Part shown: positions 1-64,000 of the stretch, piece after piece
Layout: every line of letters starts with the position of its first letter
Numbering within the stretch: position 1 is the first letter of the stretch
Assembly (NCBI RefSeq): GCF_000224785.1
Contig: NZ_AGAV01000005.1
Span: 372,001 to 436,000, forward strand
Length of the DNA stretch: 64,000 nt
Direction: 5' to 3'
Origin: Lentibacillus jeotgali
GTDB lineage: Bacteria; Bacillota; Bacilli; Bacillales; Amphibacillaceae
Program-made: the position numbers and the translations under genes
Notes under the pieces: generated by a model
The model's database searches: none
Told to the model about the DNA's origin: nothing
Seen by the model: the letters and a program-made list of their open reading frames with translations, nothing else

Positions 1-352
1 TCTGGCAACAACGTTTGATTCCTCTTCCTATATTCTTGCAGCGGTTGTTCAAAGGAAAGTTCAAAAAGAACCATTGCGCTGGAACCGTCTGTTTTGGGCT
101 TTTACACTTTGCCTGATGCCACTGGTACTTATGTATGTTGGTGATTTACAGACATTGCAGACAGCTAGTATTGTCGCCGGGTTCCCGGTTCTGTTTATTA
201 TGGGGCTTCTGGCCTGGTCCTTCATAAGGGCTTCCAATGAAGATATTCGTGCTAGCAAGGGTTACCAGCCGCCTACCATTCATATTGTACAGAGAGAAAA
301 GCGAAAGAAACAAAGGGATGAAACTTTACAAGATAAAAATCAGAATGACTAA
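1..352 (+). CDS. BCCT family osmolyte transporter, C-terminal fragment
   Basis: Only the last 116 codons are inside the window; the reading frame is open from base 2 and ends at the TAA before base 353. The fragment opens with ATTFDSSSYILA, which matches the helix near the end of betaine/carnitine/choline transporters (family consensus ATTxDSASY). Two hydrophobic segments follow (about residues 33-51 and 59-80 of the fragment), then a charged cytoplasmic tail rich in Lys, Arg and Gln. BCCT carriers import glycine betaine or choline with sodium during osmotic stress, which suits the opuA operon at 41-44 kb. The substrate cannot be judged from the tail. Family placement is fairly sure; the gene is cut by the window edge, not by mutation. 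Confidence 0.8.
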   Translation, partial: LATTFDSSSYILAAVVQRKVQKEPLRWNRLFWAFTLCLMPLVLMYVGDLQTLQTASIVAGFPVLFIMGLLAWSFIRASNEDIRASKGYQPPTIHIVQREKRKKQRDETLQDKNQND

Positions 353-494
353 GCATCCTTCAAAAATATGGTGACGGGCGTATTGAAATATCATGATCCA
401 AATGATGAGACGAGGGTAGAGAGTGAGTATCCATGTCCTGTCCGGATTGGCAGAGAACTTGGAAGAAAGCGATGAATATCATACTTGATATAAG

Positions 495-524
495 AAAAAA
501 CCGGCGAAAATACGCCGGTTTTTC
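495..524. terminator. Bidirectional hairpin terminator
   Basis: Stem AAAACCGGCG / CGCCGGTTTT with a 6-nt loop, A-rich on the left and T-rich on the right. It sits just past the stop of the minus-strand carbonic anhydrase gene and also lies downstream of the plus-strand BCCT gene, so it can end both transcripts. Confidence 0.8.
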
Positions 525-525
525 C

Positions 526-1083
526 TTATCCTCTTGTTACCAAATCGAGCTTGCCTGTTGCAGGGTCGATGACCAGACCGTGAACATTTACATATGACGG
601 TAACAGCGGATGATTACGGACGACCGAAACACTTTCTTTGACGGAATCTTCAACAGAGTCAAACCCGCTGAATTCATTATCCAAATCAATACCGCTATGT
701 TCCAGTGTATTGAGAGCATCTTCTGTAATGCCATTTTCCATCAGGCTCTGTTTAAATGCTGCCGGATCCGTGTGCGACATGCCGCAATCATGGTGACCGA
801 TTACCATAACCTGTTCAGCCTTTAATTCGTAAATGGCAACAAGAATGCCTTTCATGATGCTGTCAAAAGGATCACGGAGAATTGCACCAGCATTTTTAAC
901 CATTTTGACATCGCCATTCCTGATGTCCAATGCTTTTGGAAGCAGTTCAACCAACCGTGTGTCCATACATGTGAAGATGACCGTCCGCTTATTGGGTATG
1001 TTATCGGTCCGAAGTGGTTCATACTCTTTTTCGTTCACAAATTCTTTATTGTACGCAAGTATTTCATCGAGTAGCACTTTCAA
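526..1083 (-). CDS. Beta-class carbonic anhydrase (YtiB-like)
   Basis: The product is a 185-residue beta-carbonic anhydrase that interconverts CO2 and bicarbonate in the cytoplasm. The zinc site is visible: Cys39 in FTCMDTR, then His97 and Cys100 in GHHDCG, with the Asp41-Arg43 dyad that orients the catalytic water. The length fits the short YtiB-type class. The start is TTG, directly after the stop of the upstream membrane-protein gene (no gap), with AAGGAAGG as a good ribosome site, so the two genes are probably co-transcribed and translationally coupled. The partner suggests a membrane-linked role in bicarbonate or pH balance, which is inference. The transcript would end at the hairpin at 495-524. 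Confidence 0.93.
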   Translation of the reverse strand: MKVLLDEILAYNKEFVNEKEYEPLRTDNIPNKRTVIFTCMDTRLVELLPKALDIRNGDVKMVKNAGAILRDPFDSIMKGILVAIYELKAEQVMVIGHHDCGMSHTDPAAFKQSLMENGITEDALNTLEHSGIDLDNEFSGFDSVEDSVKESVSVVRNHPLLPSYVNVHGLVIDPATGKLDLVTRG

Positions 1084-2151
1084 TCATCCTTCCTTTTGTG
1101 TTGTATCATTAAGAATCAGCTTTTCATTGTAGATTTCGATAAGTCTTGCCTTGATGAAAATAGCAATTTCCCACAGTATAGCCAGGAGCACGATCCATGC
1201 CCAATAATCCAAAAATGCCCGTTGAAAATTATAAAGCGGCTCAGAAACCGAATAAAATGGGTTCTCCTGCATAACCAATGTGAATGTGTAAAACATGCCA
1301 AAAGTAAAGTTTCGGGACCATTGGGTGACATGATACGTAAAAATCGCCTTATTCCACCCATATTGATTGACTCGTTTAACGATGCGGACCACTTCAACTG
1401 CTTCTACAATAATTAATAAAGCAAACACAAAAAACCAAAAATATGTGACAAATTCAGATGTGAATGTATTCGTTGTGACAATGGCAAGACCGGTAATGGA
1501 CAGGGCCCCGTGGATAATGCAGTTTGTATTAGCCCAATCATCGCTAAGTGTCCAGTTATGGTGTCTGACATATCTGTTAAAAATCAGCGTTACACCAGCA
1601 AGGTAAAAGACAAGCCCCAGTATGATAATCGCTTCAGAAAAGTAAACGGGAAACTGGAAAAAGACATTATTCAATAAAATAATGATTGATTGGGTTCCAA
1701 CAGTTGAGAGCAAAATGGCGCCGTGAACTGGAAAATCCCTATAATCAAATAATAATTGTTTAAAATTATAAAAGCAATTAATCAAAAAGAAAAGCCATAA
1801 AAATGTATTGAAAATGGCCATTGCCTGTGTCAGTAATAAAATTTCAGGAAAATATCTCAAGAACACATTGCACAGCACGGAGACGCCAGCAATCCATGTT
1901 CCAATGACAAACGAGTTGACCGGATTTTGAATGAATGGAATCAGAAAATCCCGGTGAAAAAACTGTATCGACAAATCTTTGTAAATAATCACCCAAGCGA
2001 CAAGCAGAAAAAATGCCAGGTATTTGCCATATTCAGCATCAAGTATCGGAAACGCTTCAACAGCCCCAATCAGAAAAATGCCGCATGCCATGATGATAGC
2101 TCCTGAAGCCGGTTCAATCTTATTGTAATGTCCTTTAAGCAACATATGCAC
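1084..2151 (-). CDS. Polytopic membrane protein of unknown function, coupled to carbonic anhydrase
   Basis: This 355-residue protein is almost entirely hydrophobic helices, about ten by eye, starting near residue 17 and ending near residue 340, with a short charged C-terminal tail. I do not recognise a family with certainty. The even helix distribution recalls the SLAC1/TehA (TDT) anion-channel fold, but no diagnostic motif was found, so that is only a possibility. It is the first gene of a two-gene unit with a beta-carbonic anhydrase whose TTG start follows its TGA directly. A bicarbonate- or anion-related transport role would fit that pairing. The promoter region carries a TATAAT with no good -35 element and a TGTGA-N6-TCACA palindrome upstream, suggesting an activated promoter. 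The start at base 2151 has only a weak ribosome site (GGGTG); an in-frame ATG two codons later is an alternative. Confidence 0.75.
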   Translation of the reverse strand: MHMLLKGHYNKIEPASGAIIMACGIFLIGAVEAFPILDAEYGKYLAFFLLVAWVIIYKDLSIQFFHRDFLIPFIQNPVNSFVIGTWIAGVSVLCNVFLRYFPEILLLTQAMAIFNTFLWLFFLINCFYNFKQLLFDYRDFPVHGAILLSTVGTQSIIILLNNVFFQFPVYFSEAIIILGLVFYLAGVTLIFNRYVRHHNWTLSDDWANTNCIIHGALSITGLAIVTTNTFTSEFVTYFWFFVFALLIIVEAVEVVRIVKRVNQYGWNKAIFTYHVTQWSRNFTFGMFYTFTLVMQENPFYSVSEPLYNFQRAFLDYWAWIVLLAILWEIAIFIKARLIEIYNEKLILNDTTQKEG

Positions 2152-2178
2152 CCACGCCCATATTCAGTTTCTCTTAAA

Positions 2179-2184
2179 ATTATA
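2179..2184 (-). promoter_or_regulatory. -10 element of the membrane protein/carbonic anhydrase operon
   Basis: TATAAT on the minus strand, about 28 bases before the start codon. No convincing -35 hexamer lies 16-18 bases upstream, which fits a promoter that needs an activator. Confidence 0.45.
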
Positions 2185-2222
2185 TCATTTTTATGGTTTT
2201 TTTCATTACAATAATGTAAAAA

Positions 2223-2238
2223 TGTGATAATTATCACA
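2223..2238. promoter_or_regulatory. Fnr/Crp-type palindrome TGTGATAATTATCACA
   Basis: A perfect 16-bp palindrome of the form TGTGA-N6-TCACA, the consensus for Fnr in B. subtilis and for Crp-family proteins in general. Its centre lies about 58-60 bases upstream of the transcription start predicted from the minus-strand TATAAT at 2179-2184, close to a class I activator position. A second inverted repeat (TTACA-N4-TGTAA, 2206-2219) adjoins it. Confidence 0.5.
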
Positions 2239-2292
2239 CATAAATATGGCGAAATAATGGACAAACTGCCTTGTTATTCATATGGTTACAGA

Positions 2293-2322
2293 TTCAATCT
2301 TTTTGCCTGAAAATGGTATAAT
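2293..2322 (+). promoter_or_regulatory. SigA-type promoter for the HtrA-like protease gene
   Basis: TATAAT at 2317-2322 preceded by TG one base upstream, with a weak TTCAAT at 2293-2298 as the only -35 candidate (18-base spacer). It lies 70 bases before the ATG. Confidence 0.5.
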
Positions 2323-2391
2323 AGAAGTATAAAAAAATTAGGCATTAAGGTCATTCATTGAGAATAATCAAGGGCTTACGGGCGGTGTTTT

Positions 2392-3207
2392 ATGGATAAC
2401 GATCAGAGAAATCGTGATAGTATTGATGATGATTTGTACGAAGAGCTTGATGAGGAAGAACTGTACGAACTTGTGGAACAGGAAAGGGAGAAAGCACTAG
2501 CAAGAGCACGCGAGAACAAAAACCGAAAGCCTCGGCCTCCTTTTCCAAAGTGGGTGTTCTGGCTGATTGCCGCTGCCATGCTGTTAAATGTTATCTCACT
2601 TATTCCGAGAACATTTTCCATACCTGCAATTGATTTTCTGATCTCATCTGCCCAGCTGTCGACACAGGATGACATTCAGGCATATAAAGAGTCGGTGGTC
2701 GTTATTGAAACGGAGGATTCAAGAGGAACCGGTTTTTCAATATCGGCTGACGGGACGATTATAACCAATCACCATGTGGTGGAGGATGAAGAATCTGTGA
2801 CAGTGGCTTATCCGGAAGAAGGATTGTTTTCCGGTGATGTTGTGGCATCATACCCATCGGTGGATCTGGCCGTATTGGATGTCAGCGGAGAACAGATGCC
2901 ACACCTGGAGCTTGCGGATAAAGCGACGTTTGAACCGGGAGATGAACAGGTTTATTTCATCGGTAATCCGATCAGGTTCAGCGGCATAGCCAATAAAGGG
3001 AGAGTCCTTGATAGACTTGAGTTAAGCGGCTGGGAAAAACCGGTTGTTATGATGGAGGCGCCGGTTTACCGGGGGAGCAGCGGCAGTCCAGTGATCAATC
3101 AGAATGGCAAGGTGATCGGTATTGTGTTTGCAACGCTGCATCACGATACACATGGGCGCGTCGGTTTATTTATTCCGATTGAGTACTATCATAACCAACA
3201 CGGCTGA
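2392..3207 (+). CDS. Membrane-anchored trypsin-like serine protease (HtrA-like, no PDZ domain)
   Basis: The 271-residue protein has a very acidic then basic N-terminal cytoplasmic region (residues 1-52), one membrane helix (about 53-71) and an extracytoplasmic S1C-type protease domain. The catalytic triad is visible as His128 in TNHHVV, Asp158 in SVDLAV and Ser230 in GSSGSP. The chain ends about 40 residues after the serine, so the PDZ domain of typical HtrA/DegP proteins is missing. It probably cuts damaged or specific proteins at the outer face of the membrane; the substrate is unknown. It is a single gene with its own promoter. Length and fold are intact. The HtrA family assignment is firm, the role is inferred. 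Confidence 0.88.
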   Translation: MDNDQRNRDSIDDDLYEELDEEELYELVEQEREKALARARENKNRKPRPPFPKWVFWLIAAAMLLNVISLIPRTFSIPAIDFLISSAQLSTQDDIQAYKESVVVIETEDSRGTGFSISADGTIITNHHVVEDEESVTVAYPEEGLFSGDVVASYPSVDLAVLDVSGEQMPHLELADKATFEPGDEQVYFIGNPIRFSGIANKGRVLDRLELSGWEKPVVMMEAPVYRGSSGSPVINQNGKVIGIVFATLHHDTHGRVGLFIPIEYYHNQHG

Positions 3208-3289
3208 CCGCACTGTTTAGTTCACACTTTCTCAGGGAAAAGCATTGTAAAGACACATTGCACGTTATAAACACAGGAGGTGAGTTGCA

Positions 3290-3994
3290 ATGCTTTATTT
3301 TACGACAGACTTTAACACATATCACATTGAAGCGTCTGATGGATCAATGGGAAAAATTCAGGATTTGTATTTTGATGATAACAAATGGGTTGTTCGTTAT
3401 GCGGTATTGGATTCACGGAGGTGGCTGCCGTCAAGACGAATTATGTTGTCACCGGCCGCTTTTAGATCGATTGATACGCAAAATCAGCGTGTCGATGTTG
3501 AATATGATAAAGAAACCGTCCGAAATAGCCCGTCAATACCAGTAGATGCGACACTTTCCAAGGATATGGAGATGGCTCTGACAGGGTACTATGGCTGGAG
3601 CAGGTATTGGCTTGGCGGTATGTTATGGGGTGTTGAAGACACACCGCTTGCACATTTTGAGGATCGTGCAGCACATGAGGATCAGACACCGAACGAATGG
3701 GAGCATAACTTACGCAGCTCTGAGGAAGCGGCTGGATACAGAGTTCATGCAAATAACGGCAAAATCGGCGAATTAACTGAGTTCATTATCGATGATTCCT
3801 ACTGGAAGATTCGTTATCTTGTTGTCAGAAGTGATGATGTGGCTGCTGGCAATCCACTCTATCTGATTAGGCCTGAAGCTATCCAATCCGCCGACTGGGT
3901 TGAAGGCGATTTATATGTTGATATGAATTTGGAAAAGTTGAAAGACAAAGCAAGCTATGGCTCAAAAGAATCGATAATACGCGAGCTACAGTGA
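3290..3994 (+). CDS. PRC-barrel domain protein (two repeats)
   Basis: This 234-residue protein has two copies of the PRC-barrel pattern. The first is at about residues 12-70 (ASDGSMGKIQDLYFDD, then WVVRYAVLDSRRWLPSRRIML); the second is at about 150-215 (HANNGKIGELTEFIIDD, then WKIRYLVVR). PRC barrels are small beta domains found in photosynthetic reaction-centre subunit H, in RimM and in many stress-linked proteins of unknown action. There is no signal peptide and no membrane helix, so it is probably cytoplasmic. AGGAGGTGA precedes the ATG. A hairpin with a T-run follows 15 bases after the stop. The biochemical role is unknown. Confidence 0.85.
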   Translation: MLYFTTDFNTYHIEASDGSMGKIQDLYFDDNKWVVRYAVLDSRRWLPSRRIMLSPAAFRSIDTQNQRVDVEYDKETVRNSPSIPVDATLSKDMEMALTGYYGWSRYWLGGMLWGVEDTPLAHFEDRAAHEDQTPNEWEHNLRSSEEAAGYRVHANNGKIGELTEFIIDDSYWKIRYLVVRSDDVAAGNPLYLIRPEAIQSADWVEGDLYVDMNLEKLKDKASYGSKESIIRELQ

Positions 3995-4009
3995 TCTACA
4001 GGGAGGAAG

Positions 4010-4034
4010 GATGTCTATAGAAGGCATCTTTTTT
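4010..4034 (+). terminator. Hairpin terminator after the PRC-barrel gene
   Basis: GATGTC and GGCATC form a 6-bp stem (one G-T pair) around a 7-nt loop, followed by six T. Confidence 0.6.
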
Positions 4035-4263
4035 CAATTGATGCCGATTTTTGTAAAACACCTCCCTTTTCACTCCGAATACTGCTATAGTGGGGTGGTA
4101 ACGGATTTTTAAAACAAATGTAATAAACCTGTTGTCGAAACCATACGTCCGGTACGGTACGATGATAAGTGCTGCAAATATTTTTATTGAAGATGGTGGA
4201 TAGATCATGAACGTTAATGATATAAAGGTAAACATCTTAATTGAACATGATTCACTGAAAACC

Positions 4264-4293
4264 ACACCCAAAAAGTATGCTTATATAACGAAT
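4264..4293 (+). promoter_or_regulatory. Candidate SigI-dependent promoter of sigI-rsgI
   Basis: CACCCA (4265-4270) and CGAA (4289-4292) are separated by 18 bases and lie 28 bases before the TTG start of sigI. SigI promoters are described with a C-rich ACCCC-like -35 and a CGAA -10, and sigI operons are autoregulated. No SigA-type promoter of similar quality was seen here. Confidence 0.45.
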
Positions 4294-4319
4294 TTTTTAA
4301 TAGCTGGGGGTGCTGCACG

Positions 4320-5048
4320 TTGCCAAGCAATCAACCATTAAAGGAAAGCCCCCTTGAAGATATGATCATCCTGGCGCAGCAGGGTGATCAAAATATACAA
4401 AATCATCTCCTGAAAAATTACCAACCGTTTATTGCCAGATGTGTTTCTGAGGTATGCAAACGTTATATTGATCCACAGGCAGATGATGAATTCAGTATTG
4501 GCCTAAGTGCCTTCAATGAGGCCATTATGTCTTACTCCCCGGAAAAAGGCAGTTCATTCCTGACTTTCGCCAGACTTGTCGTGAAGCGGAAAGTCATTGA
4601 TTACATCCGCTACGTGCAAAAAACGCCGATCGCCATGTCACTGGACGATAGTTATGATGAGGAACATATGGAAAACCCAGTTGAAGTTCTCGCAGTAAAA
4701 GAATCGTACCGTGAAGAGCAGGATGCCAAGTATCTCAGGGAGGAGATTATGGATTTTAAAGAAAAACTCAGCACTTATAAATTGTCGCTGGTTCAGTTAA
4801 CGGATGTCTCTCCAAAACATAGAGATGCACGAGAAACAGCAATTGCGGTGGCACGTACATTGTATAATAATACTGATTTAAGAAAACATGTGAAAAAGAA
4901 GAAGAAACTTCCGCTTAAAAATCTGGCCAAACTGGTGAATGTCAGTAAGAAAACGTTGGAACGAAATCGTAAATTTATCCTGGCCATTTTCATTATTATG
5001 GATGAGGATTACACATATCTTAAGGAGTATTTGAAGGGGGTGGGGTAG
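4320..5048 (+). CDS. sigI: RNA polymerase sigma factor SigI
   Basis: The 242-residue protein matches the SigI branch of the sigma-70 family. Region 2 carries a conserved SYSPEKGSSFLTFA stretch followed by VKRKVIDYIR (about residues 75-100), and the C-terminal third is Lys-rich with a helix-turn-helix-like VSKKTLERNRKFI segment. SigI responds to heat and envelope stress in Bacillus and to polysaccharide in Clostridium. The start is TTG with GGGGGTG as ribosome site. The stop TAG overlaps the GTG start of rsgI by one base, so the pair is translationally coupled. The operon probably activates itself through the CACCCA-CGAA promoter just upstream. Identification is strong because of sequence and the adjacent anti-sigma gene. 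Confidence 0.92.
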   Translation: MPSNQPLKESPLEDMIILAQQGDQNIQNHLLKNYQPFIARCVSEVCKRYIDPQADDEFSIGLSAFNEAIMSYSPEKGSSFLTFARLVVKRKVIDYIRYVQKTPIAMSLDDSYDEEHMENPVEVLAVKESYREEQDAKYLREEIMDFKEKLSTYKLSLVQLTDVSPKHRDARETAIAVARTLYNNTDLRKHVKKKKKLPLKNLAKLVNVSKKTLERNRKFILAIFIIMDEDYTYLKEYLKGVG

Positions 5049-6316
5049 TGAATAAGGGCATTGTAATGGAAAAGCATCGCAATTACATAATTGTCATGCT
5101 AAAGGATGGCACATTCCAAAAAGCACGCCCGCTGGAAAATGCAGGTGTCGGCACAGAAGTCAGCTATCAACCATATAAAGACAAACGCCCTCTGGTAGTT
5201 CATTACATATCAGAAAGACCGTTTAAAATAGCTGCCATCGCATGCGTATTGCTTTTATTGATGCCTGGATATATTATGATGGACAGCGATAAGACATATG
5301 CTTATGTTAATATAACCATCAATCCTAGCGTGGAATTGCAAATAGATGATCATTTAAACGTGAAGTCAATTGTTCCTTTAAACGAAGACGCTGAAACGTT
5401 TGAAAAGCAGCTTAATGCATATGAAGGTGAGCAGCTGACAGACGTCATCGAAAAACTTATCTCCGAAAGTGAAAAAGCGGACCTGTTGCGTAACGGAAAA
5501 AACATGCTTGCCGGTGTGAGCTATGTCCCTGATACACATCAGATATCCGTCATTGAAGCGATCGAAGACCATTTCCTGAAAGATGGCCAGGGATGGGAAG
5601 TAGTGACTATGCAAATTCCAAAAGAAGTTCGGGAGCAGGCGCAGGATAAGACAGAATCGATGAACCAATTGATGGCAATCAGTCTTGTCGAATCAGGCTT
5701 TTCCACTGGATCAGACGAAGACAATTCAGCCGCAGCGCCGTCCGTGGATGAAGATGATAGAGAAATTTTACATTCATTTTATAACAATATTAACAATCAT
5801 TCCGGGGATGCTGCTGATAAAAAACAGCCGGTCAAATCCGATAGTGGTGTATCGCCTGAGGAAAAAGAAACCGATAAGACCGAGCAGCCTGACAAACAGA
5901 CAGATAAGTATGACAATGATAAATCTGACCATTCAAAGGGAGCAAAACATCCAAAGTCTAAAAATGCCGAAAGAAATGATAATGAAAATAATTTAAATAA
6001 AAAAATGTCTGATAACAACACCAAAAATAAAGTGAAGCAGAATGGCAATAACGGTAAAGCAAAAGGTCATGAAAAAGCAAAGCAAAGTAATGGCAGAGCC
6101 AAGGGCCATGATAAGGCAATTCAAAATAAAGGAAAAGGCCACGATAATCCTGAACAAAACAGTGGAAACGAAAAAGGACATGACAAGGAAAAATATAACA
6201 ATGGCAAAGCAAAAGAAAACGACAAACCCAAGCGCCACAACGACAAGGCGAAAGGTCATCAAAAAAGAAGCAATGGAAACAAAAATTCAGGCAATAATGA
6301 AACAGGGCCCAAATAA
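5048..6316 (+). CDS. rsgI: Membrane anti-sigma factor RsgI with a Lys/Asn/His-rich tail
   Basis: RsgI holds SigI inactive at the membrane. The 422-residue protein has the N-terminal RsgI domain (about residues 1-50, with KGIVME and FQKA signatures), one membrane helix (about 60-78), then the conserved extracytoplasmic segment starting YAYVNITINPSVELQID (about 84-100). From about residue 235 to the end it becomes low-complexity and strongly basic, built from Lys, Asn, Gly, His and Asp with recurring KGHDK/KGHEK units. Clostridial RsgI proteins carry carbohydrate-binding or enzyme domains at this place; here the sensor end looks like a disordered polycationic tail, which may contact the anionic cell wall (inference). 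GTG start overlaps the sigI stop. Confidence 0.9.
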   Translation: MNKGIVMEKHRNYIIVMLKDGTFQKARPLENAGVGTEVSYQPYKDKRPLVVHYISERPFKIAAIACVLLLLMPGYIMMDSDKTYAYVNITINPSVELQIDDHLNVKSIVPLNEDAETFEKQLNAYEGEQLTDVIEKLISESEKADLLRNGKNMLAGVSYVPDTHQISVIEAIEDHFLKDGQGWEVVTMQIPKEVREQAQDKTESMNQLMAISLVESGFSTGSDEDNSAAAPSVDEDDREILHSFYNNINNHSGDAADKKQPVKSDSGVSPEEKETDKTEQPDKQTDKYDNDKSDHSKGAKHPKSKNAERNDNENNLNKKMSDNNTKNKVKQNGNNGKAKGHEKAKQSNGRAKGHDKAIQNKGKGHDNPEQNSGNEKGHDKEKYNNGKAKENDKPKRHNDKAKGHQKRSNGNKNSGNNETGPK

Positions 6317-6332
6317 AAATGCACTATTGAAA

Positions 6333-6360
6333 GACACGGGGTTTAATCACACCCCGTGTC
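6333..6360. terminator. Shared hairpin terminator between rsgI and yhdB
   Basis: Perfect 10-bp stem GACACGGGGT / ACCCCGTGTC with an 8-nt loop, lying between two convergent genes. T-runs are short on both sides. Confidence 0.65.
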
Positions 6361-6370
6361 CTTATTGTGT

Positions 6371-6607
6371 TTACACTTCCATAGCAACAGGTGGCGTATA
6401 TTTCATGGCATGGTCAATATAGTACAGCAGCTCATCGTGTGTTTCGATGATTTTAGTTTGCTCAGGCGCGTAATGGTAAGCATGCAGGAAGAGCTGGATT
6501 TTTTTGGACAGCATATCGTCATTTGTGCGAACCATCAGCACAAGCAATTCATCCCACTGTCCCCATAAGGTATAGTACAACGCTTTGTCGTAATCTGGAA
6601 TTTCCAT
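6371..6607 (-). CDS. yhdB: YhdB-like protein of unknown function
   Basis: A 78-residue protein with the start MEIPDYDKALYYTLWGQWD and a middle LLVLMVRTNDD, which fits the small YhdB family of Bacillus. It is soluble, acidic and rich in aromatic residues, with no signal peptide. The gene stands alone on the minus strand, convergent with rsgI and divergent from the YhcN-type lipoprotein gene. A ribosome site (GGAGGG, reading the minus strand) precedes the ATG. Function is unknown; the family name is recalled rather than checked. Confidence 0.7.
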   Translation of the reverse strand: MEIPDYDKALYYTLWGQWDELLVLMVRTNDDMLSKKIQLFLHAYHYAPEQTKIIETHDELLYYIDHAMKYTPPVAMEV

Positions 6608-6770
6608 TTCTTGCCCTCCTTCATGTTGAAAAGGATCAGTTATTAGTGTCCCCGAATATTATATATATTGTCTAAAACAAAAATGGTGTGCCTGCCAATT
6701 TCTGTGAATGTATAAATTCCTTTTACTGTTACATACTAAATTCAAAACAGTAAGGAGGGCTTTAAATACA

Positions 6771-7454
6771 ATGAAATGGAAACTTTTAAGTATCATACTT
6801 GCAGCAACTTTTGTACTTGCTGCATGTAATGGTGGAACCAATGATAATGGAAATGGCGGTAATGAAGAAGGTCAGAACGGAGATAACAATGTCGAGCAGA
6901 CGCGTTTTGATGGTGACGACGACAATACGGATAACATGAACAATGGCAACCGTACACCAAATAACGATGGTAATAACGGAAATAACGAGAACCAATATGA
7001 AATGGCAGATGAAGCTGCTGAACGTATAGCTGATCAGGTTGACAGTATCGATAATGCCTATGTCATCAAAACAGACAATAACGCTTATGTGGCTGCAGAA
7101 TTGGACAGAGATAACAATAATGGTGATAACAACAATAATAATAACGGCAATAACAATGGAAACAACAATGACAATAACGGAAATAACAACGCAAACATTG
7201 ATGGGATAACCAACAATAATAATAATAACAACGAAGGCGGCGAAATAACGGATGCCGTAAAAGAAGAAATCTCTGGTATCGTCAGAACAGTGGACCCAGA
7301 TGTTGATAATGTGTATGTGTCGACAAACCCTGATTTCTTTGACTTGGCAGGCAACTATGCCAATGATGCTGACAGCGGAGAACCTGTTGAAGGGTTATTC
7401 GATCAGATGGGCAACATGATTGAACGTGTTTTCCCACAGCAGAATAATAACTAA
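6771..7454 (+). CDS. YhcN/YlaJ family sporulation lipoprotein
   Basis: The 227-residue protein starts with a lipoprotein signal peptide (lipobox LAAC, Cys19). Two stretches follow that are dominated by Asn, Gly and Asp (about residues 20-75 and 122-160). Between and after them lie conserved YhcN/YlaJ segments: ADEAAERIADQVDSIDNAYV and, near the C-terminus, VRTVDPDVDNVYVSTNPDFF. Members are found in the inner membrane of spores and contribute to germination or outgrowth. The ATG at 6771 is chosen because TAAGGAGGGC lies just upstream and the signal peptide begins there; an ATG at 6708 would add 21 residues before the signal peptide. A strong terminator follows. Confidence 0.87.
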   Translation: MKWKLLSIILAATFVLAACNGGTNDNGNGGNEEGQNGDNNVEQTRFDGDDDNTDNMNNGNRTPNNDGNNGNNENQYEMADEAAERIADQVDSIDNAYVIKTDNNAYVAAELDRDNNNGDNNNNNNGNNNGNNNDNNGNNNANIDGITNNNNNNNEGGEITDAVKEEISGIVRTVDPDVDNVYVSTNPDFFDLAGNYANDADSGEPVEGLFDQMGNMIERVFPQQNNN

Positions 7455-7471
7455 ATAACATAACTTAAAAA

Positions 7472-7506
7472 TGGGTGTACACAGATGAGGTGTACACCCA
7501 TTTTTG
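7472..7506 (+). terminator. Hairpin terminator
   Basis: TGGGTGTACA / TGTACACCCA perfect 10-bp stem with a 9-nt loop, followed by TTTTTGTTTT. Confidence 0.9.
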
Positions 7507-7675
7507 TTTTAACGTCAGACCTCGCTACTCGCTGTAAGACGAGCCGAATATTGAGTTTTCCTAATCGGCAAAACCAGTGAATAACCGTTCTATGTACAGA
7601 AATTTTTACAGATATTGAATTTAATGTTACGTTTGAAATAGAGAAATATGCGTTTAGGCTAAAGGAGCGATATTC

Positions 7676-8143
7676 ATGGCAGAAAAAATGAATGTGGAAA
7701 GTTTCAACCTTGACCATACAAAAGTTGCAGCCCCTTACGTTCGTCTGACTGGTGTTACGACTGGTGTAAGCGGTGATAAAGTATATAAATACGATATCCG
7801 GTTTAAACAGCCGAATAAGGAACATATGGACATGCCGGGTCTGCACTCTATTGAGCACTTAATGGCAGAAAATATCCGCAATCATATGGAAAATGTTTTG
7901 GACATTGGACCGATGGGGTGTCAGACAGGTTTTTATCTGCAAATCCTCAACAATGATAACTATGAAGATGTCGTGGATGCACTTGAAAAAACGTTCAAAG
8001 ACGTGCTGGCAGCGGATGAAGTACCAGCATGCAATGAATTCCAATGCGGCTGGGCAGCCAACCATAGCCTAGAAGGTGCTAAGACAATTGCTGAAGATAT
8101 GCTGGCTAAAAAAGATGAGTGGGATCAAGTTTTTGCAAGGTAA
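7676..8143 (+). CDS. luxS: S-ribosylhomocysteine lyase
   Basis: LuxS cleaves S-ribosylhomocysteine to homocysteine and DPD, the precursor of autoinducer-2, in the activated methyl cycle. The 155-residue length is typical. The metal site is His57 and His61 (HSIEH motif) with Cys124 in EFQCGW; Glu60 is the general base and Cys82 in GCQTGFY is the second catalytic cysteine. It is a single gene with its own ribosome site (AAAGGAGCG) and terminator. No S-box or other riboswitch was seen in the 220 bases upstream. Confidence 0.97.
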
Positions 8144-8167
8144 GTATTTAAATGCACCATTTCGTGG

Positions 8168-8195
8168 GACAGTCTTTCAAAAGGCTGTCTTTTTT
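8168..8195 (+). terminator. Hairpin terminator after luxS
   Basis: GACAGTCTT / AAGGCTGTC stem (two G-T pairs) with a TCAA loop and six T. Confidence 0.85.
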
Positions 8196-8271
8196 GCTGG
8201 AAAAAGTTAAGGTATCAGCAGAAGAGGGAAATCATGAGCGGAAGAAAAGATTATCAGCCAGATGTACCGTA

Positions 8272-8302
8272 CTGAATGTCTGAACCGTTTTTCTGTTATA
8301 AT
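8272..8302 (+). promoter_or_regulatory. Candidate SigA promoter for the M20 dipeptidase gene
   Basis: TATAAT at 8297-8302, 40 bases before the ATG; CTGAAT at 8272-8277 is a poor -35 with a 19-base spacer. Confidence 0.4.
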
Positions 8303-8341
8303 ATATGCTAAAATGAAACAAAACGAATGGAGGAATGACTA

Positions 8342-9709
8342 ATGAGTAAGCAGGCGTTGCAATACTTATCTGAAAATCGCGAACAGCTGCTTGAAAAGTT
8401 AAAAACGTTTTTATCAATTCCAAGTGTCAGCACGGACAGTGTACATAAACAAGATATTAAGGCTGCTGCAGACTATTTGGAGAAATATTTAAATGATATT
8501 GGTTTTGACAAGGTAGAACAGCAGGACACTGGCGGACATCCGCTTATTTTTGCTGAGTATAGTCAGGCCGGATCTGATGCGCCGACAGCATTGTTTTACG
8601 GGCATTACGATGTTCAGCCGGTTGATCCGATTGATCAGTGGAAGAGTGATCCGTTCCAGCCGGAAATTAGGGACGGTCGCTTATATGCACGCGGGTCGAG
8701 TGATGACAAAGGGCAAGTGTTCATGCATCTGGCTGTTTTTGAAGCGTATATGAATTCAGAAGGGAAATTACCAATAAATCTTAAAGTCTGTATAGAAGGT
8801 GAAGAGGAAATCGGCAGTGAAAATCTTTATACAGTACTGCATGACAAAAAAGAACAATTCGATGCTGATTTTGCCGTCATTTCAGACTCGGGAATGGTTG
8901 CTGAAAACCAGCCAACCATCTTATATGGGCTGAAAGGATTCACAGGGATCGAAATCAATGTGAACGGCCCTGACCATGATCTCCATTCAGGCATGTACGG
9001 TGGAGCAGTTCGGAATCCGATTATGGCGTTAAACCATATTTTGACGTCGATGAAAAATGAAGATGAGGTTGTCACGGTTGACGGATTTTATGACGGTGTT
9101 GAGCCACTCTCTGAAAATGAGCGGAAATTAATTAAAAATGTGCAGGGTGAAAATTATGAGGAATCAACCGGTGTGAAAGAAACGGTATCTGAAAAGGGCT
9201 ACACCGCTAAAGAACATACAATGGGACGGCCGACATTCGAGATAAATGGCATGTACGGCGGTTATCAGGGTGAAGGGACAAAAACAATCATTCCATCAAC
9301 GGCAACAGCCAAAATTACCTGCCGCCTCGTTCCCGGCCAGGATCCCGAAACGATTCAGGAACTTCTTGAGAAACATATTCATCAAGCTGCACCATCAGGT
9401 GTTACGGTTGATGTAAAGAAAGAAAAATTGTCCGCTAAAGCTTATAAGGTGGAACCAGATAACCCGCTTATCAAAAAAGCTGCTGAAAGCTACACAAAAG
9501 CATTTGGCAAGGAAACTGTATACGTGCGCATGGGCGGATCAATTCCGGTAGTTGAGTGGATTGAAGATATTTATAATATTCCAATTGTTCTGCTCGGATT
9601 TGGCACGCCAGACGATCGTCTGCATTCACCAAATGAAAGTTTTCCATTGGATAGTTTTGATAAAGGGATGGAAACACTCGTCCATTACTGGGCTGATATT
9701 AAAAAATAA
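8342..9709 (+). CDS. M20 family metallodipeptidase
   Basis: The 455-residue enzyme belongs to the M20/CNDP group of cytosolic dipeptidases that use two zinc ions. Visible metal and catalytic motifs are YGHYDVQP (about residues 81-88), SSDDKG (about 119-124) and EGEEEIGS (about 151-158), with a further His in the C-terminal HSPNESF segment. A lid or dimerisation domain interrupts the catalytic domain in the middle, as usual for M20. It probably hydrolyses dipeptides or N-acyl amino acids from peptide turnover; the exact substrate cannot be read. A TATAAT box and GGAGG ribosome site precede the ATG. Monocistronic by spacing. Confidence 0.88.
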   Translation: MSKQALQYLSENREQLLEKLKTFLSIPSVSTDSVHKQDIKAAADYLEKYLNDIGFDKVEQQDTGGHPLIFAEYSQAGSDAPTALFYGHYDVQPVDPIDQWKSDPFQPEIRDGRLYARGSSDDKGQVFMHLAVFEAYMNSEGKLPINLKVCIEGEEEIGSENLYTVLHDKKEQFDADFAVISDSGMVAENQPTILYGLKGFTGIEINVNGPDHDLHSGMYGGAVRNPIMALNHILTSMKNEDEVVTVDGFYDGVEPLSENERKLIKNVQGENYEESTGVKETVSEKGYTAKEHTMGRPTFEINGMYGGYQGEGTKTIIPSTATAKITCRLVPGQDPETIQELLEKHIHQAAPSGVTVDVKKEKLSAKAYKVEPDNPLIKKAAESYTKAFGKETVYVRMGGSIPVVEWIEDIYNIPIVLLGFGTPDDRLHSPNESFPLDSFDKGMETLVHYWADIKK

Positions 9710-9843
9710 GGCGACATCACAATCATTATATGTGATCTGAAAATGGAAAGCCAGGCGATTGTCACTACAGAATAGCATTGTTTTCGATTGTCTGAATGCG
9801 GGTATTATACATCATATAAGGTGAAATAGAGGGGGGTTATTTT

Positions 9844-10602
9844 ATGCGGTATGCTGTCGTGACGGGTGTATCAAAAGGATTAGGGGAGTCAATTGCCCAG
9901 CTTTTAATGGAGTCAGGCATTCATGTGACGGGAATATCCCGATACAAGAACGATAAACTTAATGAGGTAGCATCGGCAAACAGTGTGACCTATCAGCATT
10001 TTTCCTGTGATTTGAGTCATATGGAGGAAACGGAAAAAACATTTCAGCAAATCAGTGAAGACATATTTTCACAGGAGCCTGATACAGTTTATCTGATTAA
10101 CAATGCAGGGGTACTGGAGCCAATTGATAAATCAATGAATACACAAAGTGCTGATGTCGCACATCACATTCAGGTGAATGCAACCAGCCCAATCATACTG
10201 ACAAATTTATTTCTGAAAAAAGCTGCTGAGCGGGATGTCCGGTTTATCAGCACCATGATTACTTCTGGCGCTGCGGAAAGACCTGTATACGGCTGGAGTG
10301 CTTATTGCTCATCGAAGGCGGGCATTAATATGTTTACAAAAACAGCCGCCCTGGAACAGGATGAACTGAAGACCCAAAACAAAGTAATCGCATTCAGTCC
10401 GGGGATTATGGACACCGATATGCAGGAAAAAATCCGTCAGAGTGATAAGGATGCATTTATCGAAGTTGATCAATTCCGCGGATATAAGCAAAATAATCAG
10501 TTGAAAGATCCAGATACAGTTGGTGGTATTCTGGTAGATATTTTGACTGATGAAACAAGTGTGGTGAATGGAAAAATATATTCTGTTACCGATTACCTGT
10601 AG
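9844..10602 (+). CDS. yueD: Short-chain dehydrogenase, (S)-benzoin-forming benzil reductase type (YueD-like)
   Basis: A classical SDR of 252 residues. The nucleotide-binding motif TGVSKGLG lies at residues 7-14, LINNAGV at about 83-89, and the catalytic YxxxK as YCSSK (about residues 156-160), preceded by a serine in TMITSG. Length, the short N-terminus and the VEWSAY-like region (GWSAYCSSKAG) suit the YueD/benzil reductase subgroup, which reduces diketones with NADPH in vitro; the physiological substrate is unknown. GGGGGG lies before the ATG. It is a single gene with its own terminator at 10651-10684. Confidence 0.82.
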   Translation: MRYAVVTGVSKGLGESIAQLLMESGIHVTGISRYKNDKLNEVASANSVTYQHFSCDLSHMEETEKTFQQISEDIFSQEPDTVYLINNAGVLEPIDKSMNTQSADVAHHIQVNATSPIILTNLFLKKAAERDVRFISTMITSGAAERPVYGWSAYCSSKAGINMFTKTAALEQDELKTQNKVIAFSPGIMDTDMQEKIRQSDKDAFIEVDQFRGYKQNNQLKDPDTVGGILVDILTDETSVVNGKIYSVTDYL

Positions 10603-10650
10603 CTTCGTGATGAAGTGTTGAAACCAGTGGTTAAATCATAGCATATTTAT

Positions 10651-10684
10651 AATGCAGGGGATTGTTATTTCCTCTGCATTTTCT
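10651..10684 (+). terminator. Hairpin terminator
   Basis: AATGCAG-GGGA and TTCC-TCTGCATT pair around ATTGTTAT, followed by TTCTTGT. Confidence 0.7.
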
Positions 10685-10757
10685 TGTGTTAGATGGTACA
10701 ATTATTAAAGTGGATGGCAAAGGTTTATGTGCAATTTTGCAGGAAAGGACGAACGGT

Positions 10758-11516
10758 ATGATAACACGTAAAAGTAAACGGGAAATTGAAAAGATGCAGG
10801 CGGCAGGTGATGTGCTTGTCAAATGCCATAAAGAGATAGCTAAAATGATTAAAACGGGCATTACAACGATGGAAATTGATGCATTTACGGAAAAGTTTTT
10901 GGCTCAGCATGGGGCAACCCCTGAACAGAAAGGATTCAGCGGTTATCCATATGCAACGTGTGCTTCAGTTAACGATGAAATATGTCACGGTTTTCCGCGC
11001 GAAGAAAAGCTTGTTGAAGGCGATATTGTCACGATTGATATGGTCGTCAATCTCAATGGCGGACTAGCGGATTCCGCATGGACCTACAAAGTTGGAAAGC
11101 TTGATGAAAAAGGTGAAAAACTGCTGGATGTTACGAAAACATCACTTTATAAAGGAATTGAACAGGCTCAGGCAGGTAATCGGATTGGTAATATTGGACA
11201 TGCGATCCAAACATATGCTGAAGGTGAAGGATTTTCAGTCGTTCGTGATTTCACTGGGCACGGTATCGGACCGACATTGCATGAAGAACCGCACATTCCG
11301 CATTTTGGCCTGCCGAACAAAGGAACACGGCTGAAAGAAGGCATGGTAATTACGATCGAGCCTATGATTAATGAAGGCAGCTGGCAAAGCAAAATGGATA
11401 CGAACAACTGGACGGCCCGTACAGTGGACCAAGGGCGTTCCGCGCAGTATGAACATACAGTTGTTATTACGAAAGATGGCCCGATGTTGACAACCGATCA
11501 AGACAAAATAATATAA
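10758..11516 (+). CDS. map: Type I methionine aminopeptidase (YflG-like second copy)
   Basis: The 252-residue enzyme removes the initiator methionine from new proteins. Metal ligands are seen in DMVVNLNGGLADSAW (two Asp), GHGIG (His), TIEP (Glu) and the C-terminal YEHTVVIT (Glu). The conserved substrate histidine is in EEPHIPHF. The start ATG at 10758 begins MITRKSKREIEKM, the usual N-terminus; a longer in-frame extension lacks a ribosome site. Because the essential map gene normally lies in the ribosomal protein operon near infA, this free-standing copy is more likely the YflG-type paralogue (inference from location). The next gene starts 41 bases after the stop and may be co-transcribed. 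Confidence 0.93.
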   Translation: MITRKSKREIEKMQAAGDVLVKCHKEIAKMIKTGITTMEIDAFTEKFLAQHGATPEQKGFSGYPYATCASVNDEICHGFPREEKLVEGDIVTIDMVVNLNGGLADSAWTYKVGKLDEKGEKLLDVTKTSLYKGIEQAQAGNRIGNIGHAIQTYAEGEGFSVVRDFTGHGIGPTLHEEPHIPHFGLPNKGTRLKEGMVITIEPMINEGSWQSKMDTNNWTARTVDQGRSAQYEHTVVITKDGPMLTTDQDKII

Positions 11517-11557
11517 GATTGAGTGTTCATGTGTTTTTTGCGAAGGGAGAGCAGTTT

Positions 11558-12322
11558 ATGCGAATTGTTTCGATTTGTCCCAGCAATACAGAAATTGTGG
11601 AATACCTTGGAAGAACTGACTTGCTCGCAGGTGTTGACAACTTCTCCGACTGGCCTTTGGAAGTGTTGCAATTGCCGAAAGTTGGTCCGGATCTGTCGAT
11701 TGATATGGATAAAGTAGAGGCATTAAATCCTGATTTAGTGCTGGCCTCGATGAGTGTCCCCGGTATGGAGAAAAATATTGAAGCACTCGATGAACGAAAG
11801 CTGCCTTATATCATATTGAATCCCAATTCACTGGAAGAGATTGCAGATGATATCGAAACGGTCGGCAATGCGTTGGGAGAAAAACAGCTTGGTGCGGAAA
11901 AAGCGGCCGCTTTCCGTGAAGAGGTACAACAATTCCGTGAGCGGGCCGCGGAAAAAGCACATCGGCCTTCCTTATATTGGGAATGGTGGCCAAAGCCTGT
12001 TTTCACACCTGGGAGCGTTAACTGGCTGACGGAAATTAGTCGTCTGGCAGGTGCTCGAAATATTTTTGAGAATGAAGAGGAAGCAAGTATTCAGACAGAC
12101 TGGGAGGATGTTAAAGCACGTGAACCCGACCACATTTGCATGGTGTGGGTAGGGGTGAAGGAGTCCAAAATGCGTCCTGAACTTGTGCGTAGACGGCCTG
12201 GTTGGGAGGAGATGCAAGCTGTCCGGGAAAATAACATTCACGTTCTCGAAGAATCACTTTTTTGCCGGCCATCACCAAGACTTCTTGAAGGATTGCGTAA
12301 ATTAAAGGAAATACTGAAATGA
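11558..12322 (+). CDS. BtuF-like substrate-binding domain protein without signal peptide
   Basis: The 254-residue chain has the helical-backbone binding-protein fold of cobalamin/siderophore receptors: RIVSICPSNTEIVEYLG at the N-terminus, then DLVLASM and SLYWEWWPKPVFTPG. ATG at 11558 (ribosome site AAGGGAGAG) leaves no room for a signal peptide or lipobox, so the protein appears cytoplasmic. Such signal-less BtuF homologues are annotated as cobalamin-binding proteins in many Bacillaceae, but no permease or ATPase gene lies nearby. A role in cofactor handling is possible but unproven. It follows the aminopeptidase gene by 41 bases and ends in a strong terminator. Confidence 0.75.
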   Translation: MRIVSICPSNTEIVEYLGRTDLLAGVDNFSDWPLEVLQLPKVGPDLSIDMDKVEALNPDLVLASMSVPGMEKNIEALDERKLPYIILNPNSLEEIADDIETVGNALGEKQLGAEKAAAFREEVQQFRERAAEKAHRPSLYWEWWPKPVFTPGSVNWLTEISRLAGARNIFENEEEASIQTDWEDVKAREPDHICMVWVGVKESKMRPELVRRRPGWEEMQAVRENNIHVLEESLFCRPSPRLLEGLRKLKEILK

Positions 12323-12325
12323 AGT

Positions 12326-12350
12326 CCCCCTTGACAGAAGGGGGTTATTA
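12326..12350 (+). terminator. Hairpin terminator
   Basis: CCCCCTT / AAGGGGG stem with a GACAG loop, followed by TTATTATTGT. Confidence 0.75.
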
Positions 12351-12370
12351 TTGTCTGGGCTGGAAGCAAT

Positions 12371-12491
12371 ACTTCAGCTTAAGAACAAGAACTTCTTCCC
12401 GAGAGTGAGAACTTCAGTCGGAAATGGGGGGACTCCTCCCGGAGAATGAAAACTTCGGCTCGAAAAAGAATTCTTCTACCAGAAGATGAAG
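12371..12491 (+). repeat. 20-nt phased tandem array D (six units)
   Basis: Units start at 12371, 12391, 12411, 12431, 12452 and 12472, that is every 20 bases with one single-base insertion. Each unit begins with a variant of ACTTC and continues with a C/G core and a purine-rich end (for example TTCTTCTACCAGAAGATGAA). It lies between the 3' ends of two convergent genes. The unit resembles those of arrays A-C but has one extra base before the CAGAAGA core. Confidence 0.65.
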
Positions 12492-12512
12492 CTCCATTTG
12501 ATGTCTGTCTGG

Positions 12513-13877
12513 TTATCTTTTCAGTGAACGTCCGCCAAACAATACCGTGATAACTGGACTAAGCAGACAGAAGAATGCAAACGGCAAGTAAGTCAGTACC
12601 GGGACACCGAGAACGTCAGCTATAAATACGCCACAGACACTCCAGGGAACGAGCGGGTTGATGACGGTCCCGGCATCTTCCAGCGTACGCGAAAGAACCT
12701 TGTTGGATAACCCTGCCTGCTGATAGACGCCTTTGAAAGTTTCGCCTGTCAGCATAACGGAAAGATACTGTTCACCGATCAGCACATTGACACCGAGTGC
12801 TGTTGCTGCGGTAGATGCGATAATCGCACGTACCTTTCGCAGCTTTTCCTTGAAGGATGACAATATGGTTGGAATGATCCCGGTGACAAACAGTAAACCG
12901 CCAAATCCGAGTGCCAGAATGACAAGGGAAATGGTAAACAGCATGCTGTTGATGCCGCCTTTCGTTAATAAGTTGTCGACTGGATCAAAACCGGTTGAAG
13001 CGGTGTAGCCGTTGAACCAGATCCCCCATATGTCAGACCATGAAAGACTGCTGGTTATCCGGGCAAGCAGCGTTGCAATCACACTGCTGACAGCCAGTGA
13101 AATGAACGCCGGCACCCTGAAGACTGTTGCCAATACAAGGATTATGAGCGGTATCCATGATGTCCAGTACATCAGGCCGGTGCTCTCCAGGCTGGTCATA
13201 TATGATTCAAGATTTTCAACGCTAATGGCTTCATTTGGTGACAGAAGCGCAAATAAAATAAATGAAATCAAAAATGCCGGAATAGTTGTCAGACTCATAT
13301 GTTTGATGTGATCAAATAAATCCACTTTAACAATAGTGGAAGCCAGATTGGTTGTGTCTGACAGCGGCGACATTTTGTCACCGAAAAATGCCCCGGAAAC
13401 AATCGCTCCTGCGGTTATCGCCATTGACGCATCCATGGCGTTCCCCATTCCGATAAAGGCGACACCAATTGTTGCGGTGGTTGTCAGTGAACTGCCAAGC
13501 GATACTCCAATAATAGCCGTAACGGCAAAGACAATTGCATAAAACCACGCACTGCCAATAAATGCAAAACCGGTACTTATTAAGACTGGGATTGTTCCGC
13601 TTATCATCCAGCTGCTGATTAACACCCCAATCAGCAGAAACACGAAAATGGCGGCCATACCGGATTTGGCACCTTCAATCATGCCTGCTTCAAGGTCTTT
13701 GAACGATATCTTGCGAATGAGTCCATACATAACGGTCAGGAACACGGCAATCAGGATAGGGATGTGCGGTGCTGTACCAAGGCCGATAAGAAAATAGCTG
13801 ATCAGTGCAATGGTTAATATGAAAAATATGATCGATTCAATAAGTGCCGGATGATATTTCGGCTGGACCGTAAACAT
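12513..13877 (-). CDS. NhaC family transporter under T-box control (predicted tyrosine carrier, YheL-like)
   Basis: A 454-residue membrane protein with about twelve helices and NhaC-family motifs such as GVSLGSSLTTTATIG (about residues 122-136) and SGAFFGDKMSPLSDTTNLA (about 162-180). NhaC proteins are usually called sodium/proton antiporters, but a subgroup (YheL) has been predicted to carry amino acids because it lies behind T-box leaders. Here a complete T-box precedes the gene, so uptake of an amino acid, most likely tyrosine, is the better reading. The ribosome site AAAGGAGGC lies before the ATG. Sodium coupling is plausible from the family. Confidence 0.85.
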   Translation of the reverse strand: MFTVQPKYHPALIESIIFFILTIALISYFLIGLGTAPHIPILIAVFLTVMYGLIRKISFKDLEAGMIEGAKSGMAAIFVFLLIGVLISSWMISGTIPVLISTGFAFIGSAWFYAIVFAVTAIIGVSLGSSLTTTATIGVAFIGMGNAMDASMAITAGAIVSGAFFGDKMSPLSDTTNLASTIVKVDLFDHIKHMSLTTIPAFLISFILFALLSPNEAISVENLESYMTSLESTGLMYWTSWIPLIILVLATVFRVPAFISLAVSSVIATLLARITSSLSWSDIWGIWFNGYTASTGFDPVDNLLTKGGINSMLFTISLVILALGFGGLLFVTGIIPTILSSFKEKLRKVRAIIASTAATALGVNVLIGEQYLSVMLTGETFKGVYQQAGLSNKVLSRTLEDAGTVINPLVPWSVCGVFIADVLGVPVLTYLPFAFFCLLSPVITVLFGGRSLKR

Positions 13878-13902
13878 CTTGAACGCCTCCTTTTATCTAA
13901 AT

Positions 13903-14178
13903 AAAAAAGGCCCATCCTCAAATAGGGACGAAGCCTGTTCTCCGCGTTACCACCCTGATTGATGAGCGTCATTTCATGAATACCAGACACCCCTGCCTGA
14001 TTTCTCACGATGGCGTGATTTTTATTCAGAAAAACTCATCCACTCAAGAAAATATATCCGTTAAGTCTGAATGTGTAATTCGAATTTTTCCTGCCAGGGG
14101 TTTCACCAGCTCCCCCGTCTCTGCTAGCTGCCTGGAAAGTCTTCTACTTTGCATTCACGGATTTCACTATTCGATTAA
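13903..14178 (-). promoter_or_regulatory. T-box riboswitch
   Basis: On the minus strand the leader contains the T-box core AGGGTGGTAACGCGG (13943-13957), whose TGGT can pair with an ACCA tRNA end. It is followed by a terminator: AGGCTT-GTCC pairs with GGAT-GGGCCT, then TTTTTT. The 5' part forms a Stem I: CCG-TGAATG pairs with CATTCA and CGG. The AGTA and GAA bases of a loop E flank a specifier loop reading GAATTACACA. A UAC (Tyr) specifier followed by ACA fits best; AUU (Ile) is the alternative. The leader is about 275 nt and directly precedes the NhaC-type gene. Confidence 0.88.
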
Positions 14179-14184
14179 AATATT

Positions 14185-14214
14185 ACTATACATGGTATGT
14201 TGATGAGTTGTCAA
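14185..14214 (-). promoter_or_regulatory. SigA promoter of the T-box leader
   Basis: Minus-strand TTGACA (14209-14214) and TATAGT (14185-14190) with an 18-base spacer, a few bases upstream of the T-box Stem I. Confidence 0.75.
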
Positions 14215-14302
14215 TGTGTATTTTTTCTGAATTCAATCTCTTTTTCTTTAAGATGAAATAGGTTATAATTGGTTTAATTTTTATGCGGGGGAGGGGACGG
14301 GA

Positions 14303-15031
14303 ATGAATACAGACGTATTAGAAAAGCAAAAATCATCCCCAAGACTCTACATGATTCGAAAGGGAATGACAGTGGGTTTCCCAATCATGCTCGGGTATTT
14401 GCCAATCGCCATTACATATGGGGTGTTGGCAAAACAGGCCGGGATGACATTGACTGAATTAACTTTAATGAGCGTGATGGTTTTTGCAGGCGCCAGTCAA
14501 TTTATGGGGGCGAATATGATTGCTGTTGGCGCCAGCGCAGTCGAAATTATTGTTGCAACATTTGTCCTCAATTTCCGTCATTTTGTGATGAGTTTATCAT
14601 TCATGAACCGGCTGCGGAACCTTAACCTGAAGTGGAAAGTGCCTTTATCGCTGGGATTGACGGATGAAACATTTGCCGTTTCGTCTTTACATACAAAAGA
14701 AGCAAAAATGGAAAAAGGTGCTTATTTTTATGCTGCCCTGATTTTAACAGCGTATTTTTCATGGATTATGGGTTCTTTTTTAGGCGGTGTTTTAGGTGAA
14801 ATCATTCCTGAGCAATTAAGTCAAAGCATGGGCATAGCGTTGTACGCCATGTTTATCGGTCTTCTTATCCCGCCGGTGAAAAAAGAATGGCGTGTTGGAC
14901 TCGTTGCAGTTATCGCCATGCTGATTAACGTTATTTGCAGCCAATTTATGAGTGAAGGCTGGGCAATCGTGTTTGGAACTGTGTTTGGTGGGTTAAGCGG
15001 CGTATTTTTGCTGAAGGAGGATGCGTCATGA
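14303..15031 (+). CDS. azlC: AzlC family branched-chain amino acid exporter, large subunit
   Basis: The 242-residue protein has the AzlC signature near its start (GFPIMLGYLPIAITYGVLA, about residues 25-43) and GASQFMGANMIA (about 64-75). It has roughly six to seven membrane helices. With AzlD it forms a two-part exporter of branched-chain amino acids or analogues such as azaleucine. The stop overlaps the azlD start by four bases (ATGA), so the two are translationally coupled. The gene lies divergently from the T-box-controlled NhaC-type gene. A TATAAT at 14264-14269 is the likely -10; no good -35 was seen. GGGGGAGGGG precedes the ATG. Confidence 0.92.
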   Translation: MNTDVLEKQKSSPRLYMIRKGMTVGFPIMLGYLPIAITYGVLAKQAGMTLTELTLMSVMVFAGASQFMGANMIAVGASAVEIIVATFVLNFRHFVMSLSFMNRLRNLNLKWKVPLSLGLTDETFAVSSLHTKEAKMEKGAYFYAALILTAYFSWIMGSFLGGVLGEIIPEQLSQSMGIALYAMFIGLLIPPVKKEWRVGLVAVIAMLINVICSQFMSEGWAIVFGTVFGGLSGVFLLKEDAS

Positions 15032-15321
15032 TTTGGGCTATTATTATCGGTATGGCACTTGTAACCATGATTCCAAGAGCAATACCGGCATTCGTTGTGG
15101 ATAAGCTGCAGTTCCGTGATTGGGTGAATCGCTGGCTGAATGCTGTTCCGTTTGCAGCGCTGGGGGCGCTTATTTTTCCCGGTATTCTAAGTGTAATACC
15201 TGATCATCCATTAATTGGCCTTGTGGGCGGAATCGCAGCTGTGGCTCTGGCTTATCTTGGTTTGAATGTTATTTTAGTCGTCATCGGTGCGATTTTGACA
15301 GTGTTTCTGCTGACGATGTGA
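15028..15321 (+). CDS. azlD: AzlD family branched-chain amino acid exporter, small subunit
   Basis: A 97-residue hydrophobic protein with three to four helices. The conserved MIPRAIPAFV (residues 11-20), followed by a WLNAVPFAALGALIFP segment, is typical of AzlD. It works with AzlC, whose gene overlaps its start by four bases, with GAAGGAGG just upstream. The operon seems to consist of just these two genes, with no Lrp-type regulator (AzlB) next to it. Confidence 0.9.
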   Translation: MIWAIIIGMALVTMIPRAIPAFVVDKLQFRDWVNRWLNAVPFAALGALIFPGILSVIPDHPLIGLVGGIAAVALAYLGLNVILVVIGAILTVFLLTM

Positions 15322-15418
15322 TGAAGGTGTAAATGAAGGGTAGGACCAATGCGGCCCCAGTCTCCGTATTTTATGTGAATGGTGTCCCAGCCTCTTAATT
15401 GTGTGAAATGGCCCAGCT

Positions 15419-16285
15419 TCATTCATAAGGCTCTATATGAATGTGGGCGTAGGTTATATTATGTTTTTCCTGAAGAAAGTTCTCGATTTTTTCTGTTATG
15501 GCATGGCTTTCTTTTACATTTAAATTAGGGTTAACGAGAATGGTGACTTCAATAAATGTCTGGTTACCATGGATTCTTCCTTTGACATCCACCACTTTTT
15601 TGACTTCAGGGACCTTTGCAATACTGGCTTTAATTTTCTTGATTTGTTTTTCATCAAAACCATCCGTCAGTGTATGTGTTGCCTCTCTGAAAATACCCCA
15701 TGCGGTTTTGCAAATGATGATGCCAACGATCAGACCGGCCAGCGGATCGAGCCAAAAAAGACCGAATTGTGTGCCGGTAATGCCCACAAAAGCACCAATA
15801 CTTACTAAAGCATCTGAACGGTTATCCTGGGCGGCAGCGTTGAGAGAACTGCTGCCTATTTTTTGGGCAAGGGCTGCATTGTAAACATATACGATAAACA
15901 TAACGGCTGCTCCTCCGAGGGCAGTCCACGCTGTGAGCATGTCGGGTCTGGCAGTTTCTTCTGTAAACAGTTGGTCAAACGTGTCGATAATAACTTGGAT
16001 ACCAACTGTTACAATTATAAAAGCCGCAAACATTGAAGCAACGGTTTCTGCCCGGTAATGACCATAATGGTGATCATCATCAGGCGGTTTCCTCGAAATC
16101 TTGAGCCCTATCAACACAGCGATTGAAGCAACAATGTCTGTCGTGTTGTTCAAACCATCTGCACTTAGAGCTTCGGAATTTCCGATCGTCCCAACGATCA
16201 GTTTAGCTGCAGCTAAAACAACATAAGCACAAATGCTGATCCAGGCACCTTTTTCGCCTCTCTTCAAATTATCCGCCTGATCCAT
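15419..16285 (-). CDS. Cation diffusion facilitator (manganese exporter type, MneS/YeaB-like)
   Basis: The 288-residue protein has six membrane helices and a C-terminal cytoplasmic ferredoxin-like domain (about residues 205-288) ending in HIHIEPYE. Metal-site residues are visible as ADGLNNTTD in helix 2 (about residues 42-50) and DNRSD in helix 5 (about 154-158). The Asn/Asp pattern in these places is shared with manganese-exporting CDFs rather than zinc types, which have HxxxD. It probably exports Mn(II) against protons. It is a single minus-strand gene; no yybP-ykoY riboswitch was recognised in its leader. Confidence 0.87.
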   Translation of the reverse strand: MDQADNLKRGEKGAWISICAYVVLAAAKLIVGTIGNSEALSADGLNNTTDIVASIAVLIGLKISRKPPDDDHHYGHYRAETVASMFAAFIIVTVGIQVIIDTFDQLFTEETARPDMLTAWTALGGAAVMFIVYVYNAALAQKIGSSSLNAAAQDNRSDALVSIGAFVGITGTQFGLFWLDPLAGLIVGIIICKTAWGIFREATHTLTDGFDEKQIKKIKASIAKVPEVKKVVDVKGRIHGNQTFIEVTILVNPNLNVKESHAITEKIENFLQEKHNITYAHIHIEPYE

Positions 16286-16509
16286 TGAAAAGCCTCCATT
16301 ACTCTTGAGCTGACCCTCAGTTCCTGCTATAGCTATAACAGTCTAACAAAGTTGTATAAGATGAGTCCAGAGAAACTTAAGAGGAGAAGGTTATATATTT
16401 TGGGATGATGGAAGTAAGTTTCCCCAGGTCAAAAAACAAAAAGAATAAATCTTGTCCGTAAGTAAATAGTAAATTTAGTGTGATTATATAAATAAGAAGG
16501 AGAAATATT

Positions 16510-17709
16510 ATGAAGCAGCAACTTACGGAACAGGAAAAACGCTGGGCGGTAATATCATTGGCATCAATCCCGCTAATTATGACACTGGGAAATTCGATGC
16601 TCATACCAATACTGCCGGTTATGGAACAGGAACTGGGCATTTCAAAGCTGCAATCCAGCTATATTATTACGTCATATTCGGTTATCGCTATTTTTTTAAT
16701 TCCTGTTGCTGGATTTTTATCAGATCGATTCGGCAGGAAAAAGGTCATTATTCCGGCACTGATCATTACTGGTGCGGGTGGATTGGTGGCCGGGCTGGCA
16801 TCTCAGATGATGGCTAATCCTTTTTTAGTTATTTTGGCCGGGAGAATACTGCAGGGGATCGGTTCATCGGGGGCGTTTCCAATTGTGTTGCCGCTTGTTG
16901 GAGATATGTTTAAGGATGATAAGGAAGCGAGCACAACCCTTGGTATCATCGAAACATCCAATACGGTCGGGAAAGTACTGAGTCCGATTCTTGGAGCAGC
17001 ACTTGCCGCTTTGATCTGGTATATACCGTTTTATTCAATTCCGGTGTTTTGTGCTGCCTCTGTCTTATTGGTTGCCTTTATGATTAAAAATAAGGGAGGA
17101 GAAGAAAATCAAACAAAATTCAAAGAATATCTCGGGCTTGCAAAAGATATCCTGAAAGAGCATGGCAGGTGGCTGTTTGCCGTTTTTATAATTGGTGCCA
17201 TTTTAATGTTTATTTTATTTGGCTTCTTGTTTTATTTATCAAGTATCCTTGAAGAACAGTATGATTATGAAGGCATATGGAAAGGGATATTACTTGCTGT
17301 ACCATTATTGGCATTATCGATTGCTTCATTTATAACAGGGAGAAAGATAAAAGATAACTTGAATGTTATGAAATGGGTTACTTTTATTGGAATCATTCTG
17401 ACCGGGGCATCGGTTGCTGTCATCCCTTTCACTGATCATCCTTTTTATCTTTTGGCCATTTTCCTTGTTTGCGGAACTGGGATCGGCATGGCACTTCCGT
17501 GTCTGGATGCTTTGATTACAGAAAGTCTGGAGAAGAGTGTACGTGGTGTGATTACCTCGATATACAGTGCTATGCGCTTTATCGGCGTTGCGGCCGGTCC
17601 GCCAGTGATTGCAATCATGATGAAAGGCAATATTAGCTGGATTGCGAGTCTCCTTGCTGCTTTCGCCCTTATCGCAGGATTTCTGGGGTATCGGAACATT
17701 AAACCGTAA
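16510..17709 (+). CDS. MFS transporter, probable multidrug or metabolite exporter
   Basis: The 399-residue protein has twelve predicted helices. It has the MFS loop motif FLSDRFGRKKVIIPAL (about residues 69-84) between helices 2 and 3, and a GRILQGIGSSGAFP segment in helix 4 of the drug/proton antiporter type. Most members of this subgroup export drugs or small metabolites. No regulator gene is attached, so the substrate is unknown. AAGGAG lies before the ATG. The gene is divergent from the CDF exporter. Confidence 0.85.
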   Translation: MKQQLTEQEKRWAVISLASIPLIMTLGNSMLIPILPVMEQELGISKLQSSYIITSYSVIAIFLIPVAGFLSDRFGRKKVIIPALIITGAGGLVAGLASQMMANPFLVILAGRILQGIGSSGAFPIVLPLVGDMFKDDKEASTTLGIIETSNTVGKVLSPILGAALAALIWYIPFYSIPVFCAASVLLVAFMIKNKGGEENQTKFKEYLGLAKDILKEHGRWLFAVFIIGAILMFILFGFLFYLSSILEEQYDYEGIWKGILLAVPLLALSIASFITGRKIKDNLNVMKWVTFIGIILTGASVAVIPFTDHPFYLLAIFLVCGTGIGMALPCLDALITESLEKSVRGVITSIYSAMRFIGVAAGPPVIAIMMKGNISWIASLLAAFALIAGFLGYRNIKP

Positions 17710-17807
17710 AGGACGCCCTCTAAAAATCTCAATTATCCAAAAACTTTTACTTGCAAATATTTAAATTATTTAGGATAATGGAAAAAAGGAACAAGGGGGT
17801 ATGTTCC

Positions 17808-18041
17808 ATGAAAAAGCAAAAACTGATTTATCAACTTTATCGTTATGCGGGAAAACCAATGAAAGCCAAAAGGGATGTTCCGTTTGAATTGAAGCTATCA
17901 GCACAATTAGTGCTCGATGAGATGTGTTTTACCTGGAATAAACAGACATTGGAATCTGCTATCAACCAAGCCATTGATACAGGTGATAGAGAGAGATTTG
18001 CTCAGTTATCTAAGGAATACAGACATTATATCTGGGAGTAG
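17808..18041 (+). CDS. Small IDEAL-domain-like protein
   Basis: A 77-residue basic protein. Its C-terminal part, LESAINQAIDTGDRERFAQL, resembles the IDEAL motif (IDxALdxxDkexFxxL) found at the C-terminus of several small Bacillus proteins, but the match is imperfect. It is soluble. The ATG at 17808 has AAGGGGGT upstream; an earlier in-frame start at 17751 lacks one. A strong terminator follows. Function unknown. Confidence 0.55.
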   Translation: MKKQKLIYQLYRYAGKPMKAKRDVPFELKLSAQLVLDEMCFTWNKQTLESAINQAIDTGDRERFAQLSKEYRHYIWE

Positions 18042-18059
18042 TGATTGCGGTTCAACAAA

Positions 18060-18091
18060 AAGCCTTGCCTGTGTCAGGCAGGGCTTTTTTT
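18060..18091 (+). terminator. Hairpin terminator
   Basis: AAGCCTTGCCTG / CAGGCAGGGCTT 12-bp stem (one G-T pair) with a three-base loop, followed by a run of T. Confidence 0.9.
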
Positions 18092-18093
18092 GG

Positions 18094-18183
18094 CGGCTAA
18101 GAAGGTATTAATTCTTTTTTATCGCATAAGTACAATTAAGGCTATCGTCATTAAAGCCTGGAGATAAGCCATGTTTTCTATAA
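18094..18183 (+). repeat. Two-hairpin dispersed repeat, copy 1
   Basis: About 90 bases that align from end to end with 58751-58842 at roughly three-quarters identity. Shared blocks include GCATAAGT, CATTAAA, GATAAGCCA and GTTTTCTA. The other copy folds as two clear hairpins; this copy keeps only part of that pairing. It lies between a terminator and the next gene. Confidence 0.65.
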
Positions 18184-18260
18184 GTTGAGTTATTAAAACT
18201 TTACTGATTATTAATACTGTTGCCTGGATAATCTGATATGCTGGGGAAGGGGGAGATGTT

Positions 18261-19532
18261 ATGAAGCGTAAGACGAATCTAAGCTGGATGTTATATGATT
18301 TTGGAAATTCCGCTTTTGCTACAACCATTATGGCTGCAGTTCTTCCGGTTTTTTATTATGATGTGGCTGCTGTCGGATTGGAAGAAAACCTGGCAGAAAG
18401 TTATTGGGGATACTCCCAGTCAATCGCTGTCCTAATCGTAGCCGTTTTAGCACCGATATTGGGCGCTATCAGCGACTATTCTGCAGCCAAAAAGAAGTTT
18501 TTGCGTTTCTTCGCCTACATGGGTATGATCGCCAGTATTCTGCTGGCATTTGTGGGAGAAGGGGAATACATATTTGCTTCTGTTTTACTGATTATCGGAA
18601 ACATTGGTTTTTCAGGCGCGAATGTATTTTATGATGCATTTTTACCTGATATTGCAAAAGATGAAGATGAGATGGATAAATTATCAGCAAGCGGCTTTGC
18701 ATTTGGTTACATCGGTGGCGGTATTTTACTCGCAATAAATATTGTGATGATAACCAACTATTCATTATTCGGCATTCCCGATGCAACAACTGCGAGCCAG
18801 CTCTCATTTGCTTCTGTCGGGATATGGTGGTTCGTCTTTTCCATACCGCTGTTTAAAAATATTCAGGAAGAGAAACAGGCCATGTTAAAACGGGATAAGT
18901 CATATGTGGTAATCGGGTTTTCACGGGTGGTTAACACGTTTAAAGAAATCAGGCAGTTTAAACATCTGCTGATTTTTCTTATTGCTTTTTGGATGTATAA
19001 CGATGGCATTTCAACAATTATTAGAATGGCAACAATTTATGGCCGTGGCATTGGTATTGATTCGAACTCTTTGATTATAGCACTACTGATAACCCAATTT
19101 GTCGGGATTCCGTTTACATTTCTCTTCGGTTGGATCGCGACCAAAATAACAGCGAAACGAGCACTTTATATAACTTTATACGCTTATGTCGGGATTGTCG
19201 TCCTTGGTTATTTCATGACGTCCGCCCTGCATTTTTATCTGCTTGCTGTATGTGTCGGTATGGTCCAGGGCGGGGCGCAGTCATTGAGCAGATCTATATA
19301 TGGACGGATGGTCCCTGTTAATAAGCAGGCGGAATTCTTTGGGTTTTACGGCATCTCCTCAAAGTTCGCAGCCATTTTTGGGCCATTCCTGTTTGGATTC
19401 ATTGGTCAGTTGACTGGGTCGAGCAGACTCGGTATTGTTTCCTTGCTGGTATTTTTTATAGCGGGTATCATATTGCTAAGGTTTGTTCATATTGAAAAGG
19501 GCGTTGAGCAGGCGAAGCAGTATGCTAAATGA
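18261..19532 (+). CDS. UMF1/Atg22-like MFS permease (YxiO-like)
   Basis: The 423-residue protein starts SWMLYDFGNSAFATTIMAAVLP-like, the hallmark of the UMF1 branch of the major facilitator family (PF11700, vacuole effluxer Atg22-like). About twelve helices follow, with AISDYSAAKKKFL as the loop 2-3 motif and GGAQSLSRSIYGRMVP near helix 10. Yeast Atg22 exports amino acids from the vacuole; the bacterial substrate is unknown. GGGGGAG precedes the ATG. It appears to be monocistronic. Confidence 0.87.
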   Translation: MKRKTNLSWMLYDFGNSAFATTIMAAVLPVFYYDVAAVGLEENLAESYWGYSQSIAVLIVAVLAPILGAISDYSAAKKKFLRFFAYMGMIASILLAFVGEGEYIFASVLLIIGNIGFSGANVFYDAFLPDIAKDEDEMDKLSASGFAFGYIGGGILLAINIVMITNYSLFGIPDATTASQLSFASVGIWWFVFSIPLFKNIQEEKQAMLKRDKSYVVIGFSRVVNTFKEIRQFKHLLIFLIAFWMYNDGISTIIRMATIYGRGIGIDSNSLIIALLITQFVGIPFTFLFGWIATKITAKRALYITLYAYVGIVVLGYFMTSALHFYLLAVCVGMVQGGAQSLSRSIYGRMVPVNKQAEFFGFYGISSKFAAIFGPFLFGFIGQLTGSSRLGIVSLLVFFIAGIILLRFVHIEKGVEQAKQYAK

Positions 19533-19577
19533 TCGCTGATTCACGGAATGAGTGTTATTGAACTTTTTGCGGTTGAT

Positions 19578-19729
19578 ATAAACTGCGACACAAACCAGAA
19601 GTTAGCGAGAATCTCTAACGACGCAGCTGGAATATACTCGCTTTCCGTGGGCTCACCAGCCGCCCTAAGGCGCGCGAAGTGTATTTCCGAAGCGACGTTA
19701 TTCCACTCAACCTTTACGTCGCAGTTTAT
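19578..19729. mobile_element. 152-bp MITE-like element with 12-bp inverted terminal repeats (deletion copy)
   Basis: ATAAACTGCGAC (19578-19589) and GTCGCAGTTTAT (19718-19729) are perfect inverted terminal repeats. The left half matches, in reverse complement, the right end of the element at 25371-25760; the right half matches the left end of that element. The middle, present in the longer copy, is missing. No open reading frame. No clear target duplication. Confidence 0.65.
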
Positions 19730-19787
19730 GGACATTGATCCCTTAGAGAATAAAAAGGTACGTGAAAGCAAATTCCTGTTTATTTTT

Positions 19788-20702
19788 TCACACAATTGGT
19801 TCACTGTATTTATTATCCAGGTTTAATGCCAATGGTTTTCCGGTATCATATGAAATGTTTCCGATCAGCTCACGAAGGTGCGCTTTGCTGGTGTTGTCAC
19901 GTATGTTCCAATACGTAATCACTTCGGACATGATTTCAACACCTTCCGTCCAGGCTTGATTGTACAGATCGATAAAACTCTTTGTACAAGGTTCATTTGT
20001 TGCCGGATGGTACCAGGTTGTATGTTCTAAATTTAAATAATCAACATTATCCTTAATCGGCTGGTGTGAATAGGGTGCTACAAGCGGCTTTAGTAGTGTG
20101 TTCTTCCATCCGTATGGGTCAGCCAGTAGCTTTAGGGCTAATTTCATGTCCCGGTAAGCTTTTTGAATATAATGATTAGAATGCAGTCTGTTTACGGTAT
20201 AATGGTCTTTAATAGCTGTATGAAGCAAATTAACAATGCTCTTATCAAGTTTGGCTCCCACATTTATTTCATTTGCCACGTTTGCTTTCCACGTTTTCAA
20301 ATGATGATATTTTTCCATCATCAGTGTGTCTATCAGTACTTCTAATTTTTGGTGTTTACTTTCTTCATACCCTGAACGGTAGTGTATATACGGATGTGCA
20401 TTGCGATCCAATATGTGGTGCGTCACGAACCCGAATATATATGCTTGAACCTGGTCATTTAGGCCTTTTCCTTGATCAATCAAATCCATCAGGAAATTCC
20501 CGCATTTTTCCTGGTGCATTTTCAACCCCAAATCGTTCACAGGATTAACTTGAATCCACGGCCAAAAATTATGGAAGAAAAATGGATCAGGTCCCTGTGC
20601 CCCCAGTTTCATAAATGCTTCATAATGCAAAAATGAATTTGGATTTTCAATCGAATCCATGACATTTTCACAAAACAGCATATGTGTCCAAATATTAGGC
20701 AT
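19788..20702 (-). CDS. Zinc-dependent phospholipase C-like protein
   Basis: The 304-residue protein begins MPNIWTHMLFCENVMD and contains GAQGPDPFFFHNF (about residues 34-46) and FVTHHILDRNAHPYIHYRSG (about 98-117). These His/Asp-rich motifs match PF00882, zinc-dependent phospholipase C-like proteins. There is no signal peptide, so unlike secreted alpha-toxin-type enzymes it is probably cytoplasmic. The true substrate may not be phospholipid. The ATG at 20702 was chosen because AGGAGG lies seven bases upstream; a longer frame would add 30 residues with no ribosome site. Confidence 0.8.
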   Translation of the reverse strand: MPNIWTHMLFCENVMDSIENPNSFLHYEAFMKLGAQGPDPFFFHNFWPWIQVNPVNDLGLKMHQEKCGNFLMDLIDQGKGLNDQVQAYIFGFVTHHILDRNAHPYIHYRSGYEESKHQKLEVLIDTLMMEKYHHLKTWKANVANEINVGAKLDKSIVNLLHTAIKDHYTVNRLHSNHYIQKAYRDMKLALKLLADPYGWKNTLLKPLVAPYSHQPIKDNVDYLNLEHTTWYHPATNEPCTKSFIDLYNQAWTEGVEIMSEVITYWNIRDNTSKAHLRELIGNISYDTGKPLALNLDNKYSEPIV

Positions 20703-20878
20703 AATGAAAATCCTCCTGCCTATATTTTCTTTCATATAGTATAAAAGAAAAATATCTAAAAAAATATGGAAATACTTAATAATTTGTGACAAAGTGTATT
20801 ATTGCCGCTAACACGTGTTGTTCTGATGAATTTTGTTTAAATGGTATAATCAAAACAGAACATCGTGTGAAATGAGGG

Positions 20879-21592
20879 ATGGACGTGGAAAAGATCATGA
20901 TTGTGGAAGACGATCCGAAAATAGCCGATTACTTGCGGACTTTCATCGAAAAATATGGGTATGATGTCTTAGCTGCTGATGGCTTTGAAAACTTGATGGA
21001 TTCATTTCGCCGGTTCGGCCCTGATCTGGTGCTGCTGGATATTAATCTGCCTCGTTTTGATGGGTTTTACTGGTGTCGGCAGATTCGTCTGGAATCGATT
21101 TGTCCGGTTATTTTCATTTCCGCCCGAACCGGTGAGATGGATCAAGTAATGGCACTGGAAAATGGCGGGGATGATTTTATCACCAAACCGTTCCATCCGG
21201 ATGTGGTGATGGCCAAAATCCGCAGTCAATTGCGCAGGGCTTACGGAGAATATGCGGCAGGACGTCAGGAACGTATCCTGCAAAAGGAAGGGCTGAAGCT
21301 GTTGCCGGAGCGGCTTGAGCTCCGGTTTGGAGCTGATACAACGATTCTTACCAAAAAAGAATCGGATATTATTGAAAGCCTGATGGACAGGTATCCCCGT
21401 GTTGCCGGTCGGGAAGATTTACTGGAAAAGCTATGGGATGATCAGGTTTACGTGGATGAAAACACGCTCAATGTAAATATGACGCGGGTCCGCAAAAAAT
21501 TTGAGGAACTTGGAATTACGAACGCAGTTGAAACAGTCCGGGGAGCAGGGTACCGGTTACATGTGACATGGGATGGAGTAGAGGAATCATGA
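20879..21592 (+). CDS. bceR: Response regulator of a BceRS-type system
   Basis: A 237-residue OmpR-family regulator. The receiver domain (about residues 1-120) has the acidic pair after IMIVEDD, the phosphorylation site Asp54 in LLDINLPRFDG and Lys in ITKPFHP. The DNA-binding winged helix follows (about 135-230, VNMTRVRKKFEELG). The gene overlaps the kinase gene by four bases and precedes a BceAB transporter, so it should sense peptide antibiotics through the transporter and activate bceAB. ATG at 20879 abuts the ribosome site; GTG at 20885 has better spacing and may be the real start. Confidence 0.92.
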   Translation: MDVEKIMIVEDDPKIADYLRTFIEKYGYDVLAADGFENLMDSFRRFGPDLVLLDINLPRFDGFYWCRQIRLESICPVIFISARTGEMDQVMALENGGDDFITKPFHPDVVMAKIRSQLRRAYGEYAAGRQERILQKEGLKLLPERLELRFGADTTILTKKESDIIESLMDRYPRVAGREDLLEKLWDDQVYVDENTLNVNMTRVRKKFEELGITNAVETVRGAGYRLHVTWDGVEES

Positions 21593-22590
21593 AGCTGTTC
21601 ATCAAAGATCATCAATTATTGATCGGGTTACAGGTTGTACAGTTTGGACTTGTCTTTCTTATTCTCTGGCTGGATGGCTATCAGGATATTCGAACGGTGT
21701 TTTATACAATTTTTCTGGGGCTTTTTCTATTCAGCTGTTATCTTGTATACCGTTATGTCACACACCGCGCGTTTTATAATCGGCTTGAAAAACCAATGGA
21801 ATCACTTGAAGAATCGTTGCAGCAAACGGAACAGGCACCAATTGCCGAAGCGCTTGACCAATTGCTCAAATCACAGTACAGATTGTACGAGCATCGGATT
21901 GGTGAAACAGAGGCACGGAAAGAGGAACATATGACGTTCATTGATCGCTGGGTCCATCAAATGAAAACACCGCTTTCGGTCATTGAACTGACAGCCCAGG
22001 ATCTAGATGAGCCGGAATCATCGAATATACGCGAGGAAACCGAACGCATTAAAACGGGGTTGAGCACTGTTTTATACGTGGCGCGTCTTCGTACGATTGA
22101 GGAGGATTTCCGGATTAAACCGGTCAAATTGGAAGACCTTGTTAGAGACGTGAACAGGGATAACAAGCGTTTTTTTATCCGAAATGAAGTCTATCCCAAA
22201 CTTGAAAATGAACGTCCCGCTATCACTGTTGAATCAGATGAAAAATGGCTGCTGTTCATCATAACACAGCTGATTCAAAATGCAGTAAAGTATTCGGCTG
22301 GGATAAGCGGACAAATGATTATTTCACTGTATGAACGTGACGCATCTGCCATTTTTGAGGTGACCGATTTTGGTGTCGGCATCCCTGAAGAAGACCAAAA
22401 TCGAATTTTCAGTGCGTTCTACACTGGAGAAAACGGCCGTAAATATAGGGAATCGACGGGCATGGGGTTATTTCTCGTCAAAGAAGTAACCGATTATTTG
22501 GGGCACAAGATTGAAATGGAAAGTTTCGTCGGCAAGGGGACAACTTTCCGTATTGTTTTTTCCCCAGCTCAAAACATTACATCAATGTAA
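21589..22590 (+). CDS. bceS: Intramembrane-sensing histidine kinase of a BceRS-type system
   Basis: The 333-residue kinase has two membrane helices within the first 60 residues and almost no extracellular loop, the mark of BceS-type kinases, which depend on the transporter for sensing. The phospho-acceptor His lies in FIDRWVHQMKTPLS. ATP-binding boxes follow: N box QLIQNAVKYS, G1 DFGVGIPEED and G2 GMGLFLVKEV. ATG at 21589 overlaps the bceR stop (ATGA); a start seven codons earlier is in frame but lacks a ribosome site. Confidence 0.92.
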   Translation: MKLFIKDHQLLIGLQVVQFGLVFLILWLDGYQDIRTVFYTIFLGLFLFSCYLVYRYVTHRAFYNRLEKPMESLEESLQQTEQAPIAEALDQLLKSQYRLYEHRIGETEARKEEHMTFIDRWVHQMKTPLSVIELTAQDLDEPESSNIREETERIKTGLSTVLYVARLRTIEEDFRIKPVKLEDLVRDVNRDNKRFFIRNEVYPKLENERPAITVESDEKWLLFIITQLIQNAVKYSAGISGQMIISLYERDASAIFEVTDFGVGIPEEDQNRIFSAFYTGENGRKYRESTGMGLFLVKEVTDYLGHKIEMESFVGKGTTFRIVFSPAQNITSM

Positions 22591-22615
22591 GGAAAATGAA
22601 AGCTCAATCGATCGT

Positions 22616-22645
22616 TTGTAAGCGTTAAGGGCGATAAACTATAGA
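22616..22645 (+). promoter_or_regulatory. Promoter of bceAB
   Basis: TTGTAA (22616-22621) and TATAGA (22640-22645) with an 18-base spacer, upstream of bceA. A cre-like TGTAAGCGTTAAGG overlaps the -35. Downstream, CGGGTG and CACCCG form a small hairpin in the leader. BceR-type targets are normally inverted repeats upstream of the -35; none stood out. Confidence 0.45.
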
Positions 22646-22695
22646 CAGAGATAATTCGGGTGGCACTGTACACCCGCTGAAAGGGGTATAAAACT

Positions 22696-23460
22696 ATGCT
22701 GCAAGTAAAAAATGTAAGCAAAGTCTATGAAGGAAAAGTCGCCTATCGCGCTTTATCAAACGTCGATCTGGGAATTGAGAAGGGGGAATTTGCAGCCATA
22801 ATGGGACCATCGGGGAGCGGTAAGACGACGCTTCTGAATATGGTGGCCACTATCGATGAACCGACAACCGGTGAAGTTCTGATTGAAGATTACAATCCGC
22901 ACACCCTCAACCGGAATGAATTGGCGAAGTTCCGCCGTCGTGAACTGGGGTTTGTGTTTCAGGAATTCAACCTGCTTCACACGTTGACCGTAGAGGAAAA
23001 TATGGTACTGCCGCTCACCTTGGATGGCAAGCGCGTCAAAGAGATGAAAGAGAAAGCTGAGGAGATTGCTGAAAAACTAAGCATTTCCGGTATCATGAGT
23101 AAGCGAATCCACGAGATCTCTGGCGGGCAGGCACAGCGGGCAGCGATTGCCAGAGCGATGATTCATCAGCCGAAACTGCTTCTTGCCGATGAGCCAACGG
23201 GAAACCTTGATTCCAAATCATCCAAAGATGTTATGGGCATGTTAGAGACGCTTAATAAAAAAGAAGATACAACGATGATGCTTGTGACGCATGATCCCCA
23301 GGCGGCAAGCTATGCAGACCGGGTCATTTTTATTCGGGACGGAAGATTCTATTCAGAAATCCACCGCGGTAAAAGCCGGCAGACGTTTTTCCAAAGCATC
23401 ATTGACACGCTTTCTTTGATGGGAGGGGATGACAGTGACTTTTCGTCAGTTCGCCCTTAA
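22696..23460 (+). CDS. bceA: Peptide-antibiotic ABC transporter ATPase, BceA type
   Basis: The 254-residue ATPase has Walker A GPSGSGKT (about residues 37-44), signature SGGQAQR, Walker B LLLADEP and the H-loop VTHD, as in MacB/BceA proteins. It pairs with the FtsX-type permease encoded next, whose start lies inside the end of this gene. The pair removes bacitracin, nisin or similar lipid II-directed peptides from their targets and also serves as sensor for BceRS. Confidence 0.93.
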   Translation: MLQVKNVSKVYEGKVAYRALSNVDLGIEKGEFAAIMGPSGSGKTTLLNMVATIDEPTTGEVLIEDYNPHTLNRNELAKFRRRELGFVFQEFNLLHTLTVEENMVLPLTLDGKRVKEMKEKAEEIAEKLSISGIMSKRIHEISGGQAQRAAIARAMIHQPKLLLADEPTGNLDSKSSKDVMGMLETLNKKEDTTMMLVTHDPQAASYADRVIFIRDGRFYSEIHRGKSRQTFFQSIIDTLSLMGGDDSDFSSVRP

Positions 23461-25330
23461 TAATGTCATCCGTAACAAGCGTTTATATGCTGCCTATTTT
23501 TTGAGTAGCCTGTTCACGGTAATGGTCTTTTTCACATTTGCCATCTTCGCCTTTCACCCTGCATTCTTTAATGGAGGAATAAGAGCTGAAGTATTGTACG
23601 GTATGGCTGTTGCCGGGGGGATTATTTATGTATTTTCTTTTTTCTTTGTGCTGTATTCAATGAGTTCATTTTTACAATCACGCAAGAAAGAATTTGGCCT
23701 TTTAATGATGCAGGGGATGTCCACGAGGCAGATCCGGCTGATGGTCTTTATGGAGAATATGTTGATCGGTTTATTTGCAACCTTGATCGGTGTTTTGTTA
23801 GGTCTTGTGTTTGCCAAGGCAATTCTCTTGCTTGCAGAAAATGCTCTGGTTATTGATGAAACGCTTAATTTTTATTTTCCATTATGGGCCATTCTTGTAA
23901 CATTTGTCTCGTTTATTGGCCTCTTTTTGTTCATTTCTCTGTTCGTGTCGTTCATTCTCCGGACTCGGAAATTGGTTGATTTGATCAAAGCGGACAAACA
24001 GTCGAAAGGTGAGCCGAAAGCATCTGTCATTTTGGCGATTCTTGCTGTGGCGCTGCTTGTTGCCGGTTACGCAACGGCTTTATATGTAAAAGGACAAATG
24101 GTTGTAATGGCCATGTTGCCAGTCATCATTGTGGTGACAATCGGAACATATTTATTGTTTACCCAAGTGAGCGTTTATTTGATACGGCGCTTGAAAGGCA
24201 GTAAGGGTATCTTTTGGCGGAAAACAAACATGGTGCTTTTCTCGGATTTATCATTCCGGATGAAGGACAACGCTCGTACGTTTTTCATGGTAGCGATCAT
24301 TTCCACCGTTGCTTTTAGTGCCATCGGGTCATTGTATGGGTTTCAATCCTATTTGACTGGCGGATTGAAAGAAGCGAACCCATTTTCATTTATGTATGCC
24401 TCCTCAGAGGATAATAAGGAAAATGATATGGAAGAAGATGTTCGTGCCATTGAAGAGAAGATGGATGAGTATGACATAGAGGGCGAGTCAGGTCAGGTTG
24501 ATTTGACTTATTTCAACCGAAATGATGGAGAAGTCTTGATAACCAGTGAGTCCGACTATAATCGTTTTGCAGATATGCTCGGGGAAAGAAAGGTAAATCT
24601 AGATAACGATGAGGCAATTGTCATTGGAGACAGCAATAGAGTACTGGCGCCCCAAAGTGAAAAGGACAGGTTAATGGATAGTCCTGTTGAATTGGCGGAT
24701 GGCACAACCATACAGCCTGATCGATTATTGGAATCATCGCATGTGTTACCAGAGATGTATTCATACTATATTGTCAGTGATACGGCGTACGAAAGACTGC
24801 CAGAGCCGGATACTGTGGAAACATCAACCGCTTGGATGGCGGATAAGGGCCAGGAAGATGCATTGATTCAGGCGGGTGAAGCGATATTTAACGAAATTGG
24901 CGGGTATAATCTTGTGGCTGTTGATTATAGCCTTTATCAGATCAATAAAGTTTACGGTCCAATTCTGTTTATCGGTTTGTTCATCGGTATTGTGTTTTTT
25001 GTATCGGCTGGAAGCTTCCTATACTTCCGTCTGTATTCTGATCTTGATCAGGACAAGGATAAATTCAAGTCGATTGCCAAAATGGGTTTGACTGATAACG
25101 AACTGAAAAAAGTTATCAATCGGCAGACGGCGCTCCTGTTTTTTACACCGATTGTTGTTGCTTTGGTTCACGGAGCTGTTGCCCTGACCGCCTTGTCGCA
25201 CTTATTTGATTATAATCTTGTTAATGAAGCGGCATTGGTCCTTGGTACATTTGCTGTGATTCAGATTGTTTACTTTGCGATTGTCAGGTATTTCTATACG
25301 AAGCAGATTAAGCGCTCGGTTTATTATTAG
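23435..25330 (+). CDS. bceB: Peptide-antibiotic ABC transporter permease, BceB type
   Basis: About 631 residues with ten membrane helices. Two helix groups flank a large extracytoplasmic domain (about residues 315-515), the part that binds the antibiotic in BceB-type transporters. FtsX-like repeats lie in both halves. GTG at 23435 is preferred because GGGAGGGG lies seven bases upstream; ATG at 23429 directly abuts that site. The start overlaps bceA by 26 bases. The gene closes the bceRSAB cluster; the 390-bp repeat element follows 40 bases later. Confidence 0.92.
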   Translation: MTFRQFALNNVIRNKRLYAAYFLSSLFTVMVFFTFAIFAFHPAFFNGGIRAEVLYGMAVAGGIIYVFSFFFVLYSMSSFLQSRKKEFGLLMMQGMSTRQIRLMVFMENMLIGLFATLIGVLLGLVFAKAILLLAENALVIDETLNFYFPLWAILVTFVSFIGLFLFISLFVSFILRTRKLVDLIKADKQSKGEPKASVILAILAVALLVAGYATALYVKGQMVVMAMLPVIIVVTIGTYLLFTQVSVYLIRRLKGSKGIFWRKTNMVLFSDLSFRMKDNARTFFMVAIISTVAFSAIGSLYGFQSYLTGGLKEANPFSFMYASSEDNKENDMEEDVRAIEEKMDEYDIEGESGQVDLTYFNRNDGEVLITSESDYNRFADMLGERKVNLDNDEAIVIGDSNRVLAPQSEKDRLMDSPVELADGTTIQPDRLLESSHVLPEMYSYYIVSDTAYERLPEPDTVETSTAWMADKGQEDALIQAGEAIFNEIGGYNLVAVDYSLYQINKVYGPILFIGLFIGIVFFVSAGSFLYFRLYSDLDQDKDKFKSIAKMGLTDNELKKVINRQTALLFFTPIVVALVHGAVALTALSHLFDYNLVNEAALVLGTFAVIQIVYFAIVRYFYTKQIKRSVYY

Positions 25331-25882
25331 ACCGTTTTCTAAATAGAATGTTGTATTTGACACAAAATCCATAAACTGCGACGTAAAGTTTGAGTGGAAT
25401 AACGTCGCTTCGGAAATACACTTCGCTTTCCGTGGGGGCTGGTGAGCCTCCGCGTGCTGACGCACTGCGGGGTCTCACCTATGCCTCTGCTCCCACAGAA
25501 GTCTCCGTGTATTTCCTCCGCTAAGTTTTGTTCACTATATCTTGGTAAAACAAAATATTTTAAGACAGATAAAACTGGATTGCTTAACGCTTAAAAGCAG
25601 CTGGAATATGCGAGACTCCTGTGGGACAGCGAGCCTAAGAGACCCCACAGCGAGCGTTCTTTGCGAGCGAGGAGGCTTGTGGTGAGCCCACGGAAAGCGA
25701 GTATATTCCAGCTGTGTCGTTAGAGATTCTCGCTAACTTCTGGTTTGTGTCGCATTTTATATCAACTGGGGTGTCAGCCGGCATTCTGTGACAAAATCTC
25801 GTATTTCCGTTAACACTCGCTGCCATTCTTTTGTTACAATAAAATAAGTTATATCATCTTTTTACATAAGGAGGCAGTAAAT
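25331..25882 (+). other. Intergenic region between bceB and fumC
   Basis: 552 bases with no credible gene. Most of it is the 390-bp element at 25371-25760. The last 120 bases are AT-rich and must hold the fumC promoter; TACAAT within TTGTTACAATAAAAT is the best -10 seen. No hairpin terminator of its own follows bceB, unless the element provides one. Confidence 0.6.
25371..25760. mobile_element. 390-bp non-coding element with inverted terminal repeats
   Basis: Left end ATAAACTGCGAC (25371-25382), right end GTCGCATTTTAT (25749-25760), inverted repeats with one mismatch. Inside are two GC-rich blocks of the GAGACTCCTG...GGTCTCAC...GAGGAGGC...CGGAAAGCG type that is common between genes in Bacillaceae. 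No transposase frame. A 152-bp internal-deletion copy lies at 19578-19729 in reverse orientation. Confidence 0.65.
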
Positions 25883-27268
25883 ATGGATTACCGGATAGAA
25901 AAAGATACACTGGGCGAGATGAAAGTACCGGCAGATAAATATTGGGGAGCCCAAACGCAGCGAAGCAAGCAAAATTTCCCGATCGGCGGCGAAAAGATGC
26001 CGTCCGAGGTAGTTCAGGCGTTTGCGATTCTTAAGAAAAGTGCTGCCAAAGCAAATAATGGTCTTGGCTTATTAGATAAACAAAAAGCAGATGCGATTGG
26101 TTATGCTGCCGATCAGATTGTTGATGGGAAGCTCGATGATCACTTTCCACTAGTTGTTTGGCAGACCGGGAGTGGCACACAATCCAATATGAACGTCAAC
26201 GAGGTCATAGCGTATGTCGGTACAGAATGGCTGAAAGAGCAAGGCAGTGATGTGATACTTCATCCGAATGATGATGTCAATAAATCCCAGAGCTCTAATG
26301 ACACCTATCCGACAGCTATGCATATTGCATTCGTTTTAAAATTGGAGGATCATGTTCTGCCTGCTGTAAAGACACTGAAAGACACCATGAATGAAAAGAT
26401 TGAAGCTTTTCAGGATGTGGTCAAGATTGGCCGCACACACCTGCAGGATGCCACACCTCTGACACTCGGGCAGGAAATCAGCGGCTGGCATCGCATGCTG
26501 GAAAAATCAGAGACGATGATTTCCGAAAGCCTCGACTATGTCAGGGACCTGGCTATCGGCGGTACAGCTGTCGGAACAGGCCTGAATGCCCATCCTGATT
26601 TTTCAGAAGCTGTTACGAAAGCAATCGTTGAAGAAACCGGCAAAACATTTAAATCTGCACCGAATAAATTTCATGCATTGACAAGTCATGATGACACGGT
26701 TCATGTTCATGGTGCGCTGAAGGGTCTCGCTGCTGATTTGATGAAAATTGCCAACGATGTGCGCTGGCTGGCAAGCGGACCACGCTCAGGCATCGGAGAA
26801 ATCACTATTCCAGCAAATGAGCCCGGCAGTTCGATTATGCCCGGGAAAGTGAATCCGACACAGCCTGAAGCTGTTACAATGGCAGCGACTCAAGTGATGG
26901 GAAATGATGCGGCAATCGGGTTTGCAGCAAGTCAGGGCAATTTTGAGCTGAATGTTTTCAAGCCGGTTATAGCGTATAACTTCCTCCAATCATGCCAGCT
27001 GCTGGCGGACTGCATGCTGTCATTCGATGAGCGTTGCGTACAAGGTCTTGAACCAGAGCTTGAACAAATTGAAAAGTATTTGCGGGATTCCTTGATGCTG
27101 GTGACGGCGCTTAATCCGCATATTGGTTATGAGAATGCAGCAAAAATCGCCAAAAAAGCATTTGCAGACAACACAACCCTGAAAGAAGCTGCTGTTGAGC
27201 TGGAATTGCTCACTGAAGAGGAATTTGAAAAATACGTTGATCCGAAAGAAATGACATATCCGAAATAA
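25883..27268 (+). CDS. fumC: Class II fumarate hydratase
   Basis: FumC interconverts fumarate and malate in the citric acid cycle. The 461-residue length is usual, and the superfamily signature [13 protein letters not shown] (about residues 315-327) is intact, with the catalytic serine in its GSS. Other conserved parts are [36 protein letters not shown] and the histidine in [24 protein letters not shown] precedes the ATG. Iron-free and oxygen-stable in the family. It is monocistronic with a hairpin terminator. Confidence 0.97.
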
Positions 27269-27277
27269 TGTTAAACA

Positions 27278-27308
27278 AGCTCACTATCATCACGATAGTG
27301 GGCTTTTT
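27278..27308 (+). terminator. Hairpin terminator after fumC
   Basis: AGCTCACTATC / GATAGTGGGCT 11-bp stem (one G-T pair), ATCAC loop, then TTTTT. Confidence 0.85.
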
Positions 27309-27336
27309 AATGGCACTTGCAACTTTGCTTTTATAA

Positions 27337-27365
27337 GCAACAATTACCAGCGATTTTTCATGATA
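27337..27365 (+). promoter_or_regulatory. Candidate SigG promoter of the SASP gene
   Basis: CATGATA (27359-27365) fits the SigG -10 pattern CATnnTA; GCAAC (27337-27341), 17 bases upstream, is a partial match to the -35 GnATR. SASP genes are SigG-dependent in Bacillus. The start codon lies 46 bases downstream. Confidence 0.45.
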
Positions 27366-27411
27366 AGTTTTTCGGATCTGTTAACAATAATGTTTACAGG
27401 AGGTGATAAAC

Positions 27412-27615
27412 ATGGCTAACAACAACAGCAACAATTCAAACCAGTTGGTTGTCCCTGGCGCTGAGCAAGCTCTTAACCAAATGAAAACTGAGATTGCATC
27501 AGAATTTGGTGTTAACCTGGGTGCTGACACAACTTCCCGTGCTAACGGTTCTGTCGGTGGTGAAATCACAAAGCGTCTGGTTCAATCAGCTCAATCTCAA
27601 TTCAGCGGACAATAA
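27412..27615 (+). CDS. Alpha/beta-type small acid-soluble spore protein
   Basis: A 67-residue protein that coats and protects DNA in the forespore. It has the GPR cleavage region EIASEFG (about residues 27-33), followed by conserved [25 protein letters not shown]-type sequence, in which the paired Gly residues contact the DNA backbone. The N-terminus is Asn/Ser-rich. ATG at 27412 follows AGGAGGTGA; an upstream GTG inside the ribosome site is excluded. Its presence shows that the organism is an endospore former. Confidence 0.95.
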
Positions 27616-27636
27616 TAATATTGAAATGGCTTAAGG

Positions 27637-27690
27637 TAAGGGGTTGTCCCCTTATAAATGAGGGAAGTCCTTTTATAGGCTTCCCTCAAA
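27637..27690 (+). terminator. Tandem hairpins after the SASP gene
   Basis: AAGGGG/CCCCTT (27637-27653) followed by GAGGGAAG/CTTCCCTC (27660-27687). The second is followed by AAAATTAT rather than a T-run, so termination is less certain. Confidence 0.45.
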
Positions 27691-27752
27691 ATTATACAAT
27701 CGTTTATTGGTATTTTTTACAACTAACGGAAAGATATACATTGAATACGTTG

Positions 27753-28850
27753 TTAACGTATGCGTGCTTCAGATTCTGCATCAAAGAAAAGGACTTTGTT
27801 CATATCAAAGGCAAGGTCTATTTTTTCGCCGCCGGTAATATCCGAACGGGAATCGACCCGAGCGATGAAGTCCTGTCCAGCTAATTTCGAATAAAGATAA
27901 GATTCTGCACCCATCAGCTCAGCGACATCAATCGTTACAGTGATCCTTGTCTCAGGTGTCGCTTCAATGAACGCGGGCTCATCATGAATGTCTTCCGGTC
28001 GGATTCCTAAAATAATTTCTTTATCGACGTAGCCCTTTTCGCGCAATGTTTTCATTTTGCCTTCAGGTATTTTTATAGTGGCGTCTTCATTTGCAAAATG
28101 GCCATCTTTCAGTGTGCCTGTCAAAAAGTTCATGGATGGTGACCCAATGAATCCGCCAACGAAAATGTTCTCAGGCTGGTCATACACTTCTTTCGGAGCA
28201 CCTACCTGCTGAATGACGCCATCTTTCATAACTACAAGACGTGTCGCCATTGTCATCGCTTCTGTCTGATCGTGTGTTACATAAATTGTTGTTGTCTGCA
28301 GCCGCTGATGCAATTTTTGAATTTCAGCACGCATTTGAACACGTAATTTTGCATCAAGGTTAGATAATGGTTCGTCCATCAAGAACACTTTCGCATCACG
28401 GACAATTGCGCGCCCTAAAGCAACACGCTGTCGCTGCCCGCCGGATAAAGCTTTCGGCTTACGGTCCAGATAGTTTTCGAGTCCTAAGATATTGGCTGCG
28501 TTTTTAACGCGCCGGTCAATTTCATCTTTTTTAAATTTGCGCAGCTTCAGCCCAAATGCCATGTTATCGTAAACATTCATGTGGGGGTACAGGGCATAGT
28601 TCTGGAAAACCATTGCAATATCTCGATCTTTTGGAGCAATATCATTCATACGTTTATCGTCAATGTATAAATCTCCGCCTGTAATTTCCTCAAGGCCCGC
28701 GATCATTCGTAGTGTGGTTGATTTTCCGCACCCGGACGGTCCGACGAAGACAATAAATTCTTTGTCCTTAATGTCTAGATTGAAGTCATCGACAGCAAGA
28801 ACATTTTTGTCATAGGTCTTATGAATTTGTTCCATTCGCATTTCAGCCAT
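27753..28850 (-). CDS. msmX: Sugar ABC transporter ATPase, MsmX/UgpC family
   Basis: The 365-residue ATPase has Walker A GPSGCGKST (about residues 37-45), signature LSGGQRQR, Walker B VFLMDEPLSNLDA and the H-loop VTHDQTEA. The C-terminal OB-type regulatory domain (about 240-365) is full length. MsmX serves several carbohydrate importers in B. subtilis, so lack of adjacent permease genes is expected. A cre-like sequence lies just upstream of the ribosome site (GAGGAGG), which would allow CcpA control. Confidence 0.9.
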   Translation of the reverse strand: MAEMRMEQIHKTYDKNVLAVDDFNLDIKDKEFIVFVGPSGCGKSTTLRMIAGLEEITGGDLYIDDKRMNDIAPKDRDIAMVFQNYALYPHMNVYDNMAFGLKLRKFKKDEIDRRVKNAANILGLENYLDRKPKALSGGQRQRVALGRAIVRDAKVFLMDEPLSNLDAKLRVQMRAEIQKLHQRLQTTTIYVTHDQTEAMTMATRLVVMKDGVIQQVGAPKEVYDQPENIFVGGFIGSPSMNFLTGTLKDGHFANEDATIKIPEGKMKTLREKGYVDKEIILGIRPEDIHDEPAFIEATPETRITVTIDVAELMGAESYLYSKLAGQDFIARVDSRSDITGGEKIDLAFDMNKVLFFDAESEARIR

Positions 28851-28870
28851 TTAATTTTGTCCTCCTCATA

Positions 28871-28884
28871 TGTAAGCGGTTTAT
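28871..28884 (-). promoter_or_regulatory. cre-like site upstream of msmX
   Basis: Minus strand ATAAACCGCTTACA matches 12 of 14 positions of the CcpA consensus TGWAANCGNTNNCA; the first two bases differ. It lies about 20 bases before the msmX start. Confidence 0.35.
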
Positions 28885-28973
28885 ATGTTTATTCTAGCTA
28901 ACTGGGGGGACCTCGTAAATGGCAAAAGTGAACAAAGAGATGAGGCTTGTTTGTGCATGTTGTCAATAAAGTT

Positions 28974-29849
28974 TCACTGTAATGATAATAGAGCAATATA
29001 AACTGAGACTGCCTGGCGGAAATCGCGAACATCGACGCCTGTTTTATCCTTGAATTTTTCAAGGCGGTATTGCAGGCTGTTGCGATGTAAATATAACTCT
29101 TTGGCTGTGACAGAAACATTTAAATTACAGGTAATAAAAGTTTCAATCGTTGTTAGAAGGTCATCATCACCTGCAGCGTCGGCCAGCACAGCATGAACAT
29201 AATCAGCATGAATGTCGTCGCTGGACTGGTCTATAAGGATATAGGGAATAGCTTCAATATAAGTTATAACTGCCTTCTCAGAATATTTTCGTGCAATGTG
29301 AGTCCCTGTCAGCAGCATCTGATAGCCTTTTGCTGCTTCCCCCAGTGAATGCATAAAAGGTCCGACGAAAAAATGGATGTTCACGGACAGATCACTCATG
29401 AAAATATCAATAATGACTTCATATGAAATGAATTCATCCTCGTTTTCCTCAATAATGACTCCTTCGTGATCATTTTCCCATAGTACAGGCACTAGCTTTC
29501 CGAAGAATTCGTTCAGGGCTTCCTTAAATGACGAAGGATCCATTTGTTCACGCTTAAAGGAGAAATGGATGAAGCGATATGTTAGTGAAGTGGCATGTGA
29601 CGTATTGTCACAATGAATGCAGTTATACCAGGATTCTTCTTCAAGTGTCATTGCTGGAACTGATAGGGTGTGAGGAATCAGGACACTTCCCAATAATTGG
29701 CTTTCTTTTGCCGTCAGTTCTTGCTCAGCGATGCCAATCAGGTTATTCTCTGCCGTCCAGAACCATTGATATTTCTCTTTCTCATCTTCTGCTGCATCCT
29801 GGTATAAGATAAGTGACGAAAAAATTTTGCGCAATTGTTCAATCATCAT
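28974..29849 (-). CDS. PucR/CdaR-type helix-turn-helix regulator
   Basis: The 291-residue protein has no obvious domain in its first two thirds. The C-terminal part, NVSVTAKELYLHRNSLQYRLEKFKDKTGVDVRDF (about residues 247-280), is the PucR-type helix-turn-helix of CdaR-like regulators. It lies upstream of msmX on the same strand with a 123-base gap and could control it, though that is inference. A ribosome site (AAAGTGGTG) precedes the ATG. The effector is unknown. Confidence 0.78.
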   Translation of the reverse strand: MMIEQLRKIFSSLILYQDAAEDEKEKYQWFWTAENNLIGIAEQELTAKESQLLGSVLIPHTLSVPAMTLEEESWYNCIHCDNTSHATSLTYRFIHFSFKREQMDPSSFKEALNEFFGKLVPVLWENDHEGVIIEENEDEFISYEVIIDIFMSDLSVNIHFFVGPFMHSLGEAAKGYQMLLTGTHIARKYSEKAVITYIEAIPYILIDQSSDDIHADYVHAVLADAAGDDDLLTTIETFITCNLNVSVTAKELYLHRNSLQYRLEKFKDKTGVDVRDFRQAVSVYIALLSLQ

Positions 29850-30001
29850 AACACCACTTTTCCCAGTCCTTTATTACATTATAGCAGTATATATGAATAC
29901 TAAAAATGAATTTTGTTTTTTTTGGGCCATTTATGAAATGGTATACAGTGATTCTAACGTTTGTTATAGTATGTTTAGACAAAAATGAAGGAGGATCTAT
30001 C

Positions 30002-30364
30002 GTGCCTAACATTTATGATAGTGCATATGATTTAGAAAAAGCAATTCGCAACAGCGATGAATTCACAAGGTTAAAGGATGCCTACGATGCTGTCATGGCT
30101 GATGAATCTGCTAAAAAGATGTTTGACAACTTTCGAAATACACAAATGGAACTTCAGGAAAAACAAATGCAGGGACAGGAGATTTCTGAAGAAGAAGTTG
30201 AAGAGGCCCGCAAGGTTGTTGAACTGGTGCAGCAGCATGAGGATATCTCCAAATTAATGGAAGAAGAGCAACGCTTAAATGTTGTTATCAATGATGTCAG
30301 CCGTATCATCACTAAACCGCTTGAGGAACTATACGGTAACCCTGAAGAAGAATCAAATGAATAA
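30002..30364 (+). CDS. yheA: YheA, YlbF/YmcA family protein
   Basis: The product is a 120-residue, highly charged all-helical protein of the YlbF/YmcA family (UPF0342). The start MPNIYDSAYDLEKAIR is typical, and the middle EKQMQGQEISEEEVEEA forms a helical hairpin. Relatives YlbF and YmcA help RNase Y and affect competence and biofilm; YheA itself has no settled role. The GTG at 30002 has AAGGAGG seven bases upstream; the longer in-frame extension is hydrophobic, has no ribosome site and is not part of the family. A terminator follows. Confidence 0.9.
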   Translation: MPNIYDSAYDLEKAIRNSDEFTRLKDAYDAVMADESAKKMFDNFRNTQMELQEKQMQGQEISEEEVEEARKVVELVQQHEDISKLMEEEQRLNVVINDVSRIITKPLEELYGNPEEESNE

Positions 30365-30672
30365 ACAAAACATTCCCGCAGTGGTTATTGCTGCGGGATT
30401 TATTATGAGAGGCTACTCCAGCAAAAAGCAGGATTTTTGAACACCGTCACGAATAGATATTGTAATACGGCATAATAAACAGAGGTCAATAAGATGTGTA
30501 AGGATCAGCAGGAAGGTTTGCAAGCTTTTCAAGAAAACCGTAAAACTGTTTATTCAGGAGAGTGAGTATCCGGATAACATGAATCTTATAACAGCAAGAA
30601 GGCGGCATAAGGATTCATCCATTATGCCATCTTCAGCTGTTTAGATTCGATAGTATTTGCGAAAGGTAAGTA
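30365..30672 (+). other. Intergenic region between yheA and yhzD
   Basis: 308 bases. Beyond the yheA terminator (30374-30403) I see no gene, repeat or convincing regulatory site. Confidence 0.5.
30374..30403 (+). terminator. Hairpin terminator after yheA
   Basis: TCCCGCAG / CTGCGGGA stem with a 9-nt loop, followed by TTTATTA. Confidence 0.75.
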
Positions 30673-30858
30673 CTAGCGATGAAATAAGACCAGTTTTGCT
30701 TCCGGTGATACGCAGCGGTGAGTATATTCGCCGTACCCCTCTTCGTCAAGGCGCTTGCTGCCGATATCCTTCGCTTCATCGTTGTTCGATGCCTCAAACG
30801 TCTCGTTAAGCAATCTTTCCCCGGATTTGTCAAAAACGGTTAAAAAATAAGTTCTCAT
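30673..30858 (-). CDS. yhzD: YhzD-like small protein
   Basis: A 61-residue protein, MRTYFLTVFDKSGERLL at the start and a CVSPEAKLVLFHR end, that fits the YhzD family. B. subtilis yhzD is recalled close to the yhaO-yhaN region, as here. The start ATG at 30858 is preferred: AGGAGG lies six bases before it, whereas an ATG two codons earlier abuts the ribosome site. Soluble, function unknown. The gene is divergent from yhaO. Confidence 0.75.
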   Translation of the reverse strand: MRTYFLTVFDKSGERLLNETFEASNNDEAKDIGSKRLDEEGYGEYTHRCVSPEAKLVLFHR

Positions 30859-31018
30859 ATGCATCCTCCTAAAAAGTCCTGCTTATTTAAACGTACCACA
30901 AAGTGGATGAAGAGAGAAGATTTTATATTTGGAAACAGAAGTCCCCCTCTTGATCCGAACGTGCATTCGCTTGCTGGGTTTGCTACAATAGTGGCAGGAA
31001 GGAGGATGACCCGCACCC

Positions 31019-32248
31019 ATGTCAGATATCTCGTTTATCCACGCAGCGGATTTGCATTTGGATAGTCCTTTTAAAGGGCTGTCACATCTCCCTGAGGCGA
31101 TTTTCCAAAAAGTGAAAGATTCAACGTTTGAGGCACTGGACTTACTTGTTAAGAGAGCAATTGATAAACAAGTTGATTTCCTGCTGCTTGTCGGTGATCT
31201 GTTTGATAATGAAAAACAGAGTCTTAAAGCACAAGTCAGGCTGCGTAATGCATTTGAGGAACTGAAACGTCATGACATCAGTGTCTATTTATCGTACGGC
31301 AACCATGATTTCACTCGCGGCAACAGTCATCCGGTTACATATCCCGATAACGTATTTATTTTCCCGGATGAGCGTGTGACACATTTTATTTATCAAAAAA
31401 ATGGGGTTGGAAAAACTGCCATTTATGGATTCAGCTATGAAAATCGTTCTGTAACTGAAAAAAAAGCTGACGAATACGAAATTATTTCTGGGGATATTCC
31501 GTATCACATTGCAATGCTTCATGGGAGTTTGTACAGCAACACAGAACATGATGTCTACGCACCATTCCGTTTATCGGATTTAACCGATAAGAGCTTTGAC
31601 TATTGGGCGCTTGGCCATATCCATCAACGTGAAGTCATCAAAAAAGACCCGCCTGTCGTCTATCCAGGAAATATCCAGGGCAGGACCAGCAAAGAAGTAG
31701 GAAAAAAAGGCTGTTATCACGTTGAGTTATCTCATCATGGTGTATCAATGACGTTCCTGCCGCTGCAGTCACTTGAATTCAACAAAAGAACTGTTGATAT
31801 ATCAGAATGTGATGAACTGCACCAGCTGGAATCAGTTGTTTTGCGGACTGTGACCGATAACGGAGTCAACGCTGGACCGGAATTATTGCAGCTGATAATT
31901 TCGGGGGTGCCATCAAAACTTGAAGAATGGGAATCATCGCTGGATGAGGTTATCCAGCTAGTCAATGAAACGGTGATGCATCACAGAGACTGGAAATATA
32001 TTTATCGTTATTCAATTGAACAGGCATTGACCGAAAACTATGAGGGATTGGCCGAGGGAGAGCACTTTGTCGGTGAGCTGCTGCGCCATGCTGACAGCGT
32101 CTCTATTCAGCCTTACCTGACCGAGCTGTATCAGCATAAGCGGGCAAAAAAATACCTCGAAACAATATCACTTGAGGAAGAAAATCAAATGAAACAAAAA
32201 GCAAAAAGACTCCTGGTTCACGAACTATTAAACGGTGGGGGCGAATGA
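31019..32248 (+). CDS. yhaO: YhaO, Mre11/SbcD-like DNA repair metallophosphatase
   Basis: The 409-residue protein has the metallophosphatase motifs DLHLDSPFKGL (about residues 11-21), VGDLFDN (about 59-65), YGNHD (about 97-101) and GHIHQR (about 200-205), all needed for the two-metal nuclease site. It is the nuclease partner of YhaN, encoded 2 bases downstream, forming an SbcCD/Rad50-Mre11-like complex. The ATG at 31019 is 13 bases from the GGAGG site, longer than usual, but the encoded N-terminus is the conserved one and no better start is in frame. Confidence 0.9.
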   Translation: MSDISFIHAADLHLDSPFKGLSHLPEAIFQKVKDSTFEALDLLVKRAIDKQVDFLLLVGDLFDNEKQSLKAQVRLRNAFEELKRHDISVYLSYGNHDFTRGNSHPVTYPDNVFIFPDERVTHFIYQKNGVGKTAIYGFSYENRSVTEKKADEYEIISGDIPYHIAMLHGSLYSNTEHDVYAPFRLSDLTDKSFDYWALGHIHQREVIKKDPPVVYPGNIQGRTSKEVGKKGCYHVELSHHGVSMTFLPLQSLEFNKRTVDISECDELHQLESVVLRTVTDNGVNAGPELLQLIISGVPSKLEEWESSLDEVIQLVNETVMHHRDWKYIYRYSIEQALTENYEGLAEGEHFVGELLRHADSVSIQPYLTELYQHKRAKKYLETISLEEENQMKQKAKRLLVHELLNGGGE

Positions 32249-32249
32249 C

Positions 32250-35210
32250 ATGCAAATTAGGAAGGCAACAATTCACGGTTTTGGGAAATGGATTGACACC
32301 ACAATAGATTTCTCGGGCGGCAACTTCCTTTGTATGTACGGCGAAAATGAATCAGGGAAATCGACCATCCAGCAATTCATTACCTTTATGCTGTTTGGTC
32401 TGCCTCCGAAAAAACGCAGCTATTATCGCCCGAAGACAAGTGGAAAAATGGGCGGCAGGCTAACAATGCACGATCATGACATTGGCGAGTTTGTCATCGA
32501 ACGGTTTGATGAGGTCGAAAATGGTTCTGCCATATGTTTTACAATTGATGGTAAATCATATGATGAGGCATGGTTGCGGGAGCGATTGAAAGGTATTACC
32601 AAAGCGACTTACCAGTCAATATTTTCTTTCTCCGCTACCGATCTTTTGGATATAAGGAAAATGAGGGAAGGTGAACTCGATGACGTATTGCTGGGTATTG
32701 GTTTAACCGGCTCCAGTAATATTCATACGATTGAAAAAAACCTTGATGCCAAAACCGGAGAATTGTTTAAACCTAGCGGAAAAAAACCGCAAATGAATCA
32801 GCAGTTGGCTTCACTAGACCAATTATTCGCTTCATTAAATGAATACCGCAAAACAGAAAGAACGTATAAGGATAAAAAGAACGAGGCATTTGCTTTGTCA
32901 GATGAGATCAGACAATTGCAGGCGGAATTGGAAAATAAGAAAGAAGCTGCTTATCGTATTGGAAAAAAACAGCAGGCAATGCCAATTATTAAAGCGTATA
33001 AACATGAATATGCACAATGGTCTGCTTATCCCGAACATATTCCTTTTCCGGAAAACGGCATTGAACGGATCGAGAAACTGAACGAGCAGGTGCTTCCAAT
33101 AAAAAGTGAATTGGCGGTTTTGCAGGATAATGCACAAACATATCAAAAAAAACGCGATGCCATACGGAAAGAGCTGCATCAGGCGTCTGTTTACGAAAAG
33201 GCCAGCGACATTATCAACCAGAAACAACCTTATTTGGGAAACCAACAGGAATTGAAAAATCTTCAGGATTCAATCGAAAAGCTGAAGCTCCAAATCAATA
33301 CGGAATTGAAACAGCTTAACAGTAGTCTCCAAAGTGAAGACTTGAAAACAATTGAATTGTCCTTTCATGTTGAAAAGACATGGCAGCAGATGAAACATAA
33401 TGAAGAACAGCTGACAGTAACCCAGAACCACTTGGAAGAAGAACAGCAGCAGCTTGCCAAAAAACGGGACTATTTAAAAGGGCAGCAGAACGAATTGTCT
33501 AGGTCCTTACTAGAAGAATCAGAGGAAAGCTGGCTGAGAGAGCAAATCAGCAATTATCGCTATCAGGAATATGAGGACCAGGATACTAATCAACTGAGTG
33601 GGAAATGGAAGAAGGTTAAAAAAGAGACAAGTGGCCGTAATAAATTTTGGCTGTTTGGCAGTGCTACCGCATCATTGTTCCTGGTTGTAATTGCTATCGC
33701 ACTGGGGAATGAATTATTCTATGGTTTAGCTGGGTTGACTCTGGCAGTGGGGATAGCGCAATGGCTGACCGGTAAGCGGTATGTGCAAAACATTGATGCT
33801 TTGATGTCATCGCGGCCGCCCGCCGCCTCGACTAAGGTCAACATAAATGAGAAGCTGGAAGCAGATCGGAAAATCGGCGAGAATGAAGACAGGAAGCGCG
33901 AATTGTCCTCGATTAATGATCAGCTGCGTACCAATGATATAGAGCTCTTAAAGTGCAAGGAAAAACAGCACAGTCTCCAAGTAAGGCGCGATCGGCTGAA
34001 TGAACAAATCAGTCATCAATATGAGCAATACCCTTTTTTGAGGCAAGTTGATATCGCATATTGGCCGGATTTCTTCCATTCACTGAAATATATCCTGAAT
34101 CTGGCTCATAATAAGGCTGAACAGGAAAAACAAATTGAGATGCTGATGGGAGAGAGCAGACAATTTGAAGAAACACTCAACAGGTTTTTCCGTGATATGA
34201 AGTGGGAATGGCCCAACAAATCGATTGAAGACAAGCTGTCAATCATCGATAAATTGCTTGACGATTATCGTAATGGAATGGCTATGATAGCCCAATATGA
34301 TAACTGGAATGATGATAACGCCAGCCGTCAGCGACATATGAAACAGAAAATGGCACCTTACGAACAGGAAAAAGCCGGTCTGCTTAGAGTTGCCGGAACT
34401 GAGACAGAAGAAGGCTTTTTAAAGCAGGGTAAGCGGTTTGAGGAAAAAGAAAAACATACAGAAAAACTGAGTGAACGGCGGGAGCAGCTTTCACAATTAT
34501 TGCAGAAAGAAGAATGTGATATGATGCTGTCCGGGGAACTGATCGATGAGGACAAATTAGATGCTGAACATGAGCTAACAGCCGCAGATATCAGCCATTT
34601 GGAGAAGGAAATTGAACGGAACCGGCAGCAACGGGCTGATATTGAAGCTGACTTGTCACAGATGGAATCCTCGGAATCTTATTCGGAGACATTACATCGG
34701 TTTACTATTGAACAGGAACAGTTGAAGAAACTGGCTGAAGAATGGGCTGTTTATAAATCAGCAAAGGAAATGCTGGCTGAAGCAAAACGTAACTACCGTG
34801 ATAAATATTTAAGTGATGTCATTGAAAAGGCAGCACGCTATTTTCATGTATTGACAGGGGACGTATACACAGATATTTATCCCCCCGAAAACAGCCTGCC
34901 ATTTAGAGTCCAGGGCGTTGACGGCATCCATTACAGGGTGGATGAGTTATCACAAGGGACTGTTGATCAGTTATATGTGTCGCTAAGGATGGGGATCAGT
35001 GAAGTGATGAGTAAAAAACACCGGCTTCCATTTATTATTGATGATGCGTTTGTCCACTTTGATCCCAAACGGACTAAACGAATCCTTAGCCTGTTATCTG
35101 ATATATCGTTTAGTCAACAGATTATTCTATTCACATGTAAGCAGGAAATCCGGAAAGCATCAGCGAATGTAACCTTAATCGATCCGGAAAAATCTGTTAG
35201 CATTCTATAG
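32250..35210 (+). CDS. yhaN: YhaN, SbcC/Rad50-like ATPase with a central membrane hairpin
   Basis: A 986-residue ATPase with the P-loop GENESGKST near residue 36, a long coiled coil, and at the end a signature (LSQGTVDQLYVSLR), Walker B PFIIDDAFVHFD and the H-loop ILFTCKQE. In the middle (about residues 467-508) two hydrophobic helices lie between the coiled-coil arms where Rad50/SbcC have a zinc hook, so the coil tip is probably membrane-inserted. No CxxC hook is seen. ATG at 32250 starts one base after the yhaO stop with GGGGGCG upstream. The pair should process DNA ends near the membrane; the substrate is inferred. Confidence 0.88.
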   Translation: MQIRKATIHGFGKWIDTTIDFSGGNFLCMYGENESGKSTIQQFITFMLFGLPPKKRSYYRPKTSGKMGGRLTMHDHDIGEFVIERFDEVENGSAICFTIDGKSYDEAWLRERLKGITKATYQSIFSFSATDLLDIRKMREGELDDVLLGIGLTGSSNIHTIEKNLDAKTGELFKPSGKKPQMNQQLASLDQLFASLNEYRKTERTYKDKKNEAFALSDEIRQLQAELENKKEAAYRIGKKQQAMPIIKAYKHEYAQWSAYPEHIPFPENGIERIEKLNEQVLPIKSELAVLQDNAQTYQKKRDAIRKELHQASVYEKASDIINQKQPYLGNQQELKNLQDSIEKLKLQINTELKQLNSSLQSEDLKTIELSFHVEKTWQQMKHNEEQLTVTQNHLEEEQQQLAKKRDYLKGQQNELSRSLLEESEESWLREQISNYRYQEYEDQDTNQLSGKWKKVKKETSGRNKFWLFGSATASLFLVVIAIALGNELFYGLAGLTLAVGIAQWLTGKRYVQNIDALMSSRPPAASTKVNINEKLEADRKIGENEDRKRELSSINDQLRTNDIELLKCKEKQHSLQVRRDRLNEQISHQYEQYPFLRQVDIAYWPDFFHSLKYILNLAHNKAEQEKQIEMLMGESRQFEETLNRFFRDMKWEWPNKSIEDKLSIIDKLLDDYRNGMAMIAQYDNWNDDNASRQRHMKQKMAPYEQEKAGLLRVAGTETEEGFLKQGKRFEEKEKHTEKLSERREQLSQLLQKEECDMMLSGELIDEDKLDAEHELTAADISHLEKEIERNRQQRADIEADLSQMESSESYSETLHRFTIEQEQLKKLAEEWAVYKSAKEMLAEAKRNYRDKYLSDVIEKAARYFHVLTGDVYTDIYPPENSLPFRVQGVDGIHYRVDELSQGTVDQLYVSLRMGISEVMSKKHRLPFIIDDAFVHFDPKRTKRILSLLSDISFSQQIILFTCKQEIRKASANVTLIDPEKSVSIL

Positions 35211-35283
35211 ACTTTAATGGTAAACTGTTTTCAGATAACTTGTCAGTCAAAACCTCTTATAAATAGCTTTTGGAGGGATTTCG

Positions 35284-35853
35284 TTGTCTAATGATCAGAA
35301 TCATTCATTTGAAGAAGAAAAATATGAAGAAACGATTGAACAGTTTATCCAGGTCATCGCCAAAAATATGAGTTTATATGGAATAACGTCATCAATAGGA
35401 CGTCTTTATGGAGTCCTGTATTTTTCAGATACCCCGATGACATTGGATGATATGCGTGATGCACTGGAAATGAGCAAAACCAGCATGTCGACAGGCGTTC
35501 GTGCGCTGTCGGATATGAAAATGGTCGAATCAACTTTCAAGCGGGGGATCCGAAAAGATTTATATAAATCAGAGGAGGACTGGTACAAATCGTTCACCTC
35601 ATTATTTGCCAATCGCTGGAAGCATCATACCGAAACCAATATTGAAGAGGCTGATGAGGCCATTTTTGAACTAAGAAAAATCAAAGAGAATACAACAGAT
35701 CAACAGCTTAAGAACAAGATTGACCGTGATATTGAAAGGCTTAGGTACGCCCAGGATTATTACAACTGGCTGATGCAATTCATTTATGTTGTTGAATCCG
35801 GTAAGATATTTGACTACATACCAAAGAAAACGCAAGGGGAAGAAGACAAGTAA
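35284..35853 (+). CDS. GbsR/MarR-type transcriptional regulator
   Basis: The 189-residue protein matches the GbsR family: MSLYGITSSIGRLYGVLYFSD leads into a winged helix with the recognition element MSKTSMSTGVRALSDMKMV (about residues 63-81) and the family hallmark GIRKDLY. GbsR proteins respond to choline or glycine betaine and control osmoprotectant genes. Here it stands between yhaN and yhaM with no betaine gene adjacent. A paralogue lies divergent from opuA at 40025-40498. TTG start with TGGAGGG upstream. Confidence 0.87.
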   Translation: MSNDQNHSFEEEKYEETIEQFIQVIAKNMSLYGITSSIGRLYGVLYFSDTPMTLDDMRDALEMSKTSMSTGVRALSDMKMVESTFKRGIRKDLYKSEEDWYKSFTSLFANRWKHHTETNIEEADEAIFELRKIKENTTDQQLKNKIDRDIERLRYAQDYYNWLMQFIYVVESGKIFDYIPKKTQGEEDK

Positions 35854-35898
35854 ATTAAGCATGAACCGGTCTATCTTTTTATGAAGGGGGAGGCACGA

Positions 35899-36846
35899 TT
35901 GAAAAAAGGGATAGGACATTACAGTATCGGTGACCCATTTGATAGCTTTATTCTGATCAAATCCGCATCACGGGGAGTCGCCAGTAACGGCAAGCCGTTT
36001 TTAACATTAATACTGCGTGATGCAACAGGTGAAATCGAAGCAAAGCTGTGGGATATAACGAAAGAAGATGAAGAGGTGTTTGTACCTGAACAGATTGTCA
36101 AGCTCTCCGGTGAAGTCAATCAATTCAGGGGAAAGCCGCAATTAAAAATCTTTACCATCCGGCCATCACAGATGACAGACGGTGTCCAGGCTTCCGACTT
36201 TGTGGAGAAAGCTCCTGTTGAGAAAGATGTTTTAATGGAAAAATTGACAGAAGCCATTTTTGAGATGCAAAACCCGTCATTGCAGCGGATTGTAAGAGCT
36301 CTGATCAAAAAGTATCAGGAAGCGCTGCTCACGTATCCTGCAGCAACGAAAAATCATCATGAATATGTGTCAGGATTAGCACATCATATTGTAAGTATGC
36401 TTGCACTCGCGAAGGAGCTACATGTATTATATCCCGAAACGAATAAGGATTTATTGTACGCAGGTATTATACTGCACGATTTAGGCAAAGTGAAAGAACT
36501 GTCAGGTGTGGTAACTACTTCGTATACCCTTGAAGGGAGGCTTATCGGGCATATCCCAATGATGGTGGAGGAAATCGGAAATACTGCCAATGAACTGCAA
36601 ATTGAAGGGGAGGAAGTATTGATTCTACAGCATTTGATACTTTCTCACCATGGAAAGGCAGAATGGGGGAGTCCTAAGGTACCATTGATCAGGGAAGCGG
36701 AACTGCTGCATTTAATTGATCTGGTTGATGCCCGGATGAATACATTGAACCGTGCTCTAAATAAAGTTAAACCAGGCGAGTTCACTGAACGATTATTTGC
36801 GTTGGATAACCGCTCATTTTACAAACCGTTGTTTGAAGAAAATTAA
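35899..36846 (+). CDS. yhaM: 3'-5' exoribonuclease YhaM
   Basis: The 315-residue enzyme has an N-terminal OB fold (about residues 10-85) and a C-terminal HD hydrolase domain with His/Asp in [20 protein letters not shown] and LSHHGK. YhaM degrades RNA and single-stranded DNA with Mn(II). The TTG at 35899 is preferred: GGGGGAGG lies six bases upstream and it gives the length of B. subtilis YhaM (314). An ATG at 35881 would place the ribosome site inside the gene. Confidence 0.92.
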
Positions 36847-36928
36847 AGAATCTACTCTTTGAAACGGTTATGTTTTACTCTCTTTTGTCATATACATGCA
36901 ATAGATTCATGGACAAGGGGGGCATAGC

Positions 36929-37123
36929 ATGATACTTGGAGTGCCTTGGTGGGTATTTATGATGATTCTTTTCATCTTTGTGAGCGGCTTCATGGCATTT
37001 CGAGCCATGAGGGCAGAGCAGAGGCTTGAGCAGCAATATATTGAACAGGAAGGCAGGATTTATATCGACCGGATTGAAGAAGAGCGCAGGCAGAAACAGG
37101 AACGAAGACAGCTGTCGCGGTAA
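36929..37123 (+). CDS. yhaL: YhaL-like sporulation protein
   Basis: A 64-residue protein with one N-terminal membrane helix (about residues 4-22) and a strongly charged, helical cytoplasmic tail rich in Glu, Arg and Gln. Position between yhaM and prsA and overall form match YhaL, a SigF-controlled or sporulation-linked protein in B. subtilis. AAGGGGGG precedes the ATG. It converges with prsA at a shared terminator. Confidence 0.75.
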   Translation: MILGVPWWVFMMILFIFVSGFMAFRAMRAEQRLEQQYIEQEGRIYIDRIEEERRQKQERRQLSR

Positions 37124-37157
37124 AGCGAAATCGGGCATGAATAAATCTTGCGCAATC

Positions 37158-37200
37158 AAAAAACTGCGGATTCACATTTTATGTGAGTCCGCAGTTTTTT
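37158..37200. terminator. Bidirectional terminator between yhaL and prsA
   Basis: ACTGCGGATTCACAT / ATGTGAGTCCGCAGT, a 15-bp stem with one G-T pair and a TTT loop, with A- and T-runs at both sides. Confidence 0.9.
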
Positions 37201-37205
37201 GTATA

Positions 37206-38216
37206 TCAGCCCTGGCCCTCTTCGGAATTATTGTTACTTTCACCGGAGTCTTGACCATCGCTGGAGCCTTCCCCATTACCAGAGTCTTGATTACTATTGG
37301 AGCCTTGATTATTACCGGAGTTCTGACTGCCTTGACCGGAGCCCTGTCCTGGTTGTTGTTGTTCGAATATGTTCTCAAGACCATCTGCTTTAACATTAAC
37401 ATCGGAATCCTGAATCAATTTATTAATTTTTTGCTGCAGTGATTGAACATCGATGTTCTGATTTATAATGTTCCGGCGAATCGTTTCCTTATTTTCCTCG
37501 AATGATCCGATATCTTCTTGTGTTTCACGCTTGTCCGTTACTTTAATAATATGGAAGCCATGCTGTGACTCAACCGGATCACTGACTGATCCTTTTTCCA
37601 TACTGTATGCCTTATCTTCAAATGCCGGCACCATATCACCGGCAGAGAAATAGCCCAGGTCCCCGCCGTTTTGGGCAGATTTTTTATCCTTGGAATTTTC
37701 CTTTGCCAGCTTAGCAAAGTCCCCGCCATTTTCCAGTTGGTTTTTAATGTCTTGAGCTTTTTCTTTCTCATCTACCAAAATGTGGCTCGCCTGAATCTCT
37801 GTTTGCATACGCTCATATCGCTGTTGCAAGTCTTCCTCTGTAATATCCATATCCTCGGCTGCTGCTTCCAACTGCAGCAGGCTGAGCCGGATCGTTTCGC
37901 GATAAGCTTCCTCGTCCGGGAATCCTTGCTGTTGCAGGAACATCTCAAATTGATCGCCTAATTGGTCCTTTGTTTTTTGTACTTCTTTATCGACTTGTTC
38001 CTCGGAAACATCATAGTTGTTGCTCAGCACTTTTTCGGTGACCAACTGACGAAGAACTGGTTTGCCGGATTGTGTTTTCATTTCCTGGTAAAATTCTTCT
38101 TTTGTAACATCTCCGGCACTTGTTTCAGCTACAACTTCCGAGTCACTGCCGGAATTGCAGGCGGTTAATGTTAAAATGCTGGCTGTAAGGCCTGCAGCAA
38201 TTATAGATTTCTTCAT
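37206..38216 (-). CDS. prsA: Foldase lipoprotein PrsA (parvulin-type PPIase)
   Basis: PrsA folds exported proteins outside the membrane. The 336-residue precursor has a lipoprotein signal with lipobox LTAC (Cys20), an N-terminal chaperone region, and a parvulin domain (about residues 134-225) with SHILV, GGDLGYF and HGFHIIKV motifs. The last 50 or so residues are a low-complexity tail of Gly, Gln, Ser, Asn and Glu. The tail is longer than I recall for B. subtilis PrsA and may be flexible within the cell wall. The neighbours fit the B. subtilis order (yhaL on one side, yhaJ on the other). Confidence 0.95.
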   Translation of the reverse strand: MKKSIIAAGLTASILTLTACNSGSDSEVVAETSAGDVTKEEFYQEMKTQSGKPVLRQLVTEKVLSNNYDVSEEQVDKEVQKTKDQLGDQFEMFLQQQGFPDEEAYRETIRLSLLQLEAAAEDMDITEEDLQQRYERMQTEIQASHILVDEKEKAQDIKNQLENGGDFAKLAKENSKDKKSAQNGGDLGYFSAGDMVPAFEDKAYSMEKGSVSDPVESQHGFHIIKVTDKRETQEDIGSFEENKETIRRNIINQNIDVQSLQQKINKLIQDSDVNVKADGLENIFEQQQPGQGSGQGSQNSGNNQGSNSNQDSGNGEGSSDGQDSGESNNNSEEGQG

Positions 38217-38305
38217 TTGTGCACACTCCTAGTTTAAATGTCAGTTTTCATTAACTATTTTATAAATATAACACATATTTATCCAAAAAAAATAGGTCAT
38301 CTTTC

Positions 38306-38491
38306 TTATACTGTTGCATTTAATACTTTCACATAGGAGGATATGAGTAACACCAGAATCATGATATTGATAACACGAAACATAGAAGATTGCTTTCTCT
38401 CTTTCATTTCCATCTTTGTGCAAAATTGTTGTGTGAGCGAATTGAATATAAAAAGCACAAAAATGGCATATATCGGAAAAATTAAATTCAT
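38306..38491 (-). CDS. Small hydrophobic protein
   Basis: A 61-residue frame with two hydrophobic stretches (about residues 1-17 and 40-54) separated by a Lys/Glu-rich turn (KMEMKERKQ). The minus-strand AAGGGGG lies eight bases before the ATG, which supports a real gene. It occupies the place of yhaK in B. subtilis order, between yhaJ and prsA, but I cannot show homology. Function unknown. Confidence 0.5.
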   Translation of the reverse strand: MNLIFPIYAIFVLFIFNSLTQQFCTKMEMKERKQSSMFRVINIMILVLLISSYVKVLNATV

Positions 38492-38586
38492 TGAAAAACC
38501 CCCTTAAAACAAGTGAAATTTCCCATACTTAATACTGTACCAAAAGATCTTTATCCTGAACAGAGTAAAATTAAATTTCCATAACA

Positions 38587-38618
38587 AAACGAAACCGGCT
38601 AAACAGCCGATTTCGTTT
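38587..38618 (-). terminator. Hairpin terminator after yhaJ
   Basis: On the minus strand AAACGAAATCGGCT pairs with AGCCGGTTTCGTTT around a four-base loop, followed by TGTTAT. Confidence 0.8.
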
Positions 38619-39156
38619 CATTCTTTACAAGAATTGTAATTTCGTTAGTTCTGTTTTCGATAAATGATTGTTTTGGAGCCTTTGCTATATAGGAAATATA
38701 CAGAAAGTCAGTATACGTCATGGCAATATGAACAGCCGTAAAGATCAGGAAGTACACATAGAATTCACTGAACAGATAGGCTGCTGTCATGCCGGGTAAT
38801 GTAATCAGTAAAGTTGGCGCTCCCGCAGCAAGTAATGAAGCTTTTTTTGTCAACTGTTTTTTTGTATAATAATTGATAATGGGAAAGAAAATGGTGTTTC
38901 GCTTATAAATCAATCTTGCCCGTTTATTCATCATGATTAATGGTAGAATATGCATGAATGTGTGTATGACCGGAAGACAGCATACCATGATAATTAATGG
39001 AAAAATTCCGGATTCATTCATGCTGATTGTTCCGTGTTTAATGGAAAATGGTACATATAAAAGGATAAAAGCCAGCAGGCCGATCAAAAATGACTGCAGA
39101 TACAACCTGTTTATTCCATACTCTTTATTGAAATTAATGATTTTCCAGCAACTCAT
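38599..39156 (-). CDS. yhaJ: DUF3267 membrane protein (YhaJ-like)
   Basis: The 185-residue protein has four to five hydrophobic helices. VIHTFMHILPLIMM (about residues 62-75) stands where DUF3267 proteins have a zinc-protease-like HExxH; here the sequence is HTFMH, so the Glu is missing and the protein may not be an active protease. The family assignment rests on this region, the overall form and position next to yhaI and prsA. The minus-strand ribosome site GGAGGGATC precedes the ATG. Confidence 0.7.
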   Translation of the reverse strand: MSCWKIINFNKEYGINRLYLQSFLIGLLAFILLYVPFSIKHGTISMNESGIFPLIIMVCCLPVIHTFMHILPLIMMNKRARLIYKRNTIFFPIINYYTKKQLTKKASLLAAGAPTLLITLPGMTAAYLFSEFYVYFLIFTAVHIAMTYTDFLYISYIAKAPKQSFIENRTNEITILVKNETKSAV

Positions 39157-39337
39157 TTTTGATCCCTCCTGTGATTTGGTTACCTTTAATCCGAATTTCC
39201 TTTAAGCATCATAGTACGTTCGATTATAAAAATCAATAGGTTTTTAACAAAAAACATTAGCTTTTTTAAAAAGGATTCGAGTGGTGACATATCGGGAATT
39301 GAGTCCATTTGATACACTGGTCCGGGGGGGCTTTCTG

Positions 39338-39679
39338 TTGGCGAATACTGAGCAGAATGAAACAATTAACTTTTATCTTCAATTGTTATCAAGAACAATT
39401 GATACGAATAACTATCCATTTACCAGGATGGTTATTGCAAATAATGTTACAAAGGGTGAATATGCAGTTCTTTTAGAATTACTGGAACGCCTACATCATC
39501 AGTACGTCACACAAAAAGAGGAAGGATTTTTGGATTTTTCCTCACTGCTAATACAGTTTGCGGGTATGCTTAATGAAAAATTGGAGCCGAATAAAACTAT
39601 TTATGCATTAAGAAAAGAAGGATATTATCCTTCTTTAATGGAAGAGTTTATCGGCATACTGGAGGATGGTGCTGTATAA
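39338..39679 (+). CDS. yhaI: YhaI, DUF1878 family protein
   Basis: The 113-residue soluble protein matches DUF1878: YPFTRMVIANNVTKGEY in the middle and FAGMLNEKLEPNKTIYALRKEG near the C-terminus. The TTG at 39338 is chosen because GGGGGG lies seven bases upstream and it gives the length recalled for B. subtilis YhaI (113); GTG codons at 39281 and 39284 would add 18-19 unsupported residues. Divergent from yhaJ. Function unknown. Confidence 0.8.
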   Translation: MANTEQNETINFYLQLLSRTIDTNNYPFTRMVIANNVTKGEYAVLLELLERLHHQYVTQKEEGFLDFSSLLIQFAGMLNEKLEPNKTIYALRKEGYYPSLMEEFIGILEDGAV

Positions 39680-39713
39680 GAAAAGAATGGGATAAAAGTA
39701 TCGAAGGCAAAGG

Positions 39714-39772
39714 AAAATCCGAACGGTGATTCAAATTTCTTTAGATAGATTTCGAATCAGTTCGGATTTTTC
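39714..39772 (+). terminator. Long hairpin terminator after yhaI
   Basis: AAAATCCGAAC-GTGATTC pairs with GAATCA-GTTCGGATTTT around a 20-nt loop, followed by TTCATTTTATT. Confidence 0.75.
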
Positions 39773-39802
39773 ATTTTATTGTAAAGTAGGTTTCACGTAA
39801 AC

Positions 39803-39923
39803 CAGCGAAGGAAAAATGCGGAGACTCCTGGGGGAGCATAGGCTTAGATGAGACTCCGGAGTGCTGAAGGCACGAGGAGGCTCATCAGCCGCCCCCGGAA
39901 AGCGCAGTATTTTTCCGAAGCGA
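39803..39923. repeat. GC-rich dispersed Bacillaceae-type repeat
   Basis: Core GGAGACTCCTGGGGGAGC...GAGACTCCGGAGTGCTGAAGGCACGAGGAGGCTC...CCCCCGGAAAGCG, flanked by GCGAAGGAAAAAT and ATTTTTCCGAAGCG, which are imperfect inverted repeats. The core resembles the inner blocks of the element at 25371-25760. No reading frame. Confidence 0.6.
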
Positions 39924-40024
39924 TAGTTATAACAGATACAAACATTGACTAGAATCCCCCGTAAATTGTTCGTCTTTAGTGTTGAGCATTTTAGTTTTGT
40001 CCAAGCCTCCTAAGCTTTATTGTC

Positions 40025-40498
40025 TTAGTTATGCTGAAGCTTTCGAAATGATGATTCAATTTGTTCATGGAAATCAATGATTTTATTTAAATTATCCACT
40101 ATCTCTCTGGACTGTTCAGTGTCATAATCTTCAAGATTCTGCTGTATGTCTCTAAGAGCATTTTTTTGATGGCTCGAAGCGTCAAGCCATTTGTTTACAT
40201 AATTGCTCATAAACCGCTTGAATAGCTGATTGTTTGCTTCATATAAATCTTTCCTTACGCCTTTTTTCCATACAAGTGTAACAAGTTTGGCATCTGACAG
40301 ACTGCGGATACTTGTGCTCATCGATGTTTTGCTTTTCCCCAGTGCTTCCCCCATCTCATCAAGCGTTTTTGGCTGATCCTGCAAATATAAATAAACGAAT
40401 AATCGTGCTTCCAATGGGCTTGCGCCAAACATTTCAATTGTTTTAGCAAACTCTAAAATAACATCATATGTAGCATGTTCTAAAGTTGATTTTCGCAT
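40025..40498 (-). CDS. GbsR-type regulator of the opuA operon
   Basis: The 157-residue protein is a shorter GbsR/MarR-family member with the recognition region KSKTSMSTSIRSLSDAKLV (about residues 54-72) and the hallmark GVRKDLYEA. It lies divergent from opuA and is therefore its likely regulator (OpcR/OpuAR-like role). The minus-strand AGGAGGG precedes the ATG. An 18-bp perfect palindrome at 40622-40639 overlaps its likely -35 region, which suggests autoregulation and control of opuA. The paralogue at 35284-35853 has no such setting. Confidence 0.85.
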   Translation of the reverse strand: MRKSTLEHATYDVILEFAKTIEMFGASPLEARLFVYLYLQDQPKTLDEMGEALGKSKTSMSTSIRSLSDAKLVTLVWKKGVRKDLYEANNQLFKRFMSNYVNKWLDASSHQKNALRDIQQNLEDYDTEQSREIVDNLNKIIDFHEQIESSFRKLQHN

Positions 40499-40621
40499 AA
40501 TACCCTCCTAAATGACCGGCTATATAAAGGTTACACCAAAACGATAAGGAATCAAAATATGGAATTGATTAGTAAATCAAAGAAAAAAGGAGTAAAAAAA
40601 AGAATAGTATAGCAAAACTTT

Positions 40622-40639
40622 GTACAGTTTAAACTGTAC
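40622..40639. promoter_or_regulatory. 18-bp perfect palindrome, candidate GbsR-type operator
   Basis: GTACAGTTTAAACTGTAC between the divergent regulator and opuA. It overlaps the -35 position of the minus-strand promoter whose -10 is TATACT at 40608-40613, and lies 34 bases upstream of the opuA -35. Confidence 0.5.
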
Positions 40640-40673
40640 GAAAAATATGTCCAAAATCACTAGTATTTAATGT

Positions 40674-40702
40674 TTGAAATTTAAGTATGGTAGTTATATA
40701 GT
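40674..40702 (+). promoter_or_regulatory. SigA promoter of opuA
   Basis: TTGAAA (40674-40679), 17-base spacer, TATAGT (40697-40702). Confidence 0.6.
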
Positions 40703-40989
40703 ATTAAGAGTGAACGATGCGGGGTTAGATAAATTTAAGGTAAAACCAAACTGAACTGTTTGGGTATTGTTTTATGAATTTAATCTGATGAAAAAGTTGC
40801 AGGACTTTTATCCTCGTTATTTGATATTGATAGACAAAGGAGGAAAAAGCAAACTTGGGCAGGCAGCTCCGGAGTGCCCTGTCATAGTTTCATATTAAAA
40901 ATGCTGACAAATTTTTCGAACGTTAGAATCAAATCATGGAGAGAATTTAGCAAGGAAACCAAATTACCGGAATTAAGTGAGGTGAGAAC

Positions 40990-42204
40990 ATGAGTAAAAT
41001 CAAGGTAGACCGATTAACAAAAATTTTCGGGAGGCGTCCGAAACAAGCTATTAAATACCTTGAAGAAAATAAATCAAAAGATGAAATACTGGAACTGACC
41101 GGAATGACAGTAGGTGTTAATCAGGCTTCATTCGATGTTGAAGATGGTGAAGTCTTTGTCATTATGGGACTTTCCGGCAGTGGTAAATCTACACTTGTAC
41201 GGATGCTCAATCGCCTGATCGAACCAACCTCAGGTTCTGTTTGGCTTGACGATGATAACATAACAGAAATGAATAAAGAACAGCTTCGTAATGTTCGCAG
41301 AAAAAAAATGAGCATGGTATTTCAAAACTTTGCATTGCTGCCGCATAAGTCAATCCTGAAAAATGCCGAGTACGGTCTGGAAATTCAAGGTATTGATAGT
41401 GAAGAAAGGGAGAAAAAAGCCAGTGAAGCTCTGGAATTAGTAGGTCTTGGCGGCTATTTGGAAAAACGGCCGAGTGAGCTTTCCGGGGGTATGCAGCAGC
41501 GTGTCGGATTGGCACGGGCACTTGCCAATGATCCGGAGATCCTTCTGATGGACGAGGCATTCAGTGCATTGGACCCACTAATCCGTAAAGATATGCAGGA
41601 CGAATTAATGGATTTGCAGCAGCGGGTGCACAAAACAATCATCTTTATTACACACGATTTGGATGAGGCCCTGAGAATCGGTGACAGAATTGCTCTGATG
41701 AAAGATGGAAGCATCGTTCAAATCGGCACAGCTGAAGAGATTTTAATGGATCCTGCCAACGATTATGTTGAACGCTTCGTTGAAGATGTTGACCTTGCAA
41801 AAGTTCTTACAGCTGCTCACGTCATGAAGCGGGCTGAAACTGTCGCAGTCGATCGGGGTCCTAAAGTTGCCCTGCAGTTAATGAAGAATGACGGGGTTTC
41901 AACTATATATGTGGTAGATAAAAAGCAAAAGCTGCTTGGGTATGTCACCGCAGATCAGGCTGCAACAGCTGCAAAAGAGGGTAAAGGCCTGGAAGAGATT
42001 CTTACATCTGATATTCCAACCGCTCATCCGGAGACACTGCTGTCGGATTTATTTGAGCCAATGTCCGATGACAAGGCACCACTTTCCGTTGTTGATGATT
42101 CGGGCAAGCTGGTCGGTATTGTTGTCAGAGGCGCCATTATCGGTGCACTTGCTGGTAATGATGAAGTGATGAATGGAAATGGGGGTGACGTAACAGATGG
42201 ATAA
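40990..42204 (+). CDS. opuAA: Glycine betaine ABC importer ATPase OpuAA
   Basis: The 404-residue ATPase has Walker A GLSGSGKST (about residues 59-67), signature LSGGMQQR, Walker B ILLMDEAFSALDP and the H-loop THDLDEA. Two CBS domains form the C-terminal 130 residues; in OpuA/ProV proteins they gate transport by ionic strength. The start region (VDRLTKIFG, then an insertion RRPKQAIKYLEENKSKDEIL) is typical of OpuAA. The gene overlaps opuAB by eight bases. It imports compatible solutes under hyperosmotic stress. Confidence 0.95.
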   Translation: MSKIKVDRLTKIFGRRPKQAIKYLEENKSKDEILELTGMTVGVNQASFDVEDGEVFVIMGLSGSGKSTLVRMLNRLIEPTSGSVWLDDDNITEMNKEQLRNVRRKKMSMVFQNFALLPHKSILKNAEYGLEIQGIDSEEREKKASEALELVGLGGYLEKRPSELSGGMQQRVGLARALANDPEILLMDEAFSALDPLIRKDMQDELMDLQQRVHKTIIFITHDLDEALRIGDRIALMKDGSIVQIGTAEEILMDPANDYVERFVEDVDLAKVLTAAHVMKRAETVAVDRGPKVALQLMKNDGVSTIYVVDKKQKLLGYVTADQAATAAKEGKGLEEILTSDIPTAHPETLLSDLFEPMSDDKAPLSVVDDSGKLVGIVVRGAIIGALAGNDEVMNGNGGDVTDG

Positions 42205-43036
42205 TTCAGGAACGCTTTTCCCTAAACTTCCATTAGCACAATGGATTGAGTCATTTGTTGATTTTTTGACAGCTTCTTTTTCGGTTGTTTTTGACACGGT
42301 TACAACTGTCTTGGAATTTATTACTGAGAATTTTGTACTGTTATTGGAATTTGTTCCGCCATTGTTACTGATTGTATTAGTTGCACTTATAGCGTGGTGG
42401 ATCGTGAACTGGAAACTCGGTCTGTTTGCGCTTATTGGTCTTGGACTTATCAACAACCTTGGCTATTGGCCGGAAACGCTTGAAACAGTAGCATTGGTAA
42501 TAGTCTCGGTTGTGATATCAATGCTAATCGGAATTCCTATTGGTATCTGGATGTCACAAAAAGATACTGTACAGGCTATTGTGACCCCCATACTGGACTT
42601 TATGCAGACGATGCCGGCTTTTGTTTACCTGATTCCGGCTGTTGTCTTTTTCAGTTTAGGTATGGTGCCAGGTGTTGTCGCAACCATTATTTTCTCGATG
42701 CCCCCGACTGTCAGGCTGACAAACCTGGGTATCCGCCAGGTGGACGAGGAGTTGATTGAGGCGTCCAGTGCATTTGGTTCATCGACAGGCCAAAGACTCA
42801 CAAAAGTTCAGATACCACTGGGTATGCCATCAATCATGGCAGGTGTCAACCAGACCATTATGCTTTCTTTGTCAATGGTTGTTATCGCCTCAATGGTTGG
42901 GGCACCTGGTCTTGGCACAGTCGTTTATAGGGCTGTTACGCAGGTTGCGATTGGACCAGGGTTTGAAGGTGGTCTGTCCCTTGTAATAATTGCGATGCTG
43001 CTTGACCGTATTACACAAGGGGCAAATAAAGATTAA
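42197..43036 (+). CDS. opuAB: Glycine betaine ABC importer permease OpuAB
   Basis: The 279-residue permease has about seven to eight helices and the EAA loop ELIEASSAFGSSTGQRLTKVQIPLG (split here as ELIEASSAFGS and QRLTKVQIPLG) that contacts the ATPase. MQTMPAFVYLIPAVVFF is a conserved permease segment. The N-terminal amphipathic region resembles OpuAB/ProW. The start overlaps opuAA by eight bases, and opuAC follows after 83 bases. Confidence 0.94.
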   Translation: MDNSGTLFPKLPLAQWIESFVDFLTASFSVVFDTVTTVLEFITENFVLLLEFVPPLLLIVLVALIAWWIVNWKLGLFALIGLGLINNLGYWPETLETVALVIVSVVISMLIGIPIGIWMSQKDTVQAIVTPILDFMQTMPAFVYLIPAVVFFSLGMVPGVVATIIFSMPPTVRLTNLGIRQVDEELIEASSAFGSSTGQRLTKVQIPLGMPSIMAGVNQTIMLSLSMVVIASMVGAPGLGTVVYRAVTQVAIGPGFEGGLSLVIIAMLLDRITQGANKD

Positions 43037-43119
43037 GCATGTTACCGGGTTATCTGCATCATTCATGGTGCGGAGACCCGAAACATATAAAAACATTATT
43101 TTAGGGAGGTCAATTTCTT

Positions 43120-44082
43120 ATGTTTAAGAAACTTAGATTATTAGGCTTAGCTGCGGCGCTTGTGCTTGTTATTGCACTGGCAGCATGTGGCGGCGGAGGC
43201 AGCGAAGAGGGAAGTAACAGCGACTCCGGAAACAGCGGCAGCAGTGACGGCGGCGACAGCAGTGGAGGCGTCGAACTGGGTGAATCAGAACTGACTGTCC
43301 CTTACGTCTCCTGGGCAGGCGCTATTGCCCGTACGCCTTTGGTTAAGCAAGTTCTTGAAGAAGTAGGGTACTCTGTGGAAACAAAGCAGGTTGATGCTGG
43401 TTCGATGTGGACAAGTGTTGCCAATGATGACGCATCCTTTATGACAGCTTCATGGCTGCCAGCAACACACCAGTCCTATCAGGAGCAATATGGCGACGAT
43501 GTGGAAGACCTTGGGAACTTTGTGGATAAAGCACCACTTGCAATGACAGTACCATCGTATATGGATGTTAACTCCATTGAAGACCTGAAGGGTAATGAGG
43601 AACTGGGTGAAAAACTGGATTGGACAATCACCGGTATCGACCCTGGTGCTGGCGTCATGCAGAATACGCAAAAAGCAATTGAGGAATATGGTCTGGAAAA
43701 TTGGAATCTGCAATCAAGTTCTGAAGGTGCCATGCTGTCAGAATTGCAGTCAGCCATTGAAAATGAAGAGCCCATTATTATTCCGGGCTGGAAACCACAT
43801 TGGATGTTCGCAGAAATGGATCTGAAAATGCTTGAAGATCCTAAAGAAGTTTACGGCGGTGAAGGTGACCGTATTGGAGCCGTAGCACACACAAGTTTCA
43901 AAGAGGACTCGCCTGCAGCATATGAAGTTATGCAGCGTCTGTTAGAAGATTATGATACGGAAATGGAGAACAAGCTGTTGGTTGAAATCAATAACGGTAC
44001 AGAACCGGCAGATGCAGCAAGTCAATTCCTTGAAAATAATCCTGATCTTCTTGAAAAATGGACAAAAGGCATTGGTGAATAA
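43120..44082 (+). CDS. opuAC: Glycine betaine-binding lipoprotein OpuAC
   Basis: The 320-residue precursor has a lipoprotein signal (lipobox ALAAC, Cys23), then a Gly/Ser/Asp/Asn linker (about residues 24-50), and the OpuAC/ProX-type binding domain. Trp residues that can form the aromatic cage for the trimethylammonium group are present, for example in VSWAGAI, ASWLPATHQ and IPGWKPHWMF. The acidic linker is common in halophilic relatives. It delivers betaine to OpuAA/OpuAB. AGGGAGG precedes the ATG, and a strong terminator follows. Confidence 0.95.
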   Translation: MFKKLRLLGLAAALVLVIALAACGGGGSEEGSNSDSGNSGSSDGGDSSGGVELGESELTVPYVSWAGAIARTPLVKQVLEEVGYSVETKQVDAGSMWTSVANDDASFMTASWLPATHQSYQEQYGDDVEDLGNFVDKAPLAMTVPSYMDVNSIEDLKGNEELGEKLDWTITGIDPGAGVMQNTQKAIEEYGLENWNLQSSSEGAMLSELQSAIENEEPIIIPGWKPHWMFAEMDLKMLEDPKEVYGGEGDRIGAVAHTSFKEDSPAAYEVMQRLLEDYDTEMENKLLVEINNGTEPADAASQFLENNPDLLEKWTKGIGE

Positions 44083-44100
44083 GCCGCACCAATCACTTAA

Positions 44101-44136
44101 AATAAAGCTGCCCCAGTATACGGGGCAGCTTTATTA
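44101..44136 (+). terminator. Hairpin terminator after opuAC
   Basis: AATAAAGCTGCCCC / GGGGCAGCTTTATT perfect 14-bp stem. A second hairpin with a T6 run (44165-44207) follows 30 bases later. Confidence 0.9.
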
Positions 44137-44164
44137 TGTTCAAATTGTATGATGATATTAAAAC

Positions 44165-44208
44165 TCCCCCGACTGTTGCAGCGGAAAAAGCAGCAGGGGG
44201 GATTTTTT
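44165..44208 (+). terminator. Second hairpin with T-run downstream of opuAC
   Basis: CCCCCGACTGTTGC pairs imperfectly with GCAGCAGGGGGG, followed by ATTTTTT. It acts as a back-up terminator or ends the minus-strand yhaH transcript less well. Confidence 0.6.
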
Positions 44209-44219
44209 CCACATGTAAG

Positions 44220-44335
44220 GGACAGTACTCCACCTAAAAACGGCGGTCACTGTCCCTGTATGCCCGATTTTGTTCAACTAGCCATCAGCGGGGGAAACCG
44301 TCCCACTGATTGAAGTTTCACTTTACTCACTTACT
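44220..44335. repeat. Direct repeat flanking yhaH, copy 1
   Basis: About 115 bases that match 44763-44869 in the same orientation: CCACC, AACGGCGG, TGCCCG, TTTTGTTCAACTA, CATTCAG-like, GGGG...CCCACTGA, TGAAGTTTCACTTTA. It overlaps the yhaH stop codon. A TCAG(C/T)GGG/CCCACTGA hairpin is inside. Confidence 0.65.
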
Positions 44336-44679
44336 TTGTCTTCCAAGTCCCTCAAGCTTGACTCTATGTCTTCCAAGTATTGATGGATGCTTTCCTGGTG
44401 GGGCTCCACTGTTTTTTTCCAATCTTCTACTGAGCTTTTCATTTCCTGTGTCAGCTCTCTGGCGAGGACGGCGCCTTCTTTAGAGGTTTTAGTAAGCTGT
44501 TCTTTTAGCTTAAGGCTGTCATTTTTTAGTTTTTCAAACAACTCTTTCCATTCAATGCTTTGTTCTTTGGCACGACTTCGTATGTTTTTGCCTGATTCAG
44601 GTGTGCTTAACAATGCGGCAGCAGCACTGACTGCGCCTCCCAGTATAATTCCCAGGATTAATGATTTTCCCTTGCCCAT
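44323..44679 (-). CDS. yhaH: YtxH-domain protein (YhaH-like)
   Basis: The 118-residue protein has an N-terminal glycine-rich membrane helix, KSLILGIILGGAVSAAAALL (residues 4-23), typical of YtxH domains. A long charged coiled coil follows (about residues 30-118). The place between opuA/yhaI and trpP fits B. subtilis yhaH. The minus-strand AAAGGAGCG precedes the ATG. Direct repeats flank the gene on both sides. Function is unknown; YtxH proteins are stress-linked. Confidence 0.8.
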   Translation of the reverse strand: MGKGKSLILGIILGGAVSAAAALLSTPESGKNIRSRAKEQSIEWKELFEKLKNDSLKLKEQLTKTSKEGAVLARELTQEMKSSVEDWKKTVEPHQESIHQYLEDIESSLRDLEDKVSE

Positions 44680-44762
44680 AGAGTAACGCTCCTTTCAAAG
44701 ACTCGATGCACTTCTCTTTTGCGGTTCAGGATATAAAACGTTATTTGATCCCGCATCTAATG

Positions 44763-44869
44763 GCCAGTAATCCACCAAAGAACGGCGGCTAACTGTCTTT
44801 AAATGCCCGTTTTTGTTCAACTAACATTCAGTGGGGAAAAGCACCCCACTGAATGAAGTTTCACTTTAT
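44763..44869. repeat. Direct repeat flanking yhaH, copy 2
   Basis: Second copy of the 44220-44335 repeat, same orientation. It contains the perfect hairpin TCAGTGGGG / CCCCACTGA. Confidence 0.65.
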
Positions 44870-44879
44870 CAATCATTTT

Positions 44880-44915
44880 AAAAACCCTCTGACAGTTTGA
44901 TTGTGCCAGAGGATT
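44880..44915 (-). terminator. Hairpin terminator after trpP
   Basis: Minus strand CCTCTGGCAC pairs with GT-CAGAGG, followed by GTTTTTAAAA. Confidence 0.65.
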
Positions 44916-44938
44916 GATATAACGGTCATCATGTGTAA

Positions 44939-45460
44939 TCAGGCGGTGCTGAGTGGTTGCGTCTGTTTTAAAATGTTCTGCACGATTGGGTAAACAACCA
45001 TCATAAACGCCGTATTTAACACAGCTGCAGGCAATACGATTGTACCGAACAGAACAGGAAAAGCTCCTTCCATGAGTCCGATAATAAAGAGAGCAACGGT
45101 TATAAATATTGATCCGCTAATCATGGTTCCGACAGCTGTTAATACAGGGACGTTTATTTTAACGTTTATACGATCTTTAACCAATAGCAGCAGTCCGAAA
45201 AACAGTATCCCTGTAATTGGTTTGTCGATCATATTGGCAATCTGACCGCCCGGTGTCTGGGTTGTCAATGCAGAAATAAAACCTGCAGCCACAGATAATA
45301 TCAGTACATATTTTGCCTTTGGGAACATCATAATCCCCAAAAACATCATAGAAAGCAGCATATCTGGCTTCATCCCGTAAATAAAAGGCGGAATGATAAA
45401 ATGTAAAACAGCACCAATCCCCAATAACAATGATAAAAATACCAAAACTCTTGTATTCAC
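44939..45460 (-). CDS. trpP: Tryptophan transporter TrpP
   Basis: The 173-residue membrane protein has about five to six helices and matches TrpP (YhaG), a small tryptophan importer: LHFIIPPFIYGMKPDMLLSM near the start, AGFISALTTQTPGGQIANM in the middle. The gene lies in the B. subtilis position between yhaH and hit. The start is GTG. Five (G/T)AG triplets spaced exactly two bases apart cover the region just before it, including the ribosome site GAGGAGAGG, so TRAP could block translation when tryptophan is plentiful, as known for B. subtilis trpP. Confidence 0.9.
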   Translation of the reverse strand: MNTRVLVFLSLLLGIGAVLHFIIPPFIYGMKPDMLLSMMFLGIMMFPKAKYVLILSVAAGFISALTTQTPGGQIANMIDKPITGILFFGLLLLVKDRINVKINVPVLTAVGTMISGSIFITVALFIIGLMEGAFPVLFGTIVLPAAVLNTAFMMVVYPIVQNILKQTQPLSTA

Positions 45461-45466
45461 TTTTAC

Positions 45467-45489
45467 CTCTCCTCTTCTCAGCTAAACTA
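45467..45489 (-). promoter_or_regulatory. TRAP-like binding site over the trpP ribosome site
   Basis: On the minus strand: TAG-tt-TAG-ct-GAG-aa-GAG-ga-GAG, five triplets with exact N2 spacing, ending seven bases before the GTG start. TRAP sites use 9-11 such triplets, so this one is short. Confidence 0.5.
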
Positions 45490-45650
45490 TTTTGCACCTT
45501 CCAGACGTGCCCTCATTGCCGCCTGCGAAAGCATAATCTTATTATAACAGAAATGGATTCAAATAAACAGTATAAATTTTCTAATTATTAAAGGCTGTTC
45601 AAAAAGTATATGGTCCTTTTTAACCACTTTTTTGGCGCGCACTGTTACCT

Positions 45651-46076
45651 TTAAATCGCTTCATTGATTTCTGTGGCAATTTGCTGCAGGTCTTCCTGTG
45701 AATAATCGTCTTCATGCACCTGCCAATTGAATGAGAAGCCATCATCTTCACCATATCGCGGGAGGAGATGGATATGCAGGTGAAAGACTGACTGGTCTGC
45801 CGGTTTCTCATTATTGTTAAGCAGATTCATGCCGGCTGGTTTATAGACTTTTTTAATGGCGTTTGTGATTGACGGAATACGTTGGAATAATTCGCTTGCC
45901 ACTTCAGGCGGTGTTTCATAGATGTTTTTTGTATGAGTTTTCGGGATCACCAATGTATGTCCCTTTGTTACCTGGCTGATATCTAGGAATGCGTATACAG
46001 CTTCATCTTCATAAACTTTTGCTGAGGGGAGTTCTCCATCAATAATTTTGCAAAAAATACAATCCTCATGCGCCAT
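45651..46076 (-). CDS. hit: HIT family hydrolase (Hit)
   Basis: A 141-residue histidine-triad protein. It has a zinc-binding CIFC (Cys6, Cys9), HTLVIPKTHTKN in the middle and the catalytic HLHIHLLP triad (His99, His101, His103). Hit proteins hydrolyse adenosine nucleotide conjugates such as AMP-NH2. The ATG at 46076 has GGAG eight bases upstream; an in-frame GTG three codons earlier overlaps that site. Convergent/divergent context with ecsA on the other side matches B. subtilis. Confidence 0.93.
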   Translation of the reverse strand: MAHEDCIFCKIIDGELPSAKVYEDEAVYAFLDISQVTKGHTLVIPKTHTKNIYETPPEVASELFQRIPSITNAIKKVYKPAGMNLLNNNEKPADQSVFHLHIHLLPRYGEDDGFSFNWQVHEDDYSQEDLQQIATEINEAI

Positions 46077-46188
46077 GCCTATCACTCCTATACATATTTA
46101 ATGATTGTTCAAAAACGCTTTGAATTCATTGTATAAAGAAATCAGGTGAAAAGTAAAGCCGGGAGAGGGGAGAACTATGTTTAGGTAT

Positions 46189-46232
46189 AAAAAATAAACA
46201 GGCAAGGCCCATTCTTTAGGTGGGCCTGCCTG
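46189..46232 (-). terminator. Strong minus-strand hairpin terminator upstream of hit
   Basis: About 12 base pairs (CAGGCAAGGCCCA against TGGGCCTGCCTG on the plus strand) followed, on the minus strand, by TTTATTTTTT. Confidence 0.8.
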
Positions 46233-46482
46233 CATTAGGAAGCAAGCGGATGGCAAAGCATCTAACGTTCGGGGACTTGTTAACCGTCAATCGCGTATAG
46301 CTTTTAACGTTACAAAAACCGATTTGTCGAATCCCAATTGATTGGGATGATCCGGCAAAATGGTTTAAAGCATTAGATGGTACGGTAAGGTATTTGCGTT
46401 CGTATCCGAAAATACTTTGCAAGTTATCCTTAAATGGGTCAATCATTTAATTATCGATCACAGACACCTCATTTGGGTTCAG
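46189..46482 (-). ncRNA. Candidate small RNA between hit and ecsA
   Basis: The minus strand has TATAAT at 46489-46494 and, about 290 bases later, the stem CAGGC-A-GGCCCA / TGGGCC-T-TGCCTG with a nine-base loop, followed by TTTATTTTTT. No protein start with a ribosome site lies between, and it is too far from hit to be its leader, which would also be ended by this terminator. The -35 is poor. It does not match the RNA classes I can recognise. Confidence 0.35.
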
Positions 46483-46639
46483 CGCGAAATTATATGATTT
46501 TGCTCATCCACTTAACTTCATTTGTTAGTGTTAACCGTTCGTTTCTTTTTATACACATTATTTGTCGAAGAATTTGCTTTGGCACGTTACATGAAACATG
46601 GTAAAATTTTAACTAAGTGACAATTGGGAGGCAGGATTT

Positions 46640-47383
46640 GTGGAACCTTTATTACATATCGCTGACTTGCATGGCGGTTATACACATAAAAACGTACTGA
46701 ACGGCATTTCATTTGACGTCTATCCGGGTGAAATTGTTGGGTTGATTGGGCTGAATGGTGCTGGTAAGAGTACGACCATTAAACATATTATCGGTTTGAT
46801 GCATGCTAAAAAGGGAAAGGTTGCGGTAAATGGGGAAACCTTCCAGGAAAATCCGAAAACGTACCGGAACCAGATGGCATACATACCAGAAATGCCGATT
46901 TTATATGATGAATTGACATTATATGAGCATCTGAGGCTCACGGCGATGGCTTATAATATACCCGAGGAGGATTTTGAAAAACGCCTTCCGCCACTCTTGA
47001 AAGAGTTTCGCATGGAAAAACGGCTGAAATGGTTCCCGACCCATTTTTCAAAGGGCATGCGGCAGAAAGTGATGATTATGTGTGCCTTTTTGATTGAGCC
47101 GCCATTATATATCGTGGACGAGCCGTTCGTCGGTCTTGATCCGCTTGGCATCAAATCCTATTTGCAGTTAATGGATAACATGAAGGCAAACGGATCTGGT
47201 GTGTTAATGTCAACCCATATCCTGGCCACTGCTGAACGTAACTGTGATCGGTTCATCATTCTGCATGAAGGCGAAATCCGGGCGGTGGGCACACTGGAGG
47301 AATTGCGCAGAGATTTTAATATGCCTGAGGCAGCGCTTGATGATTTATATGTGGAATTGACAAAGGAAGATCATCATGTTTAA
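46640..47383 (+). CDS. ecsA: ABC transporter ATPase EcsA
   Basis: The 247-residue ATPase has Walker A GLNGAGKST (about residues 37-45), signature FSKGMRQK, Walker B LYIVDEPFVGLDP and the H-loop STHI. The FSKGMRQK signature and the neighbours identify EcsA. EcsAB affects secretion, competence and intramembrane proteolysis by RasP in B. subtilis; its substrate is not settled. GTG start with GGGAGG 10 bases upstream. It overlaps ecsB by eight bases. Confidence 0.93.
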   Translation: MEPLLHIADLHGGYTHKNVLNGISFDVYPGEIVGLIGLNGAGKSTTIKHIIGLMHAKKGKVAVNGETFQENPKTYRNQMAYIPEMPILYDELTLYEHLRLTAMAYNIPEEDFEKRLPPLLKEFRMEKRLKWFPTHFSKGMRQKVMIMCAFLIEPPLYIVDEPFVGLDPLGIKSYLQLMDNMKANGSGVLMSTHILATAERNCDRFIILHEGEIRAVGTLEELRRDFNMPEAALDDLYVELTKEDHHV

Positions 47384-48590
47384 TTCACATGCATTTTTTA
47401 AACAGCGGTTCGCGGCGCATCTGAAAGAAACAAGCCGATATCTGCGCTACATTTTTAATGGACATATTGCGTTTGCGATGTTCTTTTTTGTATCAGCAGC
47501 AGCCTACTATTACCAGCAGTGGCTTGCAAATCTTCCTGATGATTTTCCGACGGCGTGGATTGTTGGGGTAACATTCGGGCTGCTTGTCAGCTATAGCCCA
47601 GTCCGAACATTGCTGAAAGAACCGGATCTTGTTTTTCTGATTGCCGCAGAGAATAGGATGGGGCCCTACTTCCGTGACGCTCTGATCTACAGCTTTGTTA
47701 TCCAGCTTTATATTATATTGCTTGCCGGGGCTGCGTTTGGTCCGTTATATTTTGCTTCTTATCCGGACCGGGCTGGCAGCGTTTATTTACTGACATTGCT
47801 TATAGTGCTCATATTTAAATTCGGGAATCTGATCGCTAACTGGTGGATGCTGAAAATCAGGGAACCTGGAATGCGGCAGGTTGACCAGGTAGTACGGGTA
47901 CTGCTGAACGTGGCTGTTTTCTATTTTATCATAGAAGGTGAAATGCTTTGGGCGGGTGTCACAACAGTTCTGTTTACACTTGTGTTTTTGTATGATTTAA
48001 ATGTTTCAGGTAAACAGCCCGGCATTGTCTGGGATTTGCTGGTGGAAAAAGACCAGAACCGGATGCAGACATTTTACCGCATCGCCAATATGTTTACAGA
48101 TGTTCCGCATTTAAAAAATCGCGTGAAAGGCAGACATTGGCTCGTGGCGCTTGTAAGTAAGGTGCCATTTGCCAATCGATTTACATTTGATTATTTATAC
48201 CGGATTTCGTTTGTCCGCAGCGGAGACTATCTGGGGATGTATCTCAGGTTGATTATGATCGGCGGATTGTTCATTTATTTTGTTCCGAACATTTGGATGA
48301 AACTGTTGTTTGCACTGCTGTTTTTATACATGAGTGCTTTTCAGATGATGACATTGTACCATCACCATCGCACAGTTATGTGGCTTGACCTCTACCCGGT
48401 AGATGAAGGGGTGCGCCAGCAATCGCTGATTAAGCTTTTATTTCAGCTGACATTGATTCAGACCATTATTTTTGCCGTGCTCTTTGCAAGTATGCAGGAA
48501 TGGATTGGTATGCTGGCAGTGCTTATTGGCGGAACTGTCTTTAATTATTTGTTCATACAGGGATACGTCAAGAAAAAGTTAATTGAATAG
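47376..48590 (+). CDS. ecsB: ABC transporter permease EcsB
   Basis: The 404-residue protein has about ten membrane helices in two groups and the EcsB-type centre IVWDLLVEKDQNRMQTFYRIANMFTDVP (in part: DLLVEKDQNRMQTFYR, about residues 217-232). It works with EcsA. ecsC, third in B. subtilis, is absent; a terminator and a convergent amidohydrolase gene follow directly. Confidence 0.93.
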   Translation: MFNSHAFFKQRFAAHLKETSRYLRYIFNGHIAFAMFFFVSAAAYYYQQWLANLPDDFPTAWIVGVTFGLLVSYSPVRTLLKEPDLVFLIAAENRMGPYFRDALIYSFVIQLYIILLAGAAFGPLYFASYPDRAGSVYLLTLLIVLIFKFGNLIANWWMLKIREPGMRQVDQVVRVLLNVAVFYFIIEGEMLWAGVTTVLFTLVFLYDLNVSGKQPGIVWDLLVEKDQNRMQTFYRIANMFTDVPHLKNRVKGRHWLVALVSKVPFANRFTFDYLYRISFVRSGDYLGMYLRLIMIGGLFIYFVPNIWMKLLFALLFLYMSAFQMMTLYHHHRTVMWLDLYPVDEGVRQQSLIKLLFQLTLIQTIIFAVLFASMQEWIGMLAVLIGGTVFNYLFIQGYVKKKLIE

Positions 48591-48592
48591 AA

Positions 48593-48626
48593 AGAGGCTG
48601 ATCCGTTTGGGGACCAGCCTCTTTTT
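48593..48626. terminator. Terminator between ecsB and the amidohydrolase gene
   Basis: AGAGGCTG-TCC / GGA-CAGCCTCT with one internal mismatch, then TTTTTCT. Lies between convergent genes. Confidence 0.85.
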
Positions 48627-48630
48627 CTGC

Positions 48631-49800
48631 TCATTTCTCCTGATATTTAAAATACGCTGTAATTAACGTTTTGGCTGCGATGAGCATGGCACGTTCTTCA
48701 ATATCAAATTTCGGGTGATGATGCGGGTAGCTATGGCCTTCTTTTTGTGCGCCTGTGAAAAAGAAGGCGCCTGGTTTTTCCATTGTGTAATAGGCAAAAT
48801 CCTCTCCGGCCATGACGGGTTTGACCTCTTCACCTATTTCAATATCGTCAATATCGTCTGCCGCTTCAAGAACCAGTTCGGCTTCCTCTGAGTTGTTGAC
48901 GAGCGGCGGATAGCCTTTTTCATAATTGAATGAATAGGTAATATCATTAGCGATGCAAGTGCCTTCAATAAGCTTTTCCATCTCACTGATGATTTGTTCC
49001 TGAATATCTTTTTTTAAGTAACGAACTGTACCGACAAGCCTTGCTTTATCAGCGATAACGTTGAATGCAGTTCCTGCTTCAAATTGTCCGATCGTGATCA
49101 CTGCCGTTTCCAGCGGATCGAGACGCCTCGAAACAATTTGCTGAAGCTGCGACACGAGTTGTGATCCGATTGTAATGGCGTCTTTTGTCTGATGCGGATA
49201 GCCGCCATGACCGCCCTGTCCCTGTAGTGTTATCTCAAAGCGGTCGGGGCCGGCCATAAAGACGTCCTTTGATGTCTGCAGAACGCGAAACGGCGTCGTT
49301 GCCCAGAGATGGGTTCCGAAAACCGCGTCGACATCATCGAGTACGCCTGATTCAATTATCGGCTTAGCCCCGCCCGGCGCGTATTCCTCTGCATGCTGGT
49401 GCAGAAATACAATGGTCCCAGGTAAATCCTGCTGAAATGTTTTCATTGTCTTGGCAAGCGTGAGCAGTTGTGCTGTATGCCCGTCGTGACCACACGCGTG
49501 CATCACACCGTCGACCTTTGATTTATAGGGGACATCCTTCTCATCCTGAATCGGAAGCGCATCAAAATCCGCACGAAGCGCAATTTTCCTGCCCGGCTTC
49601 CCTCCTTTTAGCGTTGCCACCACACCATTTCCGCCGACATTTGCCTGATAGGGGACACCCAGATTTTCGTAAAAGTCAGCGATATATTGGGCTGTTTTGG
49701 TTTCTTGAAATGATACTTCCGGATATTGATGCAAATAGCGCCGAATGTTGACCATTTCTGGGTAAAGTTCATCCAACTTATTATGTATCTCCTGTAACAA
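48631..49800 (-). CDS. M20D amidohydrolase (N-acyl amino acid/peptide deacylase, AmhX/YhaA-like)
   Basis: The 389-residue enzyme belongs to the M20D amidohydrolases: MHACGHDGHTAQ (about residues 104-115), HQHAEEYAPGGA (about 133-144), GTHLW and the C-terminal GAQKEGHSYPHHHPKFD. The His, Cys and Glu residues that bind two metals are present. It removes acyl groups from amino acids or side chains. Place after ecsAB matches yhaA (amhX) of B. subtilis. TTG start with AAGGAGG eight bases upstream. Confidence 0.88.
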   Translation of the reverse strand: MLQEIHNKLDELYPEMVNIRRYLHQYPEVSFQETKTAQYIADFYENLGVPYQANVGGNGVVATLKGGKPGRKIALRADFDALPIQDEKDVPYKSKVDGVMHACGHDGHTAQLLTLAKTMKTFQQDLPGTIVFLHQHAEEYAPGGAKPIIESGVLDDVDAVFGTHLWATTPFRVLQTSKDVFMAGPDRFEITLQGQGGHGGYPHQTKDAITIGSQLVSQLQQIVSRRLDPLETAVITIGQFEAGTAFNVIADKARLVGTVRYLKKDIQEQIISEMEKLIEGTCIANDITYSFNYEKGYPPLVNNSEEAELVLEAADDIDDIEIGEEVKPVMAGEDFAYYTMEKPGAFFFTGAQKEGHSYPHHHPKFDIEERAMLIAAKTLITAYFKYQEK

Positions 49801-49888
49801 AGGAATACCTCCTTTTTATCTGTGTTTCGATAATTATAACATTTAAGTGGTACGGGATGTTGGATTTTAGTGAGGTGGCTGTAGAAAT

Positions 49889-49968
49889 ATGAGCAGAAAA
49901 GCGCGATTATCGGTAGAAGAACCGTAACATCAGTAGAAGACTGAAAACATCAGCGGCAAAAATAAAAC
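49889..49968 (+). repeat. 20-nt phased tandem array C (four units)
   Basis: Units start at 49889, 49909, 49929 and 49949: ATGAGCAGAAAA, ATCGGTAGAAGA, ATCAGTAGAAGA and ATCAGCGGCAAA, each followed by eight variable bases. Same unit as arrays A and B. It lies upstream of the amidohydrolase gene and runs into the terminator of the ferritin-like gene. Confidence 0.65.
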
Positions 49969-50008
49969 AGCTGTCCCGGATAGCATCGGGGCAGCCGTTA
50001 TTTTTTAG
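49969..50008 (-). terminator. Terminator after the ferritin-like gene
   Basis: Minus strand AACGGCTGCCCCG pairs with CGGGACAGCTGTT (one mismatch, one G-T) followed by TTATTTTT. Confidence 0.8.
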
Positions 50009-50439
50009 TTAACTCTTGGATCGGTTAATAACCGTTGTATTTCTTCTTTATGACCTGTTTCGTCTGCGATCATATCTTCAATTTTAACAACAAGCTCGGT
50101 GTAGCCTAACTTCTCTGCTTGTTGCTTGCGTTTCTCATAACGGTCGATAGTAGCTTTTTCAGCTTCCAGTGAAGCTTCCAGTAAATCTTTTACTTCTTCT
50201 GGCTGCGGCACGTCAGCGGATTCTGTCGTTGGTGTTCCGCCTAGTGACTTAATTTTTTCGGACAAGTAGAGCGCATGGCCCATCTCGTCATTGATTTCGC
50301 CTTCGAAAAAAGGCTTCAATGCGGAACGATATAATCCGGAAACAACCGACGCACTATACGTATATTGAATGGCCGCTGCATATTCGTGTGACAAATCTTC
50401 GTTCAGTCCATCAATTAAATTTTGAAGATCCTGATTCAT
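50005..50439 (-). CDS. Ferritin-like four-helix protein
   Basis: The 144-residue protein is four helices with diiron-type residues: Glu in LSHEYAAAIQY (about residue 18), Glu and His in EINDEMGHALYLSEKI, Glu in EAEKATIDRYEKR and Glu-His in ADETGHKEEI. The spacing fits bacterioferritin/Dps-like ferroxidases. It may store iron or detoxify peroxide; haem-binding Met was not traced. ATG at 50439 (AAAGGTTGGG upstream) was chosen over a longer frame. Confidence 0.82.
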   Translation of the reverse strand: MNQDLQNLIDGLNEDLSHEYAAAIQYTYSASVVSGLYRSALKPFFEGEINDEMGHALYLSEKIKSLGGTPTTESADVPQPEEVKDLLEASLEAEKATIDRYEKRKQQAEKLGYTELVVKIEDMIADETGHKEEIQRLLTDPRVN

Positions 50440-50583
50440 ACTATATCCCAACCTTTCATATATAATGAGCACATAACTACCATTCCCTTTCGTATTTTTT
50501 TGAAACATGAGATTGAAATGGAAAATTAACTGCCTGTTATGACAGGGGAAAATAAGGTATGATGGCTCCAGGAGGGTTTGAAC

Positions 50584-51216
50584 GTGTGGGGTAGACGGCG
50601 TTATTTTGTATTGTTTTTGTTAATCGCGTTATTAACGATTGGCATTTGGGTGTTTCGGATCATCAGCGGCGAAACCCTTTATGTTGATCAATTGACTCGC
50701 GGCCTCGTTGAAATAGTGGACGGCTCCGCTGTTTTCACATTTTTTCACTGGGTCACAGAATTGGGCTCTGTCACCTTTTTAACCCCTTTGACGATTCTAG
50801 TGACACTTGTGCTGTTGTCCGTTTTTCGGGACTGGCTGCCGGCACTGATATTTGCTCTGGGCACGTTGAGCAGCCATAGGCTTAATATACTTATCAAACA
50901 TCTTGTTGAGCGTGAACGCCCAAGTATTTTTGTTGCCGCTAATGCTGAAGGGTTTAGTTTTCCGTCCGGACATGCTATGGTTTCAATGGTATGTTATGGG
51001 CTGTTGGCTTATTTTCTGGTCAAAAAAATGACGTCGCTCCGGGGTGTTTTAACCGCTCAAATTAGTCTTGCATTGCTTGTTTTTTTGATTGGGATAAGCC
51101 GGTATGTCATTAATGTTCACTATTTAACAGATGTTCTTGCCGGGTTCGTTTTTGGTTTGATCTACTTAATTGGCTTGATCTATTTTTATGAATGGCTGCA
51201 GTCCTCAAGAGGATAA
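50584..51216 (+). CDS. PAP2 family membrane phosphatase
   Basis: The 210-residue protein has about six membrane helices and the three PAP2 motifs: KHLVERERP (KX6RP), FPSGHAM (PSGH) and SRYVINVHYLTD (SRX5HxxxD). Such enzymes remove phosphate from undecaprenyl pyrophosphate, phosphatidylglycerol phosphate or phosphatidic acid; which one cannot be said. GTG at 50584 has AGGAGGG seven bases upstream; TTG at 50578 is too close. Confidence 0.88.
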   Translation: MWGRRRYFVLFLLIALLTIGIWVFRIISGETLYVDQLTRGLVEIVDGSAVFTFFHWVTELGSVTFLTPLTILVTLVLLSVFRDWLPALIFALGTLSSHRLNILIKHLVERERPSIFVAANAEGFSFPSGHAMVSMVCYGLLAYFLVKKMTSLRGVLTAQISLALLVFLIGISRYVINVHYLTDVLAGFVFGLIYLIGLIYFYEWLQSSRG

Positions 51217-51321
51217 TCTCCGTCTTAAAACTGAAGGTCCATGACTGGACACAAGCTACCGTTTATGTTCACAAAAATGCCTTAATTCAAGCAAATGATT
51301 AAATATATGAGGACTTACTTT

Positions 51322-51351
51322 TTGATTTTTCGTCTTAATTGCCTGTATAAT
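51322..51351 (+). promoter_or_regulatory. SigA promoter of bdbC
   Basis: TTGATT (51322-51327), 18-base spacer, TATAAT (51346-51351), 32 bases before the ATG. Confidence 0.65.
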
Positions 51352-51382
51352 ACGTAAGAAAATGACATGAGAGGGCGTCCAT

Positions 51383-51811
51383 ATGGAAAATAAAAAGACG
51401 AATGAGACATTGCTCATGATAATATGGACTCAGTCACTTATCGCCACACTGGGCAGTCTGTTTTTCTCAGAATTCATGGGCTATGTGCCGTGCGAACTAT
51501 GCTGGCTGCAACGGATATTTATGTATCCGCTGGTCGTTATCTACGGGACGGCTCTTATTAAGAAGGACTTGTCCATTGCGCTACCGGGCCTTATTCTGAG
51601 CGGGATCGGCATGTTTATCTCGCTATACCATTATTTGGTGCAAAAATTGCCGGCTCTGCAGGAAGCAGGGGGGTCATGTGGTGCAGTTCCCTGCAACACG
51701 GAATATGTGAATTATTTTGGTTTTATCACGATACCATTTTTAGCAGGCATCGCTTTTATCGTTATAGTTGTATTGCATATCATGCTGCTGAAAAAACGCG
51801 GGAGGAATTAA
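51383..51811 (+). CDS. bdbC: DsbB-like disulfide oxidoreductase BdbC
   Basis: The 142-residue protein has four membrane helices and the two cysteine pairs of DsbB: CELC (Cys37, Cys40) in the first outer loop and Cys99/Cys104 in the second (SCGAVPC). It reoxidises a thioredoxin-like partner with quinone so that exported proteins can form disulfides. The partner is probably the next gene, three bases downstream. Confidence 0.93.
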   Translation: MENKKTNETLLMIIWTQSLIATLGSLFFSEFMGYVPCELCWLQRIFMYPLVVIYGTALIKKDLSIALPGLILSGIGMFISLYHYLVQKLPALQEAGGSCGAVPCNTEYVNYFGFITIPFLAGIAFIVIVVLHIMLLKKRGRN

Positions 51812-51814
51812 TGA

Positions 51815-52324
51815 ATGAAAAAGAAAATGCTGATTATTATAGGGTCGATTGTCGTGTTATTTGCCGCCCTTTATTTTGTGATTGATTATAAAAATCAGCA
51901 GGCGACCGGCGACGGTGATAATCCATACGGTACAGATGACCTGCATCAGGCAACTATCGATCAACTGGATAATCCCGACTACCAGAACCAGATTTTGCCG
52001 GATGAATTGGAAACAAAACTGAACAACGGCGAAGATATGATGGTTTATTTTTATGATCCGACATGTCCGCACTGCCAGGAACTAACACCAAGGCTTATGC
52101 CGATTGTGGAAGATATGGGAGTCGATATGAAAAAACTGAACCTGCTTGAATTTCAGGCTGCCTGGGGAACATATGGGATTGAGAGTACACCAACACTTGT
52201 ATACTTTGAAAATGGCGAAGAGGTCGACCGTGTGAACGGGGCCCAATCGAATGACATATTCCGGGCATTTTTTAATGAATATGCCGCTGACGGGTCAGGA
52301 AACAGTGGAGAACAAGCAAGCTAG
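51815..52324 (+). CDS. Membrane-anchored thioredoxin-like protein (BdbC partner)
   Basis: The 169-residue protein has an N-terminal membrane anchor (about residues 4-23) and an extracytoplasmic thioredoxin fold with active site TCPHC (Cys84, Cys87) and cis-Pro in STPTLVYF. It starts three bases after bdbC. The CPHC sequence is the DsbA-type motif, so an oxidase role with BdbC is likely. It lacks the long helical insertion of true BdbD (DsbA); by form it is closer to a thioredoxin. A terminator overlaps its last codons. Confidence 0.87.
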   Translation: MKKKMLIIIGSIVVLFAALYFVIDYKNQQATGDGDNPYGTDDLHQATIDQLDNPDYQNQILPDELETKLNNGEDMMVYFYDPTCPHCQELTPRLMPIVEDMGVDMKKLNLLEFQAAWGTYGIESTPTLVYFENGEEVDRVNGAQSNDIFRAFFNEYAADGSGNSGEQAS

Positions 52325-52348
52325 GGGGAACCCGGCTTGCTTGTTTTA
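52311..52348 (+). terminator. Hairpin terminator overlapping the end of the thioredoxin-like gene
   Basis: AACAAGCAAGC / GCTTGCTTGTT perfect 11-bp stem, then TTTAT. Confidence 0.85.
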
Positions 52349-52351
52349 TGG

Positions 52352-52855
52352 TTAGGCGTCCTCCATACCAATCATATGATATTTTGTTACAAACGGTCTG
52401 TCTAGGAAGTATGCCGGTGGTTTAACGTCGCTGCCATCTTTGTGTGCCTGCTTAAATTGATCCGAGTTCCTCCAGTTATCAAAGTCAGCTTCTGAAGCCC
52501 ATTGGGTCATGACGACATAGGTGTTGCCTTTTTTGGGGCGTAGTAATCGGAATGCCTGAAAGCCGGGCATTGATTCCACATTCTGCTGGCTTTGTTTAAA
52601 TTTGTCCTCAAATGTTGGCATTCCGTCATCAGCCACCGGGATATTGTTCATGACAACATAACCATTTTCTTTTAATGTGCCACTTGTGGTGACCGTTTCA
52701 TATTCCTTGCCTGAAGCAAAGATGTTTTTCTTTTCATTTTCGTAGTAAACTAAAGTACTGCCGCTTTCACGCATAAAATAAAAATCAATATTCGTATGTT
52801 TTTCCGGCAGCTTTTTCAAAAAGTCGAATGTTCCTTTCGTCATAAATGCCTTCAT
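52352..52855 (-). CDS. hmoB: Haem-degrading monooxygenase HmoB (YhgC)
   Basis: The 167-residue protein has a C-terminal antibiotic-biosynthesis-monooxygenase/IsdG-like fold (about residues 68-155), with FRLLRPKKGNTYVVMTQW-type strands and FDNWRNSDQFKQAHK, in which the His and Asn/Trp can contact haem. The N-terminal half is the extra region of HmoB. It stands next to pbpF-hemEHY as in B. subtilis. ATG at 52855 with GGGGG seven bases upstream gives the usual length; an upstream start is not used. Confidence 0.87.
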   Translation of the reverse strand: MKAFMTKGTFDFLKKLPEKHTNIDFYFMRESGSTLVYYENEKKNIFASGKEYETVTTSGTLKENGYVVMNNIPVADDGMPTFEDKFKQSQQNVESMPGFQAFRLLRPKKGNTYVVMTQWASEADFDNWRNSDQFKQAHKDGSDVKPPAYFLDRPFVTKYHMIGMEDA

Positions 52856-53023
52856 CTTGCTACCCCCTAACGAAGTCTGGTTCATTACTATTTTAACATA
52901 CCCGTTTTGTTTAAGCGTTAGTCTTTGTTAACTATTTAGAATTGTTATTATCTAACAGCAAGTATAATTCTTTCGTCACTGCAAAAATTGTCGTATACTA
53001 ATTCTGAGGTGAATTCACATAAG

Positions 53024-55153
53024 ATGAAAAAGCTAAAATGGCTGTTGCTTTCATTGACTTTCATTCTGGGGCTCACGATCATTGGCTATGGTGTCATTTT
53101 AATTGGTGGCGGGCTTATTGCTGATAAAGAAGACATGATTCTTAATGCTACTACGACGATAGAAACCAATGATGGAACAGTCATCGGCAAGTTATATGAT
53201 GAAAACCGGATACCTGTATCGCTTGAAAGTATCCCTGAGCATGTCCAGGAAGCATTCATAGCTGTAGAGGACAGACGCTTTTATGATCATGCAGGGGTTG
53301 ATTTCATTTCAGTTGTTCGTGCCGTGTACAGGGACATCGTGGCAATGGCAAAAGTAGAGGGTGCCAGCACAATCACACAGCAGCTTGCGAAAAATTTATT
53401 CCTGACTAATGATAAAACTTGGCTGCGCAAGACCAAAGAGGTAATGGCTGCCATTTATCTAGAACGTACCCTGACCAAAAGTGAAATTCTGGAATTATAT
53501 TTAAATGAAATCTATTTTGGTGAAGGTGTTTATGGTATTGAGGCTGCATCTCGGAAATTTTTTAATAAATCTGCTGACGCGTTATCCTTAACAGAGGGGG
53601 CGCTTCTGGCGGGGATGGCGAAAGCACCGAACGGTTACTCGCCAATTAATCACCCCGATAAAGCCGAAAATAGACGGGATATTGTTCTGAAGGCAATGGA
53701 GGAGACAGGCAGTATCTCAACTGAGGAGCGGCTAAAGGCACAAGGGAACACGCTGGGGCTGAATGTGCAGGAGTATGAGCCAAAGCCATGGGTCGCCAGC
53801 TATATTGATCTTATGTTAAACGAAGCTGAGGATGATTACCAGCTATCAGCCGAAGAGTTGCAGCGCGGCGGCTATCAAATAGTTGTTAACATCGATCCTG
53901 AGGTCCAGCAGATTGCCCACGAAAAATTTCAGAATGGATCGTATTTTCCCGGTAATACCGGCGGGGTTGAGGGCGCCTTTGTGATGCTGGAACAGAATTC
54001 GGGAAAAATTGCTGCTGCGATCGGCGGCAGGGATTACCAAATAGGCGATCTGAATCGAGTGATGCTGAACCGGCAGCCGGGATCAGCGATAAAGCCACTT
54101 GCGGTATACGGTCCCGCGATGATGCAGGAAACGTACCAGCCCTATACGGTGATCCCTGATCAGAAAATGGAAATCGACGGGTACACTGCAACGAATTATG
54201 ATAATCGGTACGCTGGTGCTGTTTCTGTATATGATGCATTGGTGAAATCGAAAAATGCGCCGTCCGTTTGGCTGTTAAACGAAATAGGTATATCTTATGC
54301 AAAGGCGTATTTGCATAAACTGAACATGCCGATTGAGGACGACGGACTGGCAATTGCGTTAGGCGGTTTATCAGATGGTGTAACACCTTTACAAATGGCC
54401 CAAAGCTATCGCGCATTTGCGAATGGCGGTAAAACAATCGATGCGCATGCGATTGAGCAAATCATTAACAGGGAAGATGAGGTTATCCAACAGGCAGAAG
54501 CAAAAACGACTGAAGTGTTCAGTCCGCAAGTAGCCTGGAACATGACGGAGATATTATCCAATGCTGTTACAGAAGGTACCGGCCAGGCGGGTGAGTATCC
54601 GAAAGCACTGGCGGGAAAAACCGGCTCAACGCAGCACCCGCATGTCGAAGGAGCAGTAAAAGATGCGTGGTTTGTCGGCTACACACCGGAATATGTGAGT
54701 GCTGCATGGATGGGCTACGACACATCTGATGAAAATCATTTTTTAACGGCAGGAAGTGAAATGCCGACTAAACTGACAAAAGATATTTTAACAGAAATTG
54801 ATCAGCGGAAGAGTCTGGCAGTATCGTTTGAAAAACCGGATAAGGTGGCGGCTTTGCCGGAACCGATCGATTTGCCGGAGAACATTACATTACATGGCGA
54901 TTATGCGTTTGGCGGCTTTTCGTTATTCAATGGCAGGCTTGAATGGACAAAGCCTGAGGATGAACGGATTGTTTACCATGTTTATCAAGAAAAAGAAGGC
55001 CTTGACGAACGGGTTGGTACAGTGGAAGGAGCCAACGAATACACGGTTGAACGTCTCCGGATTTTCGGTTCCTCGCGGTATTATGTGGTGCCGTATAACC
55101 CTCTGACCAAAACGGAAGGACAGAAATCTAATACGGTTGAACTATCGATGTGA
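53024..55153 (+). CDS. pbpF: Class A penicillin-binding protein 1F
   Basis: The 709-residue bifunctional enzyme has an N-terminal membrane anchor (about residues 3-29) and a glycosyltransferase domain with EDRRFYDHAGVD (catalytic Glu) and GASTITQQLAKNLF. Its transpeptidase domain has Ser in GSAIKPLAVYGP (SxxK), SKN in VKSKNAPS and KTG in LAGKTGST. It polymerises and cross-links peptidoglycan. In B. subtilis PbpF is made mainly in the forespore. ATG at 53024 starts MKKLKWLLL; a TTG 12 codons earlier is in frame without a ribosome site. hemEHY follows. Confidence 0.94.
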   Translation: MKKLKWLLLSLTFILGLTIIGYGVILIGGGLIADKEDMILNATTTIETNDGTVIGKLYDENRIPVSLESIPEHVQEAFIAVEDRRFYDHAGVDFISVVRAVYRDIVAMAKVEGASTITQQLAKNLFLTNDKTWLRKTKEVMAAIYLERTLTKSEILELYLNEIYFGEGVYGIEAASRKFFNKSADALSLTEGALLAGMAKAPNGYSPINHPDKAENRRDIVLKAMEETGSISTEERLKAQGNTLGLNVQEYEPKPWVASYIDLMLNEAEDDYQLSAEELQRGGYQIVVNIDPEVQQIAHEKFQNGSYFPGNTGGVEGAFVMLEQNSGKIAAAIGGRDYQIGDLNRVMLNRQPGSAIKPLAVYGPAMMQETYQPYTVIPDQKMEIDGYTATNYDNRYAGAVSVYDALVKSKNAPSVWLLNEIGISYAKAYLHKLNMPIEDDGLAIALGGLSDGVTPLQMAQSYRAFANGGKTIDAHAIEQIINREDEVIQQAEAKTTEVFSPQVAWNMTEILSNAVTEGTGQAGEYPKALAGKTGSTQHPHVEGAVKDAWFVGYTPEYVSAAWMGYDTSDENHFLTAGSEMPTKLTKDILTEIDQRKSLAVSFEKPDKVAALPEPIDLPENITLHGDYAFGGFSLFNGRLEWTKPEDERIVYHVYQEKEGLDERVGTVEGANEYTVERLRIFGSSRYYVVPYNPLTKTEGQKSNTVELSM

Positions 55154-55303
55154 AGGTAAAGCTGATAATAACTAAACAAGGGCTAAGAGCTAATTTAGAC
55201 AAATTGATGACAATCCCTGATGATTTCTATACAATGAAACGGGAAATCGCTATAGTTGAATATAGGTAATTGTGCTTACGTTGTGTGAAAAAGGGTGAAG
55301 TAA

Positions 55304-56338
55304 GTGACGAACAATTTTAATGATACAATCTTGAAAGCTTATAACGGGGAAAAAACTGAGCATACGCCTGCATGGTTTATGCGTCAGGCAGGAAGATCCC
55401 AGAAAGAATACCGTAAACTGAAGGAAAAATACTCCTTATTTGAAATTACGCACCAGCCGGAATTATGCGCCTATGTTACGCGCCTTCCAGTGGAACACTA
55501 CGGAGTGGACGCAGCCATTTTGTATAAGGATATTATGTCACCTCTTCCGTCACTTGGCGTGGACGTGGAAATTAAAAAGGGAGTCGGTCCGGTGATTGAC
55601 AATCCGATCACGAATTTCCAGGACGTGGAACGGCTTGGGATGATTAATCCGGAAGCGGATGTGCCGTATGTTCTGGAAACGATTCGCCTTTTGACAGAAG
55701 AACAGTTGGATGTTCCGCTGATTGGATTCAGCGGTGCTCCATTTACATTAGCAAGTTATATGATTGAAGGCGGACCATCCAAGAATTACAGTCAGACCAA
55801 AGCACTCATGTATAGTCAGCCGGATGTCTGGTTTGCTCTGATGGATAAACTGGCAGACATGACGATTGCTTATGTGAAGGCACAAATAGATGCCGGGGCA
55901 AGGGCCATTCAAATTTTTGATTCGTGGGTCGGCGCTCTGGACGCAGAGGATTACCGGTATTATATCAAGCCGGTCATGAATCGGATTTTTACAGAATTGC
56001 GGCCAAAGAATGTGCCATTGATTGTATTCGGTGTTGGTGCACGGCATTTGCTGTTGGAATGGAACGATCTGCCTGTGGATGTCATTGGTCTTGACTGGCG
56101 CACTTCCATTACTGAAGCGCGACAAATGGGAGTTACCAAAGTACTGCAGGGTAATCTTGATCCGACAGTGCTTCTCGCAGACTGGAAAACGATTGACGCG
56201 AAAACGAAGGCCATTCTGGACGAAAGCCTGGGGCAGGGTGGACATGTGTTCAACCTTGGCCACGGCGTTACACCGGACATAAAACCGGAAACACTAAAAA
56301 AATTGACCGAGCTTATTCATACGTATTCGAAGCGATAA
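55304..56338 (+). CDS. hemE: Uroporphyrinogen decarboxylase
   Basis: HemE makes coproporphyrinogen III from uroporphyrinogen III. The 344-residue length is usual; the first signature [11 protein letters not shown] (about residues 23-33) and [16 protein letters not shown] with the active-site Asp are intact, as is [13 protein letters not shown]. First gene of the hemEHY cluster, 24 bases before hemH, with GGGTGAAG before the GTG/ATG region start. The start is GTG at 55304. Confidence 0.96.
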
Positions 56339-56362
56339 ATTGAAACTGACGAGGTGTTGTAA

Positions 56363-57298
56363 ATGGGAAAGAAAAAATTGGGACTGCTTGTGATGGCATA
56401 CGGAACGCCTTACAAGGAAGAAGACATTGAGCCGTATTACACAGATATCCGCCATGGAAGAAAGCCGTCTGAAGAAGCATTGCAGGATTTGAAAGATCGT
56501 TATAAGGCAATCGGCGGCATTTCACCACTGGCTAGAATTACGGAAGAACAGACCAAAGCATTGGAAGAAAAATTGAATGCGTCTCAGGATGATGTTGAAT
56601 TTAAGGCATACATTGGCTTGAAGCATATCCACCCGTTTATTGAAGATGCCGTCCAGCAAATGGCAGAAGATGGTATTGAGGAAGCTGTTTCCATTGTTCT
56701 GGCACCGCATTATTCAACGTTCAGTGTCAAATCGTATAACAAGCGTGCTAATGACACAGCTGAGAAATATGGCATTTCCATTGAATCAGTTGAAAGCTGG
56801 TATAACGAGCCGGGCTTTATCAAATACTGGGCTGACCAAATCAGTGCCGTATATGATGACATGCCTGCAGATGAGCGGGAAAAAGCTGTACTGGTCGTTT
56901 CCGCGCACAGCCTTCCGGAAAAGATTCTTAAGGACGGCGACCCATATCCGGATCAGCTGAAAGAAACAGCCCGTCTGATTTCTGAGGCGACTGGGATCAA
57001 GAACTATGCAATCGGCTGGCAAAGTGAAGGCAACACACCGGATCCATGGCTTGGTCCGGATGTGCAGGATCTGACTCGCGATTTGTATGAGCAGAAAGGT
57101 TACCGTTCGTTCGTTTATGCACCGGTCGGCTTTATTGCTGATCACCTGGAAGTGTTATATGACAATGACTATGAGTGTAAAGTGGTTTGCGATGAACTCG
57201 GAGCGACCTATCACCGCCCGGAAATGCCGAACGCTCATCCACAATTTATTGCAACCCTTGCTGATGTTGTTATGAATCAAGCGAAGCGTGAAGTATGA
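56363..57298 (+). CDS. hemH: Coproporphyrin ferrochelatase
   Basis: The 311-residue enzyme (also CpfC) inserts iron into coproporphyrin in the Gram-positive route. The catalytic residues are His182 in SAHSLPEK and Glu263 in [23 protein letters not shown] (about residues 113-125) is also typical. The stop overlaps the hemY start. ATG with GACGAGG upstream. Confidence 0.95.
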
Positions 57299-58704
57299 TG
57301 AGTGAAATGAAAAAGATATTAATAGCAGGCGGCGGCATAACAGGTTTATCCGCTGCCTACTATTTGCAAAAAGAGATCAACGAAAAAGGCTTGCCTTATG
57401 AGGTAAAACTTGTTGAAGCAGGAAACCGGCCGGGCGGCAAAATTAAAACAACCAGACGCAACGGATTTGTCATTGAGCAGGGGCCGGACTCATTTTTATC
57501 GCGTAAACAGCCGGGGATCAAATTAGTCAGGGAACTCGGGTTAAGTGATGAACTGGTCCGAAATGGCACAGGACAATCCTATATACTGGTCAATAACAAG
57601 CTGCATCAGATACCTAAAGGTTCATATATGGGGGTACCTGTAAGCGTTCGTCCGTTTTTATTTTCCAGTATTTTTTCGCCTACGGGGAAACTCCGTGCCG
57701 GGATGGATTTTGTAATGCCAAGAGGGAAAACAGGTGACCAGTCATTGGGAGGATTCTTCCGCCGGCGTTTCGGTGATGAACTGGTGGAAAATTTGATTGA
57801 ACCGCTTTTATCAGGGATTTACGCTGGTAATCTTGATGATATGGGCATTATGGCGACATTCCCGAATTTTTATCAGCTTGAACAGGAACACCGCAGTCTG
57901 ATCAAGGGTCTTCGGAAAACAATGCCGGACAAGAAGAAGCAGAAAAAATCGGGCGGGAAAAAACAAGGCATGTTTTACTCGTTCGAAAATGGACTGGAAA
58001 CATTGGTTGAACGCCTTGAGGAGGTACTGGGTGATATGATTTCGCTCAACACTGGAGTTGACCATGTCGAGAAAAAGGAGCACGGTTATAACGTTTTGTT
58101 AAGCAATGGTGAGGTGTACAAAGCAGATACGGTCATCTTGGCGACACCACATTATACGCTGCCGAAAACGTTCAGCCAGTTTGACGCTTTTGATGAATTT
58201 CGTGATATCCCAGCTACCTCTGTGGCCAATGTTGCTATGGCGTTTGATGAATCAGCGATTGAAAGGGATATCGATGGCACCGGATTTGTGGTGTCCCGAA
58301 ACAGTGACTTTAGAATCACTGCTTGCACCTGGACGCATAAAAAGTGGCCAAATGCTGCACCTGAAGGTAAAGCACTCGTCCGCTGCTATGTCGGCAGACC
58401 GGATGATCAATCGGTTGTAGATTTATCAGATGACGAAATTGTCGACATTGTCCTGAATGACTTAAACAAAACAATGAATATTACGGCAAAACCTGAATTC
58501 AGCGTCATCAGCCGCTGGCAAGATGCAATGCCCCAGTATACGGTCGGACATACCGAGCGGATTGCCAACGTACGTGAAAGTATGCGGCAGGAACTCCCGG
58601 GCGTCTTTATGGCCGGCAGTTCCTATGAAGGCGTCGGCATACCGGACTGTATCGATCAAGGCGAAAAAGCGGTCGCTGATGTGCTGGAATATTTGCGTGG
58701 CTGA
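57295..58704 (+). CDS. hemY: Coproporphyrinogen III oxidase (HemY/CgoX)
   Basis: The 469-residue flavoenzyme oxidises coproporphyrinogen III to coproporphyrin III. The FAD motif [13 protein letters not shown] lies at about residues 11-23; [11 protein letters not shown] is the family segment, and the C-terminal [16 protein letters not shown] closes the FAD site. A Lys-rich insertion (about residues 205-222, [12 protein letters not shown]) is an exposed loop. ATG at 57295 overlaps the hemH stop; a second ATG follows directly. Confidence 0.95.
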
Positions 58705-58750
58705 TTTTTGAGATCAACATCAGACTGTACGTTTGATGCCGGTCTTTTGT

Positions 58751-58842
58751 GGCAGTTAAGAAAGTATAAATACTTTCTTACTGCATAAGTGCAACTTAGA
58801 CTTTCGCCATTAAATCTTGGCGATAAGCCAAGTTTTCTAACG
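58751..58842 (+). repeat. Two-hairpin dispersed repeat, copy 2
   Basis: Aligns with 18094-18183. AAGAAAGTAT/ATACTTTCTT and CTTGGC/GCCAAG are perfect stems. It stands directly before array A. Confidence 0.65.
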
Positions 58843-58865
58843 GTTAAATGCTATACATGGCGGGT

Positions 58866-59025
58866 ATCAGCAGGAGAAACCGGGAATCTGCAGAATAGCA
58901 ATTAAATCTACGGAAGCATGATAATATCAACAGAAGACAGGGAAAATCAACAGATAAGCGGTAGTATCGACAGAAGAGAAAACTTATCGGCAGAAGATAA
59001 AATGTATCACCAGAAGAATAAAAGA
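58866..59025 (+). repeat. 20-nt phased tandem array A (eight units)
   Basis: Eight units start exactly every 20 bases (58866 to 59006), each ATC-NN-CAGAAGA-like followed by eight variable bases, for example ATCGACAGAAGAGAAAACTT. A ninth ATC begins at 59026. 58884-58998 is 98% identical to 60320-60434 of array B. Twenty is not a multiple of three, so this is not a protein repeat. Confidence 0.75.
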
Positions 59026-59046
59026 ATCCCCGAAAAACCATCCATC

Positions 59047-60084
59047 TTAATAAAATTGCTCGATTTGTTTTGAACTATTTATATATGGAAATGGGGAATG
59101 TTGTGGAAAATCGCTAATGCTCAGTGCATGGTATTTTCTTCCTCTATTTTGTCCATCGTGCTGAAGCTGCATGCTTTTTAAAATGGTATGAGCTGTTCTT
59201 GGTGAATCAATCTGCAGAGTTTCTCGGCATTTTTTATTTGTAATTATCGTTCCATGAAGAAGAAAATAATCCAATATAACCCTCTCATGGGCCTTAAAGG
59301 ACGTAAAGTGGCAGTTTGGACACTGTCATTTTTTGTATAAGCGCTTCATAGGGTAATGCTGGCATCTCTCACAAGGTATTCCTTTTATCAAATGCCGTTC
59401 AGTTAAATTATGCTCCCGTAATATGTCTATCCGAGGAGTATCTTCATGCAACAAGGTTCTGCTCAGCTTTCTTAACCCCGCTGTTGTAAATTGTTCCTCT
59501 GTAAATTTACTGTTTAATCGATCCAAATGCTGGTGCAAACTTTCATTGTGAATGATTTTATTATAAACATCCGGATCTTTTGTTACATTTTCAATAATGG
59601 TTGAGGGATAAGCGACGACAACAAGGATTTCAATCGGAATATTAAAAATACCATGACGCCCCAGCCAGGATGTTAAATGTGTTTTCTGTGCTTCGGCCTG
59701 CAAAATCGGATCCTTAAAAGAATATACTACTTCTCTATTTGTTTCTTGCGTCAACTGCTGCTGTTTTGAATCATATTTAAATGTACCTTTTTTATTTTTA
59801 ACCTCAAGAATGCAGATAAAGCTTGTTGTCAAGATGAGCGTGTCAATTTGAAAGTTAAATGGAGGGTTTGCCAATCGGATGCCTTGAAAAATGAAGAAAT
59901 CTTCATGTGGGTACGTGGAAAGTTTGTAGTCAACATTTCTTTCGCCGTCATAACCTGCTTTTTCCCGTTTGTAAGCAACAATCGCGTCATTTGGCAGGTA
60001 AGCCTTAGAAATCCTTCGAAACAACGCTTCATAACTTAATAGTGCATGAGACTTTTTTCTATATTTGATAATAGTCGGGGTCAA
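59047..60084 (-). pseudogene. NERD-domain nuclease-like gene broken by one in-frame TGA
   Basis: From the ATG at 60084 a 252-codon frame runs to a TGA at 59326-59328. The first part has the NERD domain (about residues 40-165; GERNVDYKL, IDTLILTTSFICILEVKNKKG) and ends with half of a zinc ribbon (CERCQHYPMKRLYKK). Directly after the TGA the same frame stays open for 92 codons. It begins QCPNCHFTSFKAHERVILDYF, the other half of the ribbon and the usual C-terminal domain. Homologues have Trp (TGG) at that position as I recall, so a single G-to-A change explains the stop. Read-through or a sequencing error are alternatives. Arrays A and B flank the gene. Confidence 0.8.
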
Positions 60085-60301
60085 ATTTGAATCACTCCTT
60101 TTTGTTATTAGCTATATATTCTGCAAAAGATTATAATTTCCTGCTGTAAGCTATGAATCTTTTGTGACAAAATAGCCCAGTCACGATAAAATGCCACTCG
60201 AAGTTTAAACTGACATGAAAAAGCGATTACGAAAGGACTGTCTAGAAGAATGGATATAACGGCGGCGAAAAAAAGAGTCAACAGAACTTTTAAAAGTATA
60301 T

Positions 60302-60481
60302 ACCGGCAGGAGATGAACAGAATCTGCAGAATAGCAATTAAATCTACGGAAGAATGATAATATCAACAGAAGACAGGGGAAATCAACAGATAAGCGGTAG
60401 TATCGACAGAAGAGAAAACTTATCGGCAGAAGATTAATAGTATCGACAGGATACAGGAAATATCAACAGAAGCATCACCGG
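60302..60481 (+). repeat. 20-nt phased tandem array B (nine units)
   Basis: Units start at 60302 and then every 20 bases up to 60462 without a single slip. The first has ACC instead of ATC. Same consensus as array A; six consecutive units are nearly the same sequence, including the variable parts, so A and B share a recent origin. Confidence 0.75.
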
Positions 60482-60496
60482 ACAAACCTTTCTGAT

Positions 60497-60526
60497 AAAA
60501 AAGTGCCCCAGTCGAAACTGGGACAC
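60497..60526 (-). terminator. Terminator after pepF
   Basis: Minus strand GTGTCCCAGT / ACTGGGGCAC (one mismatch-tolerant pair) with a four-base loop and TTTTTT. Confidence 0.85.
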
Positions 60527-60533
60527 AGCGTTC

Positions 60534-62345
60534 CTATTCATAACTTTTCTCCAATTCGTCAACGAGTTCACCTACATAGGCGACAGCTTCTCTGATGGCA
60601 TCAGGCTGTGACATATCGATACCAGCCTTTTTGGCCAGGTCTAGCGGTTTCATTGTACCGCCTGCCTTTAAAACAGCCATCCAGCGATCGACAGCCGGTT
60701 GACCTTCTTTACGGATCATTCCGGCCATAGCGGTCGAAATCGTTAGACCAGCTGAATACGTATATGGATATAACCCCATATAATAGTGCGGCTGGCGCAT
60801 CCACATCAGGCCAGCGCCATCATCAATTGATACAGCATCTCCCCAGAAGTTTTCGATTGCCTCTATCTTCTGTTCGGACAAAACCGTGGCTGTCAGTGGC
60901 GTTCCTTCTTCAGCCAGAGCATAAATGCGGCGCTGAAATTCAGCCTCCAACAGATGTGTCACGAAGTTATGGTAATAGGTTCCAAGCAGTGAGCTGATGA
61001 CCCAGCGTTTCATCCGCTTGTCATCAGTTTTGGCCATCATATGATCGGCAAGCAGTAATTCGTTCAGGGTTGATGGTGCCTCGACAAAGTAAGTGGACGG
61101 CCTTGTGTTTACAAGGGACTGATTTTTTCCGGCCAGATAGAAATGGCCGGCGTGCCCAAGTTCATGTGCCAGAACAAATGCCCCCCGCATCGTGTCTGTC
61201 CATGTAATCAGGATATAGGGATGGACACCATAGGGAGAGGCACAAAATGCGCCAGTCTGTTTTCCGACATTGTCAGCACGGTCAATCCAGCGGTTATTAA
61301 TCCCTTCCTGAATGATATCACTGTATTCCGCCCCCATAATCTGCAGCGCTTCACGGATCGTATCTGTTGCTTCCTTGTAAGTTGTCTCCGGGTTAAAGTC
61401 CGGATCAAGTGGTGCTTTTAGATCGGCGTAGCGCATCTCGTTAAGTCCCAATTTCTGCTGTTTCAGTTTGGCATACCGGCGCATGTGCGGCGCTAATTCT
61501 TCCTGAATGACGTCGAGCTGATTATGATACATCTCCTTGGTTACCTGCTGCGGGTGGAGAAGCATATCGGTTACCGAATCATAGGTACGCAGGCGTGACG
61601 TTGTAACCTGTTTGGTCACTTCGGTAGCGTATGTTGCAGCATATGTGTTCTTGTACTGGTTCAGTGTTTTAATAAATGAGTCATACGCGTTTCTGCGGGT
61701 ATCTGTATCAGGCGACAATTCGTAGCTGTCCTCGAAAAGGGCGGCTGACATTGGCAGTTCGCTACCATTACTGTCTTTTATTGGATCAAATTTCATGTCA
61801 GCGGATTTGCTTCGTTCATAGATCATGAAAGGTGCACTATGTACTTCATCAAGTGCAGCAAGTGTTTCTTCAATTTCAGGTGCCAGTGTGAACGGCTTTT
61901 TTTCCAGGACGTCCTCAAGCATTTTTCGGTATATTTCCAGCTCCGGTTCTTCGCTTATGAAGTGGTCGATTATATCGTTCGTTAATTGCAGTAGTTCAGT
62001 TTCAACGAACGATAATTTCGCACCGATTGCAGCCAGTACAGATGATACTTTGGCGGAATCTGCCTGATTTTGCGGATCAGTTCCATCCGCGCTCGATTTT
62101 AGATTGGCGTAGGTCGCCACACATATCAGGCGTTTTTCAAAATTCTTCTTTGCTTTCAGACCGTTTAACAGGTTTTCAGCGCTTGTTACCAAGTTGCCTT
62201 TATATTGGGTAACATCACTGACGTTTGCTTGGACAGCCTTCAATTCATATTCCCAATCTTCATGCGAAGTAAATAAATCAGTTAAGTCCCATGTTTGTTC
62301 TTTAGGTACTTCAGATCGTGCCAGACGTTTCGTTTCGGTCTTCAT
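60534..62345 (-). CDS. pepF: Oligoendopeptidase F
   Basis: The 603-residue M3B metallopeptidase cuts oligopeptides of about 7-17 residues in the cytoplasm. The zinc motif AHELGHAGHF (HExxH) and the downstream Glu in EAPSTLNELLLADH are intact, and so is the C-terminal YPYTYSAGLTIS region. ATG at 62345 with GGAAGGGAG upstream was chosen; the longer frame adds 30 hydrophobic residues without a ribosome site. B. subtilis relatives (YjbG) influence sporulation when overproduced. Confidence 0.95.
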   Translation of the reverse strand: MKTETKRLARSEVPKEQTWDLTDLFTSHEDWEYELKAVQANVSDVTQYKGNLVTSAENLLNGLKAKKNFEKRLICVATYANLKSSADGTDPQNQADSAKVSSVLAAIGAKLSFVETELLQLTNDIIDHFISEEPELEIYRKMLEDVLEKKPFTLAPEIEETLAALDEVHSAPFMIYERSKSADMKFDPIKDSNGSELPMSAALFEDSYELSPDTDTRRNAYDSFIKTLNQYKNTYAATYATEVTKQVTTSRLRTYDSVTDMLLHPQQVTKEMYHNQLDVIQEELAPHMRRYAKLKQQKLGLNEMRYADLKAPLDPDFNPETTYKEATDTIREALQIMGAEYSDIIQEGINNRWIDRADNVGKQTGAFCASPYGVHPYILITWTDTMRGAFVLAHELGHAGHFYLAGKNQSLVNTRPSTYFVEAPSTLNELLLADHMMAKTDDKRMKRWVISSLLGTYYHNFVTHLLEAEFQRRIYALAEEGTPLTATVLSEQKIEAIENFWGDAVSIDDGAGLMWMRQPHYYMGLYPYTYSAGLTISTAMAGMIRKEGQPAVDRWMAVLKAGGTMKPLDLAKKAGIDMSQPDAIREAVAYVGELVDELEKSYE

Positions 62346-62476
62346 AACAATACTCCCTTCCATTCGCTTCTCTAATAAATTATAAAATAAAAATAACTGA
62401 AATAACATCATTTTCGGATTTAAATAAAAAATCACGGGATAAGTGCCCGTGTTACAGTGAATACTTTATTATAGGA

Positions 62477-62510
62477 CAAAAAAATACAACTGTATCAAAA
62501 CAGCTGTATT
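62477..62510 (-). terminator. Terminator after yhfH
   Basis: Minus strand AATACAGCTG / CAGTTGTATT with an eight-base loop, followed by TTTTTT. Confidence 0.75.
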
Positions 62511-62578
62511 AATGGAAAGGCAGTGTATCGTACAGTAAAATGAAAATAGTTGCTGTTATAGCTTGTATTCAGTGATAC

Positions 62579-62707
62579 TTATCTCGCAGGGTGGTCACAT
62601 TCGTCACAAAGATTGCCGTAGCAGTCAGCTTTCTCATAAATCTCATGACCGCAGTTGCGGCATTTCTTTTGCGGCAGATTTTTGAAAAACTCAACAACGT
62701 TCATCAT
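62579..62707 (-). CDS. yhfH: YhfH family zinc-finger microprotein
   Basis: A 42-residue gene too short for most gene finders. The product begins MMNVVEFFKNLPQKKCRNCG and ends with CYGNLCDECDHPAR; CxxC pairs at residues 16-19 and 34-37 (with Cys29 between) suggest a zinc ribbon. The FFKNLP start and position beside yhfI and lplJ match YhfH of B. subtilis. Minus-strand AAAAGGGG lies nine bases before the ATG. A terminator follows 70 bases after the stop. Function unknown. Confidence 0.85.
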   Translation of the reverse strand: MMNVVEFFKNLPQKKCRNCGHEIYEKADCYGNLCDECDHPAR

Positions 62708-62807
62708 GCTAAACATCCCCTTTTGAGTTGGTAAATTCATTGTATTATAACAGTATGTATTGTGTCAATGCTGTGTTACAACAAATTTTAAATTTGAGGT
62801 GATTTTT

Positions 62808-63542
62808 TTGAAATTAACGATTCTCGGTTATTGGGGCGGTTATCCTGCGCCGGACAGTGCAACGTCAGCATATATGCTTGAAAAAGATGATTTCACATTG
62901 TTAATTGATGCCGGAAGCGGCTCATTGTCCAAATTGCAAAATACAAAACATGTCATGGATCTGGATGCGGTCATTCTGTCGCATTATCATCATGATCATG
63001 TAGCTGATATCGGCGTTCTGCAGTATGCATGGCTGGTACAGTCCTATATTCGTGAAAGTAATGACATTCTGCCGATATATGGACATACGGAAGATCAGGA
63101 AGGATTCAAGTCACTAACCCATAAAAACACAGAAGGAATAGCGTATAATCCGGCTGCTGTATTGGAAATCGGCCCGTTTTCCATCACGTTTTTAAAAACT
63201 GACCATCCGGTGCCATGCTATGGCATGCGAATCACTGATGGGGAGACGACACTTGTCTATACGGCCGATACCGCTTTTAAAGCGGAATGGTATGATTTTG
63301 CCAAAGATGCCGATTTCCTGATCACGGACTGTAATTTTTATGAAGATCAGGATGGCTCAGCGGCAGGGCATATGACGAGTAAAGAAGGGGCAATGATCGC
63401 TGATAAAGCAAATGTCGGAAAGTTGATTCTCAGCCATTTGCCACAATACCGTAACAACAATGATTTGGTGAAAGAAGCAGAACAATATTTTCACGGGAGT
63501 ATTGAGCTGGCCGCAGAAGGTCTTGTATGGCAAAAGTCATAA
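62808..63542 (+). CDS. yhfI: Metallo-beta-lactamase fold hydrolase YhfI
   Basis: A 244-residue protein of the MBL/RNase Z-like group. The metal-binding motif HYHHDH (His59, His61, Asp63, His64) lies in AVILSHYHHDHVADIG; later ligands are in KTDHPVPCYG, ADTAF and LSHLPQ. The TTG at 62808 has GAGGTG upstream and gives the length recalled for B. subtilis YhfI; the longer frame is excluded. Substrate unknown, perhaps a cyclic nucleotide or ester. It precedes lplJ as in B. subtilis. Confidence 0.9.
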   Translation: MKLTILGYWGGYPAPDSATSAYMLEKDDFTLLIDAGSGSLSKLQNTKHVMDLDAVILSHYHHDHVADIGVLQYAWLVQSYIRESNDILPIYGHTEDQEGFKSLTHKNTEGIAYNPAAVLEIGPFSITFLKTDHPVPCYGMRITDGETTLVYTADTAFKAEWYDFAKDADFLITDCNFYEDQDGSAAGHMTSKEGAMIADKANVGKLILSHLPQYRNNNDLVKEAEQYFHGSIELAAEGLVWQKS

Positions 63543-63613
63543 TTTTTGCTTGAAATCGGTATTTTTATTAGACTAAATAGTAGGACGTTAGGATTATTAT
63601 GGAGGAACGATAC

Positions 63614-64000
63614 ATGAAATTTATTGATAATCAGGGCATTACTGATCCGGCTATAAATCTGGCAATCGAAGAATATATACTGCAGAACTTTGGGGAAAAA
63701 GATACATATTTGTTATTTTATATCAATCAACCCTCGATCATTGTCGGCCGGAATCAGAACTCAGTTGAAGAAATCAATACCGAATACGTGGATGATAACG
63801 GCATTAAGGTTATCCGCCGTCTTTCCGGGGGCGGTGCGGTCTACCACGATGAGCAGAATCTTAATTTCAGTTTTATCACAAAAGATGACGGGGAAAGCTT
63901 CCAGGATTTCGCGAAATTTACTCAGCCTATTGTTGACGCTCTGAATAAGCTTGGGGTGCCTGCTGAAATGAAAGGCCGCAACGATCTGGCCGTTGAGGGC
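63614..64000 (+). CDS. lplJ: Lipoate-protein ligase LplJ, N-terminal part
   Basis: The frame starts ATG at 63614 with GGAGG ten bases upstream and is open to the window end (129 codons). Conserved parts are FIDNQGITDPAINLAIEEY at the start, IIVGRNQN, and RRLSGGGAVYHDEQNLNFS, the lipoate/ATP site. LplJ attaches free lipoate to 2-oxoacid dehydrogenases and GcvH. The C-terminal half lies outside the window. Confidence 0.93.
   Translation, partial: MKFIDNQGITDPAINLAIEEYILQNFGEKDTYLLFYINQPSIIVGRNQNSVEEINTEYVDDNGIKVIRRLSGGGAVYHDEQNLNFSFITKDDGESFQDFAKFTQPIVDALNKLGVPAEMKGRNDLAVEG

Follow-up and report, generated by a model that had tools for sequence, protein, structure and literature searches.

We analysed a 64,000-nucleotide stretch of the Lentibacillus jeotgali genome (the window; the genome itself is designated G000), in which five intergenic arrays of tandem units with a 20-nt register were located. 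Two of these, A and B, lie between the genes that we label hemY and pepF and enclose a gene encoding a NERD (nuclease-related) domain protein. The arrays and the features around them are the following:

8214..8253, plus strand: array E, two units, subfamily 1; luxS-like and M20 peptidase genes flank it
12373..12473, plus strand: array D, five units, subfamily 2 (WTCNNCYCGAGA followed by 8 bases); convergent genes flank it
49889..49968, plus strand: array C, four units of 20 nt; M20 peptidase and ferritin-like genes, both on the minus strand, flank it
57295..58704, plus strand: hemY, left flank of A; flavin amine oxidoreductase family (Pfam Amino_oxidase, E 2.4e-70)
58718..58738, plus strand: terminator-like stem-loop after hemY, preceding array A
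58866..59025, plus strand: array A, eight units of 20 nt, subfamily 1 (ATCNNCAGAAGA followed by 8 bases)
59326..60084, minus strand: NERD-domain gene between A and B (Pfam PF08378, E 1.2e-17)
60302..60481, plus strand: array B, nine units of 20 nt
60503..60526, minus strand: terminator-like stem-loop of pepF, between the pepF stop codon and array B
60534..62435, minus strand: pepF, oligopeptidase F, right flank of B (Pfam PF08439 and PF01432); head-on to the replication fork

Direct reading of arrays A, B and C gave exact 20-nt steps throughout, at the coordinates of the original prediction. A subfamily-1 profile, made from 15 of 18 alignment rows after the three rows occurring in the window had been left out, scored 104.5 for A, 99.3 for B, 45.1 for C and 26.2 for E, far above the maximum of 17.7 obtained in 40 random Markov-1 windows. 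The same scan thus yielded a fifth array, E, which the original prediction did not contain. Array D had been described as carrying one additional base in each unit, which was refuted: it belongs to subfamily 2 and keeps the same 20-nt register. It extends over 12373-12473, with steps of 20, 20, 21 and 20 nt. With a subfamily-2 profile built without any window unit, D scored 56.6 versus a random maximum of 21.3 (40 windows). The common direction on the plus strand held as well, and it generalises to the leading strand (see below). The arrays had also been judged neither coding, which was supported, nor CRISPR. The near-identical repeats of a CRISPR measure about 23-50 nt and alternate with unique spacers of similar length; the unit lengths found here (conserved part 10-12 nt, variable part 8 nt) rule this out, and within several arrays the units are identical.

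The Pfam-annotated neighbours of the window arrays included M20 peptidase, ferritin-like, NERD, LuxS, antiporter and other proteins, and the genes flanking array C recur around array loci in the genomes G007, G001 and G010. No Rfam match was obtained in the window. The 120-base pieces of A and D folded no better than their shuffles on either strand (DNA parameters), and secondary structure was rejected as a basis for the tested pieces. Array A had no match in the plasmid and phage collections, and a phage or plasmid origin was set aside on these grounds. One exact unit pair was noted on a single 4.2-kb contig of the viral collection (L272, 302-333).

The hemY-pepF locus and constraint on the core

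Units 2-7 of A and B are identical at 115 of 120 positions. In G011, where the NERD-domain gene is absent between hemY and pepF, a single array takes the place of the array, gene and array of G000; its left end matches the left end of A and its right end the right end of B. As far as these sequences go, A and B seem to be parts of a single array interrupted by the NERD-domain gene. In G007 two arrays surround a sequence similar to the G000 insert (tblastx), and G002 has an insert-like sequence between its arrays, recognised by eye only; the simplest account would be that one insertion, common to the three species, duplicated part of the array. The four arrays reported originally are accordingly all real, but A and B cannot be counted as independent.

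The hemY gene was found in all 12 genomes of the genus, and subfamily-1 arrays lie downstream of it in eight of them (3-27 units in the chains found). At this site no chain was obtained for G001, G009 or G010, and the matches listed for G005 are all weak, so no single array is essential. Downstream of hemY, G005 carries a different tandem repeat of 52 bases in about 10 copies (L206). The hemY-like gene of G007 (L207, G007:C1 349464-350831) contains two in-frame TGA codons, and is either broken or affected by a sequencing error.

The arrays of G000, G011 and G002 could be aligned unit by unit without gaps (nine units between G000 and G011, seven with G002), the G000 row being a composite of A and B units and seven of the eight G002 units being used. 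Pairwise differences among the three species amounted to 5/90, 5/70 and 3/70 in the core (4-7%) versus 13/72, 18/56 and 11/56 in the spacers of the same units (18-32%). At the two free core positions they reached 5/18, 7/14 and 4/14, and at the fourfold sites of hemY 67/134, 82/132 and 69/140 (49-62%). Constraint on the core was also evident from singleton changes in 36 homogeneous arrays (559 inner units, all genera fetched), whose frequency per site was 2.4-fold lower in the core (0.0050) than in the spacer (0.0119; p 2e-4), in a test that has an ascertainment bias because the profile itself found the units. Whether the units of close relatives lose their phase had been named as a critical point; the 20-nt register is held and the core sequence is constrained.

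Size and distribution of the family

A paired-unit pattern allowing up to three mismatches had 86 matches in G000 (80 forward, 6 reverse), compared with none for the reversed control; the family is therefore dispersed far beyond the window, and the original observation is confirmed as real and larger than first reported. The three-unit profile placed subfamily 1 at about 22 distinct sites in this genome, after matches at E <= 0.001 had been merged and one assembly duplicate excluded. This duplicate concerns 3 kb that are identical on two contigs (G000:C13 55746-58777 and C14 272422-275453), probably an assembly duplication, and the C14 copy of the C13 array was counted once. A second pattern found subfamily 2 at 12 places, array D included, two of which lie at contig ends and may represent one array. 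The consensus of subfamily 1 is ATCNNCAGAAGA and that of subfamily 2 is WTCNNCYCGAGA, and both keep the 20-nt period. Of 354 steps in the genus 330 measured 20 nt, as did 583 of 625 in other genera, when counted by a chain finder that mildly penalises other steps. Outside arrays, ATCNNCAGAAGA had only 2:0 occurrences in 1.0 Mb of fetched stretches, so the array and not the single motif is the object.

Among the matches listed, the pattern was present in 11 of 40 genomes, namely G000 and 10 of its 11 genus relatives, and in none of the 28 genomes outside the genus; the reversed control gave a single listed match across the same 40 genomes, in G002. The genus relative lacking a pattern match, G005, had weak profile matches (best E 0.016 among those listed). 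The profile reached E < 0.001 in 11 of the 12 genus genomes and in some other genera of the family, again among the matches listed. At E <= 0.001, at least 26 of 159 genomes of the family matched, spread over at least 9 of 46 genera; several of these had one match only. Across sampled genomes of the order, which were searched with stricter filters than the family, 6 of 397 matched at 1e-4, five of them from the same family. Virgibacillus litoralis carries such arrays. The hosts are salt-loving relatives of Bacillus, in which the units are intergenic and scattered.

Orientation relative to replication

In the stretches around matches in five genus genomes, 61 of 63 subfamily-1 arrays were oriented along the locally G-rich (leading) strand, as were 23 of 24 subfamily-2 arrays in G000 and G001; the arrays were left in for these GC-skew calculations, L130 is counted in both sets, and L110, L115, L122 and L126, which gave no chain at the threshold, lie outside the 63. 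The strand bias relative to replication direction, raised as a question by the original prediction, is therefore nearly complete. Among the matches listed, the positions of dnaA and dif-like sites agree with the leading orientation in G001, G003, G007 and G011. Array L146 lies on the locally C-rich strand, yet agrees with its replichore, and L093 on contig 17 of G000 is a true lagging exception; L231 of the same genome is lagging too. Two pattern pairs (G011:C1:1889190 and G001:C1:2474585) oppose their replichore. Beyond the arrays, the word CAGAAGA shows a skew of only 113:69, far below the bias of the arrays. Neighbouring genes do not explain the orientation, since B and C are each flanked by genes running the opposite way.

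In other genera, all 16 free arrays examined in G083, G085 and G077 were leading, three of them in stretches with a skew below 0.035 (arrays were masked for this skew calculation). In G174, only one of the four arrays examined was leading by replichore, among the matches listed, and one array pair showed weak flank likeness. When listed matches of G001, G007 and G011 were pooled, none of 61 arrays fell in the last tenth of the origin-terminus distance, and the last third contained 13 of them (p 0.056; the contig order of G001 was inferred and some positions were rounded). None of the four arrays listed for G003 lay within 0.84 Mb of its dif-like site. Avoidance of the terminus is suggestive, being striking in single genomes and weaker when they are pooled.

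Position relative to genes

Convergent spacers are favoured and divergent ones avoided, which answers a second question of the original prediction, that of position relative to gene ends. The 63 arrays occupied 31 convergent, 31 codirectional and 1 divergent spacers. In these stretches the background comprised 406 spacers of 120 bp or longer, with 72, 233 and 101 in the respective classes; Fisher tests gave p 2e-7 for the convergent class and 2e-6 for the divergent one. Gene calling followed a simple ORF rule, on whose threshold the context classes depend: L095, L103, L109 and L112 change class between the 80-aa and 90-aa (arrays masked) rules, L103 being divergent at 80 aa. Subfamily 2 was found in 12 convergent, 12 codirectional and no divergent contexts. 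The median distance from an array to the facing stop codon was 67 bases, and a terminator-like site lay between gene end and array in 32 of 63 cases, a count made without a background run. The right-hand gene was on the opposite strand, against the fork, for 41 of 63 arrays; this follows from the convergent preference and supports no separate claim.

Homogenisation of units and element-borne arrays

Array loci recur between species: many carry an array in at least two of them, next to a flanking gene that is shared on one side or on both. The units at orthologous loci were no more alike overall (0.704, n = 26) than those at unrelated loci of different genomes (0.699, n = 1018; p 0.76), in a comparison of 12 locus groups of which some rest on only one shared flank (such as L097/L140, L099/L125 and L116/L145). 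Long-term conservation of units is thus evident at the hemY-pepF locus only. Likeness was higher among arrays at different loci within one genome (0.723, n = 439) than between genomes (0.699; p 3e-12, the pairs not being independent), an excess driven by G001 (0.734) and G007 (0.738), G000 reaching only 0.703. Unit sequences have therefore been homogenised in at least two genomes, while their places stay. Several arrays consist of 40-nt higher-order repeats. The original prediction held that the arrays are not the product of ordinary slippage, a claim left unsupported by these data: the range of 3-27 units downstream of hemY, the 40-nt repeats and the homogenisation in two genomes indicate that array expansion does occur, alongside constraint. 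Selection for a spacing of two helical turns, as proposed originally, is plausible.

Of 17 arrays in G164, a genome of another genus, 11 have one or both flanks in common, mostly over about 60-130 bp, as defined by BLAST of the flanks (a text rule had labelled eight). The loci L212-L227 of this genome have the appearance of a MITE-like element holding a 20-bp array, with inverted-looking TGCGAC ends in those read. Element-borne arrays were leading in five cases and lagging in six, and the free arrays of the same genome were all leading (6/6). The persistence of lagging element-borne arrays shows tolerance of the reverse orientation; the bias seen in free arrays must consequently arise at their birth, through functional selection, or by both routes. 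With closely similar units and random orientation, the element-borne arrays constitute a natural control. Among the 63 arrays of the window genus, flank matches at E < 1e-5 joined loci sharing a flanking gene, with one exception (L139-L147, right flank, 38 bp); the remaining cross-locus flank matches were short and weak. The conserved ends expected of MITEs were accordingly found for the 11 G164 arrays and not in the window genus.

Discussion

No description of this array family was recognised in the open-licence literature searched, as judged from titles and abstract beginnings, which agrees with the original statement that no named family of this form was known. REP and BIME elements of enterobacteria are extragenic and often lie past gene ends, and REP units are palindromic; the arrays described here, in contrast, are direct repeats, and the tested pieces do not fold better than shuffles. 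Bacterial VNTR minisatellites are tandem, vary in copy number and form higher-order repeats. A copy number differing between relatives is shared by the present arrays (3-27 units downstream of hemY), but unlike VNTRs they occupy many loci as one family with one period and one replication-strand orientation. The leading-strand skew of Chi, KOPS and SRS sites is shared as well, whereas the single dispersed motif of such sites is lacking (core 2:0 in 1.0 Mb). Plasmid iterons are direct repeats of about 17-22 bp with a conserved core, a variable linker and same-face phasing, situated beside a rep gene at one origin and recognised by an initiator protein. The arrays resemble them in being direct repeats near 20 bp in helical phase (330/354 steps of 20 nt) and differ in that dozens of them are spread across the chromosome at gene ends (about 22 sites in G000); an adjacent rep gene and origin were not found among the Pfam neighbours of the window arrays.

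According to PMC9426499, the parC centromere of the pSK41 ParMRC system consists of 20-bp direct repeats located upstream of parM, along which ParR, usually of the ribbon-helix-helix type, binds in a row. It is one plasmid site, unlike the many chromosomal sites reported here (PMC9426499). The STAR elements of Staphylococcus are dispersed intergenic direct repeats of a 14-bp motif spaced by at least 40 bp, whose number varies between species and whose conservation suggests an unknown function (PMC3532100). The arrays share with them a dispersed location between genes and a short conserved motif that recurs in direct orientation, separated by spacers. What sets the arrays apart is a strict 20-bp period, a core of unrelated sequence, an orientation locked to the fork and a bias towards convergent gene ends. 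By reading, the STAR motif TNTGTTGNGGCCCN (PMC3532100) does not correspond to either array consensus, ATCNNCAGAAGA or WTCNNCYCGAGA, and the terms "orientation" and "leading strand" are absent from the portion of PMC3532100 consulted. On the descriptions available, STAR elements are the nearest described kind, and pSK41-type parC and iterons, as generally known, have the nearest geometry; none of the three, so described, has dozens of fork-oriented chromosomal arrays.

These observations suggest either an undescribed directional chromosome landmark or a repeat whose spread is tied to the replication machinery. We tentatively prefer to regard the family as dispersed chromosomal, fork-polar, iteron-like arrays at gene ends that would be bound by a protein, with a probability of about 0.4. 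A putative DNA-binding protein would contact, in every 20-base unit, the roughly 10-12 conserved bases, and contacts on the same face every two helical turns would give a directional nucleoprotein row. Situated immediately beyond gene ends, in many cases in convergent spacers, and pointing along fork movement, such rows could insulate or organise gene boundaries in a manner suiting the passing replisome. We infer binding, its cooperativity and the role at gene ends from the core constraint, the fixed period across subfamilies and the gene-end placement, which favour this reading, as does the leading-strand orientation. The lagging element-borne arrays (6/11 in G164), the single leading array among four in G174, the lagging L093 and L231, the two pattern pairs opposing their replichore, the weak matches in G005, the lack of a chain downstream of hemY in G001, G009 and G010 and the low likeness of units at orthologous loci speak against it. 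Nearly as likely is a selfish or neutral satellite copied with replication, in which a single strand of the array at the fork (e.g., from displaced Okazaki fragments) would anneal to a seed unit elsewhere on the lagging-strand template and be copied in. Orientation to the fork would then be fixed at birth and location at gene ends would reflect tolerance only, as promoters are avoided. The greater likeness within genomes (0.723 versus 0.699), driven by G001 and G007, the 3-27 units at one locus, the 40-nt higher-order repeats, the survival of lagging element-borne arrays and the avoidance of divergent spacers are consistent with such a satellite. It accounts less readily for the low within-genome likeness in G000 (0.703), the core constraint both at the static hemY-pepF locus and in homogeneous arrays, the nine units in step between the A/B composite and G011, and the 20-nt period kept by distinct subfamilies. 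The two accounts are not exclusive, as a satellite bound by a protein could be both.

The remaining explanations are considerably less probable. Decayed mobile elements (MITEs) might have carried the array to each site, as the shared flanks of 11/17 G164 arrays, the inverted-looking ends of those read and the weak flank likeness of one G174 pair would indicate, but this is improbable given that strong flank matches in the window genus are confined to loci sharing a flanking gene, bar L139-L147, and that element-borne arrays are randomly oriented while free arrays are not. Marginally less credit is due to the idea that the arrays are polar sites read by a chromosome motor or by an enzyme of recombination, in the manner of SpoIIIE/FtsK sites or Chi. 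The fork polarity fits such a role, SpoIIIE and Lactococcus FtsK sites both contain AGAAG, and units of the GAGCGG form contain AGCGG, the Chi of B. subtilis; however, the core is no scattered motif, with 2:0 occurrences beyond the arrays in 1.0 Mb, GAGAAGGG is infrequent (9:3), AGCGG is little skewed (1055:844) and the arrays do not rise towards the terminus (0/61 in the last tenth and 13/61 in the last third among the matches listed, p 0.056). Chi or SpoIIIE-type sites were rejected as the main reading because the motif is not dispersed. An element acting at the RNA level, i.e., a terminator, attenuator or small-RNA array, is the least probable of all: arrays do lie after gene ends, 32/63 with a terminator-like site before them, but their orientation follows replication and not the neighbouring gene (41/63 right-hand genes on the opposite strand), pieces of A and D fold no better than shuffles and the window has no Rfam match.

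Returning to arrays bound by a protein, a polar gene-end marker relative to the fork would follow if a protein does read them, which bears on conflicts between replication and transcription. A wider and rather unlikely proposal is a new chromosome-organising class of fork-polar, two-turn-phased arrays marking gene boundaries relative to replication, in which period and polarity would be retained and cores may drift between subfamilies; further array families of these genomes, with 20-21-bp periods, would belong to one system with them. The near-complete replication-strand orientation, independent of the direction of neighbouring genes, offers a handle on the origin and spread of short repeats in bacteria.

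Other tandem families in the same stretches

The fetched stretches contain additional degenerate tandem families between genes, whose period is 21 bp and whose cores are unrelated (AACTTGTGCG, TCGCGCGA, AAGTTCACA..GCTC and AACTTCGGCG); they were observed in both orientations, at L096 2341, L097 1074 and 12673, L102 12595 and 18372, L106 15211, L112 17625 and other sites. A scan of lags over 278,772 bases outside ORFs of at least 130 aa, in stretches that had been chosen for their 20-nt arrays, gave 68 runs at lag 20, 24 at lag 21 and 16 at all other lags from 10 to 39 together.
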